Below are positions 1 to 64,000 of a stretch of DNA of 64,000 nucleotides, one piece after another. The DNA is from Cupriavidus sp. D39. GTDB taxonomy: Bacteria > Pseudomonadota > Gammaproteobacteria > Burkholderiales > Burkholderiaceae. Under the pieces are notes generated by a model. The model did not search any database. It was not told the origin of the DNA and saw only the letters and a list, made by a program, of their open reading frames with translations. The stretch is from positions 62,001 to 126,000 of the forward strand of contig NZ_JAPNLE010000011.1 of assembly GCF_026627925.1 (NCBI RefSeq), given 5' to 3'. Position 1 is the first letter of the stretch, and each line of letters starts with the position of its first letter. The position numbers were made by a program, and so were the translations under genes.

Positions 1-732
1 CGCATGAACCGCCAGAGCCTGCAACAGGTGGTCGCGCATCTGCGCTCATTCCTCCTGTTCTGCCACGCCCGTGGCGATATACGCGAGCGCATCGGAACAA
101 TCGACACCCCGCGTACGTATCGTGATGAACTGCCACCACGCGCACTCCCGTGGCGCGACGTTCTCGCGCTACTTCATTCCATCGATCGGTCAAGCATGGT
201 TGGCTGCCGCGATCATGCCATTCTCTATCTGATGGCGCACTATGGTTTGCGGCCTGCTGAGATCGCCGCCTTGCAACTGGATTCAATCGACTGGGCGCAA
301 AGCACTCTGCGCGTTCACCAACGCAAGACCCGCTCGGAGCTTCTCCTTCCTTTGTCCATTCAGGCTACCCGCATACTCAAACATTATCTGAACTTCGGCA
401 GGCCAGTTGTCCGCGGTCGAACAGACCTGTTTCTGCGGTCGCATAGGCCCGCAACTGCATTGTGTCCCACCGCGATCAACGAAATCTATAAAAGAAGCAT
501 GCTCGCGAGCGGATTGGCTCTACAAGGAAGTTCAGCCTACAGCCTGCGGCACTCCTTCGCCATGAGGCTATTGAACAGGGGCGTTGGCCTCAAGGCAATT
601 GGCGACCTGCTGGGCCACCGATCGCTGGAAAGCACATGCGTTTACCTTCGGCTGCAAATGGAGGTGTTAAGAGAAGTCGGCCTGCCACTGGGGTCAGCAA
701 CCACGAACATTCCGCTGTGGAGCTCATCATGA
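1..732 (+). CDS. RIT#1 tyrosine recombinase A (5' partial)
   Basis: Tyrosine site-specific recombinase, first gene of a recombinase-in-trio element. The frame is open from the first base, so the N-terminal DNA-binding domain lies partly outside the window and the first visible ATG (base 4) is probably not the start. The catalytic domain is intact: first Arg in GLRPAEIAAL, the LRHSF box, LLGHRSLEST, and the nucleophile Tyr in CVYLRL. The stop overlaps the next start as ATGA, which indicates translational coupling with recombinase B. It is homologous to the short remnant at 5440-5580. Only its family, not its exact role in the trio, can be read from sequence. Confidence 0.9.
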   Translation, partial: RMNRQSLQQVVAHLRSFLLFCHARGDIRERIGTIDTPRTYRDELPPRALPWRDVLALLHSIDRSSMVGCRDHAILYLMAHYGLRPAEIAALQLDSIDWAQSTLRVHQRKTRSELLLPLSIQATRILKHYLNFGRPVVRGRTDLFLRSHRPATALCPTAINEIYKRSMLASGLALQGSSAYSLRHSFAMRLLNRGVGLKAIGDLLGHRSLESTCVYLRLQMEVLREVGLPLGSATTNIPLWSSS

Positions 733-1700
733 ACCACCCTCAGACACCACTCGATCTTGCTATCGAGCGCTATCTTCTGCACTGGCGAGCACTTGGCCGC
801 CGCTACTTCAAGGAAGAGCAGACCCTGCGGTCATTGAGTCGATTCCTGAACGAGCATGGCTTCAGCGACCTAACCCAGCAGGGCTTCGAGACGTGGTGCC
901 AGGCATTCTCCTCCTTGCGAGGAATCACACAACGACACCGGCAGCTGACAGTGTGCAAGCTGTGTCGCTTCCGGCAACGCACCGAGCCAGAGTGTTTCGT
1001 TCCGGATCGACGTCGATTCACGCGGAGCAGTCCCCATGATCCTCCAGTTATCGTCTCCGGAACAGATGTCGCCAAAATTCTGGACGCTTGTGATCAACTT
1101 CGCGCCACCTGGCAATCCCCGCTTCGACCAGCACTGTGTCGTTTGGGGGTGGCGTTGCTCTACAGCGCGGGGCTTCGTCGTGGCGAGCTCGTACGGTTGA
1201 CCCTAGCCGATGTGAACGAGGTGCAAGGCGTGCTGCATATCCGCGAGTCGAAGTTCCACCGATCACGGTTTGTACCACTGTCGGAGGATGCTCGCGCGGA
1301 AGTTCGCCGATATTTGCGCAAGCGATTGCAGGCGCAGTTCGACTGCGCGCCCGATGCGCCGCTGTTGTGCCACTGTGTCGCAGGGTTTCACGGCTACACC
1401 GGCCAAGGATTCCAGCACCTGTTCGCGGAAGTGATGCGCTCGGCCCGCATTCAGGGTGCTGACGAACGCCAACCCCGGATTCTGGATCTTCGACACAGCT
1501 TCGCGATTGGCGCCTTGCTACGCTGGTACAGGGAGGGGGCTGATGTGCAGGTCAAACTACCCAAGCTGTCGATGTACATGGGTCACATATCGATCCTTTC
1601 TACTGCGCACTACCTGCAGTTGACGCCCTCGCTTGCGCAAGCCGCCAGCGAGCAGTTCGAGGCCGGCTTCGGCAGTCTGATTGATGGAGGTACATCATGA
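729..1700 (+). CDS. RIT#1 tyrosine recombinase B
   Basis: Second recombinase of the trio, 323 aa from the ATG at 729, which overlaps the stop of gene A by ATGA; a longer in-frame start at 636 would run deep into gene A and is unlikely. N-terminal SAM-like core-binding region, then the catalytic domain with Arg in YSAGLRRGELVRL, a DLRHSFAIG box and MGHISILSTAHYLQ holding the late His and the Tyr. Its closest relative in the window is the product of 5577-6554; both have the ESKFHxSRxVPLS segment. It overlaps gene C by ATGA, so the three genes are probably one transcript. Confidence 0.92.
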   Translation: MNHPQTPLDLAIERYLLHWRALGRRYFKEEQTLRSLSRFLNEHGFSDLTQQGFETWCQAFSSLRGITQRHRQLTVCKLCRFRQRTEPECFVPDRRRFTRSSPHDPPVIVSGTDVAKILDACDQLRATWQSPLRPALCRLGVALLYSAGLRRGELVRLTLADVNEVQGVLHIRESKFHRSRFVPLSEDARAEVRRYLRKRLQAQFDCAPDAPLLCHCVAGFHGYTGQGFQHLFAEVMRSARIQGADERQPRILDLRHSFAIGALLRWYREGADVQVKLPKLSMYMGHISILSTAHYLQLTPSLAQAASEQFEAGFGSLIDGGTS

Positions 1701-2722
1701 AACCCGATCGGCCGAACTCATTGGGCAAGGCGCTCGTTCGGTTTTTCCAGGAGTATTTGCCGAACCTGCGGGGAATGAGCTCTCATACGATCCACGGCTA
1801 TCGCGATGCCGTTGTTCTATTCTTGCGCTTCGCCTCCGAACAAACCGGCCGGTCCGTGGAGGACCTCGATATGGCGGATCTCAATGCCGAACAAGTGGTC
1901 GCGTTTCTGGATTTCCTCGAGCGCGAACGACGTAATGGCATCTCGACCCGCAATGCCCGCCTTGCGGCACTGCACTGCCTCGCCCATTTCCTCGCCGGTG
2001 AGCATCCGGAACGCTTGAGCCAGTTACAACGCGTTCTCGGTGTTCCGTTCAAACGCGGCACAACGCAACATACGATCGAATATCTGGAAGCCAACGAGGT
2101 CAAGGCGCTGTTGTGCCAGATTGACCGTTCAACGCGTTCGGGCCAACGCGACTACGCGTTATTCGCATTGATGTTCAACACCGGCGCGCGCGTTCAGGAA
2201 GTACTCAACCTTCGCCGATGCGATATCCGGACGGAGCCACCGTATCAGGTGAGACTGCTGGGCAAAGGTGGCAAAGTAAGAACCTGTCCGATCTGGGCCA
2301 ACACTGCTTCGCTTTTGCGCGGTCTGTCGCAGGCACTACCGGATACGCAGGATAGCCAGGCCACGCTGTTTCGCAACGAGCGGGGTGGTAAATTGACGCG
2401 CTTTGGAGTCGGCTATCTTCTCCGCAAATATGTTGCGGGAGCAGCCACAACCGTCGACACGTTGCGCAACAAGCGCATTCATCCTCACTCGGTTCGGCAT
2501 AGTACTGCTGTCGCGCTTCTGAAGGCCGGCGTTGACTTTGCCACCATCAGTCAATGGCTCGGGCATGCGAGCCTGAACACGACCATGGTGTATGCGCGCG
2601 CAGACCTCGATCTGAAACGGCAGGCATTGACGCAGGTCTTTCCGGATGTACTGGCAGCGTCGGCACCGGGACGGCTTACGCACGGAGCCGCCGACCTGCT
2701 CGGATGGTTGCGTCACCTTTGA
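1697..2722 (+). CDS. RIT#1 tyrosine recombinase C
   Basis: Third trio recombinase, 341 aa, starting in the ATGA overlap with gene B. It has the compact XerC/D-like layout: N-terminal core-binding domain (about 1-105, SSHTIHGYRDAV) and a catalytic domain with TGARVQEVLNLR (first Arg), GKGGKVRTCPI (Lys hairpin), HPHSVRHSTAV (His-Arg box) and LGHASLNTTMVYARAD (His and Tyr). All catalytic positions are present. It is the last gene before the element's 3' terminal motifs at 2731-2812. The equivalents at 6551-7579 and 28401-29396 occupy the same position in their trios. Confidence 0.93.
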   Translation: MKPDRPNSLGKALVRFFQEYLPNLRGMSSHTIHGYRDAVVLFLRFASEQTGRSVEDLDMADLNAEQVVAFLDFLERERRNGISTRNARLAALHCLAHFLAGEHPERLSQLQRVLGVPFKRGTTQHTIEYLEANEVKALLCQIDRSTRSGQRDYALFALMFNTGARVQEVLNLRRCDIRTEPPYQVRLLGKGGKVRTCPIWANTASLLRGLSQALPDTQDSQATLFRNERGGKLTRFGVGYLLRKYVAGAATTVDTLRNKRIHPHSVRHSTAVALLKAGVDFATISQWLGHASLNTTMVYARADLDLKRQALTQVFPDVLAASAPGRLTHGAADLLGWLRHL

Positions 2723-2812
2723 GGGTATTGTTATGTGGAGCGCGAAGCGACCTATCAGCGTCTACGCTTGACTACCGCTTCGTAGCTTCACATCTCGGAG
2801 GACTTCACATTA

Positions 2813-3220
2813 GTCGATCAGCAGCACGCAACGACGGCGACTGGCGTCCAGATGGGCCAGCCAGCGTTCGCGCAAGGCCTTGAAGCCACCCCAGCGGTTC
2901 TGCGGCTTGATCGGCACCGCAAAGATGTCGCTCAGCTCCCGGTAGAAGTCGGAGAGGCTGCTCTGTGGGTGGGTAATCGAGCCCACCATCAGGTCGGGCA
3001 GACGGGTCAGGCGCTGATGGAGTAGGCGCAAGGCGATGCTCTTGCCGGAACCGGGATCGCCATGCACCATGGCGAAGCCGCCTTCGCGTGCCAGGCCGTT
3101 CTCGATGCGCCAGCAGAAGTGATCGAGTCTGGGGTTCACGAAGACCGCTTCGACGGGGATGTCCTGCGCAAAGGGGTTGAACTTCAGGCCGTACAAGGCC
3201 AGCAGATTGGGTTGCATCAT
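2813..3220 (-). pseudogene. Transposon AAA ATPase (ExeA/TniB-like), truncated by RIT#1
   Basis: N-terminal 136 residues of an AAA ATPase that serves as target-selection or activator subunit for the adjacent DDE transposase. It starts MMQPNLLALYGLKFNPF, typical of ExeA/TniB-like transposition ATPases. The Walker A motif is GDPGSGKS and the sequence runs to CVLLID, the Walker B strand, where RIT#1 begins; everything after the Walker B Asp is missing from this window. The ATG overlaps the stop of the transposase gene (3217), so the two were co-translated. Non-functional as it stands. A related ATPase fragment is at 21906-22169. Confidence 0.85.
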
Positions 3221-4647
3221 GGCTTCGCAGGCGGAGTCGGGGGCAGATAGGCGGGAGGCAAACCAGTGGCGGCGTGTTCGGCGAGCAACTGGCGCAGCAA
3301 GGGCGCGATGCCGTCCGGGCTGGTTTCGGCTGCGGGTGCGACCCGCACTCGCCCGCGCAGCCCATCGGCATTGGCAGACTTATCCAGTGGGAAGACGGCA
3401 ACCAGTGGCGTGCCGGTGCGCGCATCGACCAGTTCCACTTGGGAGAGGTCCCAGCGCGCATAGTGCAGGCAGACCTGCTCCAGATGGCGATAGGCGGACG
3501 GCACCTCGAAGCGCACGGCGTTGAGGGTGAAGGTGCCATCGGAACGGCGCTGGCGGCGATGTTCCTGGATCCGGAAGGCCCGGCGTAACGCCAGCGCCTC
3601 CGGGCAGGTCCGCGACACGTCGGCGCAAGACAGGTAGCGTTCGAGCGGCGCCGCGCCGAGCTCAGAGTGTGGCTTGCGATGGTATTCCTGCTCGACCCAG
3701 GCTTGGGTGGCCAGGTTCAGCTTGTCCAGCGTCAGATCAGGGTCGCCTTCGAGCATGGCCATCAGTCTGGATTCAACCTGCGCCCAGAAGCTCTCCTGCT
3801 TGGCATTCTGATACGGAGAATAAGGTAAGGTGGTCTGGTGCAGAATGCCCAGATGGGCAAGTCCCTCAGTAAATTCGTCGGCCAGCATGGCTGCACCGTT
3901 ATCGCTCATGATGGCCCTTGGCAGGCCACGCTTCATGAGCGCCTGCGAGACGCCGTGTACCAGCGATGCGGTCGTTTCGTCGAGGAACCACTGTAGGTGG
4001 CAGACCAGCCGGGAGTGATCGTCCATGACACACAGCAGCAAGGGCTTGTGCCACTGACCATCGGGCGTGAGGACCTTGCGCGAGCCGTGGTGGAAGTCCA
4101 GGTGCCAGAGCGCGGCCACGTGATCGACTTCGTAGCTGCGCACCTCCCGTTGTTCGCGCCGGGCGGCCGCGGCGATGGCGCCAGGGGTGGTCGAGCGTGG
4201 GGTCTTCTGGCGCACGAGGCCGTGGGCTTTGAGGTACCGGCAGACCGTCGTGTAGGAAGGCAGCACGATCGGCGTGCCCTTGAGGGCGGCGACGAGGTTG
4301 TCGTAGTGCAGTTGCATGCTCCAGCCGGGATGGGCGCGGTACTGTGCCACCAGCACGTCGGTGATGGCGGCGATCATGCTGGGGAAGTGGCCGTAATCGT
4401 CGCGCAGTCGATTCTTGAGTTGGGCGACTGGGTCGTGGACATAACGCGCGCGATAGAACCAGCGCTCGATGGTGGACGCGCCGAAGCGGACGTCGGCGCC
4501 GGTGACGGGATGGCGCCAGACCTTGGCCGCCAGCGCCTGCAAGGCGTCCTGCAGCGCGCCCTTGCCCGGCGGCGAGGCCAGCAATGGGCCGATGACCGAG
4601 AAGCGCAGGCGCGCCCATCGGTTACGGTGATCGATGGATAGTGACAT
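3217..4647 (-). CDS. DDE (rve-type) transposase of three-gene element
   Basis: 476-aa DDE recombinase with an integrase catalytic core. Visible landmarks: N-terminal helix-turn-helix region, then LWHLDFHHGS (first Asp), IMSDNGAAM (second Asp) and YSPYQNAKQESFW (Glu), followed by a Mu-transposase-like C-terminal beta domain (about 370-440). It ends overlapping the ATPase start. The gene order zinc-finger protein, DDE transposase, ATPase is repeated at 24659-21906. The length and all catalytic residues suggest the protein could be active, but its ATPase partner is broken. The family is best described as IS21/Tn7-related rve transposases; a named IS family cannot be fixed without a database. Confidence 0.88.
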   Translation of the reverse strand: MSLSIDHRNRWARLRFSVIGPLLASPPGKGALQDALQALAAKVWRHPVTGADVRFGASTIERWFYRARYVHDPVAQLKNRLRDDYGHFPSMIAAITDVLVAQYRAHPGWSMQLHYDNLVAALKGTPIVLPSYTTVCRYLKAHGLVRQKTPRSTTPGAIAAAARREQREVRSYEVDHVAALWHLDFHHGSRKVLTPDGQWHKPLLLCVMDDHSRLVCHLQWFLDETTASLVHGVSQALMKRGLPRAIMSDNGAAMLADEFTEGLAHLGILHQTTLPYSPYQNAKQESFWAQVESRLMAMLEGDPDLTLDKLNLATQAWVEQEYHRKPHSELGAAPLERYLSCADVSRTCPEALALRRAFRIQEHRRQRRSDGTFTLNAVRFEVPSAYRHLEQVCLHYARWDLSQVELVDARTGTPLVAVFPLDKSANADGLRGRVRVAPAAETSPDGIAPLLRQLLAEHAATGLPPAYLPPTPPAKP

Positions 4648-4750
4648 AGCCCTCCCGAGGGGGTGTGGATGATGGGAAGGGAGGCTACGGGCTGACCAAA
4701 TGCGCCGCCATCGACAAGTTCTGCGGATCGCCAGCTACATTGGACGCCCC

Positions 4751-5308
4751 TCAGTCATTGCGATCAGAGCGGGGAAGCAAGAGACGCAGCAGCGCAGTGA
4801 GGCGGCCGGTGTCGGTGTCGGCCTGGACCGTCTGCAGCAGGCGCTCGGGATAGACAACGGCATCTGGCGCGGGCGGCAGACGACCCTGCAGCCACCGGCC
4901 GACGGGCGTGGCCGGGAAGGTATCGGTCCACCAGAGGCGCCAGCGTTTGAGCGTGACCCAACTGACATCCGGCAGCCCCTCTGTGCCGGAGCCGTGGGTG
5001 CGGCTCGATCGCAGCACCAGAATGATGGCCAGGTAGACGCGCCGGCCGAGGAACCGCACCGAACCTGGCGTCGTGCGTTTGCGGCAGCCGGCGCAGCATA
5101 GGCTCAGGCGCGTGCTGCAATCCGGGCGCGCCGCCGGCGGGCAACCCCGCGGCTTGCGGGGATAGTCGGCTCGGTGGAGTGGATGGCCACAATGGCAGCA
5201 GCCATTCTGATGGGCGGCTTGCATCAGGTCTTCGTCGATCTGGCGCAACAGGGTAAAGAACGCTGGCGTTTGTAGCAGGGCGTGGCACACTGGCGCAGTC
5301 TCCTTCAT
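4751..5308 (-). CDS. Zinc-finger protein of the three-gene DDE element
   Basis: 185-aa protein from the ATG at 5308 (MKETAPV). Two metal-binding pairs are visible: CCHCGHPLH near residue 37 and CCAGCRKR near residue 70, followed by a helical segment (LGRRVYLAIILVL) and a Trp-rich helix (VTLKRWRLWW) resembling a DNA-binding helix-turn-helix. It lies 104 bp upstream of the DDE transposase on the same strand, as its counterpart at 24126-24659 does in the second copy. Probably an accessory DNA-binding protein of the element; no biochemical role is inferred beyond that. Confidence 0.75.
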   Translation of the reverse strand: MKETAPVCHALLQTPAFFTLLRQIDEDLMQAAHQNGCCHCGHPLHRADYPRKPRGCPPAARPDCSTRLSLCCAGCRKRTTPGSVRFLGRRVYLAIILVLRSSRTHGSGTEGLPDVSWVTLKRWRLWWTDTFPATPVGRWLQGRLPPAPDAVVYPERLLQTVQADTDTGRLTALLRLLLPRSDRND

Positions 5309-5439
5309 TGCTGGACACAATAAAGGCGACATCTTCTCTCAGGGCAGTGCTTGCACGATCCCTGAGGGAAGCTCTCCGGCTTCCCTCATCGTGCTTGATC
5401 AAATCTCACAGATTCGACATCACAAACGCCGCTCATGCT

Positions 5440-5580
5440 CAGAAGACGATCGGCGATCTGCTTGGTCACGACTGCCTGGAGAGCACGTGCGTCTATCTTC
5501 GCCTGCATGTGGAGGCGCTGCGACATGTCGCCTTACCCGTCCCTTGTTGTGGCCACGTCTCGACGAAGGAGGCATCATGA
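5440..5580 (+). pseudogene. RIT#2 recombinase A remnant (C-terminus only)
   Basis: Only the last ~46 codons of a RIT gene A survive: KTIGDLLGHDCLESTCVYLRL matches the end of the protein at 1-732 and includes the late His and the Tyr. Everything upstream was displaced by the three-gene DDE element. The stop overlaps the start of gene B as ATGA, as in RIT#1, which fixes the identity. Confidence 0.85.
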
Positions 5581-6554
5581 ACGACCATGTCGCGTCAACT
5601 GCGCTTGATCCCGTCATCACTCGATACCTTGCGCACCGCCGAGCGCTGGGACGTCAATACGACATGCAGGAACGTACCTTGCACTCGCTGACGAACTTCC
5701 TGGTCCAGGCTGGCGAATCGGACCTGAGTAGCGGGCTATTCGAATCGTGGTGTAGGATGTTTGAGTCGCTCACCGCGAATGTGCGCCGGGCCCGCCAGGT
5801 TGCCGTGCGCAACTTCTGCCTCTACCGGCAACGTACTGAGCCCCGGTGTTTCGTGCCGGACATCAACCGGTTTGCGCGGACGCAGCCGCCTCCCGCGCCA
5901 ACTATCCTGACTCCTGCGCAGGTGGGTCAGTTACTCGAACTTGCGGACACGCGCGAGGCCACGGCGACATCGCCATTACGACCGTATGTCCTGCGCCTGG
6001 CGCTTGTACTGCTGTACACCGCTGGGCTCAGGCGAAGAGAGCTGGTACGGTTGACGCTGGCCGATGTGGACGCGCACGCTGGGGTCCTGCGCGTGCGGGA
6101 ATCGAAGTTTCACAAATCGAGGTGGGTTCCGCTTTCGTGCGGTGCCCGGCGGGAACTATGCCGCTACCTCGTGCACCGCCTGGCCACCCCGCTCGACACG
6201 ACGCCGTCGTCACCGTTACTGTGCAATATGCACCATGGTCTGCGGGGCTACACTGGATCAGGATTGCGTCGCGGTATCATGGAACTATTGCATGATGCCG
6301 GCATATGGGATGTCGACGGACGTGTTCCTCGCATTCAGGATTTTAGGCACTCCTTTGCAATTGAAGTTCTGATGCGATGGTACCGACAGGGTGCTGATGT
6401 TCAGTCCAACCTGCCAAAGCTCGCACTTTACATGGGTCACGTCTCAATCGTGTCGACGGCCTACTATTTGCGCTGGACTCCTGAACTCCAGGAGCTGGCC
6501 AGTAATCGGTTCGCCAAGCAATTTGGTTATCTTGTCCGAGGAGAGCAGCGATGA
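5577..6554 (+). CDS. RIT#2 tyrosine recombinase B
   Basis: 325-aa recombinase from the ATG at 5577, which has an AAGGAGG ribosome-binding site and overlaps the gene A stop by ATGA. It has the same domain plan as RIT#1 B: YTAGLRRRELVRL with the first Arg, RESKFHKSRWVPLS, QDFRHSFAIEVL with the His-Arg box, and MGHVSIVSTAYYLRW with the late His and Tyr. Catalytic positions look complete. Without gene A the trio is probably unable to mobilise by itself. Confidence 0.9.
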   Translation: MNDHVASTALDPVITRYLAHRRALGRQYDMQERTLHSLTNFLVQAGESDLSSGLFESWCRMFESLTANVRRARQVAVRNFCLYRQRTEPRCFVPDINRFARTQPPPAPTILTPAQVGQLLELADTREATATSPLRPYVLRLALVLLYTAGLRRRELVRLTLADVDAHAGVLRVRESKFHKSRWVPLSCGARRELCRYLVHRLATPLDTTPSSPLLCNMHHGLRGYTGSGLRRGIMELLHDAGIWDVDGRVPRIQDFRHSFAIEVLMRWYRQGADVQSNLPKLALYMGHVSIVSTAYYLRWTPELQELASNRFAKQFGYLVRGEQR

Positions 6555-7579
6555 AACGGCGCTCATATTCCGATGAATTCGGTCGGATCCTTGCCCGATT
6601 TTTCCAGGATTATCTGCCCGCGTTGCGAGGAATGAGCCGGCACACAATTCATAGCTATCGCGACACGCTGGTACTCCTGTTGAGATTTCTCAGTGCGAAG
6701 CGACACTGCGGGATTGAACGCCTGGATCTTGCCGCGATCACCGCGGAATCGGTCGGACAGTTCCTGACATCTCTCGAGCGAGACCGGCACAACGGCATTG
6801 CGACGCGCAATATCCGGCTTGCTGCGATTCATACATTCGCGCGGTTCCTGGCAACTGAACGTCCTGAACACCTGGCGGCGTCGCAGGCAATCCTCGGCAT
6901 TCCATTCAAACGCGGTGCCCGGTCAGCGCCGATCGAGTATCTCGAGCCGGATGAGGTCGAGGCGCTGCTGAATGCGGTCGATCGAACGACCGCCGCCGGA
7001 CGGCGAGATTACGCCTTGCTGTCGCTCATGTTCAATACCGGTGCAAGGGTGCAGGAGGTACTCGACCTTCGTTTGTGCGACCTGCGCGTGCAGCGGCCGT
7101 GCCAGGTCAGACTGCAAGGCAAGGGGAACAAGGTGCGCGTCTGCCCCATCTGGCCGCAGACTGCCAGGTTGCTGGAGCGGCTCGTCGAAGAGCGCCCGCA
7201 TCCCCTTGACGTGAACGCGGCACTGTTTGTCAATAGTCGCGGCGACAAGCTTACCCGCTTTGGGGTCCGTTACCTGCTTCGCAAGCATCTGGTCGCGGCC
7301 GAAGCGGTCGTACCTACCCTCAGGGAGAAACGCATCCACCCGCACTCTCTAAGGCATACGACTGCGGTCAGCATGTTAAAGTCGGGCGTGGACTTCCCAA
7401 CGATCAGCCAATGGCTGGGTCACGCGAGTCTCGATACAACGATGCGCTATTCGAAAGCAGACATCGACATGAAGCGCCAGGCGCTCCTACAAGTGTTCCC
7501 CGACATATTAACGATGGCGCCGACTGACCGCCGAACATTTGAACGCCTGCCGATTATCGAGTGGTTGAAGCGGCTCTGA
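6551..7579 (+). CDS. RIT#2 tyrosine recombinase C
   Basis: 342-aa XerC/D-like recombinase with an ATGA overlap to gene B. Motifs: TGARVQEVLDLR (Arg), GKGNKVRVCPIW (Lys hairpin), HPHSLRHTTAV (His-Arg), LGHASLDTTMRYSKAD (His, Tyr). It is collinear with the protein at 1697-2722, including the FKRG segment and the KRQALLQVFPDIL tail. It precedes the 3' end motifs of RIT#2 at about 7583-7664. Confidence 0.92.
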   Translation: MKRRSYSDEFGRILARFFQDYLPALRGMSRHTIHSYRDTLVLLLRFLSAKRHCGIERLDLAAITAESVGQFLTSLERDRHNGIATRNIRLAAIHTFARFLATERPEHLAASQAILGIPFKRGARSAPIEYLEPDEVEALLNAVDRTTAAGRRDYALLSLMFNTGARVQEVLDLRLCDLRVQRPCQVRLQGKGNKVRVCPIWPQTARLLERLVEERPHPLDVNAALFVNSRGDKLTRFGVRYLLRKHLVAAEAVVPTLREKRIHPHSLRHTTAVSMLKSGVDFPTISQWLGHASLDTTMRYSKADIDMKRQALLQVFPDILTMAPTDRRTFERLPIIEWLKRL

Positions 7580-7664
7580 AACTTATGTGGAGTCCGCGTC
7601 CGGGATACCGGCTGTCACCATGCCTCGATCGGCCGGACTCTACATAACTGGGCACTGCACATAG

Positions 7665-8141
7665 GTCAATGACCAGCACGTCCGGGGTTGCATAGCGGTG
7701 CAGGCGTCGGCGCAGGGCCGAGTCGCTGTCGAGCGCGGCCAGTTCGCCGAGCATCTGGCCGGCGGTGGTGAACAGCGCGGTATGACCGTGCACCAGCGCC
7801 TGATAGGCCAGATTCAGCGCCAGCGTCGACTTGCCGACGCCGTTCGGGCCGATCAGCACGACGTTGGCTTTATCCTTGAGGAACTCGAGCGACATCAGTT
7901 CCTCAACGGTGGCCCGGTCGCAGCGCGATGGCCAGGTCCAATCGAAGTCGCACAGTGACTTGAAGTTGCCCAGACGGGCATCCCGGATGCGTCGTTCCAG
8001 CGAGCGACGGGCACGCTCTTCTTCTTCCCACTGCAGCAGCGGCGCGACCCATGGCTCGATCGCAACCTCCGGCCAGTGCGCCAGCAGTCCAACCAGGCGC
8101 AAGGCGTTCGCCCGGGCTTGCAGGTTCTCAGGCGTGGTCAT
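7665..8141 (-). pseudogene. istB: IS21 helper ATPase IstB, truncated by RIT#2
   Basis: IS21 IstB AAA+ helper of transposition, 159 residues present from the ATG at 8141 (MTTPENLQ), which overlaps the end of istA. It has the N-terminal helical domain, Walker A GPNGVGKST and the run to DVLVID (Walker B), where RIT#2 interrupts it; the remaining ~90 residues expected for IstB (about 250 aa) are absent here. Residues after VID in the open frame come from the RIT end. Inactive. Confidence 0.88.
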
Positions 8142-8656
8142 CGGCCTCTCCCGTGAGTTGGTCATAGATGTCGAGCCGGTGGGGTGTCACCGGCCTGTCC
8201 TTGTGCCGGACGTGCTCGGGCAGATTGACGAGCACTGGCGGAGGCGCGTGTCGCGCCTCGCGCCGGCGTTCCAGCGCCAGACGCACTGGGTTCTGGTGTG
8301 GTGCGGCATCGCTGGCGAGCGTTTCGTCGATCGCTGCCTGCAGTTCGGCAGCGCCATAGCGGTCCAGCAGCCGCAGCAGGTGGGTGGTGATATTGCCCAG
8401 ATTGCCGCCCCGTTCAGCGGCGCGCAGCATCAGCGCCTGGCTGGCCGGCACGGCTCTGGTGAGATGGTCGAGGCCGCGATGGTGGCGGGCTTCGCGTTTG
8501 CGCGCAACGAGGGCGTCAATGTGGGCGGCAATCTCGATCTGCGCGCCGCGATCGTAACTGCGCCCATGGGTGGCGAGCAGATCGGCACCATCGAGAATGC
8601 GTACCTGGCGGGGATCGGCCCGTACCGTGAGTGTGCGCTGCACATGGGTGTGCGGG
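8128..8656 (-). pseudogene. istA: IS21 transposase IstA, C-terminal fragment
   Basis: C-terminal part of IstA, entered from the Tn554-like element boundary: IPHTHVQRTLTVRADPRQVR is the usual IstA sequence after the NDYT segment seen at 15832-16441. The fragment ends with the istA stop overlapping istB. Together with 15832-16441 and 20758-21116 it rebuilds one istA reading frame. Confidence 0.85.
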
Positions 8657-8663
8657 ATCGTGT
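8657..8663. repeat. Core/target repeat ATCGTGT, left end of Tn554-like element
   Basis: ATCGTGT lies at both boundaries of the Tn554-like module (here and 15825-15831). Removing the module with one copy restores the istA codons for DYTIPHTH, so this is the recombination core or a target duplication. Confidence 0.75.
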
Positions 8664-8834
8664 TACGCGCAAGAGAGAAAAATGGACATCAGCCAGAGCC
8701 TTGAAAATACTGGAATCAGCAGGCTGCCTGGTGTCCATAAAGTCAGCAGAAAAAATGGACACAACGACCGTCGGAATGTCCATCTTCAGTCGCAAGTTTC
8801 GCAGCTGATTTCGAGCGAAGATGCCCGCCGCAAT

Positions 8835-9197
8835 CTAGCGCGGCTGCAAGGGCAGGACGCTACCGCCACGCAGCGCGGCCAGTTCCTTGCGCAGGCGGAA
8901 CACCTGATGCAGCAGAGCAAGTTCACGAGCCAGCGATTCGTCAAGCTGTGCCTGCAGATCCTTCGCGTCGCCCTTTGCGCGGTTCAGACGCTCGGTGAGC
9001 TCGAGCTTCGGGCGCCCGGCCACTGCGTTGGCCGCGTCGATCGCTGCGATCAGTTCGGTGAACTGTGGGCGCGACTTCTTGATGCTGCCCTTCTTGCGGC
9101 CCGCCTCGATCGCCACGGTGTCGTTGTTGATACGCGCACCCTTGCGGTTCTTCAGCCGCTCAAGGGCGGCATAGTAGTCGGTCATGGCGCCGCTCAT
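8835..9197 (-). CDS. Small coiled-coil protein D (TnpC-like)
   Basis: 120-aa charged helical protein, start at 9197 overlapping the end of gene C. It shows a predicted HTH-like N-terminus (IEAGRKKGSIKKSRPQFTELI) and a long coiled coil (about 55-110, LELTERLNRAKGDAKDLQAQ). Size and last place in a recombinase operon match TnpC of Tn554-type transposons, which influences transposition frequency and orientation. The call rests on context and shape, not on specific residues. Confidence 0.7.
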   Translation of the reverse strand: MSGAMTDYYAALERLKNRKGARINNDTVAIEAGRKKGSIKKSRPQFTELIAAIDAANAVAGRPKLELTERLNRAKGDAKDLQAQLDESLARELALLHQVFRLRKELAALRGGSVLPLQPR

Positions 9198-9686
9198 GCT
9201 GCCTCCGGTTTGATCAGTTTCTCCTGCGCGTCAAGCAGTCGTTGAAGCACCTGCGCCTCGATCCGGTATTCGACGCTCGTCTCATCGACCGCGCGCAGCT
9301 TCGCGACCGTAACCTGCTGCGCGTTGATCACGCGCCGAAGCTTCGATGGCACGACCACGAGGTTACGGCAGTCCGATTCAAGGCAATCCAGACGCATCCA
9401 GTCGAGCGGCGTCGACTTGCACTGCTCGACACTGGCGCAGCCGCCCAGCACCGTCTCGCGGTACGCCAGCTCGCCCTTCACGAACATCCTCACCGTCTGC
9501 TCGCGTGAGTAGACCGACACAGGCGAGGCCTGCACGGCACGGCTCTGCGTCCACGCTGCGTGGCCGCCGAACAGCCGCTCGTCAGAGAACAGCACCTGCT
9601 CGGCGTATGCAAGGTACTCGGACAGGCCCTGTGCCCCGGCCCATTCCTTCGCGAAGTGGGTCTTGTCGGCGTCGATGAAGCCCTTA
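9194..9686 (-). pseudogene. Recombinase-module protein C, C-terminal part
   Basis: Continuation of the protein at 11025-12418 beyond the ISAzo13-type insertion. It begins at GFIDADKTHFAKEWAGAQ in the same frame as MYYARGSAFAK on the other side. It contains a Cys pair region (GGCASVEQC...DCLESDC) like the zinc-binding tails of TnpB-type recombinases, and ends in a coiled coil before overlapping gene D. Restored protein C would be about 625 residues. Confidence 0.75.
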
Positions 9687-11024
9687 GGAACTGTCAAAAA
9701 ATAACTTTTACAAGTGGACGTGTTTGTATAGCATGAAAGGATGGATGAAAAAGAAGCTGGAATCGCAGAGAAGTTCAAGTCATTGAGTGAGCTGTTAGAT
9801 GAACAGCAGCGGCGGCTATGGGCGGCCACGGAGGCTCGCGCGTTGGGTTATGGCGGGGTAAGCATCGTTGCGCGAGCGACCGGACTGACGCGTCCGACGA
9901 TCGTTGCAGGACTCAAGGAACTCGACGATGCGAAGGGGCCTGCATCGACAAAGACGCAGCGGCGTGTGAGACGAGCTGGAGCGGGGCGTCCGCGAGTGAC
10001 GCACAGTAATGCAGAGCTGCGTCCGGCGTTGGAGGAACTGGTCGAACCGACCACGCGAGGCGATCCGATGTCGCCGCTGCGCTGGACGTGCAAGAGCGTG
10101 CGGATTCTGGCGTCGGAGTTGACCCGCCAAGGCCACCCAGTCAGCCATCAAAGCGTGAGTGCGTTGTTGCAAGAAGCTGGCTACAGCCTGCAGGCCAATC
10201 GCAAGACACGCGAGGGTGCCTCGCATCCGGACCGCAATGCGCAGTTCGAGCACATCGCCAAGCGTGCCCGGCAATTTCAGCGACGCGGCCAGCCCGTGAT
10301 CTCGGTGGATACCAAGAAGAAGGAACTGGTCGGAGACTTCAAGAATGCCGGGCAAGAGTGGCATCCCAAGGGGCAAGCGCCCCAGGTGCGTGTGCATGAC
10401 TTCCAAGACAAGGAGCTGGGCAAGGCCATTCCATATGGCGTCTATGACCTGAACGCCAACGCCGGATGGGTCAGCGTCGGTGTCGACCACGACACGCCGG
10501 AGTTTGCGGTCGAATCGATCTGCTGTTGGTGGCGACGCATGGGGCGGAAAACCTATCCCGACGCAACCGAGTTGCTGATCACCGCCGATGGAGGCGGCAG
10601 CAACAGTTCGCGCGCACGGCTGTGGAAGGTGGCGCTGCAGCGCATGGCCGATGCCACAGGGCTGAAGATATCGGTGTGTCACTTCCCGCCGGGCACCAGC
10701 AAGTGGAACAAAATCGAACACCGGATGTTCTGCCATATTACCGAGAACTGGCGCGGACACCCTCTCGTGAGCCACGAGGTGATCGTCAACCTGATCGCCG
10801 GCACAACCACCGCGAAGGGGTTGCGCGTGAAGGCTGCTTTGGACAAAAGATCCTATCTGACAGGCGTACAGGTTGACGACTCGACGATGGCGTCGCTGCA
10901 TTTGAAGACCGACAAGTTCCACGGCGACTGGAACTACACACTATCTCCTGCTGCGTCGGTTCGATCCGTAAAATCATCCATCAAGTCGCGCGAAAAGTTG
11001 TAAAAGTTATTTTTTGACAGTTCC
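9687..11024 (+). mobile_element. ISAzo13-type insertion sequence in gene C
   Basis: 1.34 kb insertion with perfect terminal inverted repeats of about 27 bp (9687-9713 and 10998-11024, beginning GGAACTGTCAAAAAATAAC). It is flanked by TTA on both sides (9684-9686 and 11025-11027), consistent with a TA or TTA target duplication. Removing it restores the frame of gene C exactly. It looks recent because both repeats and the transposase are intact. Confidence 0.9.
9741..11003 (+). CDS. ISAzo13-family DDE transposase
   Basis: 420-aa transposase of the ISAzo13 group (Rhodopirellula-type DDE domain), related to IS630. N-terminal HTH region (GVSIVARATGLTRPTI) and a GAGRP linker, then the catalytic triad in ISVDTKKKEL, LITADGGGSN and WNKIEHRMFCH. 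It fills the insertion between the two terminal repeats and stops 21 bp before the right end. Family length and all three acidic residues are present, so it is probably functional. Confidence 0.9.
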   Translation: MDEKEAGIAEKFKSLSELLDEQQRRLWAATEARALGYGGVSIVARATGLTRPTIVAGLKELDDAKGPASTKTQRRVRRAGAGRPRVTHSNAELRPALEELVEPTTRGDPMSPLRWTCKSVRILASELTRQGHPVSHQSVSALLQEAGYSLQANRKTREGASHPDRNAQFEHIAKRARQFQRRGQPVISVDTKKKELVGDFKNAGQEWHPKGQAPQVRVHDFQDKELGKAIPYGVYDLNANAGWVSVGVDHDTPEFAVESICCWWRRMGRKTYPDATELLITADGGGSNSSRARLWKVALQRMADATGLKISVCHFPPGTSKWNKIEHRMFCHITENWRGHPLVSHEVIVNLIAGTTTAKGLRVKAALDKRSYLTGVQVDDSTMASLHLKTDKFHGDWNYTLSPAASVRSVKSSIKSREKL

Positions 11025-12418
11025 TTAGCGAATGCCGAGCCACGAGCGTAGTACATGCTCATCTCCTGCGTGACGTGCTGCAACTGACGTTTGAGCGTCG
11101 GCAGCGTCACGAGTCCGCTCCGATGGGCGTAGAGGGCCAGGGTACGGCGAAGCTGATGGCGCGTGAACGGCCACTGCTGCCCGACCGCGTACTTCGGCTC
11201 GTCTTCCCACGCGCGGTGCATGTCGACACGCTTCAGTTCAGCGATGTCCTCGACCGTGATTGTCGGGAAGACGCGCTCACGAAAGGCTTCGATATCGTTA
11301 TGAACGGTACTCGCCGCCCGGTTTGCTACGTACCCCAAACGCAGCCCCATCCGGCAGAACAGCAGGTGCGAACCGTCCGTCGATTCGGCGTAGCCCTGCG
11401 CGCAGTGCGCACGGTGTGCCTCGCCCGACAGCCGTTGCGCGAGCCTGACGGCACGGGCAGCGAGCTGGCTGGTCACCCAGCATGCGCGCCTGGAACGACC
11501 GCCCGACAGCTTGGTCGTGATGCCCTCGATCGTGTAGTGCGTCACGCCATCCAGACGGGTCTCGCTCAGGCAGTTGTACGGCAGGTTCTCCGCTTCTGCC
11601 GCACGCATGCCGGTGAACGACAGGATGACAAGCTGGCATAGCCCGCCGATCGCCGCTACAAGAAACGACACAACGTAAGGGGAGTCCTTGCACCCGAAGT
11701 GCAAAGCAGTCCTCGCCAGTTCCACAGAGACGCCCGGCCTCTCTCCAGCGTACCTGCGTGCGAGGTAGTCCGACAGCATGTCAGCGACGCCCTCTGCGAT
11801 GCTGAGGTCATGCTCACAGGCCGACAGGAAGTGCTGGTAGATCCGCGTCGGGATGACAGGGTGTTGTGAGTATCCAGCACGTTGCGCGAAGCGCTCGAGC
11901 AGAGGCTTGTGCAGTTGGCCCAGTGGTACGCGCAGCCCTGTGGTCCCGACGCCCAGACGGTGAAGCTTTACCAGAATCGAATGAAGGATCTGGGCCTTCG
12001 TCTCCATCCCGGTTTGCGCCGCATAGTCCAGAACAACAGCGACAGTGGACAGGCCCTCGTAGAGCGTAAGCTGACGTGCGGCGGCAAAGAACGCGAACGC
12101 CCTCAGGTGATTTGAACGAGCGTGTAGCGTACCGGACGCCGGGACCGTATCGGTAACTTCGTGCATCAGAAAGTACATCACCTGCTTCCACTGACGCGTA
12201 GTCGCCTCTGAAAGGGCGCGACTCGCGCCGTCAGGCAGGTGTCCCCTGAAATGGATGTGGGTGCGACGCAGTCCGATCGTATATGCCTGGATGTCCCAGG
12301 CGTCGTCACCAAACAGCGAAACCGCGTTTCCAGCCTTGTCGCGCGTGACGACCGTATCATCCTCGACCCGATACCAGTCGGGGCACTCAGCGATCGGTGA
12401 GATCAGCGTGTTGTTCAT
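11025..12418 (-). pseudogene. Recombinase-module protein C, N-terminal part (split by ISAzo13)
   Basis: First ~465 residues of gene C, start at 12418 in an ATGA overlap with gene B. A recombinase-like catalytic region is recognisable: FTGMRAAEAENL (Arg-type motif), FTRHQLRRTLALYAHRSG (His-Arg box) and MSMYYARG near the expected Tyr. The frame then runs into the ISAzo13-type inverted repeat and ends in foreign sequence. The C-terminal remainder is at 9194-9686. Confidence 0.8.
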
Positions 12419-14295
12419 GCCACTCCCAATTCGTAAAGCTGGTCGAGCTTCGTCGACCAGAAAGCGTCCAGGTTCCCCTCAATATCAACGTCCTGCTCGA
12501 TCTGATTGACCAGCGCGGCGTCGCGCTTACGCAGTTCATCCAGCAGGAAGTCAACGCGGCGCAGCACCGCGCCGAACGAGCTGTCGTACTGCTCGACCGA
12601 TCCAGCACGCCCACTCACGAGCCTGATGCAGTGACGGCAGCCCAGCAGCTTGCGGATGTCGGTGGCGTCGGCGTGCACGCGGTACTGGTCGCAGAAGAGG
12701 CACCCTTCGGTCGAGCGGCAGTCAGGCTGCACGGTGACCGAGTCCGCGATCGGTGCAGGCTTGTGGAACCCGATGCAGATGCCCACCGCGCCCCTGATGC
12801 TGCCAGCTGGGTCGTCGCCGGGCTTCAGCACGGTCTTCTCGACCGAAGCGAGGAACGCGCCCATCTCAGCCTTGTGCGCGGCATCCGTACCGTTGGAGTA
12901 CGAGCGCAGCGCCGTGACCAGCGAGTGCCCCATCAGCGTGGCTGCGACGACAGGGCCGTGGTTGCTCACCGCCCAATCCTGTTTCACCGCACGCCATTGA
13001 CGTGCGCTAATGCGTGGCAGCACGATCCCGAACGTGTCGAGTCGACGGTAAAGCTGAACCAGAAACTGGGGTGAGAGACCCACTGGCTGTCGTCTCTGTG
13101 CAGAACACCCGACTACCATGAACAGTCCGTCGTAGTCTGCGTCCTGCACCAGATACTCGCGCAATGCCAGATACGCCTTGAGCTTCGGCATGAAGCCCAG
13201 CGAGACGGTGAACGTAACGTCCCTACCGCCTGCACGGTACTTGACCTCACGAAACTTCTGACGTGCAACCGACGCATCCTGCAGGCTCGCGGCAAACTCC
13301 GGGCTCCACCTCATGGCCAGCAGTTGTGCGGGGTTGACGCCCGTTTCGGCCAGAAACAGCGCGGCAAAGCAAAAGACCGCCATCGAAGCATGTGAGCGAC
13401 GGATCGGTGACTGCGCGTCCTCGTTCGCCGCCGCAAAATGTTTAGCCGCACGCGTCGCGATGTCCCCCGAACGCTTAAAAGGGTTTTTAGCGCCAGCCTC
13501 CGCCATGCGCATCGTGAGTTCTTCCCGGGTGCGCGGCTCTCCCGTTTCCAGATTCCAGCCGGCCAGGCCGTGCGAGCCGTCGCCTTCGCGACGATGGTGT
13601 CTGTACGGAACAAGGCAAAGACTCTCACCTCGCGCGGTAGTCACGTGCACCGGGTACGGCTTGAAGTCGAGCACCAGCGTGCTGATGCCGCTGAAGAGCG
13701 CGTCAGCCCACGCGAGCAGGGCGGCTTGTGCCCCGGCGTCAGGCACAGCCGTCGGCACAGAAGCATCCAGTTGACGGCGTAGCACCTTCTCATCGGCGCA
13801 GAAGTCGTCGTTTCGAAATAACTCACGTAGCATCGACAACAGATAACGCTGATTGGTGCCGACGGAATTGCGCTTCAGGTTGCCCAGCGAGACCTGTTCG
13901 CGCTTCTCACGGAAGTAGCGATGAACGGCCTCCGCCGTAGCCTTCTCGTGACAAAGCGTCTGATGCAAGCCCTGCCTGTCGGCCCAGTTGACGAACTCAA
14001 GCACGACGCGCAAATACATGGAGATCGTCTCCGGGCGCCTCGTGCCAAGGGTCATACGCCCGGAAATCTGGGTCACCAGCAGGCGCACGACCCTGGCGCG
14101 TTCGCTGCTGAAGCTTGAGTGCTCGAAAGTGTGTCGCGTGCGCTGCGGACTTGACGTGTCACGCGTCAGATAGCAGATCTGACCGATATCGGAACGGCTG
14201 TTGGTGCCTTCCCACTTGAGCAGCGCGCGCTCGGGGTGCAGCAGTGTTGTGCCCTCCGCGAGCGGCATGTGCACTTCCTCGTACTGGCGACTCAT
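12415..14295 (-). CDS. Large recombinase B of Tn554-like element
   Basis: 626-aa TnpB-like recombinase from the ATG at 14295 (MSRQYEEVHM), which overlaps the stop of gene A by 4 bp; an upstream in-frame ATG at 14433 lies inside gene A and was rejected. The middle domain holds FLAETGVNPAQLLAMRW, a divergent Arg-type motif, and LMGHSLVTALRSYSNGTDA, with the late His and a candidate Tyr. The C-terminal CRSTEGCLFCDQYRVHA...LLGCRHCIRL looks like a zinc-binding segment, as in Tn554 TnpB-type proteins. Confidence 0.8.
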   Translation of the reverse strand: MSRQYEEVHMPLAEGTTLLHPERALLKWEGTNSRSDIGQICYLTRDTSSPQRTRHTFEHSSFSSERARVVRLLVTQISGRMTLGTRRPETISMYLRVVLEFVNWADRQGLHQTLCHEKATAEAVHRYFREKREQVSLGNLKRNSVGTNQRYLLSMLRELFRNDDFCADEKVLRRQLDASVPTAVPDAGAQAALLAWADALFSGISTLVLDFKPYPVHVTTARGESLCLVPYRHHRREGDGSHGLAGWNLETGEPRTREELTMRMAEAGAKNPFKRSGDIATRAAKHFAAANEDAQSPIRRSHASMAVFCFAALFLAETGVNPAQLLAMRWSPEFAASLQDASVARQKFREVKYRAGGRDVTFTVSLGFMPKLKAYLALREYLVQDADYDGLFMVVGCSAQRRQPVGLSPQFLVQLYRRLDTFGIVLPRISARQWRAVKQDWAVSNHGPVVAATLMGHSLVTALRSYSNGTDAAHKAEMGAFLASVEKTVLKPGDDPAGSIRGAVGICIGFHKPAPIADSVTVQPDCRSTEGCLFCDQYRVHADATDIRKLLGCRHCIRLVSGRAGSVEQYDSSFGAVLRRVDFLLDELRKRDAALVNQIEQDVDIEGNLDAFWSTKLDQLYELGVA

Positions 14296-15740
14296 GCTGC
14301 CACCGCCGTGTCGAGGGTGCGCGCAACCAGCGTCGACAGATGCGCGCCCCAGCCGTCCTGTACCGCGTCGAACAGCTTGCAATTCTCGCGGTAAGCGAGG
14401 TAGCGCTCGGTCGTAGACGGTTGTACGTGCCACATCAACTGCCGCAACTGATCGAGCGCCCGCGTGTACTTCGTCTCATTCGCTGTCATCGTGTCGACCA
14501 TGTTCAGCCCGAAGGTGGCGCGCAGGTCGTGGAAGCTGAACTCGTACCTGGGGTTGCCAAGCTGCACGCGCATCACGGGCAACAGTTCGTCCCTGATGAA
14601 CTGGCGCACGGCCTGCCCGGTCTTGACATGGCGGCGTACCTGCGGGCCAGCGCTGAGCGGGGCACGCGACGCGCGATCCTCGTAGAGTGGCGCACCGCGA
14701 TGGCTCAAAAAGAGCGGCTGGTCGGGATGATCGCCGCCGTCTGCCAGCTGGCGACGCTTGCGAGCACGATCGCTGTGCACGTAGATGTACAGCCGCTCGT
14801 ACAAACCGCGCGGCAAGTGCAACACGCCCTTGACTCCGCCCTTCGTGTCGATGCCCGTACCCGGCCCGCAGGCGAGACGGATGTCGTCGCCGTGATACCC
14901 GCCAGGCTTGCGCATCACGTGTTTCGCTCGCACGGTCAGTACCGTCTGGATACGAGCGCCTGTCAACAGCGCGAACAGATGAACGAGCGTCATCTCGGTG
15001 TTGCCGAGTGCGGCTAACGATTGGAGCAGCACCGACTGCTCGGAAGAGGACAGTGGGCGCAGGCGACCGCCGTCCTGAATGTGATCGTCCCACGGGTCTT
15101 CGGCGCGCCGACCACTGATCGACAGGTCGGTAGTCTTGACCTCGACCGCGCGGCTGAAGCCCTTCTGGTCCTTGAACTCGATGAAACGGCCAGATTCGAC
15201 CCACGGCGCGTTTGCGGGCCTGAAGCCTGCTTCGGCCATGAGCCAGCGATAGAAACGCACCACGGCACCCATACGACGCCTGGCAACGCCCGGAGACAGT
15301 TCGCCTGCCTGCACAGCCAGCCTGATCGAGGCGCTGTAGCGGTAGGTGGGCCGTTGCCGTTTGTTCGCGGGGAACATCAGCCAGTCGACGTCCTCGTCAT
15401 CGAGATAACGACGGAACGCCACCAGGTCGTCTGCGATGCTGGCGAACGTCAGCATGTTTGGCGACGACTTCGACTCCATCATATCAATGAGCCAGACGTT
15501 TGCCTCAGCCCACGGCGCGCCGTCAGCGAGCCGGACAACGGGAAAGAGAGGGAAAGTGCCTGCGATCCACTGCGGGCGGGCGTCGCGTCGCCTGCCGGTG
15601 TCAGGGTCTGCGAGTGGGACCGTGTGATAGATAGTGCCGCCCTCGGAGGCGGTGATGCTGACCGGCGTCGCACCGGGTGTGTCGCGGTCAACGACCTCGG
15701 TCAGCGGCAGTTGCCGGATGGTCGTTCGTCTTGCTGTCAT
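14292..15740 (-). CDS. Recombinase A of Tn554-like element
   Basis: 482-aa tyrosine recombinase, first gene of the module. Start at 15740 (MTARRTTIRQLPL) because the partial second copy (23505) begins at the same Met. Core-binding domain about 80-190 and catalytic domain with LLTGARIQTVLTVR (Arg), HDLRATFGLNMVD (box II with Arg; the usual first His is preceded by FSFHD) and LMWHVQPSTTERYLAYRE (His, Tyr). Role: DNA strand exchange at the element ends. Downstream coupling to gene B by ATGA. Confidence 0.85.
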   Translation of the reverse strand: MTARRTTIRQLPLTEVVDRDTPGATPVSITASEGGTIYHTVPLADPDTGRRRDARPQWIAGTFPLFPVVRLADGAPWAEANVWLIDMMESKSSPNMLTFASIADDLVAFRRYLDDEDVDWLMFPANKRQRPTYRYSASIRLAVQAGELSPGVARRRMGAVVRFYRWLMAEAGFRPANAPWVESGRFIEFKDQKGFSRAVEVKTTDLSISGRRAEDPWDDHIQDGGRLRPLSSSEQSVLLQSLAALGNTEMTLVHLFALLTGARIQTVLTVRAKHVMRKPGGYHGDDIRLACGPGTGIDTKGGVKGVLHLPRGLYERLYIYVHSDRARKRRQLADGGDHPDQPLFLSHRGAPLYEDRASRAPLSAGPQVRRHVKTGQAVRQFIRDELLPVMRVQLGNPRYEFSFHDLRATFGLNMVDTMTANETKYTRALDQLRQLMWHVQPSTTERYLAYRENCKLFDAVQDGWGAHLSTLVARTLDTAVAA

Positions 15741-15824
15741 CGTGCAGATCCTCTGCTGTGTTTGTGCGGGTGTCCGCTTTAACACAGCCTGCGAGTATCC
15801 GGAAATCGTTCTTCACTTGCGCAT

Positions 15825-15831
15825 ATCGTGT
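15825..15831. repeat. Core/target repeat ATCGTGT, right end of Tn554-like element
   Basis: Second copy of the 7-bp sequence at 8657-8663, at the gene-A side of the module and immediately next to the istA codons for FDLNDY. Confidence 0.75.
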
Positions 15832-16441
15832 AGTCGTTCAGGTCGAAGCGCACGTACGGCGTCTTGCCGACCTTCACGGCCAGTTGCAGTTCGCACGGGT
15901 ACGGATTCTCCGGCAACGCGAGCAGACTGGGCTGTTCGCGGGCGAAGGCTTCGCGCACACTGATCGTGGGCTCTTCCCGGCAGGGGCGATCGGCGGCGGC
16001 ACCTGCGCACCAGAGCGCAGCCTGAGCGTTGAGATCGTCGAGATCGACGAATTTGCGCGCGGCAAAGAAGCTATCCCGTACAAACCTGATTGCTCTTTCG
16101 ACGCGCCCCTTCTCGTTGCCCCGAGCGACCGCCACGGGGCGGGGCTCGTAGCGATGATGCGCAGCAAACGCGAGCAGCGTCGGGTGGAAGCGGATCGCAT
16201 CCCCTTGGCGCTCAAGGACTGCGCTCTTCAGGTTGTCGTAGAGCAGGACCCTGGGCAAGCCGGACCAGGCTTCGAAGGCCCCGGCATGGCCGGCCAGGAA
16301 GCTGTCCATGCGGGCATCGAGGAAGAAGCGCAGATAGACCTGCCGCGACCACGACAGCACCATCACGAAGGCCATCAGCGGCCGGCGAGCGCGGCCGATC
16401 TGCAGATGACCGAAGTGAGCCCAGTCGACCTGTCCCTGTTC
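15832..16441 (-). pseudogene. istA: IS21 transposase IstA, middle fragment
   Basis: Middle of IstA between RIT#4 and the Tn554-like module. It opens with [14 protein letters not shown] (first catalytic Asp), continues with [11 protein letters not shown] (second Asp), [19 protein letters not shown] (Glu), and ends at FDLNDYT. Joining it to LRTLPG on the N-terminal side (20758-21116) and IPHTHV on the C-terminal side (8128-8656) gives a continuous IstA. Confidence 0.88.
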
Positions 16442-16548
16442 GCCTAATCAGAAGCACGTGGTAATAAGAAGGAAATGGCCTGCCTCCCGGCGTTTTCTGG
16501 GCGGCAGGCGGCACGACCTTCTCATTATCTGGACAGTGCCAAGTTCTT

Positions 16549-17967
16549 CTACGCTGCCCGCTGCATGGGTGGCCAATCGTGGAGGGGACCGTCTTGGCGC
16601 CTATATTTGTCGAGGATTTTCGTGAGGCCTGGTACCGAACTGCAAGTCGCGAAAAATGTTGGCAGGCCTGAGCGCAGGGCGTTTGCCACGACCAGTTCCG
16701 ATGGAGGCATCGCGACATTCATGGTGCGCAGCCAACTCCAAAATCCATGCCAAACCTTCGCTGTGTGGTTTATGGCCAGGTGCAGCAGGAGTCCCTGTGC
16801 GACGGCGCCGAGCTGCACATAGGCATGGAAGGCGCGCATCTTTCGGCGCACGCCATCGCGGTACTCTTGTGATTCTCGGTGCAGATACTGGTCGCCACTG
16901 CCGCGGCGCAGCGGCTTCATGCCGGCCATCCAAAAGTGATAGGCATATGCACCCAGCACATGCACCGCTTGACGAAACCCCAATTCGATTTTGAAACGGT
17001 AGCCGTAAAGCGACAGAATCTGCAATGGTTCAAGTGTCAAGTCGGTACAGAGCAGGAAAATTGTGCCTCGCTGGGGATGGTGAACGATCACGAAACGCAC
17101 CAACCGGCCAACGGGTCGCCACATCAAATTCAGCGCGCGATACCGCAGCGTCACGTTGCTGTCGCCGTAGACTGGACTTGGTGCGCTGGTGAAGGCGCCT
17201 TCGTCGCTGGCCAGGTCCTTGAGGCGCACCTTGCTCCCATAGATGGCAGGGCGTCCCTTGCCTCGTCGCTCAGGCTGAGCAGCAGGCAGATAGGCTACCG
17301 CATTGCTTTTGGCGCGCGAAATCAGGTGATGCCCAGCTGCCAAAAGAGGGGCAATAACCTTGGCGCTGGCGTAATATGCATCGGCAACAAGCAGCACCTG
17401 GCGATCCATGTCAGTGGCCACACGCTTGAGCAATTTCACCAACTTATCAAGCAGCGTGGACGAGTCACGATTGGAGAACACCAGCCCTTCGTGAATGCGC
17501 GAGGTCAGCGGCACTGCTGCCACTTGCCCCGCTGCGGAGTGCACCAACAAAGATATCGCCTGTAGCGAATGACCCATGATGTACTCGGGCTTGGTGTTCG
17601 AAGCCGACTGCTGATGTAACAACTTCACGCCCGGCATGCGTTTGCCCTCCTTGGGTGCCTTGATGCCGTCGGCAAGCAGAACCACGCGCGAGCCGATCTC
17701 GAACGGCTGAAACAGCTTGAGGCACAGGCGAGACCAGCAAGCAGTCAGCACATCCAAGTCCAAAGCGTCGCTATGAAACAGGTGCAGAAAGCGGTGATAT
17801 GCCGCATCGCCGAAGTTGAGTAGACGCACAAAGCTGGTGACCCCTGCATTGTCGCTGCGACAGCAAAGACCGACCAGAGTAAGCAGCATCCAGAGAAACG
17901 TTCGTGCACGAGAACAGGCGGGGCGAAGCTCAGCAACGGCGGCGAGCCAGTGGGACCAAAGAGTCAT
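16549..17967 (-). CDS. DDE transposase (IS4/IS701-like)
   Basis: 472-aa transposase filling most of the insertion sequence. RNase H-fold landmarks: VLLADGIKAPKEGKRMPGVK (first Asp region), VLLVADAYYASAKVI (second Asp) and YGYRFKIELGFRQAVH, which resembles the YREK-type Glu motif of IS4-related transposases. It ends 19 bp from the terminal repeat boundary. The exact IS family is not certain, because IS4, IS701 and related groups share these features. Confidence 0.82.
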   Translation of the reverse strand: MTLWSHWLAAVAELRPACSRARTFLWMLLTLVGLCCRSDNAGVTSFVRLLNFGDAAYHRFLHLFHSDALDLDVLTACWSRLCLKLFQPFEIGSRVVLLADGIKAPKEGKRMPGVKLLHQQSASNTKPEYIMGHSLQAISLLVHSAAGQVAAVPLTSRIHEGLVFSNRDSSTLLDKLVKLLKRVATDMDRQVLLVADAYYASAKVIAPLLAAGHHLISRAKSNAVAYLPAAQPERRGKGRPAIYGSKVRLKDLASDEGAFTSAPSPVYGDSNVTLRYRALNLMWRPVGRLVRFVIVHHPQRGTIFLLCTDLTLEPLQILSLYGYRFKIELGFRQAVHVLGAYAYHFWMAGMKPLRRGSGDQYLHRESQEYRDGVRRKMRAFHAYVQLGAVAQGLLLHLAINHTAKVWHGFWSWLRTMNVAMPPSELVVANALRSGLPTFFATCSSVPGLTKILDKYRRQDGPLHDWPPMQRAA

Positions 17968-18060
17968 CAGAAAGTTTTTTGATAATTATCCGATAGCACT
18001 ATAATACTATCGGTAAAATCTGAAAAACTTTTGTCACACGAAACCGTGGAAGTTCAAGTC

Positions 18061-18405
18061 ATGAGCACTCGTCGCGAAGCAACGTTGGAAAAGCAGATAG
18101 AGAAGACCAAACAACAATTGGTCGAGATAGGCGACATGCGTCCGGGCACACTGTCAACGCAGTACAACGTATGCGGCAAAGCGGGGTGCCGTTGCAAGGC
18201 AACGCCGCCGCAAAAGCATGGTCCCTATTACCAGGTCAGCTATACGCGCAAGGGGAAGAGCGGCAGCAAATTCGTGAAGAAGGAGGATTTGCCAGAGGTG
18301 CGCCGTCAACTGAAAAACTTTGAGCGCATGAAGATCCTGTTGGATCGCTGGATCGACCTATCGATGGAGTTGTCAACTTTGCGGCTGGCCAAAACCGGGG
18401 ACTGA
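18061..18405 (+). CDS. Small IS-associated protein (DUF6788-like)
   Basis: 114-aa basic protein from the ATG at 18061. It has a coiled-coil start (REATLEKQIEKTKQQLVEIG), a compact NVCGKAGCRCKATPP Cys motif, an aromatic YYQVSYTRKGKS segment and a C-terminal helix. Small proteins with CGKxxCxC of this kind accompany some transposases; the domain number is from memory and not verified. Divergent from the transposase, inside the same terminal repeats. Role unknown; regulation of transposition is a guess. Confidence 0.65.
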   Translation: MSTRREATLEKQIEKTKQQLVEIGDMRPGTLSTQYNVCGKAGCRCKATPPQKHGPYYQVSYTRKGKSGSKFVKKEDLPEVRRQLKNFERMKILLDRWIDLSMELSTLRLAKTGD

Positions 18406-18433
18406 GCTACCGGAAGAACTTGGCACTGTCCAG

Positions 18434-19355
18434 TTATAAAACTTCGTCTCCCGAATCTCGAAAGTCTGCTCACGTAGATCGACATCGCCGAGCACCAGAC
18501 GCGCGATCTCACCCCCCGAAGACCGGCACAGTACGCCAGCACGAGCATTGTGAAGAGGGTGACAGGACGCCACGGAGCCTTCGGCGAGGGATACAACAGC
18601 GCCGTCTGCAGAATGCGCTGTATCTCGTCGTCCGTGTAGAGATAGGGAACTCGCTGCTGCTGCCGAGCCGCACGAGCTACCCCATCGCCGATGGGCAAAA
18701 CCGGCACCCGCGGGTCAAGCCGGTGCATCGCTTTAGACACGATGCGGCCGGTGCTTCGAGCTTCAAACAAGTGGTACGGTGACGGTTCTTCCTGGCTCCA
18801 ATTCTCAATGAGTTCGGCCAACGTAAGCCCGGCCAGCTCAGGATGACATTGCAAGAAGCGATCGAAGCGCAGCAGCCCTTGCTCTTCGGTACGATAGCGA
18901 TAGCCGAGGACGTGCATGTGTGTAACATGCTCATCCATCAATAGTCCGAGGAAACTTCGAAAGCGAGGAAGCCGTCGCTGCTTCTGAAGCGCTGCCTTGC
19001 TATCCTCACTGACGAGGGCTCGAACAATCGGTGTGGTGCGCGGACCGTACTGCCGATGTAATTCGGCGAATGGATTTGACGCGATGAGTCCCTGATCGTG
19101 CAGCCACTGAACATATCGCTCGATCAGGAGGGTTCGGTGATAGAGGATGTGTGCCTGCCACTTGAGACTGTGTTCCTTCAGCCATTGCTGCACGATGGAG
19201 ACGTCCGGTGAAGTAATCGCGCCGCGGTTCGTGAGAAAGCTGTTGAAGTTGCAGAGGAGGTTCGCATAGTTCTTGTGCGTGGCAGGATGGCGAAATCGTT
19301 GCGCCTGCAAAAATTGCTCGACGGATGCTGCATCGATGGACGGGAAGTGAGTCAT
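18434..19355 (-). pseudogene. RIT#4 recombinase B, cut by IS
   Basis: First ~305 residues of a trio B-type recombinase starting at 19355 in an ATGA overlap with gene A. The core-binding domain is complete and the catalytic domain starts normally (YCAGLRG.., where a one-base shift near 18500 moves the GEIARLVLGDVDL segment to another frame), then RETKFYN ends at the IS right repeat. Left of the IS only a few codons (NEKVVPPAAQ) continue before the element end. His-Arg box and Tyr are absent: not functional. Confidence 0.75.
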
Positions 19356-20602
19356 GGCAAAATTCCTCCTGGCAGATCAAGTCCGATGGTTCGCAGATCC
19401 TCGGTCGCGAGCTTCAGATACTCTGCGGTCGCGGCAGCAGACGTGTGGCCCAACACGTCGCCGATGATCTTGAGCGGTACTCCAGATCGGAGCAGGCTCA
19501 CGGCGCGTGCGTGGCGGAAGGCGTGAGGGCCTTTCCTTCCTAGCGGCGTGACTCCAGCCGCCCTCAGACGAGCGCTCGTGACACAGTTGAGGATCGATCC
19601 GTTCTTGAACGGGCGGTGCGGCGCCTGGATGCGTAGGAATAACTCCCGATGTATGCTTGACGGGCGCGCCTTCTCCACGTATCGGAGCACGGCTTCGCCC
19701 GGTTCGCGTAGCAATGGAAGCTCGGAGTAGGTTCCTGTCTTTGAGTGGCGCACGCGAAGAATGTCCCGCCTCCAGTCGATGTCGTCCAGGCGCAAATTGA
19801 CGACCTCTGCAGCACGTAATCCGTAAGTCGACAACAGGATCAAGATGGCGTAGTCGCGCAGACCAACTGGCGAGAGATCCTTCCGAGTCACCTCCAGAAC
19901 GCGCTGCACTTCCTCTGTCCGAAGGGCGACCGGAATATCTTCGTGCTCATAGATGTGCGGCCCAATCACGGTGCTCGCGAGATCGACGGCCGTGCAGCCC
20001 GTGCGCCATAAGTGGCGAAGGAAATCACGGAGGCAGGCGGTTCGATCTTCGATGGAACTGCGCCGCAATCCGTCACAACATTGCTTCAAGTACGCGTCAA
20101 GATCGCAAACGCCCAGATCAGCAAGACCCTGGTGGTCTGCTCGCTGCCCGAGTGACGTCAGGAATTGCAGCGCATGCTTGGTGCGCTTGGCTCGTGTCAG
20201 TGGGTGCAGTCCACGCAGGTCGCGCAACCACGCATCGTAGTCCTTGACGATGTCGCGATGAAAGACTTCGAGCGCGGTGCACGGTGGATCCGGAACTGGC
20301 CATGTTCCATGCACAAGACGCATCATCATATTGATGGCACCGGTGTATCGATGTCGCCACGTCTGAAACGGTGGCAACTTGCTGTACCGTCTCTGTGCGA
20401 GCCGATATTGCCCACGCAAGAACCGCGTGACCTGCCCCGAACGAACGGTTTCGATCGATAGTCCATTACGGTTGCAGTAATCCAGTAACTGACGTACGCG
20501 AGCTGGATACCACCGCTGGATGCGTAGGGAGTATCCCTCGTCCCTAAGGTGAGCCAGCAGTTTCTGAATCAACATCTCATCAGTTGATGACGGAGCGGAC
20601 AT
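19352..20602 (-). CDS. RIT#4 tyrosine recombinase A
   Basis: 416-aa recombinase; start at 20602 (MSAPSSTDEM) behind a GAGGAGG ribosome-binding site, rather than the upstream Met at 20641. Long N-terminal region (1-225) as in RIT#3 A, then LSTYGLRAAEVVNLRLDDIDW (Arg), RHSKTGTYSELPL (Lys hairpin), HAFRHARAVSLL (His-Arg) and LGHTSAAATAEYLKL (His, Tyr). Catalytic positions are complete. It overlaps gene B. Confidence 0.9.
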   Translation of the reverse strand: MSAPSSTDEMLIQKLLAHLRDEGYSLRIQRWYPARVRQLLDYCNRNGLSIETVRSGQVTRFLRGQYRLAQRRYSKLPPFQTWRHRYTGAINMMMRLVHGTWPVPDPPCTALEVFHRDIVKDYDAWLRDLRGLHPLTRAKRTKHALQFLTSLGQRADHQGLADLGVCDLDAYLKQCCDGLRRSSIEDRTACLRDFLRHLWRTGCTAVDLASTVIGPHIYEHEDIPVALRTEEVQRVLEVTRKDLSPVGLRDYAILILLSTYGLRAAEVVNLRLDDIDWRRDILRVRHSKTGTYSELPLLREPGEAVLRYVEKARPSSIHRELFLRIQAPHRPFKNGSILNCVTSARLRAAGVTPLGRKGPHAFRHARAVSLLRSGVPLKIIGDVLGHTSAAATAEYLKLATEDLRTIGLDLPGGILP

Positions 20603-20733
20603 GGGAACCTCCTCGGAGAAGACCAAACCTGAGGATGCCACTTGCCCATAATGAAAAGCAGAATCGCGAAAAGATACGAACTGTCCTGGGACTCGGCAGT
20701 GTCCTTCCGATTACGGGATTCTTCGTATTAGGC

Positions 20734-20758
20734 GAGTAATCGAAAGCTTGCGATTACT
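20734..20758. repeat. 25-bp palindrome at RIT#4/istA junction
   Basis: GAGTAATCG and CGATTACTC flank a 7-8 bp spacer directly between the right terminal motif of RIT#4 and the istA N-terminal fragment. The arms contain the same TAATCG core as the terminal motifs, so this is probably a further recombinase-binding pair. Confidence 0.7.
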
Positions 20759-21116
20759 CACCGGGCAGCGTACGCAGCCGCAGATAGGCCTCGGGAACGG
20801 AACGCGGCCGGTGCCGTGAGATCAGGTGCCGGAAGTGGTGGGCATTGCCCCGGTAGCCACGTTCGGTGACCATCGCATACAGGCGGCTAGCCGTAAGCGA
20901 TGGAAACCTCTTCAGCGTCTCATGGATGAACGGCAGGTAAGCATCGATTTGCGAGGGCCGCAGCACGGCACCGATCCGGGGCAATCCGGCCTGGGCCAGC
21001 ACGCGTTGGACAGTGCCGCGGTGCACATGCAGTTGGCGCGCGATGGTGCCGGCGCGCCACTTCTCGACATGGTAGTAGCGCAGGATTTGCGCTTCGAGTT
21101 CGGGTCCAATGGTCAT
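20758..21116 (-). pseudogene. istA: IS21 transposase IstA, N-terminal fragment
   Basis: First ~120 residues of IstA from the ATG at 21116 ([15 protein letters not shown]). It contains the DNA-binding helix-turn-helix ([22 protein letters not shown]) and ends at LRTLPGE, where RIT#4 begins; the next codons (QGQVDW) are at 16441. The start overlaps the zinc-finger ORF stop by 4 bp. Confidence 0.87.
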
Positions 21117-21547
21117 GGGTCGCATCCTGTCGTAGGAACTTCAAGGAAGACCCGACGGCGCAATGGCCCAAGGCGTACGAAGCCAGAACAGACGCCGTGG
21201 CAGAAGTGGCAATGTTCAGGAACCCGTGCGGCAGTAGCGGATGTCGATGCGTTGGCCGGCGTCGTCGAAGTCAGCGGCAGTAGAGCATTGGCGGCTGGCA
21301 CCACGGAACCGTGATGCGTCACTTTCTTCTGGCGGTTGCGATAGCGGCGCATCCGCTCGGCATGCGCAAAGCGGCCTTGACGGCTGCGCTGGTAGCGCCG
21401 GCCAGCCTCGCTCAGGCTGGCCTGGCGTGACACCTCGGAGCAGTCGCCGTCGCAATAGATTTGGCCGCGGTCGCAACGGCGGCAAACGATGACCTGCGCC
21501 CGGCAGCGAGCGCACACAAAGAGGCGGCCCGTGGCCAGCATCGGCAA
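21113..21547 (-). CDS. Zinc-finger ORF upstream of istA
   Basis: 144-aa protein with [17 protein letters not shown] and YCDGDCS (zinc ribbon) at the N-terminus, then a basic RRYRNRQKK stretch, and a tail ending on the start of istA (ATGA overlap). Such a small zinc-binding ORF upstream of istA occurs in some IS21-like elements of proteobacteria. Probably a DNA-binding accessory; no direct evidence for function. The first ATG (21547) was kept because the Cys pairs follow directly. Confidence 0.65.
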
Positions 21548-21905
21548 TCCCTGTCAATGCCGAAACGGTATCGACGGGGCGGGCGGGCCATGCCATACTG
21601 GACCGGCACCCGTGCCCCGTGCGCGCGTGGGGCTCGACATCGGAGTGAACCTGGCAGTTTGTGCCGGTGTCGGGCCTGTTTCTTCGGCGGTAAGCTGTTC
21701 TTCTACCGCATCCCGACTTCTGCGTCATCCCTTCACGAAGCGAGCCATACCGGGAGCGTCTGCACTCGCCCTCCGGGCTCCTTCCGACGCTCCCGGTACC
21801 GCCCCTCAATGCCGTCGGCAACAAACACTAATCAGCTCCACAGAACGGGAATCGTTTCGCCTTTCTGATCGATGCCGCCGTCTAGTGTCGGATTTGGACC
21901 GCCGT
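21548..21905. other. IS21 upstream end, non-coding
   Basis: Stretch between the istA-associated zinc-finger ORF and the truncated ATPase. It should hold the IS21 left end and promoter, but no terminal repeat partner could be identified because the opposite IS21 end is not in this window. A short GGGAGCG/CGCTCCC inverted pair lies near 21750-21796. No convincing gene seen. Confidence 0.4.
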
Positions 21906-22169
21906 TCACACCCGGTACAGATCGACGCGCCCGAACTCGGTCTCGGCCAAGTAGATGACCAGATAGCGATGCGGATTGAGCGTGCGGGTGATGTGGCGCA
22001 GCGCGGCGGTCTTGCCCACGCCGGGCTCGCCGGTGAGCAGGCCGATGCCGGGGCTGGTCAGCAGCCACTGGAAGCGCTCAGTCAACTGGGCGAGCGCACC
22101 GTCGTCCCACAGTTCGGTCGAATCCTTGTCCAGCAGCGCACGACGCAGGCCGAAGTGTTGTCGGTACAT
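21906..22169 (-). pseudogene. Transposon AAA ATPase, copy 2 (truncated)
   Basis: N-terminal ~80 residues of an ExeA/TniB-like ATPase: MYRQHFGLRRALLDKDSTEL..., Walker A GEPGVGKTAALRHI, then NPHRYLVIYLAETEFG before the sequence runs into the IS21 end. Start overlaps or abuts the transposase stop at 22171. It lacks the Walker B and everything after. It is equivalent in position to 2813-3220 but only distantly similar in sequence. Confidence 0.8.
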
Positions 22170-22170
22170 G

Positions 22171-23505
22171 TCATGCCTCCGGTGCGTAGTGGCGCTGGTG
22201 AACGAGCTCGATCAGATTGGGCCCCGGCGAGGCAGGTTCGCCGGTCGCCGGTTCCGACAGGGGCTTGCGACGCCGGCGGGTGAGGTTTGCAACGGCGTCG
22301 AGTTCGGTGGCGGCGCCCAGCGGCTGTCCGGATTCGCTCTCGACCCGCCTGACCGTCGCGGTATGCGGATCGACGACGAGCTGCACGGTCTGGCCGGTCA
22401 GCTCGTACGGGACCTCGAAGCGCTTGCCCTGGAACGACACCGTGCCATCGCGACGCACGTGGCGCGCGACGCGATGCAGGAACAGCTCATCGAGTTGCGC
22501 GGCCAGCGAGCCCAGCGAGCGGATCCTGGGCAGGTCCTGCTGATAGCGGGCCAGCGGCGTTTGGTTATCGAGCGCGCTGTGTGGGTTGCGGTGATAGACC
22601 TGCTCGACCCAGGCCCACAGGCGGGCGTTCAGGTCGGCCAGGTCGCGCAGATGGGTGATGTCGAGCTCGGCGAGGAACTGCTCGCGTAGGGTCCGGTGCC
22701 AGCGTTCCAACTTCCCCTTGCCTTCTGGTGCGTATGGCCGGCAATAGACCAGTCGGATCGACAGGCGTGCGCAGATGCCCTGCAGGGTCGAAGCGCGATA
22801 CGCTGCGCCGTTGTCGAGCGGGCGCAGGCGGCCGCCATCCTGAATGCGATCGTCCCACGGGTCCTCTGCGCGCCGACCACTGATCGACAGGTCGGTGGTC
22901 TTGACCTCGATCACGCTGCTGAAGCCCTTCTGGTCCTTGAACTCGATGAAACGGTCAGATTCTACCCACGGCGCGTTCGCGGGCCTGAAGCCTGCTTCGG
23001 TGATGAGCCAGCGATAGAAGCGCACCACGGCGCCCATACGACGCCTGGCGACGCCCGGAGACAGTTCGCCTGCCTGCACGGCCAGCCTGATCGAGGCGCT
23101 ATAGCGGTAGGTCGGACGTTGCCGCTTGTTCGCGGGGAACGCCAGCCAGTCGATGCCTTCGTCATCCAGATAGCGACGGAACGCCACCAGGTCGTCAGCG
23201 ATGCCGGCGAACGTCAGCATGTTCGGCGACGACTTCGACTCCATCATATCGATGAGCCAGACGTTCGCCTCAGCCCACGGCGCGCCGTCAGCGAGACGGA
23301 CAACAGGAAAGAGAGGGAAGGTGTCTGCGATCCACTGCGGGCGTGCGTCGCGTCGCCTGCCGGTATCGGGGTCTGCGAGCGGAACGGTGTGATAGATGGT
23401 GCCGCCCTCGTGCGTGGTGATGCTGACCGGCGTCGCGCCGGGAGTGTCGCGGTCAACGACCTCGGTCAGTGGCAGTTGCCGGATGGTAGTTCGTCTTGCG
23501 GTCAT
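22171..23505 (-). pseudogene. Fusion ORF: recombinase A N-terminus joined to DDE transposase C-terminus
   Basis: 444-codon open frame made of two unrelated halves. Residues 1 to about 228 are nearly identical to the recombinase A of the Tn554-like element (15740-14292), up to IQDGGRLRPL. From DNGAAYRASTLQG on it is the second half of a DDE transposase: second Asp in DNGAAYR, APEGKGKLERWHRTLREQF with the Glu, and a Mu-type C-terminal domain. The junction is at about 22820. The N-terminal half of this transposase is at 23591-23997. Each half lacks the catalytic residues of the other, so neither activity is expected. Confidence 0.85.
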
Positions 23506-23590
23506 CGCGCAGATTCTCGTGCTGTGTTTGTGGGGATGTCCGCTTTAACACAGCCTGCAAGTATCAGGAAATCGTTCTCGACTTGCGCAT
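22820..23590 (-). mobile_element. Remnant of second Tn554-like element
   Basis: Starts with the same ATGCGCAAGT end as the full copy, inserted after the transposase codons for LLQTHGL, and includes the promoter region and first ~228 codons of recombinase A. The rest was deleted up to the transposase gene at about 22820. Confidence 0.75.
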
Positions 23591-23997
23591 AGCCCATGCG
23601 TCTGAAGCAGGCGGTGCACCGCGCAGCGCGAGAGCGAGTCGCGCGGCACAACGCCGCTGGCCTCGAGCAGCAGGCGAATCTGGCGAATCGAGCGGCGCGG
23701 GTTCTCGCGCTTGGCGGCCAGCACCGCGGTTTGCACCGGCTCGGGCAGCTTGGAGCGGCCGGTATCGGTGCGGGGCTTGTCGGCCAGCCCCGCGATGCCC
23801 TCGCGCCGCCAGGCGTAGTACCAGGCCTGCAGGGTCTTCTCGCCGATGTGGCGCCGGCGCGAGCCGGGGATCGCATACTCCTGGCGGGCCAGTTGCCGCA
23901 GGAGCTGCTGCAGCTCGCCGCGGCCCAGCTTCTCGCGGCTGACCAGCGGGCCCAGCACGGACAGGCGAAACAGTGCCTTCGGATCGATGTCATTCAT
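23591..23997 (-). pseudogene. DDE transposase copy 2, N-terminal fragment
   Basis: N-terminal ~135 residues from MNDIDPKALFRLSVLGPLVS, start at 23997. It includes helix-turn-helix DNA-binding segments (IGEKTLQAWYYAWRREGIAG; SIRQIRLLLEASG) and stops at LLQTHGL, where the Tn554-like remnant begins. Continues in the C-terminal half of 22171-22820 after a deletion. Confidence 0.82.
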
Positions 23998-24125
23998 GAA
24001 CGTTCCTCGTAAAAAGGGAAACGCCATGAGACCTGCAATCCGAATCCGGCGGCAGTGGGCAAAGTGTGTGGAGTCCCGGTGCCAATGCGAATTGGCCCAT
24101 CGCGGCCCGCGTTGGAGTCAATTGA

Positions 24126-24659
24126 TCACGGGACATCCTGGTCGTCGTGATCGAGCCAGGCCATTGCCTCACACAACGGCATTCGCGCGAAGCAGGTGAG
24201 CCAGAACGTGGTGGAATCGGCGGCGCGGCCCAGTTCGGCAAAGCGGCTGCGCAGATGGAACATGAAGGTCGCGCCGTGCGCCTGGAGCCAGTGCCACCAG
24301 CGCCGCACGGTGTGGTAGCTCAGCGCGAACACGGCGGCCACGCGGCGCAGCGATGCGCCGATGAGCAGGAGCAGCAGGACTTGCTGCTGCAGTGCCCAGT
24401 CGTACCAGCGGCGTGGGCAGATGCACAGCGGCAGGCGCGAGCAGGTGCGGCGGCACGTTGGGCAACGAAAGCGTGGAACCGGTGCCGGATTGAGCGAGCC
24501 GTCCTCACCGCGGTCGGCCTTGCGGTGGTAGCAGCCATGGCACCACAGACAGGCGCCACCGCAATGGATGCAGACCTTGGGCCGGTACGACTGCGGGGTG
24601 GCACGAACGGCGCGAAGATGTTGTTCGAGAGTGGGAAACGCGAATACAATCCGATGCAT
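24126..24659 (-). CDS. Zinc-finger/HTH protein of three-gene element, copy 2
   Basis: 177-aa protein with Cys pairs KVCIHCGGACLWCHGCYHRK and RCPTCRRTCSRLPLC, then an HTH-like region (LLIGASLRRVAAVFALSYHTVRRWWHWL). It occupies the same place, 129 bp upstream of the DDE transposase, as the product of 4751-5308. Likely DNA-binding accessory of the transposon. Appears full length. Confidence 0.75.
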   Translation of the reverse strand: MHRIVFAFPTLEQHLRAVRATPQSYRPKVCIHCGGACLWCHGCYHRKADRGEDGSLNPAPVPRFRCPTCRRTCSRLPLCICPRRWYDWALQQQVLLLLLIGASLRRVAAVFALSYHTVRRWWHWLQAHGATFMFHLRSRFAELGRAADSTTFWLTCFARMPLCEAMAWLDHDDQDVP

Positions 24660-24751
24660 AGGCCAGTCTGTTCTGATGTTCGTACGAGGTCCGGAAACGT
24701 CGCACGATATCAGAGGAGTACTGGCCTTCTTTACGCCCGTCGTGTCTCGCG

Positions 24752-26047
24752 ATGGTCAAGGCGATGTTCCTAAACTCGCTCTTGCCGAAACCGCGACAAA
24801 CACCCCTCGCCAAACCTCAAAATTGGCGGGACGTAACACATGTCTGCAAGATGGAAACGCTGCGCGAGGCGTATGCGCTGGCCAGAAGGAATAACGGCGC
24901 TCCGGGTATCGACGGGGTGACGTTCGAGGTCATCGAGGCGCAAGGCGTAGAGGCGTTCCTTGAGCAGATACAGGGCGAACTGATCGAGCGCACCTACATA
25001 CCGCTACGAGCACGGCGGCAGGAGATACCGAAGGACGGGGGCAAGGTCCGCGTCCTATCGATTCCCGCTATCCGTGACCGGGTGGTTCAAGGCGCGCTCA
25101 AGCTCCTACTGGAGCCGATCTTCGAAGCAGACTTCCAACCGGGGTCGTTTGGCTATCGTCCCAAGCGCACCGCGCATAAAGCGGTGCATCGGGTGGCGAC
25201 GGCGATCGTTCAGCGGAAGACCCGAGTCATCGATCTGGATTTGCGCGCCTACTTTGACACGGTTCGGCATCACCTACTGCTTGAAAAGGTGGCGCGACGA
25301 GTCAATGACGACGAGGTCATGCGTTTGCTGAAGTTGATGCTGACGGCGTCGGGTAAACAAGGCGTTCCGCAAGGCGGGGTGATTTCGCCGTTGCTCAGTA
25401 ACATCTATCTCACTGAGGTGGATCGGATGCTGGAGCGCGCGAAAGAAGCCACGCGCAACGGGAAGTATAACTACGTCGAGTATGCCCGCTTCGCTGACGA
25501 TCTGGTCGTGCTGATCGACGCCCATCCGCGCAATGCGTGGTTGCTGGGTGCGGTGAGCAAGCGACTTCGGGAAGAGTTTGCCAAGCTACAAGTCGAGATC
25601 AACGAAGAGAAGAGTTGCACCGTGGAATTGGACTGCGGGGAGAGCTTTGGCTTTCTCGGATTTGACTTCCGTCGACTCCGCAGTATGAAGAAGCAGGTGT
25701 GGCGGGCGCACTATACGTCGAAGTTGAAGAAACGCACGGCGTTGCTGCGCAAGCTCAAGGAGGTGTTCCGGCGATACCAGTCGCAGCCAGTGGATCGGGT
25801 GGTGCAACTGATCAATCCGGTTCTGCGCGGTTGGGTGAATTACTTCGCCGTCGGACACGCCAGCGAGTGTTTTAGCTTCGTAAAAGACTGGGTCGAAAAG
25901 AAGGTCAGACGCCATCTGGGGCGATCCCGGAATCGCCGGGGCTTCGGCTGGACGAGGTGGAGTAGGCGCTGGCTCTACGACGAACTGAGGCTGTTTAACG
26001 GCTACCGCGTTCGTCGTGGACCATCGACGAAAGCGTCTCCGGCATGA
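24752..26047 (+). CDS. Group II intron-type reverse transcriptase/maturase
   Basis: 431-aa reverse transcriptase with the RT core: PGIDGVTF (RT1), VLSIPAIRDRVVQGALKLLLEPIF (RT2), GSFGYRPKRTAHKA (RT3), DLDLRAYFDTV (RT4), GVPQGGVISPLLSNIYL (RT4-5), YARFADDLVVL (catalytic FADD in place of the usual YADD) and GFLGFD; then the maturase/thumb region ending GWVNYFAVGHASECF. No endonuclease domain is seen. No domain V or 3' splice site could be found downstream; RIT#3 starts 43 bp after the stop, so the intron RNA is probably truncated. The 5' intron end is not recognised either. Confidence 0.85.
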   Translation: MVKAMFLNSLLPKPRQTPLAKPQNWRDVTHVCKMETLREAYALARRNNGAPGIDGVTFEVIEAQGVEAFLEQIQGELIERTYIPLRARRQEIPKDGGKVRVLSIPAIRDRVVQGALKLLLEPIFEADFQPGSFGYRPKRTAHKAVHRVATAIVQRKTRVIDLDLRAYFDTVRHHLLLEKVARRVNDDEVMRLLKLMLTASGKQGVPQGGVISPLLSNIYLTEVDRMLERAKEATRNGKYNYVEYARFADDLVVLIDAHPRNAWLLGAVSKRLREEFAKLQVEINEEKSCTVELDCGESFGFLGFDFRRLRSMKKQVWRAHYTSKLKKRTALLRKLKEVFRRYQSQPVDRVVQLINPVLRGWVNYFAVGHASECFSFVKDWVEKKVRRHLGRSRNRRGFGWTRWSRRWLYDELRLFNGYRVRRGPSTKASPA

Positions 26048-26089
26048 TAGGTCCCATAAACCTTGAAATGAAGCAAGCAGGAAAGCGTA

Positions 26090-26127
26090 GTGCGATATGT
26101 GGTGTTGGCTCAAATGTGGTCTTGCGG
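26090..26127 (+). repeat. RIT#3 left terminal inverted repeat
   Basis: 38 bp, perfect reverse complement of 29454-29491. Contains two direct ATGTGGT(G/C)TTG cores, spaced 17 bp, probably two recombinase-binding sites. Confidence 0.92.
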
Positions 26128-26194
26128 GGACAGGACGAGGTTCGTCAGCGGTGTATGCCTGTTGAAGGCCACATAAATTAGCGCCGGAGTAGTG

Positions 26195-26226
26195 TCGGAG
26201 ATCCGAAGGTTAACTCGGAGATCCGA
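26195..26226 (+). promoter_or_regulatory. Twin TCGGAGATCCGA motifs before RIT#3
   Basis: Two identical 12-bp partly palindromic motifs (26195-26206, 26215-26226), start to start 20 bp, end 2 bp before the ATG of recombinase A. The second supplies the GGAG ribosome-binding core, so a protein bound here could block translation or transcription. Role as an operator is inference. Confidence 0.55.
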
Positions 26227-26228
26227 TC

Positions 26229-27476
26229 ATGTTCGGTACGTTGTTTCATTACCCTCGTGTACTGGCTCGTCATCGCAATGGTCCATCGGCCGATGATCGA
26301 GAACGCTATCTGGCCCACTGCGCACAGGGCGGTGCAGCCCACTCAACGCTGTTGAGCCTTGCACCTGAGCTCCTGGCAATTTCCCAGCGCATCGCGCTCG
26401 ACAACGGACGATTGATTCCGTCTGCTGAGGTCGAGATGGCAGCCGATCGCTGGGTTCGTTACCAGCGACGGCATCAGCGAATCTTGACGGCAAAGTTCTC
26501 GCGGGAACGGTTTATTCAGACCGCTACGGCCTGGCTTCGCTTCCTGGGACGACTGCAGGAGCCGCAACCTGAAACGCCGCCATTCGTCGATCTTGTTCAA
26601 CGGTTCGACAGCTACTTGCGCGAGGAGCGCGGCCTGTCGTCACACACGATTCACAATCGATGCTGGCACGTTCAGGCGTTTTTGTCCTGGCTCAGTGAGC
26701 AAGGAAGCAGCATCGGCGAGATGCGACTCGAACAGGTCGACGCCTTTTTTGCACTGAGACGAATGCAAGGCTGGTCCCGGGTATCGATGGCCAGCCTTGC
26801 CGGCGCGATGCGAAGTTTCCTCCGCTACGCCGGTGAGCAAACCTGGTGCTCGAAGAGAATCGCCCCCGGTATCGAAGGACCGCGTCTGTTCAGCCACGAG
26901 ACGCTTCCAGCCGGGCCAAAGTGGGAAGACGTGCAGCGACTCATTCGCAGCACCGATACGGACAGTCCCCATGATATCCGGGACCGCGCCATTCTGTTGC
27001 TCCTCGCAGTCTACGGGCTGAGAAGGGGTGAAGTCGTGGGCCTGACTCTGGACGACGTGGACTGGGAACATGACATCCTTCACATCAGCCGTCCAAAGCA
27101 GCGGAGCAAACAGGACTACCCGCTTGCAGCCGAGGTAGGTGAAGCAATTCTGCGATATCTGGAACAGGTGCGACCTCATATTGTCTCGCGCTCTTTGTTT
27201 CTCACCATACGAGCCCCGTTTCGTCCACTCGCGCCTACGAGTCTGCACTACCTGGTCAACCGACGATTGCGGGTTCTGAATATCAGTTGCCGTCGTGGTG
27301 GACCGCATTCACTTCGACACGCGTGCGCGACCTACCTTGTGGCTGAGGGACTTTCACTCAAGGAAATCGGTGACTACCTGGGTCATCGCAGCGCTTATGC
27401 AACGCGCACCTATGCCAAGGTCGATTTGGCTGGCCTGAGGCAGGTTGCAGACTTTGCCCTGGGAGACTTGCTATGA
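26229..27476 (+). CDS. RIT#3 tyrosine recombinase A
   Basis: 415-aa recombinase with a long N-terminal region (1-210, including SSHTIHNRCWHVQAFLSWL) and a catalytic domain: LAVYGLRRGEVVGLTLDDVDW (Arg), SRPKQRSKQDYPL (Lys hairpin), PHSLRHACATYLV (His-Arg), LGHRSAYATRTYAKV (His, Tyr). GGAG at 26217-26220 supports the ATG at 26229. Similar architecture to RIT#4 A. Overlaps gene B by ATGA. Confidence 0.93.
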   Translation: MFGTLFHYPRVLARHRNGPSADDRERYLAHCAQGGAAHSTLLSLAPELLAISQRIALDNGRLIPSAEVEMAADRWVRYQRRHQRILTAKFSRERFIQTATAWLRFLGRLQEPQPETPPFVDLVQRFDSYLREERGLSSHTIHNRCWHVQAFLSWLSEQGSSIGEMRLEQVDAFFALRRMQGWSRVSMASLAGAMRSFLRYAGEQTWCSKRIAPGIEGPRLFSHETLPAGPKWEDVQRLIRSTDTDSPHDIRDRAILLLLAVYGLRRGEVVGLTLDDVDWEHDILHISRPKQRSKQDYPLAAEVGEAILRYLEQVRPHIVSRSLFLTIRAPFRPLAPTSLHYLVNRRLRVLNISCRRGGPHSLRHACATYLVAEGLSLKEIGDYLGHRSAYATRTYAKVDLAGLRQVADFALGDLL

Positions 27477-28408
27477 AACTGCCTGAAGCGGTTGTCGCGT
27501 ACGTGGCCTACAAACAGTCACTGGGGATGCGCTTTGCCACTGAGGCGCGTACCTTGAAGTCCTTTTATCGAACGCTCGGCGACATCGATATGCGCGAGAT
27601 CGACGCCGATCGTGTCTATGCGTTCCTTGCTGGTAAGGGTCCCATCACGGCTTTCTGGCATCGCAAGCTCAGCGCGCTGCGCGGCTTCTACCGCTTTGCC
27701 ATTGCTCGCGGCTACACCACCAGTTCACCATTACCCTTAACGGTACCCAAGGAACCCCGGACCTTCGTCCCGTACATCTATTCGCGAGAAGAGATGAAGC
27801 GTCTACTGGCGGCGACGGCGGATCGTGAGCGCTGCAATTTGTCATCGCTCACCTGCCGGACGCTCCTGCTACTGCTCTATGGTACCGGGCTTCGCATCGG
27901 CGAGGCTGTCGGTCTGAATCTGGCGGATGTGGATCTGGACTCTGGAATCCTTTGCATCCGTGAAAGCAAGTTCTACAGGACACGGCTGGTGCCGACCGGA
28001 CCAGATCTGACATCGGTGCTGGTTCAGTATGCCGTCGAACGCAACAAATGGCCGCCGCTCAACCGCGACGCTGCCTTCCTGTTGACGAAACGCGGACAGC
28101 GCCTGTCCAGAGCCGGCGCCGAGTATGCCTTCAAACAATTGCGTGAACGCGCACAGGTACGTCGTGACAATAGCGCACGGTATCAGCCACGACTTCATGA
28201 CATTCGGCACACCTATACGGTTACCCGGTTGGTCTCCTGGTATCGCGAAGGCGCCGATGTACAACGCTTGCTGCCTCAGTTGGCAACCTATCTTGGTCAC
28301 GTGCATATTGCCGCCACCCAACACTACCTGACCATGACGCCAGAACTGCTGCGACAGGCGAGCTTACGGTTCGAGCGCTACGCCCGGGGAGGTGACGATC
28401 ATGCGTGA
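27473..28408 (+). CDS. RIT#3 tyrosine recombinase B
   Basis: 311-aa recombinase, ATGA overlap with gene A. Motifs: LYGTGLRIGEAVGLNLADVDL (Arg), RESKFYRTRLVPTGPDL (Lys region), LHDIRHTYTVTRLVSWY (His-Arg) and LGHVHIAATQHYLTMT (His, Tyr). The RESKFY segment links it to the B genes of the other trios. Complete. Confidence 0.93.
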   Translation: MKLPEAVVAYVAYKQSLGMRFATEARTLKSFYRTLGDIDMREIDADRVYAFLAGKGPITAFWHRKLSALRGFYRFAIARGYTTSSPLPLTVPKEPRTFVPYIYSREEMKRLLAATADRERCNLSSLTCRTLLLLLYGTGLRIGEAVGLNLADVDLDSGILCIRESKFYRTRLVPTGPDLTSVLVQYAVERNKWPPLNRDAAFLLTKRGQRLSRAGAEYAFKQLRERAQVRRDNSARYQPRLHDIRHTYTVTRLVSWYREGADVQRLLPQLATYLGHVHIAATQHYLTMTPELLRQASLRFERYARGGDDHA

Positions 28409-29396
28409 CACAATGCTACTTGGCCCATGGGTCCGGCGCTTCCTGCTCGAGTACCTGATTGGCGAGCGGAACCTCGCTCGCAACACCCAGCAGAGCTACC
28501 GCGACACGCTGTGCCAACTGATCCCTTTCGTTTCAGGTCAAGCCCACAAACCGGTCGACCGGCTGGCAATGACAGATGTGTCGGCCGAGATCGTCCGGGA
28601 CTTCCTCTCAGATATCGAAGTCTGTCGCGGATGCAGCGTCGCGACGCGGAATCAGCGTCTGGCTGCTATCCATGCTTTGGCTCGATTCGTTGGCGAGCAC
28701 AGCCCGGAACATATCCAATGGTGCACCCAGTTGCGCTGCATCCCCTACAAGAGGACTACAAGAGCGGTGGTGACCTATCTCGACAAAGCTGAAATGGATG
28801 CGCTCCTTGCTTGTCCAGATCGACGTACATCTCAAGGTCGCCGTGACTACGCCCTGTTGCTGTTTCTCTACAATGCCGGTGCGCGGGCGGACGAGGCGGC
28901 CCACCTGACCATCGGCAACGTCGATGCGATCTCCAGCAGCGTGAGCGTTCTCGGCAAGGGACGCAAACAGCGTCAGTGTCCACTATGGCCTGACACCATG
29001 CAAGAGTTGTGCAACCTCGCTGGCCAACGACCACCGCAGGAACGGGTATTCCTCAATCGCTGTGGGCAACCCCTGACGCGTTTCGGTATTCACGCGGTCG
29101 TAGAGCGTTACGCTGTCAAGGCGCGAGCCAATATGCCCTCGCTCGCATCCAAGCGCGTCAGCCCGCACAGCATTAGACATTCAACAGCGACCCACCTGCT
29201 TCGATCCGGCGTCGATATCAACACAGTACGGGCGTGGCTTGGTCATGTCTCCATCGATACGACCAACGTTTACGCCGAAATTGATTTGGAGACGAAGGCT
29301 AATGCCCTGGCGCGGCTTACTATCCCTAGCGATCGAAAGGCGAATAGGCGGTGGGCCAAAGATCCCGAGTTGATGGCGTTTCTCCGGTCCTTGTAG
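28401..29396 (+). CDS. RIT#3 tyrosine recombinase C
   Basis: 331-aa recombinase from the ATG at 28401 (MRDTMLLG), overlapping gene B by 8 bp; a GTG at 28392 is an alternative. XerC/D-like: NLARNTQQSYRDTL core-binding helix, NAGARADEAAHL (Arg), GKGRKQRQCPLW (Lys hairpin), SPHSIRHSTATHLL (His-Arg), LGHVSIDTTNVYAEID (His, Tyr). Ends 57 bp before the right terminal repeat. Confidence 0.93.
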   Translation: MRDTMLLGPWVRRFLLEYLIGERNLARNTQQSYRDTLCQLIPFVSGQAHKPVDRLAMTDVSAEIVRDFLSDIEVCRGCSVATRNQRLAAIHALARFVGEHSPEHIQWCTQLRCIPYKRTTRAVVTYLDKAEMDALLACPDRRTSQGRRDYALLLFLYNAGARADEAAHLTIGNVDAISSSVSVLGKGRKQRQCPLWPDTMQELCNLAGQRPPQERVFLNRCGQPLTRFGIHAVVERYAVKARANMPSLASKRVSPHSIRHSTATHLLRSGVDINTVRAWLGHVSIDTTNVYAEIDLETKANALARLTIPSDRKANRRWAKDPELMAFLRSL

Positions 29397-29453
29397 CAGG
29401 CTTTATATGTGGCGTTCGGCCGGCCAGATCCTGTCAGGATCGCGGCTCGGGCG

Positions 29454-29491
29454 CCGCAAGACCACATTTGAGCCAACACCACATATCGCAC
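29454..29491 (-). repeat. RIT#3 right terminal inverted repeat
   Basis: Perfect inverted copy of 26090-26127; ends directly before AAAATGAG. Confidence 0.92.
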
Positions 29492-29692
29492 AAAATGAGT
29501 TCGATCACATTTGTCGCGGGAAAACCGCATGCTGCGTTTGACGTGGCGGGAGCTGGAAACGTGATCATGGTTGCCGGATTGCGGGCCATTGCGAAAGCGG
29601 TGGAATCACCACCGGCGCCTACCGGTGCGCGCGCCAGTTCTCGACCCTACCGGAGAGGAGAGGCAGGGAAATAGTCCGACTACGCCCTGTCT
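29492..29692. other. Junction DNA between RIT#3 and IS3 fragment
   Basis: About 200 bp with no recognisable gene. An open frame from 29495 (MSSITFVAGKPHAAFDVAG) runs about 60 codons without resemblance to a family I know. It may be the displaced sequence from the other side of the RIT#3 insertion. Confidence 0.3.
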
Positions 29693-29963
29693 CTTACTCT
29701 ACTCGCCACCGATGAGGGGTGGTTGTACCTGGCCGCGGTCATTGACTTGTTCAGCCGCCAGGTGGTGGGCTGGAGTATGGCGCCACACATGCAGACCAGC
29801 CTGGTCCAGGACGCCTTGCGGATGGCCTGGTTCCGGCGCCGCCCGGGTCGGGGGGTGATCTTCCATAGTGACCGGGGCAGCCAGTATTGCAGCCATGAAT
29901 TCCAGCGCACCATGCGCGACTGGGGCATGCGCTCGTCCATGAGCCGGAAGGGGAATTGCTGGG
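29693..29963 (+). pseudogene. IS3-family OrfB transposase, part before intron
   Basis: Integrase-core fragment of an IS3-type Orf[26 protein letters not shown] (first Asp region), [17 protein letters not shown] (second Asp) and [12 protein letters not shown], where a group II intron begins. The 5' part of OrfB and OrfA are missing. The reading frame resumes at 31821 with DNAPTESFW. Confidence 0.9.
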
Positions 29964-31820
29964 GTGTGCCAAGAACGTGAGCGTCAGTGTACCGACGTTT
30001 GCGGTGCTTTACTGGAGATGAAGGTAGGCCCTTCGGAGTCGGCTTGCAGGAGCGGGCTCCAAACCACCACGAGCTGCGAGGGTAAAGAGCCCTCGTGGTG
30101 AGCGTCGATGGAAAAGGCGGAGAGAACTCTGTCAGGTAGGAATCAAAGAGATGAACGCAAGTGAACCGCTGACGACGTGTCGATAAACCTACAACGATGT
30201 CAAAACCGAAGAGCCCAACAGCTTCGGGACAAGATTGGACGATGCCTGTTGACGGTCCAGTCGGCATCCGGCATATAGGCGGCATGACTTTGATTCAGGC
30301 TTCAGTAAGGAACTTGGGAACCTGTCGTCCCGATGCTAAGGGAGAAATCCAAGTGGAAGGCCTCCACAAGGATGAGAGTACCGACGCGGGGCACAGGGAC
30401 GGAGACGTCCGTAGTAGGGGTGAAGGTCCTGTAATGGGACTGGACCGAAGGGCCGTCATCGTTCGGCGTTACTACGTCGGCAACTTGAGAAAGGAGGACC
30501 GGCGTGGATAAGGCAAAACCGTTTTGTATTTCCAAACACGAGGTGTGGGAGGCTTATAAGCAGGTAAAGGGAAATCGTGGAGCCGCAGGCGTGGACAGGC
30601 AATCGATGGCGGAATTCGAGGAGGATCTGAAGAATAATTTATATCGGATCTGGAACCGGATGTCGTCCGGGAGCTATGTTCCGCCGCCAGTTCTGCGGGT
30701 TGATATACCCAAAGCGGGAGGAGGGACGAGGCCGTTGGGAATACCTACGGTATCGGACAGAATCGCGCAGATGGTAGTCAAACGATATCTGGAACCCATC
30801 GTGGAGCCGGTGTTTCATGAGGATTCTTATGGATATCGTCCTGGGCGGTCGGCACATCAAGCACTCTCGGCTGCACGACAGCGATGCTGGCGTTACGACT
30901 GGGTGCTCGATCTCGACATCAAGGGTTTCTTCAATAATATCGATTGGGAGCTTCTGATGCGGGCGGTGCGTCGTCACACGGATTGCGCATGGGTGCTTCT
31001 GTATACCGAGCGTTGGCTCAAAGCGCCAGTGTGCATGCCGGATGGGGCTTTGGTGCACCCCGACAAGGGTACACCGCAAGGCTCGGTCGTCAGCCCAATA
31101 CTCGCGAATTTGTTCCTGCATTACGTGTTTGATCGGTGGATGCAAAAACACCATCCGGAAGTTCCCTTCGAGCGCTATGCTGACGATGCCATCTGTCACT
31201 GCAAAAGTGAAGCGCATGCGCGTTCACTCAAGCAGGAACTGGAGGCGCGGATGGCGGAATGCTTGCTGGAGCTTCATCCAGAGAAAACCAAGATCGTGTA
31301 CTGCAAGGATGCAAACAGACGAGGAACCTATTCGATCTGTCAGTTCGATTTCCTGGGCTACACATTCAGGGCGCGAAGCGCACTGAACCGAATGGGGAAA
31401 TTGTTTGCAAGCTTTACTCCAGCGGTTAGCAACAAGGCTGCGACGGCGATGCGGCAAGATATGCGTCGGCGTGGTTGGCTAAGGCGCTACGATTTTGGAC
31501 TAAACGAGCTGGCGGACCGAACTCGTCCGATCCTGCGCGGCTGGATTCAGTACTACGGGCGGTTTCACCGGTCTGTGCTTATCAATGTCCTACGCGCAAT
31601 CGATTACGCGCTGGTGCACTGGGCCCAACGGAAATACAAAACCCTTCACGGTCGCAAAGCGCGAGCGTGGGCATGGCTGAACGGCGTCAGAGCTCGCCAG
31701 CCGGGCCTGTTCCCGCATTGGTCGTTGGAGGGAGGTTGAACGATAGGAGCCGGATGAATCGAGAGATTCACGTCCGGATCTGTGAGAGCGTGGCGGTGAG
31801 ACTCCTCTGCGCTACTCGAC
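29964..31820 (+). mobile_element. Group II intron in IS3 transposase
   Basis: 1857-nt intron starting with the consensus GTGTGCC at 29964. The 5' ribozyme domains span about 540 nt, an RT ORF follows, and domain V (GAGCCGGATGAATCGAGAG... to CGTCCGGATC, about 31748-31782) and domain VI precede the 3' end at ...CTACTCGAC. Precise removal restores the exon codons GNCW-DNAPTES. All parts needed for splicing and retrohoming seem present. Confidence 0.9.
30504..31739 (+). CDS. Group II intron reverse transcriptase/maturase
   Basis: 411-aa intron-encoded RT inside the intron above, preceded by AAGGAGG. Core motifs: GAAGVDRQSM, RPLGIPTVSDRIAQMVVKRYLEPI, DSYGYRPGRSAHQAL, LDLDIKGFFNNIDW, GTPQGSVVSPILANLFL, FERYADDAICHC (catalytic YADD), DFLGYTFRAR, and a C-terminal group II maturase domain (RPILRGWIQYYGRFH). 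No HNH endonuclease domain is visible. Roles: splicing (maturase) and target-primed reverse transcription. Confidence 0.93.
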   Translation: MDKAKPFCISKHEVWEAYKQVKGNRGAAGVDRQSMAEFEEDLKNNLYRIWNRMSSGSYVPPPVLRVDIPKAGGGTRPLGIPTVSDRIAQMVVKRYLEPIVEPVFHEDSYGYRPGRSAHQALSAARQRCWRYDWVLDLDIKGFFNNIDWELLMRAVRRHTDCAWVLLYTERWLKAPVCMPDGALVHPDKGTPQGSVVSPILANLFLHYVFDRWMQKHHPEVPFERYADDAICHCKSEAHARSLKQELEARMAECLLELHPEKTKIVYCKDANRRGTYSICQFDFLGYTFRARSALNRMGKLFASFTPAVSNKAATAMRQDMRRRGWLRRYDFGLNELADRTRPILRGWIQYYGRFHRSVLINVLRAIDYALVHWAQRKYKTLHGRKARAWAWLNGVRARQPGLFPHWSLEGG

Positions 31821-32029
31821 ATAATGCGCCGACCGAGAGCTTCTGGGGACGGCTCAAGACCGCCAGTTTGCACGGAAGAAAGTTCGCCACCCGGCGGGAG
31901 GCCATGGACGCGGTGCTCGACTGGATAGCCTTCTATAATCACCGACGGCTGCATTCCACGCTGGGTTATCTCAGCCCCATCCAATACGAGCAACGCTGGC
32001 ATGCGGCACAGCGTAAAAAGGCCGCATAA
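31821..32029 (+). pseudogene. IS3-family OrfB transposase, part after intron
   Basis: Second exon of the transposase: ATAATGCGCCGACCGAGAGC encodes NAPTES with the catalytic Glu, followed by FWGRLKTASLHG, FATRREAMDAVLDWIAFYNHRRLHSTLGYLSP and the usual C-terminus, ending AQRKKAA. In frame with 29693-29963 once the intron is removed. Confidence 0.9.
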
Positions 32030-32058
32030 CCCGAGCGCTAAGAGCTACACCAAACAGG

Positions 32059-32499
32059 GGCAACATCAGTCCGGTTCTCGCAACCACGATCATGCTGGAA
32101 ACCGGAACCATCTCGCGTTTCACCGAGGTTGGTGATTTCAGTTCGTACTGCCACTGTGTGGACAGCCGGCGCGAAAGCAACAGCAGGAAGAAAGGCGAAA
32201 GCAACGCAAAGAACGGCAACAAGTATCTGGCGTGGGCATTTGTCGAGGCGGCCAACTTCGCCATGCGCTCGTGCCCGGAAGCCAGGCGCTTTTACGAGCG
32301 CAAGAAACGCGCACGTAACGGGATGATCGCGATCAAGGCGCTGGCGCACAAGCTGGCGCGCGCCTGCTATCACATGCTTCGGGAGCACAAGCCATTTGAC
32401 GTAACCCGCTGCTTTTGGCTAAAAGGCGGTGCAAGGGGAACGAGCCCAGTATCGCGACTGGTGAAAAGCCGGGTCCCAGCGGATAGTGCAAACGCTTGA
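32059..32499 (+). pseudogene. IS110-family transposase, C-terminal fragment
   Basis: Open frame without its start: ISPVLATTIMLETGTISRF then FSSYCHCV and NAKNGNKYLAWAFVEAANFAMR, the Transposase_20-type C-terminal domain of IS110 elements. The N-terminal DEDD half is missing, cut by the IS3 end near 32040. Not the same copy as the IS110 at 47210. Confidence 0.8.
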
Positions 32500-32952
32500 G
32501 TACCTTGCCTATCCCTGCGGGCAGGCCCGTGCGGGGCGTCTTCGCTGACTGGCTCATCATATCGCTTCTGAACTTTTGTCCGCAGATCCTACCCGAGCGC
32601 CTTATCGCGACAGCCCCTCTTTTGCAGGGACGACTATCGAATGCCATTCCGCCTCGGAATTGCTCATGATTCTTCTATCTCATGTGTGTACCATTAAACC
32701 ACTCAATAATCTTTGAGTGGCTCCTCATTAAACATGAAGAGCAGAAGATGGGGTAAACGTCCTTTTGCAGCAGATTGATACGGACGCGCCGCCAAATTTC
32801 TTGTGAATCAACGACTTGCGAAAGAGTCGACATTCTCGACAAAGGGAAGTCGGAAAGCCTTGCTGGGAGCGGCTTTCCGGACGGTCACCGTATCAATCTG
32901 CAGCAAAAGGACGGTCACCCCAAGATCAGCCAATTCTTTGGGGATGAGTACT
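32500..32952. other. Intergenic region upstream of the bacteriocin-like gene
   Basis: No gene seen. It contains a hairpin with 8-bp arms (CCACTCAA...TTGAGTGG near 32698-32719) and the inverted and direct repeats listed next. Probably carries the promoter of the small peptide gene. Confidence 0.45.
32760..32919. repeat. 24-bp inverted repeat plus GGACGGTCACC direct repeats
   Basis: 32760-32783 and 32888-32911 are inverted copies with one mismatch (outer part TCCTTTTGC). Between them GGAAAGCC/GGCTTTCC (32852-32878) forms a second stem. GGACGGTCACC occurs at 32879 and 32909, 30 bp apart. The layout fits either a MITE-like remnant or an mRNA leader and operator for the gene at 32953. Confidence 0.6.
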
Positions 32953-33150
32953 ATGCAAGAGTTGACACTTGAACAGATGGACGCCATTGGCGGTGGCATC
33001 AATTGGACTGTGGTTGGAGGAATGACTGCCGCCGGGGCTTTTGGGGGCGCTGCGGGCTGGGCGGCGATGGGGCCTGGTGGTGCTATCGCAGGTGGCATCA
33101 TTGGGGGCCTGGTAGGTGCGGGGATTGGCGCTGCAGTAACTTCCTCTTAA
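32953..33150 (+). CDS. Bacteriocin-like class II peptide with double-glycine leader
   Basis: 65-aa peptide; ATG at 32953 with GGGG 9 bp upstream (ATG at 32944 is an alternative). The leader MQELTLEQMDAIGGG matches double-glycine leaders processed by peptidase-containing ABC exporters. The mature part (~50 aa) begins INWTVVGG and is a glycine-zipper hydrophobic peptide (GPGGAIAGGIIGGLVGAGIG), as in Blp/class II bacteriocins and microcin-like peptides that insert in membranes. No exporter, immunity protein or second peptide is seen within several kb. The function is inferred from shape only. Confidence 0.7.
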   Translation: MQELTLEQMDAIGGGINWTVVGGMTAAGAFGGAAGWAAMGPGGAIAGGIIGGLVGAGIGAAVTSS

Positions 33151-33321
33151 TGCTGATATGACTCCCCGTGTCAATCTGGATTGGTTTGATTTCAGTTCCA
33201 CAGTTGCATGTTGTTCCCCCAATTTCCTGAGGGCGACGTAGCAGTAAGTCTCGACGGTGGATAACGCTGATATCCGCGGGTTGGTTACCGCATTACAGAG
33301 GTCCGCCCAATGAGCCTGCCG

Positions 33322-34390
33322 CTATCTAACGCCGCAAGTCGGATGCAATCCGTTGCCTAGCATTGTCGCGGGTTGCTCGTGTGCCGGGCTACGCGGCGTT
33401 GGTGCATGGATCATGAGACGAACGAGCTTGGCTCTTTGAGATGGAGTTCTACGGGAGGCGCCCCTCACTGCGGACGGAGTGGCGGCGGCCAGCATCCGGT
33501 TGAGCACGGCCACGCCGATGGCTGCCTCGGTGTGCTGGGCAGCCGGATCGCGTGCGCGCAGACGCGGCCCGATCAGCGCCTTGTAGCGGCCCATCGTGGT
33601 CTCGACCCGGGCGCGTTTGCCGTAGCCGGTGGCCACCTGCCAGGCCAGCCACCCCTTCGCCTCGATCACTTCGAGATGGCGGTCTCGCTGGGTGGGCCGG
33701 GCGCGGCGGAATCACGATCATAATGCCCTCGCCATATTGTGCGATCGTCTGATACGTCGGCGCGCCGTCATAGGCCCCATCGGCGGTGACCTTTGCGATT
33801 TCGCCGTCGATCTGATCGAGCAGTGGCGCTACCTGTGACGGATCATCGCCGTCCTGGTCCGTGAGCGTCTGCGCCACGATCATGCCGCTGTCGGCATCGA
33901 CCGCCAGATGCAGCTTGCGCCAGCCCCGGCGGGATTTTGCTCCGTGTTTGTCCTGCAGCCACTGTCCCGCGCCGAATACCTGCAGCCCGGTGCTGTCGAT
34001 CAGCACATTCAGTGGCCCGTCGGGCAAACGGGGCCGGCTAACAGCCGGGCGCTTCTTCGCACGACGGCTCATGGTCGTATGATCAGGGACCGGCACCGTC
34101 AGTCCCATCAGCGCGATCACCGAGCCCATCAGGCCTTCGGTCTGGCGTAGCCGCAGTTTGAAGGCGCAGCCCAGCATGAGCGTGGTTTCTATCGCCAGAT
34201 CCGAATACCGTGCCTGTCCACCGCGCGTCGTGCGCGGTTCGGCCTGCCACTGCACTACGGCTTCGGGCGTCATCCAGAGTGTCAGACTGCCCCGGCTGCG
34301 AAGGCCCGCTTCATAGGCAGACCAGTTTGTCACCCGGTGCGGCATCTTCGGGATGTGATGCCGCCCAGCGGCGTTGTGCTTGTTCGGCAT
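33322..34390 (-). pseudogene. IS5-family transposase, frameshifted
   Basis: Transposase start at 34390 (MPNKHNAAGRHHIPKMPHRVTNW). IS5 landmarks: LNVLIDSTGLQVFG (first Asp), KVTADGAYDGAPTY (second Asp) and, in another frame, GYGKRARVETTMGRYKALIG (Glu). The frame breaks near 33690 (VIPPRP...) and resumes as RHLEVIEAKGWLAWQ; some residues of the usual linker also seem deleted. Inactive unless the indel is a sequencing error. Terminal repeats were not resolved. Confidence 0.82.
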
Positions 34391-34483
34391 GCCTCTGCAG
34401 CGAAGGGAGGGATCCACCACTTTATCCTCAATCCTTTCAAATCGCTATCCATGCACCAATGCCCATCAAATAGGTAATGGGAA

Positions 34484-34954
34484 TTACTTTGGCGCCACTC
34501 TACTGAACAGTACAGACGGTGCTGGCGACCCGCTTACTTTGTTCCCAGCCTGGCCAGTGTTGCCACTGGCACTCGTGTTGTCGTCCACACTCGCGGTCGG
34601 AATCACATAATGCCGATGCCGCTTGATGGTGACGATGACCGGCTTTGGCACCCCGGATCCGGCTTGTGCGGCCGGCATCTTCGCCGGTTGGGGGATCGGT
34701 AGCGTTTCCAGTTCGCCCATCTTGCGCGAGCAACGCCGGTAAGGGTGGCCGACGCCATGCCCGTGGCCATCACGCAATGGATGCCCGTCGTGCTCATTCT
34801 CCTGTTGGAACAGCCCTACTTGCCCGGGGCGAGTCATTTTTTCCTGGCCTGTTTCGGGCCAATCAGTCTCGATAGACCCGGATGTTAGCGTGAAATGCGC
34901 GGGACGACATCCAACAATCGTCAAGTCAAAAGCCGCACTTCGTTTTTTGCACAA
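34484..34954 (-). CDS. Hypothetical protein
   Basis: 156-codon frame with a plausible C-terminal two-thirds (MGELETLPIPQPAKMPA, KPVIVTIKRHRHYVIP) and no recognised domain; an internal Met at 34837 is an alternative start. Coding status is uncertain because other frames are also open here. Confidence 0.3.
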   Translation of the reverse strand: MCKKRSAAFDLTIVGCRPAHFTLTSGSIETDWPETGQEKMTRPGQVGLFQQENEHDGHPLRDGHGHGVGHPYRRCSRKMGELETLPIPQPAKMPAAQAGSGVPKPVIVTIKRHRHYVIPTASVDDNTSASGNTGQAGNKVSGSPAPSVLFSRVAPK

Positions 34955-35045
34955 AATAGGGCTAAGAGCTCCGCTGCACCTTGACCATCCATCTAAGCAA
35001 GGTAGCCGTCAAGAATGTGCCAAAGGTCGGCAGCGGTAAGCGCGC

Positions 35046-35501
35046 TCAGGCATTCACCGACTGCCGTATCGTTTGTGTCGTAGATCGCTGCGGAACACTT
35101 CGCAGCGCGGCCAGCTCGTGCAGCTCCTCCAGCGCGAATGCATTGTTGATGATGCCTGCCGGACCGCCGCTCCACGTCGATTTCCGTGGCATCTGGATAC
35201 GCCATGCAGCAAGCAAGTTATCGAAGCACATCGCTCGTGGTCTCGCTGGTGACCGGGCCGCCCTGGGCGGGCTCAGCGGTACCTCCGTCGCTTCATAGCG
35301 TACATCGCGGGCCGGCGCGTTGGCGCTGACAGTGCAACGACGGATGGCGCCGGCGGCCCGTAGAGACTTGAGCGCGCGATCGAGCTCCTTGTCGGTAAGC
35401 AAGCCTTTTGCCAGCATGCCACGCCGGCCTAGCGCCTTGTTTTGCCGCAAAGCCGTCAGGATGATTTCCGTACACTCGCGGGTGGGTCTGTCTCGGTCCA
35501 T
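35046..35501 (-). CDS. Small winged-helix-like protein 1
   Basis: 151 aa. Residues 1-60 (MDRDRPTRECTEIILTALRQNKALGRRGMLAKGLLTDKELDRALKSL, followed by RAAGAIRR) have the helix pattern of a winged helix-turn-helix. Then a ARDVRYEATEV strand, and a basic tail AWRIQMPRKS. Paralogue of the protein at 37924-38277 (about 60-70% identical by eye over 100 residues). Probably a plasmid- or phage-type DNA-binding regulator; target unknown. No operon partner overlaps it. Confidence 0.6.
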   Translation of the reverse strand: MDRDRPTRECTEIILTALRQNKALGRRGMLAKGLLTDKELDRALKSLRAAGAIRRCTVSANAPARDVRYEATEVPLSPPRAARSPARPRAMCFDNLLAAWRIQMPRKSTWSGGPAGIINNAFALEELHELAALRSVPQRSTTQTIRQSVNA

Positions 35502-35942
35502 TGTGGAAAAAAATAGCGAAATTGAGCTGGCGTCTCTGGAGGCGCGTTTCGATACCCTTGACCTCCTCGCCCTGGCATATCATAACAATGACTGCTGGTC
35601 CTCATGTTACGCCTGCTTGGCGGACATCCCCCGCAAGGCTGCACCGGGCTGTCTTCATTCCGCTGTTGTCGCAGCCATTCCAATGAGCGACGCCATGGAG
35701 CGAGGGCAATCATAGGGTTGGCCGCGAAGTACCGCAGCAGACCATTATGCTTGGCACGGGCGATCAGCTCTTGAAATTGTATCGATCTGGTTCCTTTTTG
35801 CCAAGATCCGGCCGCGCCTCCATCTGCAATCTCTGCGTGATGATTTCCGCTAGCGCCTGCGCATACAGGCTGCCCTTGTCCGGCAAACGGTCGTAGGCGT
35901 CGGACAGCGGGACATCGCGTAGGTGGGCTTCGCAGTCATGGG
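35502..35942. other. Region without a confident gene
   Basis: Several short frames are open. One minus-strand frame from about 35955 to 35771 encodes CEAHLRDVPLSDAYDRLPDKGSL and looks protein-like, but has no ATG, GTG or TTG start, so it is either a remnant or a frameshifted extension of 35943-36125. Confidence 0.3.
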
Positions 35943-36125
35943 TTAGCCCTTCTTCTTGCCACGGATCTCATCTTTCTTTGTTTCCCGTATCGCGGCCTCC
36001 AGTCGCTCGCCTTCCACGATCAATGCGGCTAGTGCTTGCCCGAGTTCGCTGTGTGGGTCGGCTAGCTTTTCGTAGGTCGCGCGCAGTTCTGTCAGTGCGC
36101 GGGTATTGGGGAGACGTCGAATCAT
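35943..36125 (-). CDS. Small helical hypothetical protein
   Basis: 60 aa from the ATG at 36125 (MIRRLPNTRALTELRATYEKL). Almost wholly alpha-helical and charged, ending KKDEIRGKKKG. It follows 36174-36686 on the same strand and is probably in its transcription unit. No family recognised. Confidence 0.5.
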   Translation of the reverse strand: MIRRLPNTRALTELRATYEKLADPHSELGQALAALIVEGERLEAAIRETKKDEIRGKKKG

Positions 36126-36173
36126 CTGGTGTTCTTGGCATACAGAAGCCGGCAACGCGCAGCGGGCGGGCCA

Positions 36174-36686
36174 TCACGTGCCGTGGTTGGCTGGTGGCTC
36201 TTCAGCAGCCTCATCAGCCCTGTCTTGCACGGCATCCCAGTGGATGCGCAGTGCGACGCTTTGTGCCGCGTCGGCCAACTCGACGGGCGACTTGGTGGCG
36301 GCGTGGGGGCGCACGGCAGCCAGGCAATCCAGGGCGGCGGCGATCGCTTCTTCGGAGGCTTGGCCGGCCTCGAGGAGACGGGCCATCCGGTGCAGTGGTT
36401 CCACGTCCGGGCAGCCGGGATCCCGCATTCTCACGACGCTGAAGATTTCCGCGAAAGCCTTGAGCGCGACAATCACTTCGTGAACCTTGCCGCTTACACG
36501 CGAGGCGTAGAGCAAGTCCCCATACCCGCCTGCATCCCACAGCGTGCCTTGGCGCGCGACATGGTGCAGCATTTCCTCCAGCGGCCCAAGCGTGGCTTCC
36601 AGTACCCAGAGCTGGGTGCGCGTGGGTCCTGTGAGATTGGGTGGGCGCGGTCGGTACCGTCTGCGCGGCTTGTGGCTTTTTCCCAT
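36174..36686 (-). CDS. Hypothetical helical protein
   Basis: 170 aa: basic start (MGKSHKPRRRYRPRPPN), then helices (TRTQLWVLEATLGPLEEMLHHVA; VHEVIVALKAFAEIFSVVR; AAALDCLAAVRPHA). No domain recognised. Codon use resembles real genes of the window. It heads a short minus-strand unit with 35943-36125. Its ATG lies inside another open frame (from 36857, MLDRLALFFSAEYVIAWIW), which could encode a small membrane protein but is not supported enough to annotate. Confidence 0.5.
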   Translation of the reverse strand: MGKSHKPRRRYRPRPPNLTGPTRTQLWVLEATLGPLEEMLHHVARQGTLWDAGGYGDLLYASRVSGKVHEVIVALKAFAEIFSVVRMRDPGCPDVEPLHRMARLLEAGQASEEAIAAALDCLAAVRPHAATKSPVELADAAQSVALRIHWDAVQDRADEAAEEPPANHGT

Positions 36687-36918
36687 GCTGAATGGCTGCG
36701 GGACGAGCGCGGCCTGTTATACGCGAAGCTGCACGCGCCAGGGCTGGCGTCCCGCTTGCGTGGAGGCGACACGGCGGTCAGATTGACGATGTGGTTGGCC
36801 CATATCCATGCGATAACGTATTCAGCAGAAAAGAAAAGGGCCAGCCGGTCTAGCATGGCGCTACGCCATCGATGATGATGGCGTGCGCTAAGCCAAAACA
36901 GGCTAGCCCCGTGTTCGT

Positions 36919-36955
36919 GAGCCCTGCACGGCCGATGCCGGCGGGCTCTTTTCAT
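36919..36955 (+). terminator. Terminator-like hairpin
   Basis: GAGCCC...GGGCTC stem with an inner GGC/GCC pair, followed by TTTT on the plus strand. It lies just beyond the 3' end of the minus-strand tRNA cluster, so it may act as a boundary for transcription from the left. Confidence 0.55.
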
Positions 36956-36989
36956 AGAGCAGGAGCTTAAACTCATTTCCGTCCGTGTC

Positions 36990-37057
36990 AAGAGTTCTCG
37001 AACCGGCACGACTTGGGGGATTAAGTCCCCTGCGTCTACCCATTTCGCCACCCGGGC
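36990..37057 (-). tRNA. tRNA-Leu(TAA)-like, degenerate
   Basis: GCCCGGGTGGCGAAATGG is a typical tRNA-Leu 5' half with acceptor strand and D arm. The anticodon arm is GGGGA-CTTAA-TCCCC, a 5-nt loop two bases short of the normal CTTAAAA. After GCCGGTTCGAG the T-stem and acceptor 3' strand are missing. Probably non-functional; the 3' boundary is approximate. Confidence 0.6.
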
Positions 37058-37063
37058 AGGTGA

Positions 37064-37147
37064 TGGGCCTCCCGTGAGTCGAACACGGCACCGACGGCAC
37101 CGATGGATATGAGTCCACAGATCGAACCAAGTATGAGCAAGAGGCCC
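37064..37147 (-). tRNA. tRNA-like gene with CAT-type short anticodon loop
   Basis: 84 nt. The acceptor stem GGGCCTC/GAGGCCC pairs perfectly and the T arm CCGTG-TTCGACT-CACGG is perfect. The anticodon arm is TGGA-CTCATA-TCCA, a 6-nt loop lacking one base of the usual CTCATAA, and the region after it contains a GGTGCC direct repeat and no clear stem. CCA is not encoded. Anticodon CAT (Met or Ile2) is likely; function is doubtful. Confidence 0.5.
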
Positions 37148-37148
37148 T

Positions 37149-37242
37149 TGGCGGAAACGGAGGGATTCGAACCCTCGATGCGGGTTTTAGCCTACATGCT
37201 CCCTTAGCAGGGGAGTGCCTTCGACCTCTCGGCCACATTTCC
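37149..37242 (-). tRNA. tRNA-Ser(GCT)
   Basis: Starts GGAAATGTGGCCGAG and ends GTTTCCG with CCA encoded (37149-37151). Anticodon stem CTCCC/GGGAG with loop CTGCTAA, anticodon GCT; long variable arm as expected for serine; T loop TTCGAAT. Reads AGC/AGU codons. Normal in all parts. Confidence 0.92.
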
Positions 37243-37244
37243 TC

Positions 37245-37318
37245 TGGAGCGGGTGAAGGGAATCGAACCCTCGTCGTAAGCTTGGAAGGCTTCTGCTCTG
37301 CCATTGAGCTACACCCGC
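37245..37318 (-). tRNA. tRNA-Gly(TCC)
   Basis: GCGGGTG acceptor, D arm GCTCAATGGCAGAGC, anticodon loop CTTCCAA (TCC), T arm AGGGTTCGATTCCCT, CCA encoded. Reads GGA/GGG codons. First gene of the minus-strand tRNA cluster. Confidence 0.93.
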
Positions 37319-37394
37319 ACAGTGCAACGGATTTTACAGCTAGGTCACTGAGGAGAAACCGTGCCCCCAAATCAGTGCGCCCTGCCGGCGCCCC

Positions 37395-37421
37395 AAAAAA
37401 ACCACACCGTGAAGTGTGGTT
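37395..37421 (-). terminator. Rho-independent terminator
   Basis: On the minus strand AACCACACTTCACGGTGTGG is followed by seven T: a strong hairpin plus U-tract. It ends transcription arriving from the genes at 38.9-37.9 kb before the tRNA cluster. Confidence 0.85.
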
Positions 37422-37923
37422 AGCGGGAAAGCGCAGATCGACCGGGGGCCGTCACGCGAGGATGCACGCATCGAGCTCATCCAGGACCGATGTTATGCTC
37501 AACGGAAGTTGCGTTTCTGAGAAATTGTGAGCGACCGGAGAACACGCGGGAGATAGTATCCAATGGGGCGGCACACGACCGGCATGCTCCGCTCGATCAA
37601 CGGGTTGTCGTCCTCGAGCTCGATCCGCTGGAGTCCGAACTGGTTTGTCTTCTGCAACCGCGGCGGCCCTGGACCTCACTGCGCGGCACAATCCCTGATC
37701 TGCGTTCCCCGATTCTAACGACAAAGAGCTTTCGCGGCATTCTGCTGAAGGCAGAGGCTTGCCGCGCACCGGGTCAAGGGGCATTGTCGCCAATCCGAAG
37801 CCCCCGAACTCCGGGGCTGCTTTCCTCAACGGTGGTTACAACACCGTCAACGTCACGTCATCCAGCAGAAAGGACGTCTGTCGCCTTGCCCTTCTCGCCG
37901 GGTAGCTGAGTCCACCAGGTCGC
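37422..37923. other. Region without a confident gene
   Basis: Frames of 125-139 codons are open on both strands, but none shows a recognisable start context, domain or compositional signature. Treated as non-coding. Confidence 0.35.
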
Positions 37924-38277
37924 TCATCCTGCCGGACCGCCGCGCCGCTTCGACTTGCGCGGCATCTGGATGCGCCATGCCGCAAGCAAGTCCTCGAAGC
38001 AAAGCGCTGGTGGCTTTGCCGCCGGTGACCGCGCCGCTCTGGGCGCGGTCACCCAGACATCGGTTACCTCATAGCGGACGTCGCGTGCTGGCGCATCGGC
38101 GCTGGCCGCGCAGCGGCGGATGGCACCGGCAGCCCGTAGGAACTTGAGCGCGCGCTCGACCTCTTGTTCGGTGAGCTGGTTCCTGGTCAGCAGGCCACGC
38201 CGGCTAAGCGTCTTGTGCTGCCGCAAGGCGGCCAGGATGATTTCCGCGCACACGCGGGTGGGTCTGTCTTGGTCCAT
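37924..38277 (-). CDS. Small winged-helix-like protein 2
   Basis: 117 aa from the ATG at 38277 (MDQDRPTRVCAEIILAALRQ), chosen because the paralogue at 35501 begins at the same residue; a longer frame from 38439 overlaps the upstream gene. Winged-helix pattern (LSRRGLLTRNQLTEQEVERALKFL), then ARDVRYEVTDV and the AWRIQMPRKSK basic tail, ending about 34 residues earlier than its paralogue. Likely DNA-binding. Terminator at 37395 downstream. Confidence 0.6.
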   Translation of the reverse strand: MDQDRPTRVCAEIILAALRQHKTLSRRGLLTRNQLTEQEVERALKFLRAAGAIRRCAASADAPARDVRYEVTDVWVTAPRAARSPAAKPPALCFEDLLAAWRIQMPRKSKRRGGPAG

Positions 38278-38383
38278 TGCGGTGATCAAAGTCGTTCGAC
38301 CAGGAAGGGCAAGCCGAGCAGAACAATCGCAGCGGCGAGCAGGAGGTAGTAGCGGATGTTGTGGCGAGAGCGTGGAGCGTGTT

Positions 38384-38980
38384 TCAGGTGGAAGTTTCGT
38401 CGGGGTCTCGATAGCGGTTGGGGAAGTATTTTGCATCACGAGCGCGATCCCGTTCGATTTTCTGCGCCGGGGTAAGCAGCTTTGCCTGAGCGGGGAGGAG
38501 GTGCCCGGTACGCCAGTCGTTAGGCAGGGAGGGATGGACTTTCTCAGGTGGAATTGGAACGAATGAGGCCGGGGAGCGCTGTACTTGTGTGGGAGCGTTT
38601 GTGTGCGGAGTTACGGCGTTTGTGGTTGCGGCGCTGCTACTTGGTGCTGAAGCGGCGTGACGAGGGGCAGTACTGGAAGCCGATTGCAGCGGTTGTGCTG
38701 GCGACAGCGCTGGAGCGAGGCTGGCGCGTTTTCGCAGGCGATACATGGCCTTATCGAATGCGGCAAGATTCATCGCGATGCCGTTGTCATTCAGCGTGGC
38801 GAAAATCTGTTCACGACGGATTCCTATGCTGAGGGCGGTCTCGATTTTTTCGAAATATGGTCGAAGGCGAGCGGCTTGGGATGGCGCTGCATTGTTGGCA
38901 ACAAGCGAATCGAGCGCGTTGTCGATGACGTCGGCGGCGTTGTCCAAATCGTGTCCAATATCAGTCCAATCGGCGTCCAA
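38384..38980 (-). CDS. Hypothetical protein with helical N-terminus and Pro/Ala/Ser linker
   Basis: 198 aa. Residues 1-90 are helical and include IRREQIFATLNDNGIAMNLAAF then KAMYRLRKR, a pattern reminiscent of accessory proteins on plasmids and integrative elements (resemblance only). Residues 95-140 are a low-complexity Ser/Ala/Pro/Thr linker, and the C-terminal part (LLTPAQKIERDRARDAKYFP) is basic. It probably shares a transcript with 37924-38277, 106 bp downstream. Confidence 0.55.
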   Translation of the reverse strand: MDADWTDIGHDLDNAADVIDNALDSLVANNAAPSQAARLRPYFEKIETALSIGIRREQIFATLNDNGIAMNLAAFDKAMYRLRKRASLAPALSPAQPLQSASSTAPRHAASAPSSSAATTNAVTPHTNAPTQVQRSPASFVPIPPEKVHPSLPNDWRTGHLLPAQAKLLTPAQKIERDRARDAKYFPNRYRDPDETST

Positions 38981-39073
38981 TAAGTGTCTTATAAGTAAGC
39001 GTCAGCGGAACCCATCTGTAATGGACTTGACGCCTTCCTCTGACCGTGGGTGACGGCTACAGATCGACCACTT

Positions 39074-40980
39074 ATCGCGGTAGGAATACCCATTACTGGG
39101 CACCCCGCACAGATCCCGGCGTGCCCAATTCGGGCACCGGGCTCCTACCTTGGGTGTTTGACGGCAAAGCGCTGGTTTGGCCATGGATGAAGAATGCGAG
39201 GTTTGGGGAGCCAGGCGTCAGCGATCTTGGTGATCCGCTCCCAGGTCATGCCATCCTTCTGACTGCGCCGCCGTAGCGTGCGTCGCCAGAGATCAGTGAC
39301 GTGGTGACGGAAGGCGCCAAGTGCCCGCGAGTTCGTGGGCACCGCGTGATATGCGAAGTAGCCACTGACCACCTGTTTGAACCACCGGCCCTGTACGGGG
39401 ATCGGGTCATGCATACGCTTTCGCAACTGCTCCTTCACCCGCCTGAGCGCTTCTCTCATACGGTTGCGGCGCGTCTTCCGGTGAAGCAAGAAGGAGCCGC
39501 GCCGCGATTTCCCGCATATATGGATAAAGCCCAGGAAGGTAAAAGTCTCCGGTTTGCCAAGTCCGCGGCGCGCCCGGCTTGCCGCTGCAAAGCGACCAAA
39601 CTCAAGCAACCGGGTCTTGTCCGGATGAAGCACAAGCGAGAATTGCTCAAACCTCGCCCGCATCGCGTCCCAGAAGCGCCGAGCGTCTGCTTCTTGCGCG
39701 AAGCCAACAACGATATCGTCCGCATAGCGCAGGATAATGACGCTGCCTTTGGCTTCTCGCCGCCGCCATTGCTCGGCCCAGAGATCGAAAACATAGTGCA
39801 GGTATATGTTCGCAAGCAGCGGTGATACCACTGCTCCTTGCGGCGTACCTGTCACGCTGACGCTCCATTCTCCGTCCTCCAGAACACCCGCCTTGAGCCA
39901 CTTGTGCATCAGGCGGATGATGCGTTCGTCGCCGATCCGGTGCCTCAGGAATCGGGTCAGCCATTCCTGGCTTACCGAGTCGAAGAACGCTCGGATATCG
40001 GTGTCTAGAATCCAGTTCACCGGGGTGGTGGTGATACCAACCGCCAGCGCGTCCAGCGCATCGTGTTGGCTGCGCCTGGGCCGGAAGCCGTACGAAAACC
40101 CGAGGAAGTCTACCTCGTAGATCGCATTCAGCACCTCGACCACCGCTCGCTGGACGATTTTGTCTTCCAGCGCGGCGATCCCCAGTGGACGCTGCTTGCC
40201 GTCCGGCTTCGGTATGTACTGTCGCCGTACGGGCAGTTGCCCGGTACGCTCCGCTCTGAACTGCCGCATGCAAGGCGTGGAGGTGATCTTCCAGCCCTGC
40301 CTCGTAGTCCTGCCACGTCAGGCCGTCCACTCCAGGTGCCGCCTTGCGCTTGAGCGCAAAGAAAGCCTCCCGGAGCACGTCAACCGTAACGTGGTGCATG
40401 AGCGCGGTGAACCGCTCCTTCTTCCGCTGCCTTGCAGCGTGCCATACACGGTCCAGCCCCTGTGGCACGCTTTCCCGGTTCTGTGCCCGGCACGTGTGTG
40501 GCTGACCCGCGTTCCCCTTGGTCTCCGCCCTTCGCTCCACCCACTCCGCCGCCGGTTTCTCAGCCTTGTTCGCAGGTTTCGTCGCTACTATTGCGGAGTC
40601 TGACTTCTCTTGTCCGTTCATCATCGGCTACGGCTCCTCGCCTTCCCGACACGGACCAGCCCGTGCTGCAGCTGGCCAGACAAGAGATCTACCGGTTCCC
40701 GCGCAAGGAACGTACGTACATGCCAGGGTCTCCGACCACGCTGGGTCGTCCAGGCGCTCGCTATAACGCGCCCGGTCGTGTTGCCTTCCATGTTTAGAAC
40801 CATGTCTGCACCCAGGATAGCTCAACTGTCGCGGCTCAATGGCTGGCCTGTACGCACCCCTACCGACGCTTCGCCGACGTCCTCGCGGACGCCTGCGCAC
40901 GGCTCGGGGCCGACGTGAGTTGCTAGCTCTTCATCGTAACGGACTTCCACCGTCTACTCCTTGCCGGTCTCCCGGCGCAC
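39074..40980 (-). mobile_element. Group II intron #3
   Basis: 1907 nt. Begins GTGCGCC at 40980, has an RT ORF, then domain V (GAGCCCGGTGCCCGAA...GCCGGGATC, about 39112-39146) and a domain VI hairpin with a probable branch-point A in CCTACCGC, ending GCGAT at 39074. The RNA parts look complete; the RT is frameshifted. Flanking sequences join in frame (see 39002-41112). Confidence 0.85.
39145..40624 (-). pseudogene. Group II intron RT/maturase, frameshifted
   Basis: N-terminal frame from 40624 (MMNGQEKSDSAIVATK) reaches RT1 (KAAPGVDGLTWQDYEAGLEDH) and SGAYRA. One extra base near 40236 shifts to the second frame, which continues LPVRRQYIPKPDGKQRPLGI, YGFRPRRSQHDAL, DTDIRAFFDSV, GTPQGAVVSPLLANIYL, LRYADDIVVGF (YADD), FTFLGFIHICG and the maturase C-terminus. 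Removing one base restores a ~490-aa RT. Confidence 0.85.
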
Positions 40981-41289
40981 TCTAATGTTGAGTACCTTGA
41001 TGCGACCCATAACCTTCAACGTGACAGCGCCGTCGGCTTCATCTCGCAACGCAGTTCCGTCCAGCGGCTTCCTCTCAGATTTGCTCATGCAGAAAAACGT
41101 GTGATCTGCCATTCTTTGCAATCGGAACCACCGGTTTGGTGGCGGCACAGTTCGGGGGGCAAACTCAACCATATGTACCATAGCGTTGACTTAGATCATG
41201 TGCCCAAGCGTTTGAAGAGCTGGAAGCAGGATGCCGGGTGCTGGCATTTCGCCACCCGTTCATGTCGACCCCTTTGCAAGGAGAAAATC

Positions 41290-41793
41290 ATGAAGAAGCT
41301 CGCCCTGGTTTTGGTGCTTGGCGCTGGATGCCTGTGGGTTGGCCAGACGTACCCGGCTACGGTGGGTGCCAACTTCAGCGCGTCGGTGACGCTGACCTCG
41401 GTTTGTCGTGTGAAAACCGGGTCAGACAATCTCACGTTGGACTTTGGAACCTATACGGCGTTCGGTGCTGCAAAAGATGCTACGTCGATCAACGTAGATT
41501 TTGAATGCACCCGTGGTTTTGCTGCAACTCCCAGCGTCTCCTTTGATACGGGCACCGACAAGACCAGTACTTCCGGCGCCTCCGCTAGTGGTGTTGGTGT
41601 AGTGTCCGGCCTTCAGTATTCAATAGGCGCCGCTGCCGGCGTTCAGACCGCAGGGTCTGCGGCAACGACTGCTAGTATCGGCACACCGGATACCTATCGC
41701 TATGTGGTTTCAGGAACGATCGCGGCGGCGCAAGCCGGTACGACCTCCACAGGCATTCAGACCCAGGCCCGTGTGGTGACGATAACTTACTGA
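41290..41793 (+). CDS. Spore coat U (SCPU)-domain pilus major subunit
   Basis: 167-aa secreted subunit of a Csu-like chaperone-usher pilus. ATG at 41290 behind AAGGAGAAAATC. Signal peptide MKKLALVLVLGAGCLWVG..YPA, then an SCPU domain: VTLTSVCRVKTGSDNLTLDFGTY, VDFECTRGFAATPSVSFDTG, two Cys forming the expected disulfide, and a C-terminal ARVVTITY donor-type strand motif. First gene of the operon to 46896. Confidence 0.88.
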   Translation: MKKLALVLVLGAGCLWVGQTYPATVGANFSASVTLTSVCRVKTGSDNLTLDFGTYTAFGAAKDATSINVDFECTRGFAATPSVSFDTGTDKTSTSGASASGVGVVSGLQYSIGAAAGVQTAGSAATTASIGTPDTYRYVVSGTIAAAQAGTTSTGIQTQARVVTITY

Positions 41794-41864
41794 GTTTCAT
41801 AAAACGTGACCTCGGTAGTTTCCGTTGCCTCGGTCGGGAGAGTCTAGTAATCTAGGTGATCCGC

Positions 41865-42386
41865 ATGAAGCAAACCAACATGGCAAGAAACGGGAGCCAT
41901 CGTGGCGACCGGTTCACCCTGCCAGTAGCGAGGCAGACCCAGCGCGGTCCATCAGTTCAATGTCTCTATCGATTGGCGTTATCGGCCTGCCTTCTGACCG
42001 CTAGCCCTGGCATGATGGCGGCGACTGCCTCTGCAGGCTTGCAGATACGGGTGCAAATTGTTCAGACTAACGATCTTTGCGCCGGCGAGACTTTGCGAAT
42101 TCGTAGCGATGCTTCGGTCCGAGTTGTGTGCGGCGGCGAGCAGTTCGTTAGTGTCGAGGCCAGTACCAATCGAACGGTCCAGGTGATGCGCGCCACACCG
42201 GTGTTTTACAACTTCGGCGCTACGAGCGCCACTACCAATCAAGCTGGTTTGGGACGGATACCTGATCTCTCACGCGCGTCGCCTCAAGTTACCGCCAGTA
42301 GCGATACTGCGATGGTTCGCGGCATCGATGTCCAGAATACGCGCGAGTTCAAAGACGATGCGGTTGTAATGCTGGTCACATTCTAG
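41865..42386 (+). CDS. Small secreted protein of the pilus operon
   Basis: 173 aa from MKQTNMARNG (a GTG at 41856 is an alternative). A late hydrophobic segment (LYRLALSACLLTASPGMMAATASA) works as a signal peptide after a long basic N-region. The mature part has two Cys (NDLCAGETL, VRVVCGGEQ) and ends DAVVMLVTF, like a pilin end strand. Position between the SCPU subunit and chaperone equals that of minor subunits CsuA/CsuB, so a minor pilin is likely though divergent. Confidence 0.65.
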   Translation: MKQTNMARNGSHRGDRFTLPVARQTQRGPSVQCLYRLALSACLLTASPGMMAATASAGLQIRVQIVQTNDLCAGETLRIRSDASVRVVCGGEQFVSVEASTNRTVQVMRATPVFYNFGATSATTNQAGLGRIPDLSRASPQVTASSDTAMVRGIDVQNTREFKDDAVVMLVTF

Positions 42387-42447
42387 CCCAGCGAAGCCCG
42401 CGTTCTGCTTCAGGTCTTCTGGCCCTTGTTTTGCTTATTGGTTGTAC

Positions 42448-43200
42448 ATGCGTATTCAATCTGTCTTTTGGTTTAGTCAGCGCATGGCGGCTGCGCTGAC
42501 ATATACGGTATTGTCAGGCATTATCGCTGTAGCTGGGCCAGCATTCGCGGGTTCGTTCTCAGTGTCGCCGGTCCGAATATATATGAAGCCACGTGACCGC
42601 GCCGTGGCCGTGGCAATCGTCAACGAAGGCAATTCTGAGCTTGTCCTGCAGGCAGATCTGAATGCTTGGTCGCAGCAGCCCAACGGTGCTGACGACCTCG
42701 TCCTGAGCGACGACCTTATTCTCTCGCCTCCCATCATCAAGCTCGCACCCAACGCACGCCAGGTCGTACGGCTGGCGCAGCTCAAGCCGCCCGATTTGAG
42801 CAAGGAGCTCACTTACCGACTCGTTGTGCGCGAGGTGCCAGAAGTTACGCAGTTGAAGGACAAAACGGTGCAGCTTCCGATTGCGCTGGCGCTTTCGATG
42901 CCGGTATTTATTACGCCACCCAACGCCCAGCGAAAATTGGAGTGCCAGTTGGTGGGGGCAGCCAAGGCGTTAAGTATAACCTGCGCGAACAGCGGAACAG
43001 CCTATGCGCAAGTCCGGGAGGTATTGCTTACCCGCGATGGGAACGTCCTGACCCGCTTCAATGGTGGCGTATACATTTTGCCAGGTGCCAGCAAGACATG
43101 GGCGTTGCCCGCTAGCAGTCCGTCCAGTGCAGGAGCGGCAAAGATGAATGTGGGCCTTGACGATGGACAGTCTCAGATGTTTGATGTCTATCTGCCGTGA
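42448..43200 (+). CDS. PapD-like periplasmic pilus chaperone
   Basis: 250 aa, start at ATG 42448 (TTG at 42442 is a less likely alternative). Signal peptide to AGPAFAG, then two Ig-like domains: FSVSPVRIYMKPRDRAVAVAIVNEG (G1 edge and basic cleft) and the NARQVVRLAQLKPP stretch, YRLVVREVPEV and a second domain with paired Cys (ECQLVGA...ITCANSG). This is the CsuC-like chaperone that donates a strand to folded subunits. Its stop overlaps the GTG of the usher frame. Confidence 0.9.
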   Translation: MRIQSVFWFSQRMAAALTYTVLSGIIAVAGPAFAGSFSVSPVRIYMKPRDRAVAVAIVNEGNSELVLQADLNAWSQQPNGADDLVLSDDLILSPPIIKLAPNARQVVRLAQLKPPDLSKELTYRLVVREVPEVTQLKDKTVQLPIALALSMPVFITPPNAQRKLECQLVGAAKALSITCANSGTAYAQVREVLLTRDGNVLTRFNGGVYILPGASKTWALPASSPSSAGAAKMNVGLDDGQSQMFDVYLP

Positions 43201-43221
43201 CGCTAGTACGCGAGCGCCTAC

Positions 43222-45989
43222 ATGTGCCCCGTACCTGCATGGCATGCCTTGCGCTTGCGCGAGATCATCTCTGTTTGCCCGCTTATCGCCCAAATCCTCT
43301 GCTGCATGGTGATCATCACGCCTGCAGCAGCCGTGTTGGCCAGCAACGAAGAAGCCTTTCCAGGGGAGATGTCCGTGTACAGTCCCCACGATACGACGGG
43401 CGTGATACTGGCGAGGCTGTCCATATCAGCCTTGAGCAACGCTTGATTGCCATGGCGAACTCGGGCATCGCGGCGGAATCGTCCGCGCTTGAAAAGGCAT
43501 CCATGCGATCAGGCCCGGATGCACCGTTGGCGGCATCTCAGGCGGCAGGCGCAACTACCTTCCCGTCAGCGACCTCGGACAAGGAATTTCCCAGTCCCTC
43601 GACAGCGATCGCTGTCGATCCGGCAGTGACTCCGGCTCGTCCTCAAGGTCTTCCGGCAAAAAGGTCTGGTGCCCAGTCCAAGATCCTATCATCCGCCTCA
43701 AACAGTTCAGCAGCATCCGGCCCTCACGGAATGCGCCTCCTTCCGCTGGAGATCGTTCTCAATGGTGCGAATGTTGGAAGCTGGACGTTGTTGGAGTCCC
43801 ACGGCGAACTCTATGCTCCGGCGGAGGCCTTTGAAGAATGGCGTGTCACGCTAAAGCACGGGGAGCAAGCCATCGAATACCGGAACCAGCGCTGGTATGC
43901 ACTGGGGGCCGTTCCGGGTTATCGGGGAAACCTGGACTTCTCCAGCATGTCGCTCGATGCGAAGTTTTCCGTCCAGGCCTTCATTGCAACCCATATTGCG
44001 ACAGAGCAAGAAATGCGTCCAACGGTCGCACCAGCCATACCGGCAGTATTTGCTAATTACGATTTGAGCTTTACCACGATCGCGCAAAAGGGGAGTCCCG
44101 CCACGCAGGATTTGGGGGCGCTCACCGAACTCGGCATGACTGGGCGTCTCGGTGTACTCACATCGAGCTTCTACGGAAGCAACCTCGCCGGCGCAAACGC
44201 TGGATTGCCGCCGCAGGTACGCCGACTCGAAACCACACTGACCCGTGATTTCCCAAGCAGCAACACGACGCTGCGGCTTGGAGATTCATCCACGCGCGCG
44301 CGCCTCATGGGGCGCCCGGTCTATTTCGGAGGCATTCAGATTGGCCGCAATTATGCGCTCAATCCAGGGTTCACCACGCAACCAATTCCGGTGTTGGCGG
44401 GCACGGCGGGAGCGCCAAGTACAGTGGAACTGTACATCAACGATGCACTGCGCCAGACGTCGAGTGTGCCAACCGGTCCTTTCACGATCAACAATGCTCC
44501 CCAGATTTCAGGTGGCGGTGAGGCGCGTCTGGTAGTGCGCGACGTACTGGGACGAGAAACGGTTGTGAGTCAACCATTTTTTACGCATGCTGACCTGCTC
44601 GAGCAGAGCTTGCACGACTGGAGCGCGGAGTTGGGGGCTACAAGGCAGAATCTTGGCACCGCCAACGCGGACTATGGAGAAAAATTCGTCTCGGGCCTTT
44701 GGCGCTACGGTTGGTCAAAGTCGCTGACTGTGGAGGCGCGTGGTGAGATCGGGAAGGCGACGCGTGATGTCAGCATGGGAAGCACCATTGCCCTGCCGTG
44801 GCAGACTCTGGGCCAGGCTGCGGTGGCAGCGAGTAGCCGTGCCCATACTGGAAGCGGGCAACAATGGCTACTTGGTCTCGAGCGCGCTGGCACGCGCCAT
44901 AGTTTCTTGATGCACGCAGAGGGGGCCAGTGCGGGCTATCGATGGATTGGCAATCCGGACAACGAATCTCCGAGATGGCAGTTCTCGGGTAACTATAACT
45001 ATACGAGTGAGAGCTTCGGCTCCTTTGGAGCGGCCTTTGGCAAAGTACACATACGAAGCAGTGGTATTCAGGAATTTCGCAGCCTGAGCTACTCCTTGCG
45101 GATCGGACAAGCTGGCTCGGTTACGCTGTCGGCAACCCAGGCACGCGGCGCAGCTACCTCTGGTGCCGCTTTCGGCATTTCCTTTGTCATACCGTTGGGC
45201 AATCAGGCCAGTGTATTCACCAGCGTCACTCAGCGTAGCGGGCGCACTGAAGGCTATACCAGCGCCAACAAGGGATTGACCGCAGAAACGGGTACGGCAT
45301 GGCGGACCCTTGCGGGACGGCGTGGAGGCGAATTGTTCAGTGAGGGCGGGCTGTATTACCAAAGTACCAGGATGCTGCTCACGGCGGATGCTACGGCGGG
45401 AACCGCCCAGCAAGCGCTGCGGCTTGGCGCGCAAGGCGGTATGGTTGCTGCCGACGGTCAGATATTTGTCACGCGCACTGTGCAGGACAGCTTTGCGATT
45501 GTGGAGGTACCAGGCTACGCAGATATCGGCGTTGGCTTTCAGGGCAGCAAACTGACCCGCACGGATAGCGACGGTGTTGCCTTGCTGCCCCGCCTGCAGC
45601 CCTATGTCAACAATAACATCCGTTTAGACCCGACTGAGCTGCCCATCAGCGCGGAACTGGACAGCATCGAACAGACGGTGGCCCCAAGCTGGCGTAGCGC
45701 TGTCAAAGTACGGTTCCCTGTGCGCAGCGGCCGTGGGGCTCTTTTGACTATCAGGCTTGATGATGGGGAGCCCGCCCCGGCCGGCGCCGAGATCGAACTG
45801 ATTGGTGACCACCAGACTTTCTTTGTTGCACGCCGCGGCGAAGCCTTTGTCACAGGCTTGCAGCCAAGTAACGAACTGCGTTTGAAATGGAAGGGCGTCA
45901 GTTGTCGAATGAACGTCGAACTTCCAAGCGGCGGCATTGACGAGATCGTGCGCATTGGACCGCTAGCCTGTTCGGGAGTAAAACCATGA
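43222..45989 (+). pseudogene. Outer-membrane pilus usher, signal peptide out of frame
   Basis: CsuD-like usher forming the secretion pore. The body frame (to 45989) has the usher N-terminal domain (LPLEIVLNGANVGSWTLLES), the barrel (RRLETTLTRDFPSSNTTLRLGD, GRPVYFGGIQIGRNYALNPGF), plug-like domain, VQDSFAIVEVPGYADIGV and C-terminal domain. In that frame the N-terminus (from GTG 43197) has no signal peptide. A signal peptide (ISVCPLIAQILCCMVIITPAAAVLAS) is encoded in another frame from 43222 and ends at 43446, so one indel between about 43400 and 43440 separates them. An Ala/Ser/Pro linker follows. Confidence 0.75.
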
Positions 45990-46896
45990 CATTACACTCC
46001 CTGCCTATCGGCGGTTTCTGCGCCTTCCTTTTTTCGTATCAGCCATCCTGCCGGGGCGCGCCGGTGCCTACAGTTGCAGCGTGACAGCTACCAGCGCAGG
46101 AGTGCTCTATAATTCGAGCGCCAATACCGACACCAACGGTACCACGACACTAACGTGCATGCGGACTTCCGCGGAAGCGAATTCGCTGACATACCGCCTG
46201 AAGGCTGACACCAGCAGTAATTACAACGGAAATCGGCGTGTCAGCCTAAGCTCGACCAGCAACTACCTCACGTACTATATGCGCCGTGGAACATCCGGGG
46301 GCGGCTCCGCAACCTGCAGCAATTCCAGCAACTGGTTCGCCCCTACTACCGGAACATCGAACGTCATCACTGGGACGCTCAGCTTCGGTGCAAGCCTGAT
46401 TGCGTCGGCCGTATGGGGCTATTGCCTGCGCGTGCGCGGCACCGCCGGCGGGAATCCTTCGGCGCCGACAGCAGGGATATATACGGATCTAATTGACGTT
46501 TTTGCCCAGTATCCCGGTAGCGATTCAGGCACTCTGACAGCCATGGCGCAGGTCACGTATGCTGTTGGCGTCACTAATCAATGCGTCTTTAATACGTTCC
46601 CCGGCAGCATAAGCTTCAACTACACGGCGTTTAGCACGACAATTCAAACCGCTTCGACAAGTTTTGCTTTGCGCTGCAGTAACGGGCTGCCATGGTCCAT
46701 CTCAATTTCCCCCGGCACAACCACCCTTCTGGGCCTGAACTACAGCATCACAGCCTCGCCGGCAGCGGGAGTCGGCAACGGCAACACCGGGCAGACGGTG
46801 TCATTGACGGGGAACATGCCAGCAAACCAAGCAGGTACGTGCTCGACAGGTACCTGTACAGCGTCGCAAGTCCACACCGTCACAATCACATACTAG
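45986..46896 (+). pseudogene. Two-domain SCPU tip subunit, frameshifted at a T-run
   Basis: CsuE-like tip adhesin. ATG at 45986 overlaps the usher stop. The start frame (MTLHSLPIGGFCAFLF) ends at 46083. At the T6 run (46029-46034) one more T would join it to VSAILPGRAGAYSCSVTATSAGVLYN and the rest. The body has two SCPU domains (about 46065-46500 and 46545-46896) with Cys pairs and ends in VHTVTITY. Without the restored T the signal peptide is lost. Confidence 0.78.
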
Positions 46897-47144
46897 TGGG
46901 CCGTAACGTTTGAATTGGAAGGAATTCGCCGCGCATGACGCGATAGATGGCTGGTCCCCCGGGATGTGTCTCGGAGAACGTGGGGCACTCCTACAACGAA
47001 CCCCGATATCAGATATATTATCTGCTCATATTTGCTCATTAATATTGAGGGTTAGAGTTGTATCATCGTCACCGATGCTTCCACTCACGTGGGCGTCGTG
47101 GCGTGATGACCTTTGACCCTGGTTATCGTGCATTTTCCCGCACC

Positions 47145-47169
47145 CCCACGCCTTCGGGCGTGGGTTTTT
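47145..47169 (+). terminator. Rho-independent terminator of pilus operon
   Basis: CCCACGCC-TTCG-GGCGTGGG followed by TTTTT; strong tetraloop hairpin 250 bp after the last pilus gene. The intervening bases 46897-47144 show no gene. Confidence 0.9.
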
Positions 47170-47209
47170 GGGGTGCGCCCGGCAGGGCGCACTTACTTGG
47201 GGGGCAAGT

Positions 47210-48683
47210 CAATCCACCCTATAAGGAGCCTCGCCTTTAGCCCCACCGGCACAATCCCATGCCATCATGGTTGACATGCCGACCAGCTTCCAGGAAGGAG
47301 GGAAACCATGAACACGATTGCCCGCATCGGAGTCGACCTTGCCAAGAACATCATGCAGATCCATGCCGTCGACCAATCTGACCACATCGTCACGCGCAAG
47401 GCGATTAGTCGTGCAAATTTCCTCAACTGGTTCGCGAATCTCCCACCCTGTCTTGTGGCCATGGAAGCCTGCAGCGCCGCGCACTACTGGGCCCGCAAGC
47501 TCCGTTCGCTCGGGCACGACGTACGCCTCATTCCACCGCAATTTGTGGCGCCATACCGCAAGGGCGGCTCGCGCATGAAGAACGACGCGCTCGACGCCGA
47601 AGCTGTCTGCGAAGCCGCGAGCCGTCCACAAATGCGCTTTGTGCCGGTCAAGTCCCCGGCTCAGCAAAGCGTGCTGGTGCTCCACCGTCTGCGCACCGGT
47701 TATGTCGAGGAACGCACAGCACTCGTGAACCGACTGCGCAGGCTGCTTGTCGAATTCGGCGTGTTTCTCCCGCAGGGCATAGATCAACTGCATGCTCACT
47801 TCATCGAAAGTCTTGAGGGCGGCACCAACGAACTGACCGGCACCGCACGTGAGGCACTGATGCGTGGCTAGGCGCAGTGGCAAGCACTTGACCAGGAAAT
47901 CGCCTGGTTCGACCGGCAGATCGCCACGCATGCCCGTCAGGATCCCCAGGCAAAGCGATGCATGGATATGTGCGGCGTCGGGCCGCTCACCGCGTCCGCC
48001 ACCGTCGCCACCATCATCGATGCCCGGCAGTTCAAAAACGGCCGGCAGATGGCGGCTTGGCTCGGCACCGTGCCCAGACAGAAGAGCAGCGGCGGAAAGC
48101 AGCGCCTGGGCCGCATCACGAAGCAGGGCAACGACTATCTGCGCATGCTGCTCTTCCTTGGCGCTCGTGCTGCACTCCATACCGCGCCCCGACGTAACGA
48201 CCGGCTCTCGCGCTGGATTGTCCAACTGCAGGCCCGCGTCGGCTACTACAAGACCTTGGTTGCAATAGCCAACAAGCACGCCCGCATCCTTTGGGCCATC
48301 CTCGCGAAAGGGGAAAAATTCGATCCCGCCCATGCCCGCCCGAGCGCGGCCAGGTGAGCGTGACACTTCCTGCAATTACATCCAACCGCCAGGACGCAAC
48401 AGGCAACGATAGCGACAGGCAGACCGGCAGCAGGCGAACTCGGCAATCCACCAGGCGCCACATCACGTGTATTCGCCGCATCTTGGATGGAGTCCTGCTG
48501 CGCGGTTACTATCCGGGCCCGGATGTGCAGTGACTCCGTCCACCAAGGCCGATTATAGGTGTGCAGTCTCTCCCGCCGCTTCATGCCAACTCGTCCCCCC
48601 CAAGGAAACGCTCCCCTCACCACACCTCGAAACCCACCACAAACCGATCTTGTTAAAAGGCGAGGCTCCTTATAGGTGGATTG
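47210..48683 (+). mobile_element. IS110-family element
   Basis: About 1.47 kb between inverted sequences 47210-47238 and 48656-48683 (CAATCCACC..TATAAGG.. with a one-base gap), about 28 bp. Long subterminal repeats of this kind suit the IS1111 branch. About 300 bp after the transposase (48358-48655) are non-coding. Confidence 0.8.
47308..48357 (+). pseudogene. IS110-family transposase with in-frame amber stop
   Basis: DEDD transposase: RIGVDLAKNIMQIHAV (Asp), CLVAMEACSAAHYWAR (Glu), RMKNDALDAEAVCEA (Asp pair). The frame stops at a TAG at 47869-47871 (LMRG*) and continues in the same frame AQWQALDQEIAWFDRQI to the C-terminal domain (CGVGPLTASATVATI, GGKQRLGRITKQGNDYLRMLL) and 48357. Total about 350 codons, the family length. 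A point nonsense mutation, so inactive unless read through. Confidence 0.88.
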
Positions 48684-48830
48684 GGGTCAAGTCCCCCAAG
48701 CACCCGGCGCGCGTCAACATCGGCAGGCGGAGTGCTGCTCAAAGGCGCACTGCGTAAACTGATCACCGCCGCTGGGAAGCGGCGACTGTGATAGAGCGAT
48801 TTGACTTCTTCATCTCGCCATCTTACTCGA

Positions 48831-49015
48831 GCGCCTCGGGTGAGAGACAGCGCCAGCTCTGGTGATAGAGCTTGCGGACCGCGACAGCCGGATAACGGCG
48901 AGTGTCGAGCATGAAGGCGATCAGCGTTGGCAGAGTAGCGCGCTGCGTGACGTTGCCAAACGCGATTGCCTTGGAAACCCTCAGATTTTCTGGATTGCGT
49001 AAGTGATCGGTGGGA
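48831..49015 (-). pseudogene. Protein fragment, C-terminus only
   Basis: An open frame without start reads EHPTDHLRNPENLRVSKAIA, then FGNVTQRATLPTLIAFMLD and RRYPAVAVRKLYHQSWRCLSPEALE, ending TAA at 48831. It looks like genuine protein sequence but the family is not recognised. The remaining bases to 49327 hold nothing clear. Confidence 0.35.
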
Positions 49016-49327
49016 TGTTCATATCTTAAACTCTGATATAAATAAAATGAATTCAGCGCTTGACGCTCGGCTCGGCATGCTTGGGGGTTTTTAGTTATGT
49101 CGCAGGGGGCATCGCAAAAAAACTCAATGTCCTGAGTGCTGGATCTTGTGATGTGAATAATTTACTCGGTACTGACTTGGGAAAGCTGTTCGTTGCATCG
49201 AAGTACATGACTCATCGACGATGCTTCGTGGTTCTGCAAGTCGCCAATCGGTAACCGAAAACGGTTGGGGTAAGGCGGAGGTCAAAGCGGCCCCCGTGCC
49301 AATAGATTAGCGAGCAACGAGGTAGGT

Positions 49328-49660
49328 ATGACCGTCAACAACTCATCCAAGGCAACGATGGCTGCCGTCAAGAATGTGTCCGATCCGGGCGCAACTCAAG
49401 GAGCCCGGATCGGCGACGCTGGCGTCAGCGTCCGGCACCGATTCAGAGGTCGTTGGTCGCGCTCGGCGCAGGCAATTTCCAACGCCGACAAGCGCCGCAT
49501 ACTGGAGGCGGCTGACCGCTGCACCAAGCCCGGAGAGATCGGCGCGCTGATGCGCCGTGAAGGCGTGTACTCGTCGTCCTTGAGCACATGGCGGCGCCAG
49601 CGCGAGGCTGCCGAACTGGCTGCCCTTGCCCCACAAAAGCGCGGACCCAAATACGGCCCT
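49328..49660 (+). pseudogene. IS3-family OrfA fragment
   Basis: About 110 residues of an IS3 OrfA: MTVNNSSKATMAAVKNVSDP, then the HTH region ISNADKRRILEAADRCTKPG, GALMRREGVYSSSLSTWRRQ and LAALAPQKRGPK, after which the sequence changes character. OrfB is absent. Likely a truncated IS. Confidence 0.75.
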
Positions 49661-50184
49661 GTCAAAGCCCGAGGTGTTAGCACTCGAGCAGCGCGCCTGA
49701 TGCTCGCGTATGAGCCGTGCAATCGGAAGAAGAGCTCATGGCATGTCCGCGAATGCCTTACGCACGGCTCGAGGCGTGCGGCGCCGGCTCCGTGCAAGAC
49801 CGCTTTGGTTGGGCGCATGAAACACAACCGCTGCAGGCTGGGCATCCCGAAGACTTATACGCCCGACGAGGCCTGCCTGGGCGATGTGGCGTTGATGGTT
49901 CAGTGGTGGGGGACCTTGGGCATCAAGGCGATCTGGCGCGGCGGTTATCAGCTTTCGCCCGCCGCGTTTCCGCTCGCGGACAACGGCAGCTTCAACGTCC
50001 AGATGCCAATCGGCCTGGTGTATCGCATCGTCTTCGGTACTGCCGCCGAGTCTGGCGCAATGAAGCGCCATGGATACTACTTCAACACGGATAGCTTCCA
50101 GAAAGGAGGGGCGGGTGAAGGTCGTGCCGCGCACGACGCGCTATCCCTTGTCGCAATAAATGGCGAAGTCTCCCGCACGAACTC
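49661..50184 (+). other. Unassigned open region before TpsB
   Basis: The OrfA frame stays open to 50188, but the protein (MKHNRCRLGIPKTYTPDEAC...) matches no family I know. A long stem GAGCCGTGC/GCACGGCTC (about 49710-49773) resembles intron or hairpin debris. It should contain the promoter for the secretion locus. Confidence 0.35.
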
Positions 50185-51891
50185 ATGAAAAATAGCAAAC
50201 GACGGAAGCACTTTGTACTGGCGGGCTTGAGCCTAGCCAAGTGGAATCGTCAAATCCCGCGTCTCTCCGGGTCGCTGACGGCTGCAATCTTCATTTGGGC
50301 GTCCGGGCTGCCGACTGCCCGTGCAGAGGGTCCTGCACTCTTGACAGAGATCGCCGTGCGCTCGGTGACATGGGAAGGCATAAAAGGGGAGAAGGTTCGT
50401 TTGGTGTTAGATAGGGCACTGGAAAGCCAGCGACCTGAGGCCATCAACAGGGAGCAAGTTGATAAACTTGCGGCGCTCCTAACGGAGCGATTACGCAAAG
50501 CCGGATTTCCCATTGCGCAAGTGATGGTCTCCCAGGAAGACTGGACGTTATTCGAACAGACGGGGGAGCTCAAATTCCGTGTGTTCGAAGGCGAGATCGG
50601 TGCGCTTCGGGTGGGTAAAAACACTTCACGCATTGCCACTTCGCGGCTGGAACGCACAGCGCGGGACGCGCTTTGTCCACAGGGGGTGGGTGATGTCTGC
50701 GTGATGACAACCGAGCGGTTTGAGCGCGCATCGTTGCTCCTGCAAGACCTCCCGGGTGTTAGGTTATATCCCGTTGAGTTAAGTCCGGAAGGGGTCGGTC
50801 GAGGACAGACGGCAGTGGTTGTGAGCGCGGAGCCGAGCCAACCTCCCTATTCGGGGTCCGTGACTGTAGACAACTATGGAGCGCAGGCGACGGGTACGAA
50901 GCGGTTAGCGGCAAGCATCATGGCTAACAACTGGCTGCATATGGGCGATGTATGGCAGGGTACGGTACTCGCTACCAATCGCGAACAGTACACCGGCAGC
51001 CTTGGCTTTTCTGCACCACTTAGCTACACGGGGCTGCGCACACAAGCTAACTTGTCGCATACCACCTATACGGTAAGCGCAGTTAACGCTCGGGGAACGG
51101 CCGACAGCGGCTCTTTAGGGCTGGCATATCCGTTAGCCCGTGGCCTAGGACGCAACTGGACGATCGGGCTAGACGGCGCGGACATACTTTCAAAGCTTGA
51201 GGTTGCCGGTCAGCAAGCCTCGGCTCCACGGCACATTGGGAAACTGCAATTCACGCTTTCGGGCAACTCGGGCGATCAATCTGTCCAGGCGGGCAGCGAC
51301 TACTGGAGTGCGGGGGTGTCGGCTGGGGGAGGACGCGTAACGCAAAGCTTGGTGGGCGTGGACCCGAGCGATACGCGTGGCAATTACGGCAAGTTGGCGT
51401 TTAACGTGCTGAGCAAAATCAATCTGGCAAGCGACAAGTGGTACACGTTGCTCAACCTGCGTGGCCAGTGGGCATTGCGCAATCTAGACCCGTATGAACA
51501 GATGGCGATTGGTGGGCAAACGGGAGTGCGTGCCTATCGACCAGATGAGGGCTCGCTTTCGCAAGGAGCATTGCTTAGCGTGGAATTACATAGGCTTGTC
51601 AGCTTACCTAATGGAGATAGACTCGCTCCGGGGGTATTTGTCGATTATGCCAACGGCTGGATTCTGCATCACCCCTACGCTAGTTGGCAGACGAATCTGG
51701 GATTTGTCGATGCCAGTTTGTCCAATCACCGTGTGCTCTCTGACATTGGCATTGGGATCGACTGGGTGTCCTCCCATGGCATGACGGGCGGACTAAGTAT
51801 CGCCACCCGGTTACCAAGCAGCCGCGACTCAATTAACCATCCTGGGAGCGCTCGATGGCGGGTATTTGCATCGCTCGGCGTCGGGTTTTAG
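50185..51891 (+). CDS. TpsB two-partner secretion transporter (FhaC/ShlB-like)
   Basis: 568-aa outer-membrane translocator of the Omp85 superfamily. Long N-terminal signal region (to about 47, ASGLPTARAEG), POTRA domains about 50-240 (EQVDKLAALLTERLRKAGFPIAQV; RLERTARDALCP...LLLQDLPGVRLYPVEL), then a 16-stranded barrel. The conserved VRAYRPDEGSLSQGAL motif (family VRGY loop) is near residue 455 and the protein ends with aromatic Phe (SLGVGF). It exports the TpsA encoded 71 bp downstream. Complete and in frame. Confidence 0.92.
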   Translation: MKNSKRRKHFVLAGLSLAKWNRQIPRLSGSLTAAIFIWASGLPTARAEGPALLTEIAVRSVTWEGIKGEKVRLVLDRALESQRPEAINREQVDKLAALLTERLRKAGFPIAQVMVSQEDWTLFEQTGELKFRVFEGEIGALRVGKNTSRIATSRLERTARDALCPQGVGDVCVMTTERFERASLLLQDLPGVRLYPVELSPEGVGRGQTAVVVSAEPSQPPYSGSVTVDNYGAQATGTKRLAASIMANNWLHMGDVWQGTVLATNREQYTGSLGFSAPLSYTGLRTQANLSHTTYTVSAVNARGTADSGSLGLAYPLARGLGRNWTIGLDGADILSKLEVAGQQASAPRHIGKLQFTLSGNSGDQSVQAGSDYWSAGVSAGGGRVTQSLVGVDPSDTRGNYGKLAFNVLSKINLASDKWYTLLNLRGQWALRNLDPYEQMAIGGQTGVRAYRPDEGSLSQGALLSVELHRLVSLPNGDRLAPGVFVDYANGWILHHPYASWQTNLGFVDASLSNHRVLSDIGIGIDWVSSHGMTGGLSIATRLPSSRDSINHPGSARWRVFASLGVGF

Positions 51892-53994
51892 CGAGCGTGT
51901 GCGCGAAAAAAATACGCAGCACAAGATGACTGACCGTCCACGTCAAGTATAAGAGATTCATTATGAACACAATCTATCGCCTAGTCTTTAGCAAAGCGCG
52001 TGGCATGCTTGTCGCTGTGAGCGAGCACGCAATCGGGAACGTCAAGGGCAGTGGCAGCGGATCTGGCAGTGGCGTTGTGTGCGATGGACTGGTACGCATT
52101 TTGGCAGCATCTTTCAACCCATTGGTGGCTGGCGCGGCATTGCTGATGGGTAACGTTTACCTAATGGAAGTGCACGCAGGCGTCTTGCCGCAGGGGGCGT
52201 GGTGGTAGGGGGAGCGGCAATCATTCAGACACCCAATGCCAACCAGATGGTGATCACGCAGAGCACCCCGCGTGCAGCGATTGATTGGCATAGTTTTAAC
52301 GTCGGTGCGGGCAACACGGTCCAATTCGCGCAGCCGTCGACTTCCGCACAAGTATTGAATCGGGTGGTCGGGTTGACCGGGACTTCGCAAATCCTGGGTA
52401 CGATCACAGCAAACGGCCAAGTTTATATTGTCAACCCGCAAGGCGTTGTGTTTGGCAAGGGGGCAGTGGTCAATACAGGGGCCTTGCTGGCTACCACACG
52501 CGGTGTGGATCCAGCTTCGTTCATGGCGGGTGGGGCCAATACGCTATTGTTGGCAGCAGGTTCGAATGGCAGCTCAATTATCCAGAATGACGGCAATCTG
52601 TCAGCTGCCCCGGGCGGGTGGATCGTCCTTGCTGGAGACCAAGTGCGCAACACGGGTAACCTGAGGGCTCCGTGTGGCACTGTGGCGCTGGCCGCGGGTG
52701 ATCAGGCGACACTTGCGCTCGCTAACGGACAAATGGTGAGTCTGACACTTGGGGCAGCCTCAGCCAACGCGACTATCGATAACACTGGCGTGATTCAGGC
52801 CAGCGACGGACGGGTGTGGATTGCCGCTAATGCCGCAGGGGCCCTCCTGAACAACGTGATCAATCTCTCGGGCATGGTAGATGTCTCTGGGAGGCAGGCC
52901 GCGGGGCATATTAGTATCGACGGAGGGTTGGCGGGTACGGTGAATGTAAGTGGCGCCGTGCTCTATGCCAGTTCCGCGATGGGTGTGGGCGGCAATGTAA
53001 CCATTTCCGGCCAAACGGTAGGGCTGTACGGATCGGCAATAAACGCCACGGGCGCGAATGGTGGGGGCACGGTGCTCGTTGGTGGCGGAGCGCATGGCCA
53101 GGACTTGCTCGTGCACAATGCGCAGACATCAGTCATGGATGCAGCCTCCGTGATCGACGCAAGCGCTGGTAGCAACGGCAGAGGCGGCACGGTGGTCTTG
53201 TGGAGCGACCATGAAACCCGTGTCTATGGCACCATCGCGGCGCGCGGCGGGATGGCGGGTGGCGACGGAGGGACGGTGGAGACGTCAAGCCACGGCAACC
53301 TGCGATTCGCTCCGGCCGCACCGATCGATTTGCATGCACCACGAGGCGCTTGGGGTACCTTGCTGCTCGATCCGTTGAACATTGTCATCACTCACGGATC
53401 GGCAGACTCGAACACGCCGACGACCGTCAACGCGCTGAGTTCCTCGACGAACGGTACCCTTACCGATGCCGACCTTGTCAACGCATTGACCAGCGGTAGT
53501 GTCGTGATGTCGGCCACAAATAATATCAGTGACTCATCTGGCGTGACGGTGACTTCGAGCAATGTCGGGTCATCGCTTACTTTTAATAGCGTTAATGCCG
53601 TGTTGATCGGCAATTACGGTGTGACTGGCGGATTGATATTCAATACATCCGGCCAAAACTCCATTGTGTCAGGAGTGATCTCCGGTACCGGCGGTCTAAG
53701 TCAGATTGGCACGGGTACGGTGACGTTGAGTAATGCGCAGAGCAACACCTACACTGGCAACACGACGGTGAGCGCGGGGACGTTGGTAGAGAGGAATGGC
53801 GCAGGGGAGCGTCGTGGACTCGATCCTCGGGCAATACCACGATTGCTTCCGGGGCTACACTCAGGCTTGATTTTTCTGCAGAGACATCCGGTCACGTTTC
53901 AAATTATCTCAGCAATATCAGTGTAGGCAGCGGCGGTACGCTGGACCTGTATGGAACGGCAACGGGGATCGACGTAGTAATGTTGGATGGGGGA

Positions 53995-56036
53995 CTGGTG
54001 TCGGGCACCGGCACGATGAATAAGAGTGGAGCTGGATATATTGATTTTCATGGTGCAAATCCAATCAGCGGTTTCAATGGCCTCTTCAACGTGGTTTGCG
54101 GCACGTTGGCAGTGAACAACGGCAACCAGGGTTCAGGCATAGCCACCTTGAATATCGCGACGGGAGCTGCGCTTGATGTGCGCACCGGGACATTCATCGT
54201 CGACGGGTTGAATGGTGGCGGTACCGTACAATCCAGCTCGACTGGCACGTTGAGTATTGGAAACAACAATGGCAGTGGCTTGTTCAGCGGCGTCTTGCAG
54301 GACTCGGGTGCCGTGCTGTCTTTCACGAAGAACGGCACGGGGACCGAGACGCTGACTGGCAGCAGCAACACATACAGCGGAAGTACCACTATCTCTGGCG
54401 GGACGCTGCAGATCGGAAATGGCGGGACATCGGGCAGTCTAGGGCAGGGAGCGATAGCGGACAATGCGAACTTGGTTTTCAATCTGTCAGGAAGTACGAC
54501 GTTTAGCAATCCGCAGATTAGTGGAAGTGGGAATGTTACGCAAGCGGGCACGGGTACGGTGACGCTGAATAATGCGCAGAACGATCTTTACACTGGCAAT
54601 ACGACAGTGAGTGAAGGAACTCTTGTCGAGAAGAGTGGAGTGGGGGGAACGTGGACTCGAACCTCGGGCAATACCATGATTGCTTCCGGAGCTACACTCA
54701 GGCTTGATTTTTCTGCAGAGACATCCGGTCACGTTTCAAATTATCTCAGCAATATCAGTGTAGGCAGCGGCGGCACGCTGGACCTATATGGAACTACAAC
54801 GGTGATCGACGTAGTATTGTTGGATACGGGAGTGGTGTCGGGCACGGGCACGATGAATAAGACTGGAGCTGGATATATTGATTTTCATGGCGTAAATTCA
54901 ATCAGCGGTTTCAATGGCCTCTTCAACGTGGTTTGCGGCACGTTGGCAGTGAACAACGGCAACCAGGGTTCAGGCATAGCCACCTTGAATATCGCGACGG
55001 GAGCTGCGCTTGATGTGCGCACCGGGACATTCATCGTCGACGGGTTGAATGGTGGCGGTACCGTACAATCCAGCTCGACTGGCACGTTGAGTATTGGAAA
55101 CAACAATGGCAGTGGCTTGTTCAGCGGCGTCTTGCAGGACTCGGGTGCCGTGCTGTCTTTCACGAAGAACGGCACGGGGACCGAGACGCTGACTGGCAGC
55201 AGCAACACATACAGCGGAAGTACCACTATCTCTGGCGGGACGCTGCAGATCGGAAATGGCGGGACATCGGGCAGTCTAGGGCAGGGAGCGATAGCGGACA
55301 ATGCGAACTTGGTTTTCAATCTGTCAGGAAGTACGACGTTTAGCAATCCGCAGATTAGTGGAAGTGGGAATGTTACGCAAGCGGGCACGGGTACGGTGAC
55401 GCTGAATAATGCGCAGAACGATCTTTACACTGGCAATACGACAGTGAGTGAAGGAACTCTTGTCGAGAAGAGTGGAGTGGGGGGAACGTGGACTCGAACC
55501 TCGGGCAATACCATGATTGCTTCCGGAGCTACACTCAGGCTTGATTTTTCTGCAGAGACATCCGGTCACGTTTCAAATTATCTCAGCAATATCAGTGTAG
55601 GCAGCGGCGGCACGCTGGACCTATATGGAACTACAACGGTGATCGACGTAGTATTGTTGGATACGGGAGTGGTGTCGGGCACGGGCACGATGAATAAGAC
55701 TGGAGCTGGATATATTGATTTTCATGGCGTAAATTCAATCAGCGGTTTCAATGGCCTCTTCAACGTGGTTTGCGGCACGTTGGCAGTGAACAACGGCAAC
55801 CAGGGTTCAGGCATAGCCACCTTGAATATCGCGACGGGAGCTGCGCTTGATGTGCGCACCGGGACATTCATCGTCGACGGGTTGAATGGTGGCGGTACCG
55901 TACAATCCAGCTCGACTGGCACGTTGAGTATTGGAAACAACAATGGCAGTGGCTTGTTCAGCGGCGTCTTGCAGGACTCGGGTGCCGTGCTGTCTTTCAC
56001 GAAGAACGGCACGGGGACCGAGACGCTGACTGGCAG
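53995..56036 (+). repeat. 837-bp tandem repeats in TpsA
   Basis: Two full copies and a partial third, period 837 bp (279 codons), nearly identical at DNA level (compare 54048, 54885 and 55722). A diverged first half-unit lies upstream from 53700. Units encode beta-strand repeat motifs such as NTYSGSTTISGGTLQIGNGG. Confidence 0.92.
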
Positions 56037-57699
56037 CAATACGTACAGCGGAAATACCAATATCTCTGGCGGGACGCTGCAGATATGGAATGGAACGGGT
56101 TCGAATATCAGCGCGGGCCTGTCGCCCAACAGCACCTATAACATTAGTAGTGGCGCGACGCTGTTTCTTGATTATGGTGGTCTTTCAGGGGCCAACTATA
56201 GTTTTTGGAGCCAGATCCGAGGGGCTGGTAATCTGTCGCTCTATAGCAACGGTACGGGCGGTACGGGCGGTACGGGCGGTACTGAGTGGGCGTATCCGAA
56301 TCTGGCCTCGGGTTTTACGGGAAATCTGATTCTTCAACAAGGACGACTAGATATGTCGTCGCCATCACAATTGGGGGGCGCGTCGACCTTTTTTATTAGC
56401 AACGGGGCTCAACTTCTTTCGTTCGGTGGAACCCACTCCCAAAGCTTTGTGTTGAATGGGACGGGATGGGGGAGGTGGGCCAACCGGGTGCAGTCAGGGT
56501 AATCGGAAATGCCACGTTCACCGGGAATGTGACGTTGGCGGGCAATACCACCCTGCTCGCGAATGGTGGGAATTTATTCAATGTGGCTGGTCCCATCGGC
56601 GGGACGGGGAATTTGACGCTCATAAGTCCCACGGGTAACACGTTCATTTTTGCTGCCAACAACACCTATGTTGGCGGCACCACTGTTGCCAATGGTACGC
56701 TGCAAATCGGGACTGGGGGAACCGCAGGGTCTGTGGGAACCGGAACCATTATTGACAATGGCAACGTCGTGGTTAACGTATCAGGTAATGCGACAATTGC
56801 CGGCATCAGTGGTACGGGTAACTTCATGCAGGCTGGCACGGGCACGACAACCCTGATGAGCACAAGCCTCACTAGCGGGTCTACGGCGGTCAATGCCGGC
56901 ATGCTGGCCTTCAATCTCGCTGGCAACGCGACGCTCGCAGGCAATATCAGTGGGAACGGCAATCTCGGTGTCACGGTATCGAATGGTGCGTTGACCTTGG
57001 TCAATATGACCGGCAGTATCGGCATGTTAACCGCGACGGCTGATAATGGCATGAACGTGGCATCGACACTGAATGCCACTAACGGAGTTGTCCTTACGAC
57101 AAAAGCAGGCAATCTTACAGTCGGAGGTAATATTTCCGCATCGAGCGGAAATATCACGCTGACTGCGGGAGCGAGTTGCTCTATCGGGCAAGCCAGTGGT
57201 TACGACACCTGTGGCGATGTGGTGCCAAGTGCTGGGTTTATAGCGACAGCGGGCGCTGGAAAAACTGTCGTGATTCGTTCGGGTAATGCCAATTCGGCAG
57301 CTCTGCGTGGGCTCGTCTCAGGGGCAACGTATTATAAAGTATTTAATACGAGTGGCACGACACCGGATTCAAATTACGCAATTGATTTGTTTTATCGATC
57401 GTTGCCGGTTATTTCGGGTAATGGCACAGCACAAAGTCGTGGTTACGACGGAACTGTGTTTGTTAATGCGACGCTGGTAGCATTTAGTGGTACGGGAATC
57501 TTTGATCAAGACACGTACACGTATAGTTTTGCGGGTGGCAGCACCAATGGAACGATTGGTGACACCCACGTCGGAACGAACAAGCTCGTTGCGGTTGCGC
57601 CTTCCACGCTGAATGTCACTGGAACAGCGAGTAGCAATAGTTTGGTGGCGAACTACAACCCAGTGGTGTACGTCGGCAACGTCATGGTCAACATCACGC

Positions 57700-60600
57700 C
57701 GGCGGGGCTGACGGTGGCGGCGAGTGGTGGGACGAAGGTGTACGACGGGCTGAACGGGTCGGTGGCGGTGGCGACGGTGACGGGGCTCAAGGGCAGCGAC
57801 ACGGTGAGCAACGCGTCGCTGGCGGAGGTGTACGCGAGTCCGCACGTGCAGGGGTCGAACGGCTCGGTGCTGAACGTGGCGGCGGCGCTGGGCAATGCGA
57901 GCCTTGGCGGCGGTGGTTACGTGACGGACTACAACGTGAGCTACGTGGCAGCGAACGGCACGATCACGCCGGCGACCGTGACGCTGTCGGGGGGTAACGG
58001 CGAACAACAAGGTCTATGACGGCACGAGCGTGGCGGGGGTGAACGTGAGTGGGGCGACGGCGAGCGGCGTCAACGGCGAGACGCTGGTGGTCACTGCCAA
58101 TGGAGCGGTGGGGGTCTTCAGCACCATGCACGCGGGCAACAATCTGGCGGTGTCGATCAGCAACGTGACGGTGGCCAACGGCACGGGCCTGGTGAGCGAC
58201 TACAACGTGACGGCACTGGCGAGCACGGCGACGGCCAACATCACGCCGGCGGGGCTGACGGTGGCGGCGAGTGGTGGGACGAAGGTGTACGACGGGCTGA
58301 ACGGGTCGGTGGCGGTGGCGACGGTGACGGGGCTCAAGGGCAGCGACACGGTGAGCAACGCGTCGCTGGCGGAGGTGTACGCGAGTCCGCACGTGCAGGG
58401 GTCGAACGGCTCGGTGCTGAACGTGGCGGCGGCGCTGGGCAATGCGAGCCTTGGCGGTGGTGGTTACGTGACGGACTACAACGTGAGCTACGTGGCAGCG
58501 AACGGCACGATCACGCCGGCGACCGTGACGCTGTCGGGGGTAACGGCGAACAATAAGGTCTATGACGGCACGAGCGTGGCGGGGGTGAACGTGAGCGGGG
58601 CGTCGGCGAGCGGCGTCAACGGCGAGACGCTGGTGGTCACTGCCAATGGAGCGGTGGGGGTCTTCAGCACCACGCACGCGGGCAACAATCTGGCGGTGTC
58701 GATCAGCAACGTGACGGTGGCCAACGGCACGGGCCTGGTGAGCGACTACAACGTGACGGCACTGGCGAGCACGGCGACGGCCAACATCACGCCGGCGGGG
58801 CTGACGGTGGCGGCGAGTGGTGGGACGAAGGTGTACGACGGGCTGAACGGGTCGGTGGCGGTGGCGACGGTGACGGGGCTCAAGGGCAGCGACACGGTGA
58901 GCAACGCGTCGCTGGCGGAGGTGTACGCGAGTCCGCACGTGCAGGGGTCGAACGGCTCGGTGCTGAACGTGGCGGCGGCGCTGGGCAATGCGAGCCTCGG
59001 CGGCGGTGGCTACGTGACGGACTACAACGTGAGCTACGTGGCAGCGAACGGCACGATCACGCCGGCGGGGCTGACGGTGGCGGCGAGTGGTGGCACGAAG
59101 GTGTACGACGGGCTGAACGGGTCGATGGCGGTGGCGACGGTGACGGGGCTCAAGGGCAGCGACACGGTGAGCAACGCGTCGCTGGCGGAGGTGTACGCGA
59201 GTCCGCACGTGCAGGGGTCGAACGGCTCGGTGCTGAACGTGGCGGCGGCGCTGGGCAATGCGAGCCTTGGCGGTGGTGGTTACGTGACGGACTACAACGT
59301 GAGCTACGTGGCAGCGAACGGCACGATCACGCCGGCGACGGTGACGCTGTCGGGGGTGACGGCGAACAACAAGGTCTATGACGGCACGAGCGTGGCGGGG
59401 GTGAACGTGAGCGGGGCGTCGGCGAGCGGCGTCAACGGCGAGACGCTGGTGGTCACTGCCAATGGAGCGGTGGGGGTCTTCAGCACCACGCACGCGGGCA
59501 ACAATCTGGCGGTGTCGATCAGCAACGTGACGGTGGCCAACGGCACGGGCCTGGTGAGCGACTACAACGTGACGGCACTGGCGAGCACGGCGACGGCCAA
59601 CATCACGCCGGCGGGGCTGACGGTGGCGGCGAGTGGTGGGACGAAGGTGTACGACGGGCTGAACGGGTCGGTGGCGGTGGCGACGGTGACGGGGCTCAAG
59701 GGCAGCGACACGGTGAGCAACGCGTCGCTGGCGGAGGTGTACGCGAGTCCGCACGTGCAGGGGTCGAACGGCTCGGTGCTGAACGTGGCGGCGGCGCTGG
59801 GCAATGCGAGCCTCGGCGGCGGTGGCTACGTGACGGACTACAACGTGAGCTACGTGGCAGCGAACGGCACGATCACGCCGGCGGGGCTGACGGTGGCGGC
59901 GAGTGGTGGCACGAAGGTGTACGACGGGCTGAACGGGTCGATGGCGGTGGCGACGGTGACGGGGCTCAAGGGCAGCGACACGGTGAGCAACGCGTCGCTG
60001 GCGGAGGTGTACGCGAGTCCGCACGTGCAGGGGTCGAACGGCTCGGTGCTGAACGTGGCGGCGGCGCTGGGCAATGCGAGCCTTGGCGGTGGTGGTTACG
60101 TGACGGACTACAACGTGAGCTACGTGGCAGCGAACGGCACGATCACGCCGGCGACGCTGACGGTGGCGGCGAATGGTGGGACGAAGGTGTACGACGGGCT
60201 GAACGGGTCGATGGCGGTGGCGACGGTGACGGGGCTCAAGGGCAGCGACACGGTGAGCAACGCGTCGCTGGCGGAGGTGTACGCGAGTCCGCACGTGCAG
60301 GGGTCGAACGGCTCGGTGCTGAACGTGGCGGCGGCGCTGGGCAATGCGAGCCTTGGCGGTGGTGGTTACGTGACGGACTACAACGTGAGCTACGTGGCAG
60401 CGAACGGCACGATCACGAAGGCGGGGCTGACGGTGACGGCGAGTGGTGGGACGAAGGTGTACGACGGGCTGAACGGGTCGGTGGCGGTGGCGGCGGTGAC
60501 GGGCCTGAAGGGCAGCGACACGGTGAGCAACGCATCGCTGGCGGAGGTGTACGCGAGCCCGCACGCGCTCGGGTCGAACAGCTCGGTGCTGAACGTGGCG

Positions 60601-63600
60601 GCGGCGCTGGGCAACGCGAGCCTTGGCGGCGGTGGTTACGTGACGGACTACAACGTGAGCTACGTGGCAGCGAACGGCACGATCACGAAGGCGACGGTGA
60701 CGCTGTCGGGGGTGACGGCGAACAACAAGGTCTATGACGGCACGAGCGTGGCGGGGGTGAACGTGAGCGGGGCGTCGGCGAGCGGCGTCAACGGCGAGAC
60801 GCTGGTGGTCACTGCCAATGGAGCGGTGGGGGTCTTCAGCACCACGCACGCGGGCAACAATCTGGCGGTGTCGATCAGCAACGTGACGGTGGCCAACGGC
60901 ACGGGCCTGGTGAGCGACTACAACGTGACGGCACTGGCGAGCACGGCGACGGCCAACATCACGCCGGCGACGCTGACGGTGACGGCGAATGGTGGCACGA
61001 AGGTGTATGACGGGCTGAACGGCTCGGTGGCGGTGGCGACGGTGACGGGCCTGAAGGGCAGCGACACGGTGAGCAACGCATCGCTGGCGGAGGTGTACGC
61101 GAGCCCGCACGTGCAGGGGGCGAACGGATCGGTGCTGAACGTGGCGGCGGCGCTGGGCAATGCGAGCCTCGGCGGCGGTGGCTACGTGACGGACTACAAC
61201 GTGAGCTACGTGGCAGCGAACGGCACGATCACGCCGGCGGGGCTGACGGTGACGGCGAGTGGTGGCACGAAGGTGTACGACGGGCTGAACGGCTCGGCGG
61301 CGGTGGCGGCGGTGACGGGCCTGAAGGGCAGCGACACGGTGAGCAACGCATCGCTGGCGGAGGTGTACGCGAGCCCGCACGCGCTCGGGTCGAACAGCTC
61401 GGTGCTGAACGTGGCGGCGGCGCTGGGCAACGCGAGCCTTGGCGGCGGTGGTTACGTGACGGACTACAACGTGAGCTACGTGGCAGCGAACGGCACGATC
61501 ACGAAGGCGACGGTGACGCTGTCGGGGGTGACGGCGAACAACAAGGTCTATGACGGCACGAGCGTGGCGGGGGTGAACGTGAGCGGGGCGTCGGCGAGCG
61601 GCGTCAACGGCGAGACGCTGGTGGTCACTGCCAATGGAGCGGTGGGGGTCTTCAGCACCACGCACGCGGGCAACAATCTGGCGGTGTCGATCAGCAACGT
61701 GACGGTGGCCAACGGCACGGGCCTGGTGAGCGACTACAACGTGACGGCACTGGCGAGCACGGCGACGGCCAACATCACGCCGGCGACGCTGACGGTGACG
61801 GCGAATGGTGGCACGAAGGTGTATGACGGGCTGAACGGCTCGGTGGCGGTGGCGACGGTGACGGGCCTGAAGGGCAGCGACACGGTGAGCAACGCATCGC
61901 TGGCGGAGGTGTACGCGAGCCCGCACGTGCAGGGGGCGAACGGATCGGTGCTGAACGTGGCGGCGGCGCTGGGCAATGCGAGCCTCGGCGGCGGTGGCTA
62001 CGTGACGGACTACAACGTGAGCTACGTGGCAGCGAACGGCACGATCACGCCGGCGGGGCTGACGGTGACGGCGAGTGGTGGCACGAAGGTGTACGACGGG
62101 CTGAACGGCTCGGCGGCGGTGGCGGCGGTGACGGGCCTGAAGGGCAGCGACACGGTGAGCAACGCATCGCTGGCGGAGGTGTACGCGAGCCCGCACGCGC
62201 TCGGGTCGAACAGCTCGGTGCTGAACGTGGCGGCGGCGCTGGGCAACGCGAGCCTTGGCGGCGGTGGTTACGTGACGGACTACAACGTGAGCTACGTGGC
62301 AGCGAACGGCACGATCACGAAGGCGACGGTGACGCTGTCGGGGGTGACGGCGAACAACAAGGTCTATGACGGCACGAGCGTGGCGGGGGTGAACGTGAGC
62401 GGGGCGTCGGCGAGCGGCGTCAACGGCGAGACGCTGGTGGTCACTGCCAATGGAGCGGTGGGGGTCTTCAGCACCACGCACGCGGGCAACAATCTGGCGG
62501 TGTCGATCAGCAACGTGACGGTGGCCAACGGCACGGGCCTGGTGAGCGACTACAACGTGACGGCACTGGCGAGCACGGCGACGGCCAACATCACGCCGGC
62601 GACGCTGACGGTGACGGCGAATGGTGGCACGAAGGTGTATGACGGGCTGAACGGCTCGGTGGCGGTGGCGACGGTGACGGGCCTGAAGGGCAGCGACACG
62701 GTGAGCAACGCATCGCTGGCGGAGGTGTACGCGAGCCCGCACGTGCAGGGGGCGAACGGATCGGTGCTGAACGTGGCGGCGGCGCTGGGCAATGCGAGCC
62801 TCGGCGGCGGTGGCTACGTGACGGACTACAACGTGAGCTACGTGGCAGCGAACGGCACGATCACGCCGGCGGGGCTGACGGTGACGGCGAGTGGTGGCAC
62901 GAAGGTGTACGACGGGCTGAACGGCTCGGCGGCGGTGGCGGCGGTGACGGGCCTGAAGGGCAGCGACACGGTGAGCAACGCATCGCTGGCGGAGGTGTAC
63001 GCGAGCCCGCACGCGCTCGGGTCGAACAGCTCGGTGCTGAACGTGGCGGCGGCGCTGGGCAACGCGAGCCTTGGCGGCGGTGGTTACGTGACGGACTACA
63101 ACGTGAGCTACGTGGCAGCGAACGGCACGATCACGAAGGCGACGGTGACGCTGTCGGGGGTGACGGCGAACAACAAGGTCTATGACGGCACGAGCGTGGC
63201 GGGGGTGAACGTGAGCGGGGCGTCGGCGAGCGGCGTCAACGGCGAGACGCTGGTGGTCACTGCCAATGGAGCGGTGGGGGTCTTCAGCACCACGCACGCG
63301 GGCAACAATCTGGCGGTGTCGATCAGCAACGTGACGGTGGCCAACGGCACGGGCCTGGTGAGCGACTACAACGTGACGGCACTGGCGAGCACGGCGACGG
63401 CCAACATCACGCCGGCGACGCTGACGGTGACGGCGAATGGTGGCACGAAGGTGTATGACGGGCTGAACGGCTCGGTGGCGGTGGCGACGGTGACGGGCCT
63501 GAAGGGCAGCGACACGGTGAGCAACGCATCGCTGGCGGAGGTGTACGCGAGCCCGCACGTGCAGGGGGCGAACGGATCGGTTCTGAACGTGGCGGCGGCG

Positions 63601-64000
63601 CTGGGCAATGCGAGCCTCGGCGGCGGTGGCTACGTGACGGACTACAACGTGAGCTACGTGGCAGCGAACGGCACGATCACGCCGGCGGGGCTGACGGTGA
63701 CGGCGAGTGGTGGCACGAAGGTGTACGACGGGCTGAACGGCTCGGCGGCGGTGGCGGCGGTGACGGGCCTGAAGGGCAGCGACACGGTGAGCAACGCATC
63801 GCTGGCGGAGGTGTACGCGAGCCCGCACGCGCTCGGGTCGAACAGCTCGGTGCTGAACGTGGCGGCGGCGCTGGGCAACGCGAGCCTTGGCGGCGGTGGT
63901 TACGTGACGGACTACAACGTGAGCTACGTGGCAGCGAACGGCACGATCACGAAGGCGCCGCTCACCGTCACGGGCATTGCGGCAAGCGATAAGACGTATG
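57700..64000 (+). repeat. YDG/MBG-type repeat array in TpsA, 816-bp higher-order period
   Basis: Units of about 270 bp (type A, contains GGTKVYDGLNGS) and 276 bp (type B, contains ANNKVYDGTSVAG). From 57700: A B A B A A B A A A A, then B A A four times (60688-63951, exactly 4 x 816 bp) at near identity, then a different unit begins (KAPLTVTGIAASDKTY). Such domains extend adhesins from the cell surface. Confidence 0.93.

Follow-up and report, generated by a model that had tools for sequence, protein, structure and literature searches.

Trio elements at the Walker B codons of transposon ATPases: two RIT insertions in Cupriavidus sp. D39 and their relatives

RIT (recombinase in trio) elements were named in 2009. 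In the published descriptions, as far as these were available to us, they consist of three adjacent tyrosine recombinase genes on the same strand with short overlaps, span about 3.5 kb and end in terminal inverted repeats, and they are known from a Tn6049-like transposase gene, from the tnpA gene of IS66 and from radC (PMC3414803, PMC2864759). As to their repeats, the same descriptions give a 28-9 bp inverted repeat together with an overlapping palindrome and, beyond these, "no convincing result"; the accessible sections hold no target rule and no demonstrated mechanism, and they mention neither targeting of Walker B nor a site with two cores nor footprints. PMC10214605, in the part that we could consult, lists the target specificity of RITs as lacking a formal test, and the available literature (PMC3414803, PMC2864759, PMC10214605, PMC8138268, PMC5385486) states that experimental proof of their mobility is lacking. 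In the literature searched, which did not extend to Van Houdt 2009 or Ricker 2013, we met with no account of RITs that target Walker B or IstB. RITs as such are already known, and their targeting of Walker B may be new.

Two further groups of elements invite comparison. According to the available part of PMC10214605, Tn554 and the SEs resemble the RITs described below in having several tyrosine recombinases, a specific target and a 6-bp donor-derived footprint, but they differ in their partner gene sets (TnpC or Srap) and have neither a near-palindromic two-core site nor a transposon ATPase as target. By analogy, the inner core of the RIT junctions looks like the 6-bp donor footprint of these elements. 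GInts share with RITs a row of three tyrosine recombinase or recombinase-related genes and site-specific integration, but possess a fourth essential gene, ginD (available parts of PMC5385486 and PMC10214605).

We analyzed a stretch of 64,000 nucleotides from Cupriavidus sp. D39, hereafter the window, which carries two elements of this kind, RIT#1 and RIT#2 (Table 1). RIT#1 has three adjacent tyrosine recombinase genes on one strand, and the products of ritA, ritB and ritC all match the Phage_integrase profile (PF00589). The genes are joined by ATGA overlaps (A-B at 729-732, B-C at 1697-1700), the element measures 3458 bp, and its terminal inverted repeats (right CTTCACATCTCGGAGGACTTCACATTA, left CTTAACATCTCGGACTACTTCACATTA) match at 24 of 27 positions by eye. 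The left end lies outside the window, at L027:9355 (G000:C11:61355). Beyond the three recombinase genes there are only 133 and 90 bp at the ends, with nothing but overlapping frames, which therefore leaves no room for cargo, unlike in GInts.

Table 1. Features of the two RIT insertions and of the genes that they interrupt. Coordinates refer to the window unless a locus is given.
Feature	Position	Strand	Length, profile match or remark
RIT#1, right part: 3' part of ritA, ritB, ritC, right end	1..2812	+	within the window
RIT#1, whole element	L027:9355-12812		3458 bp, of which the initial 646 bp precede the window
Right terminal repeat of RIT#1, CTTCACATCTCGGAGGACTTCACATTA	2786..2812	+	
6-bp core, Ile-Asp codons (ATCGAC) of Walker B	2813..2818	-	
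N-terminal half of the Tn6049-type AAA_22 ATPase split by RIT#1	2813..3220	-	PF13401, 1.9e-10
C-terminal half of the same AAA_22 ATPase	L027:8900-9328	-	PF13401, weak, 5.5e-05
rve-type transposase of the same Tn6049-type transposon	3217..4647	-	PF00665, 3e-10
RIT#2 remnant: 3' tail of ritA, ritB, ritC, right end	5437..7664	+	start approximate
RIT#2, complete ritB and complete ritC	5577-6554 and 6551-7579	+	PF00589
Right terminal repeat of RIT#2, CTCTACATAACTGGGCACTGCACATAG	7638..7664	+	
6-bp core ATTGAC, Ile-Asp codons of the IstB Walker B	7665..7670	-	
N-terminal part of IstB (IS21) split by RIT#2	7665..8165	-	PF01695, 2.3e-29, ends at profile position 160

Both right ends lie base-exactly at the Ile-Asp codons that close the Walker B motif of a transposon ATPase (2812|2813 for RIT#1, 7664|7665 for RIT#2). 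The minus-strand frames are intact up to the break, reading CVLLID in the ORF at 2810-3220 and DVLVID in the IstB ORF at 7554-8165, and in both cases the element starts immediately past the Asp codon. The interrupted genes belong to different families, AAA_22 (PF13401) for RIT#1 and IS21 IstB (PF01695) for RIT#2, and the 16-bp flanks (GTCGATCAGCAGCACG at 2813-2828, GTCAATGACCAGCACG at 7665-7680) are alike at 13 positions, a similarity that two random 16-mers reach or exceed with a chance of 3.8e-6. Unbroken copies of both sites are present in the same genome: CTGCTG-ATCGAC-GAAGCCCAG for RIT#1 (VLLID-EAQ, locus L161, 94% identical over the N-half) and GTGCTGGTC-ATTGAC-GAAGTCGGC for RIT#2 (VLVID-EVG, L234, with the 36 bases before the break identical). 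An initial annotation, made from the letters of the window, had placed both elements exactly at Walker B codons of ATPases from different families, had counted 13 matching flank positions and had located the RIT#1 junction within 2801-2830; all of these readings were borne out.

The RIT#1 insertion could be followed to its other side. At the right end, the 2812/2813 boundary reads CTTCACATCTCGGAGGACTTCACATTA|GTCGAT-CAGCAGCACG, and the left end, read outward, is CTTAACATCTCGGACTACTTCACATTA|GTCGAT|TAACGTTACACATAACGTTA|ATCGAC-GAAGCCCAGG. The ATCGAC codons of the ATPase thus flank the element on both sides (far copy at L027:9323-9328), which amounts to a 6-bp duplication. A third, inverted copy stands directly beside the left end (L027:9349-9354), and with a near-palindromic 20-bp spacer it occupies the side of the C-terminal ATPase half. 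The neighbouring transposase is annotated as IS481 family in relatives. An intact relative of the ATPase-transposase pair, with about 80% DNA identity, occurs on C. metallidurans pMOL28, and DNA of about the same identity, for the transposase as well, on other Cupriavidus plasmids. The C. metallidurans pair is presumably Tn6049. Tn6049 is mentioned for strain CH34 in the accessible parts of PMC3414803 and PMC2864759.

RIT#2 is a remnant. Its ritA is reduced to a tail from about 5437 (by eye against RIT#1) without a Pfam match, and its RitC is 60% identical to that of RIT#1. With most of ritA lost and no left end visible, proof of the insertion is confined to the gene-C junction here. Further along the window, at 8835-15785, several large genes resemble by eye the integrases of GInt-type islands, with no NCBIfam match, and an ISAzo13 transposase (9741-11003) is inserted among them.

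Relatives were drawn from one scan of genome contigs (26 loci), from 298 related genomes, five of which had a match at E 1e-90, and from 26 plasmid regions, hand-picked for diversity among 60 records listed from 505 plasmid records that matched RitC; the underlying plasmid and genome records were searched as well. When 399 genomes across the order were scanned at E 1e-70, the window's own genome was the sole match, and one scan of viral contigs returned a single weak match. Element ends were located automatically by two ACAT-like boxes 17 bases apart, which placed 158 of 165 gene ends and gave 62 distinct flanks; the placed ends belong to 111 locus ids, among which a single place is often covered twice. 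Before counting, L052A was dropped (spurious end pick, ritA truncated), L084A was reassigned by hand from class D to class N, L088C and L050A were set apart by hand as palindromic but not Walker B, and L051/L035, which the end finder had missed, was added by hand as D. Both ends of L068 as well as L069A were left out as too short, L081C/L093C as a junction with an IS91-like element, and L089 and L090, two of the 26 plasmid regions, as well as L101, L102, L106 and L108 because they fall below 50% identity (other ends or targets, or not looked at).

We found the Walker B codon pair at 54 of the 62 distinct flanks, taken over both element ends. The tally comprises 29 N-halves, 25 C-halves, two palindromic flanks outside Walker B and six others. 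These six are L085A, L083A and L082C, which are IS91-like junctions of RITs whose other end lies in Walker B, the second end of L050, and the flanks of L071 and L074. Clustering at 80% identity yields 21 clusters of N-halves (over 25 residues) and 15 of C-halves (over 20). The initial annotation had proposed a broad sample of gene-C-side flanks as a check of its reading. The shared flank and the ATPase bias hold in this sample, in which all 29 N-halves match IstB_IS21 or AAA_22, but each of the two element ends can face either half of the ATPase, which means that the aim is not tied to the gene-C side as such.

Two observations concern the surroundings of these ends. In L127, the same IstB N-half is found on both sides of one RIT in opposite directions, which could arise by recombination between two RIT insertions. 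Moreover, an element with the ends GCAGAGG...TTTTTTG and TTGTACTAAACCGC abuts RIT ends at their terminal CACATA(A) or at the core (C sides of L081 and L082, A sides of L083 and L085); in L082 and L085, the annotation shows a transposase of the IS91 family and an integrase close by. It looks as if an IS91-like element in turn targeted the ends of RITs.

Regarding the identity of the interrupted genes, 25 of the 29 N-halves match IstB_IS21; the other four (RIT#1's own, L054, L055 and L056) match AAA_22. Among the 26 C-side reads, 16 match IstB and five match AAA_22 weakly (E 5e-6 to 4e-3). Those without a match are L053, L131 and L067, which are too short and begin with IDEAQNLPPEFF, LDDWA and IDDWG, respectively, as well as L050 and, by subtraction, L088. 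The breakpoints agree at the level of the profiles: five N-halves scanned singly end at IstB position 160 of 238 and three C-halves scanned singly start at 159, while in AAA_22 the N-half ends at 91 and the C-half starts at 90, of 130. The overlap of two residues corresponds to the duplicated 6-bp core. The close kin of RIT#1 (L053-L055 and C. necator, RitC at least 89% identical to that of RIT#1) reside in AAA_22-type ATPases, L053 by letters only, and the other Walker B users (RitC at most 66% identical) in IstB wherever the family was found. Three Bradyrhizobium elements with about 99% identical RitC (L079, L080 and L121) are located in different IS21 ATPases.

Like RIT#1, the relatives have terminal inverted repeats and a 6-bp core beside each end, and insertions occur in both orientations relative to the ATPase. 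C. necator UYPR2.512 harbours 11 near-identical RITs at the same codons, six with ritC towards the N-half and five reversed. On the far side, that of the C-terminal half, a near-palindromic spacer of about 20 bp lies between two inverted 6-bp cores. In C. necator this spacer is slightly asymmetric: outward from the ritA end it reads TAACGTTATGCGCAACGTTA in five of five placed copies of one orientation (L061 excluded), and outward from the ritC end it is the reverse complement of TAACGTTATGCGCAACGTTA in five of five copies of the other. As spacer orientation follows the RIT in all ten placed copies (of 11), the spacer travels with the element, and inversion in place was rejected as the source of the two orientations. 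Opening of a circle TIR-core-spacer-core'-TIR' at either core would produce both C. necator forms; in-place inversion would not.

Of the 27 palindromic junctions, 25 carry an inner core that matches NTNGAY, the misses being L088 and L050, which had been set apart by hand; the background is 1027 of 127,988 window hexamers (0.8%). Among the 20 insertions for which both outer cores are known, the inner core differs from both in nine. The Bradyrhizobium inner cores CTCGAC, TTGGAT and CTGGAC each also occur as the outer core of RITs with about 99% identical RitC. By this comparison, the inner core may be the footprint of an earlier Walker B home. The outer cores are alike in 12 of the 20 insertions and differ in eight, so the 6-bp duplication is not exact; five of these eight mismatches would be explained if one junction kept the core of the element.

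On the basis of these data, we consider it very probable that the trio of the RIT#1/RIT#2 clade integrates at the (I/L)-D DNA closing the Walker B motif of transposon ATPases (IstB and Tn6049/TniB-like AAA_22), with a two-core circle that we infer from the junctions. In the proposed course of events, the RIT would leave or copy itself as a circle with a near-palindromic junction, and the trio would recombine either core of this circle with the NTNGAY-GAN site of a target. The core chosen would set the orientation, and the unused core would stay behind as a 6-bp trace of the previous home. Leu and Ile codons carry T in the middle and Asp is encoded by GAY, which gives each Walker B motif a partly matching core, and one enzyme set can therefore use many ATPases. 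The benefit for the element would lie in a target that is plentiful, dispensable and itself mobile; the suggestion of the initial annotation that other transposons thereby provide safe targets would be in line with this.

How much the enzyme itself reads can be judged from the bases at the site. All 29 N-halves have T at -8, -2 and core position 1 as well as GA at core positions 3-4, and 28 of them have T at -5; in all of the 24 C-halves, GA follows the core GAY. These bases are invariant because hydrophobic second codon positions, Asp and Asp/Glu fix them, which refines the claim of a shared flank sequence: it is real, but follows from the shared codons (T at second positions plus GAY-GAN). 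Uninterrupted IstB genes (23 distinct sequences, two of them script-anchored on a wrong codon) have nearly the same base profile, so we found no further consensus that tells used ATPases from unused ones. This genome contains 378 instances of the bare motif TNNTNNTNNTNGAYGA, compared with 97 for a backward control. Among the first 100 places by contig, which are not a random choice, six lie in IstB matches (all five) or in the AAA_22 copy, and the other 94 are without assignment. Since the bare motif is far commoner than its IstB and AAA_22 instances, the ATPase bias needs either extra specificity or loss of other insertions.

Three other explanations were weighed against targeting. The match of the two window flanks might be a coincidence or a trivial result of conserved codons beside a randomly placed insertion, given that they share mainly codons conserved in Walker B motifs. 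However, of the 127,970 position-strands in the window, 55 carry hhh(I/L/V)D in frame, a rate of 4.3e-4 for each position and strand, as against the codon pair at 54 of 62 flanks; the sample rules this explanation out, and we assign it a vanishingly small probability. A stronger competitor is survivorship, according to which the trio would accept every NTNNTNNTNNTN-GAY-GAN site, with insertions persisting solely where a transposon ATPase is dispensable. This would account for the fact that the invariant bases are only those set by hydrophobic second positions and GAY-GAN, and it agrees with the 378 genomic sites, of which six among the 100 listed are identified as IstB or RIT#1-type AAA_22. 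Yet many other carriers of the motif would presumably be dispensable as well, and every Pfam-matched Walker B flank is IstB or AAA_22; in addition, the exceptional insertions fit the motif poorly by eye. We therefore regard survivorship as possible but less likely than not to be the cause of the bias. The site is exact whether strict targeting or survivorship holds.

The recurrence could also consist of copies, if an ATPase gene had received a RIT in one or a few events and the transposon had then carried it about. The single strain C. necator UYPR2.512 fits this idea, with 11 near-identical RITs that lie in Tn6049-type copies and, among seven listed N-halves (of 11 scored places), six that are split by a RIT and one (L167) that is intact. 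Judged by their near-identity, these copies in different places would imply past mobility of the RIT or of its carrier, and they may have been spread in part by the Tn6049-type carrier. Against hitchhiking in general stand the 21 N-half clusters, the two ATPase families, both orientations, the occurrence in different ATPases of RITs whose RitC is about 99% identical, and inner cores unlike the present outer cores. A single event as sole cause was rejected in view of the 21 clusters. As closely related elements are seen at the same base of unrelated ATPases, hitchhiking is at most a contributing cause, and as the main explanation we deem it improbable. Targeting of the Walker B codons by the trio is thus the reading that we prefer.

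In a RitC tree of 52 rows, which comprise the unique, stop-free and sufficiently long matches and not every sampled element, RIT#1, RIT#2 and all Walker B users in the tree fall into one group of 28 with a support of 100/100; its first forks are unsettled. Both window elements belong to this Walker B clade by their insertion at (I/L)-D codons of a transposon ATPase. Four clade elements are sited elsewhere. L088 (= L099), a long branch at the base of the group of 28, lies in a parB-like gene with ParB_N in one flank, and L050 (= L034) in a group II intron reverse transcriptase. L071 interrupts a frame ending in TWVM without a Pfam match, and by eye its end may have lost three bases. L074 is a RIT remnant in a tyrosine recombinase gene and too short for the RitC tree. 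The idea that the trio recognises a target coding for a conserved AAA+ motif is hence supported by the 54 flanks at the Walker B pair, but does not extend to these four elements.

The window's genome contains further trios of similar layout, which are found within or beside other mobile genes. The C9 trio (L031, G000:C9:56976-62400) is found at WFYR in the transposase (rve) of a second Tn6049-type copy, the ATPase of which is uninterrupted; this is reminiscent of the published A. ferrooxidans case. The C1b trio (L029, 7353-11156) interrupts the ritB gene (PF00589) of a different RIT where it encodes the conserved motif IRESKFY. A third trio (L030) is located beside an IS66-like frame by eye, and no target could be made out from the flanks of the C11/C1a-type trio. 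For the C1b type, 12 distinct C-flanks were listed, the genome's own included. Five of these (L186, L188, L191, L194 and L199) lie in IS66 TnpC at (V/I)DNN, as assigned by Pfam with the position by eye, and for L186 this placement needs a frame change. L189 starts at the other half of the motif (N-HIEGQIRP, by eye), the flank of L195 falls into the C-terminal part of IS66, and L192, L196, L197 and L201 are without an assigned target. Among the C9-type trios listed, L178 is in an IS91 transposase, L180 and L181 are in serine recombinase genes (opposite halves), L177 is by an intron reverse transcriptase, and L179 is without an assigned target.

On small numbers, these cases support the notion that each RIT clade has its own motif; the four different targets of the C9 type speak against a strict one-motif rule there. 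With some reserve, we lean towards a wider reading in which RITs would be transposon-seeking transposons, the trio of each clade being set to one conserved, often catalytic, motif of a mobile gene through a near-palindromic two-core circle that works either way. The motifs in question would be Walker B of IstB and TniB-like ATPases, (V/I)DNN of IS66 TnpC, WFYR of the Tn6049-type transposase, IRESKFY of RitB, and motifs of serine recombinases, IS91 transposases and intron reverse transcriptases.

The base-exact target, the two-core junction and the putative footprint make the reaction of the trio directly testable, as attB and attP can be built. If the proposed mechanism is true, RITs might also serve as a compact, orientation-neutral integration tool. 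For the element, the codons that a rival's essential enzyme family must keep would be a way to find plentiful, dispensable and mobile homes. The RIT would thus exploit other mobile elements through one of the coding motifs that they conserve best and, if this holds true, would act as a natural brake on IS21 and Tn6049-type transposons.
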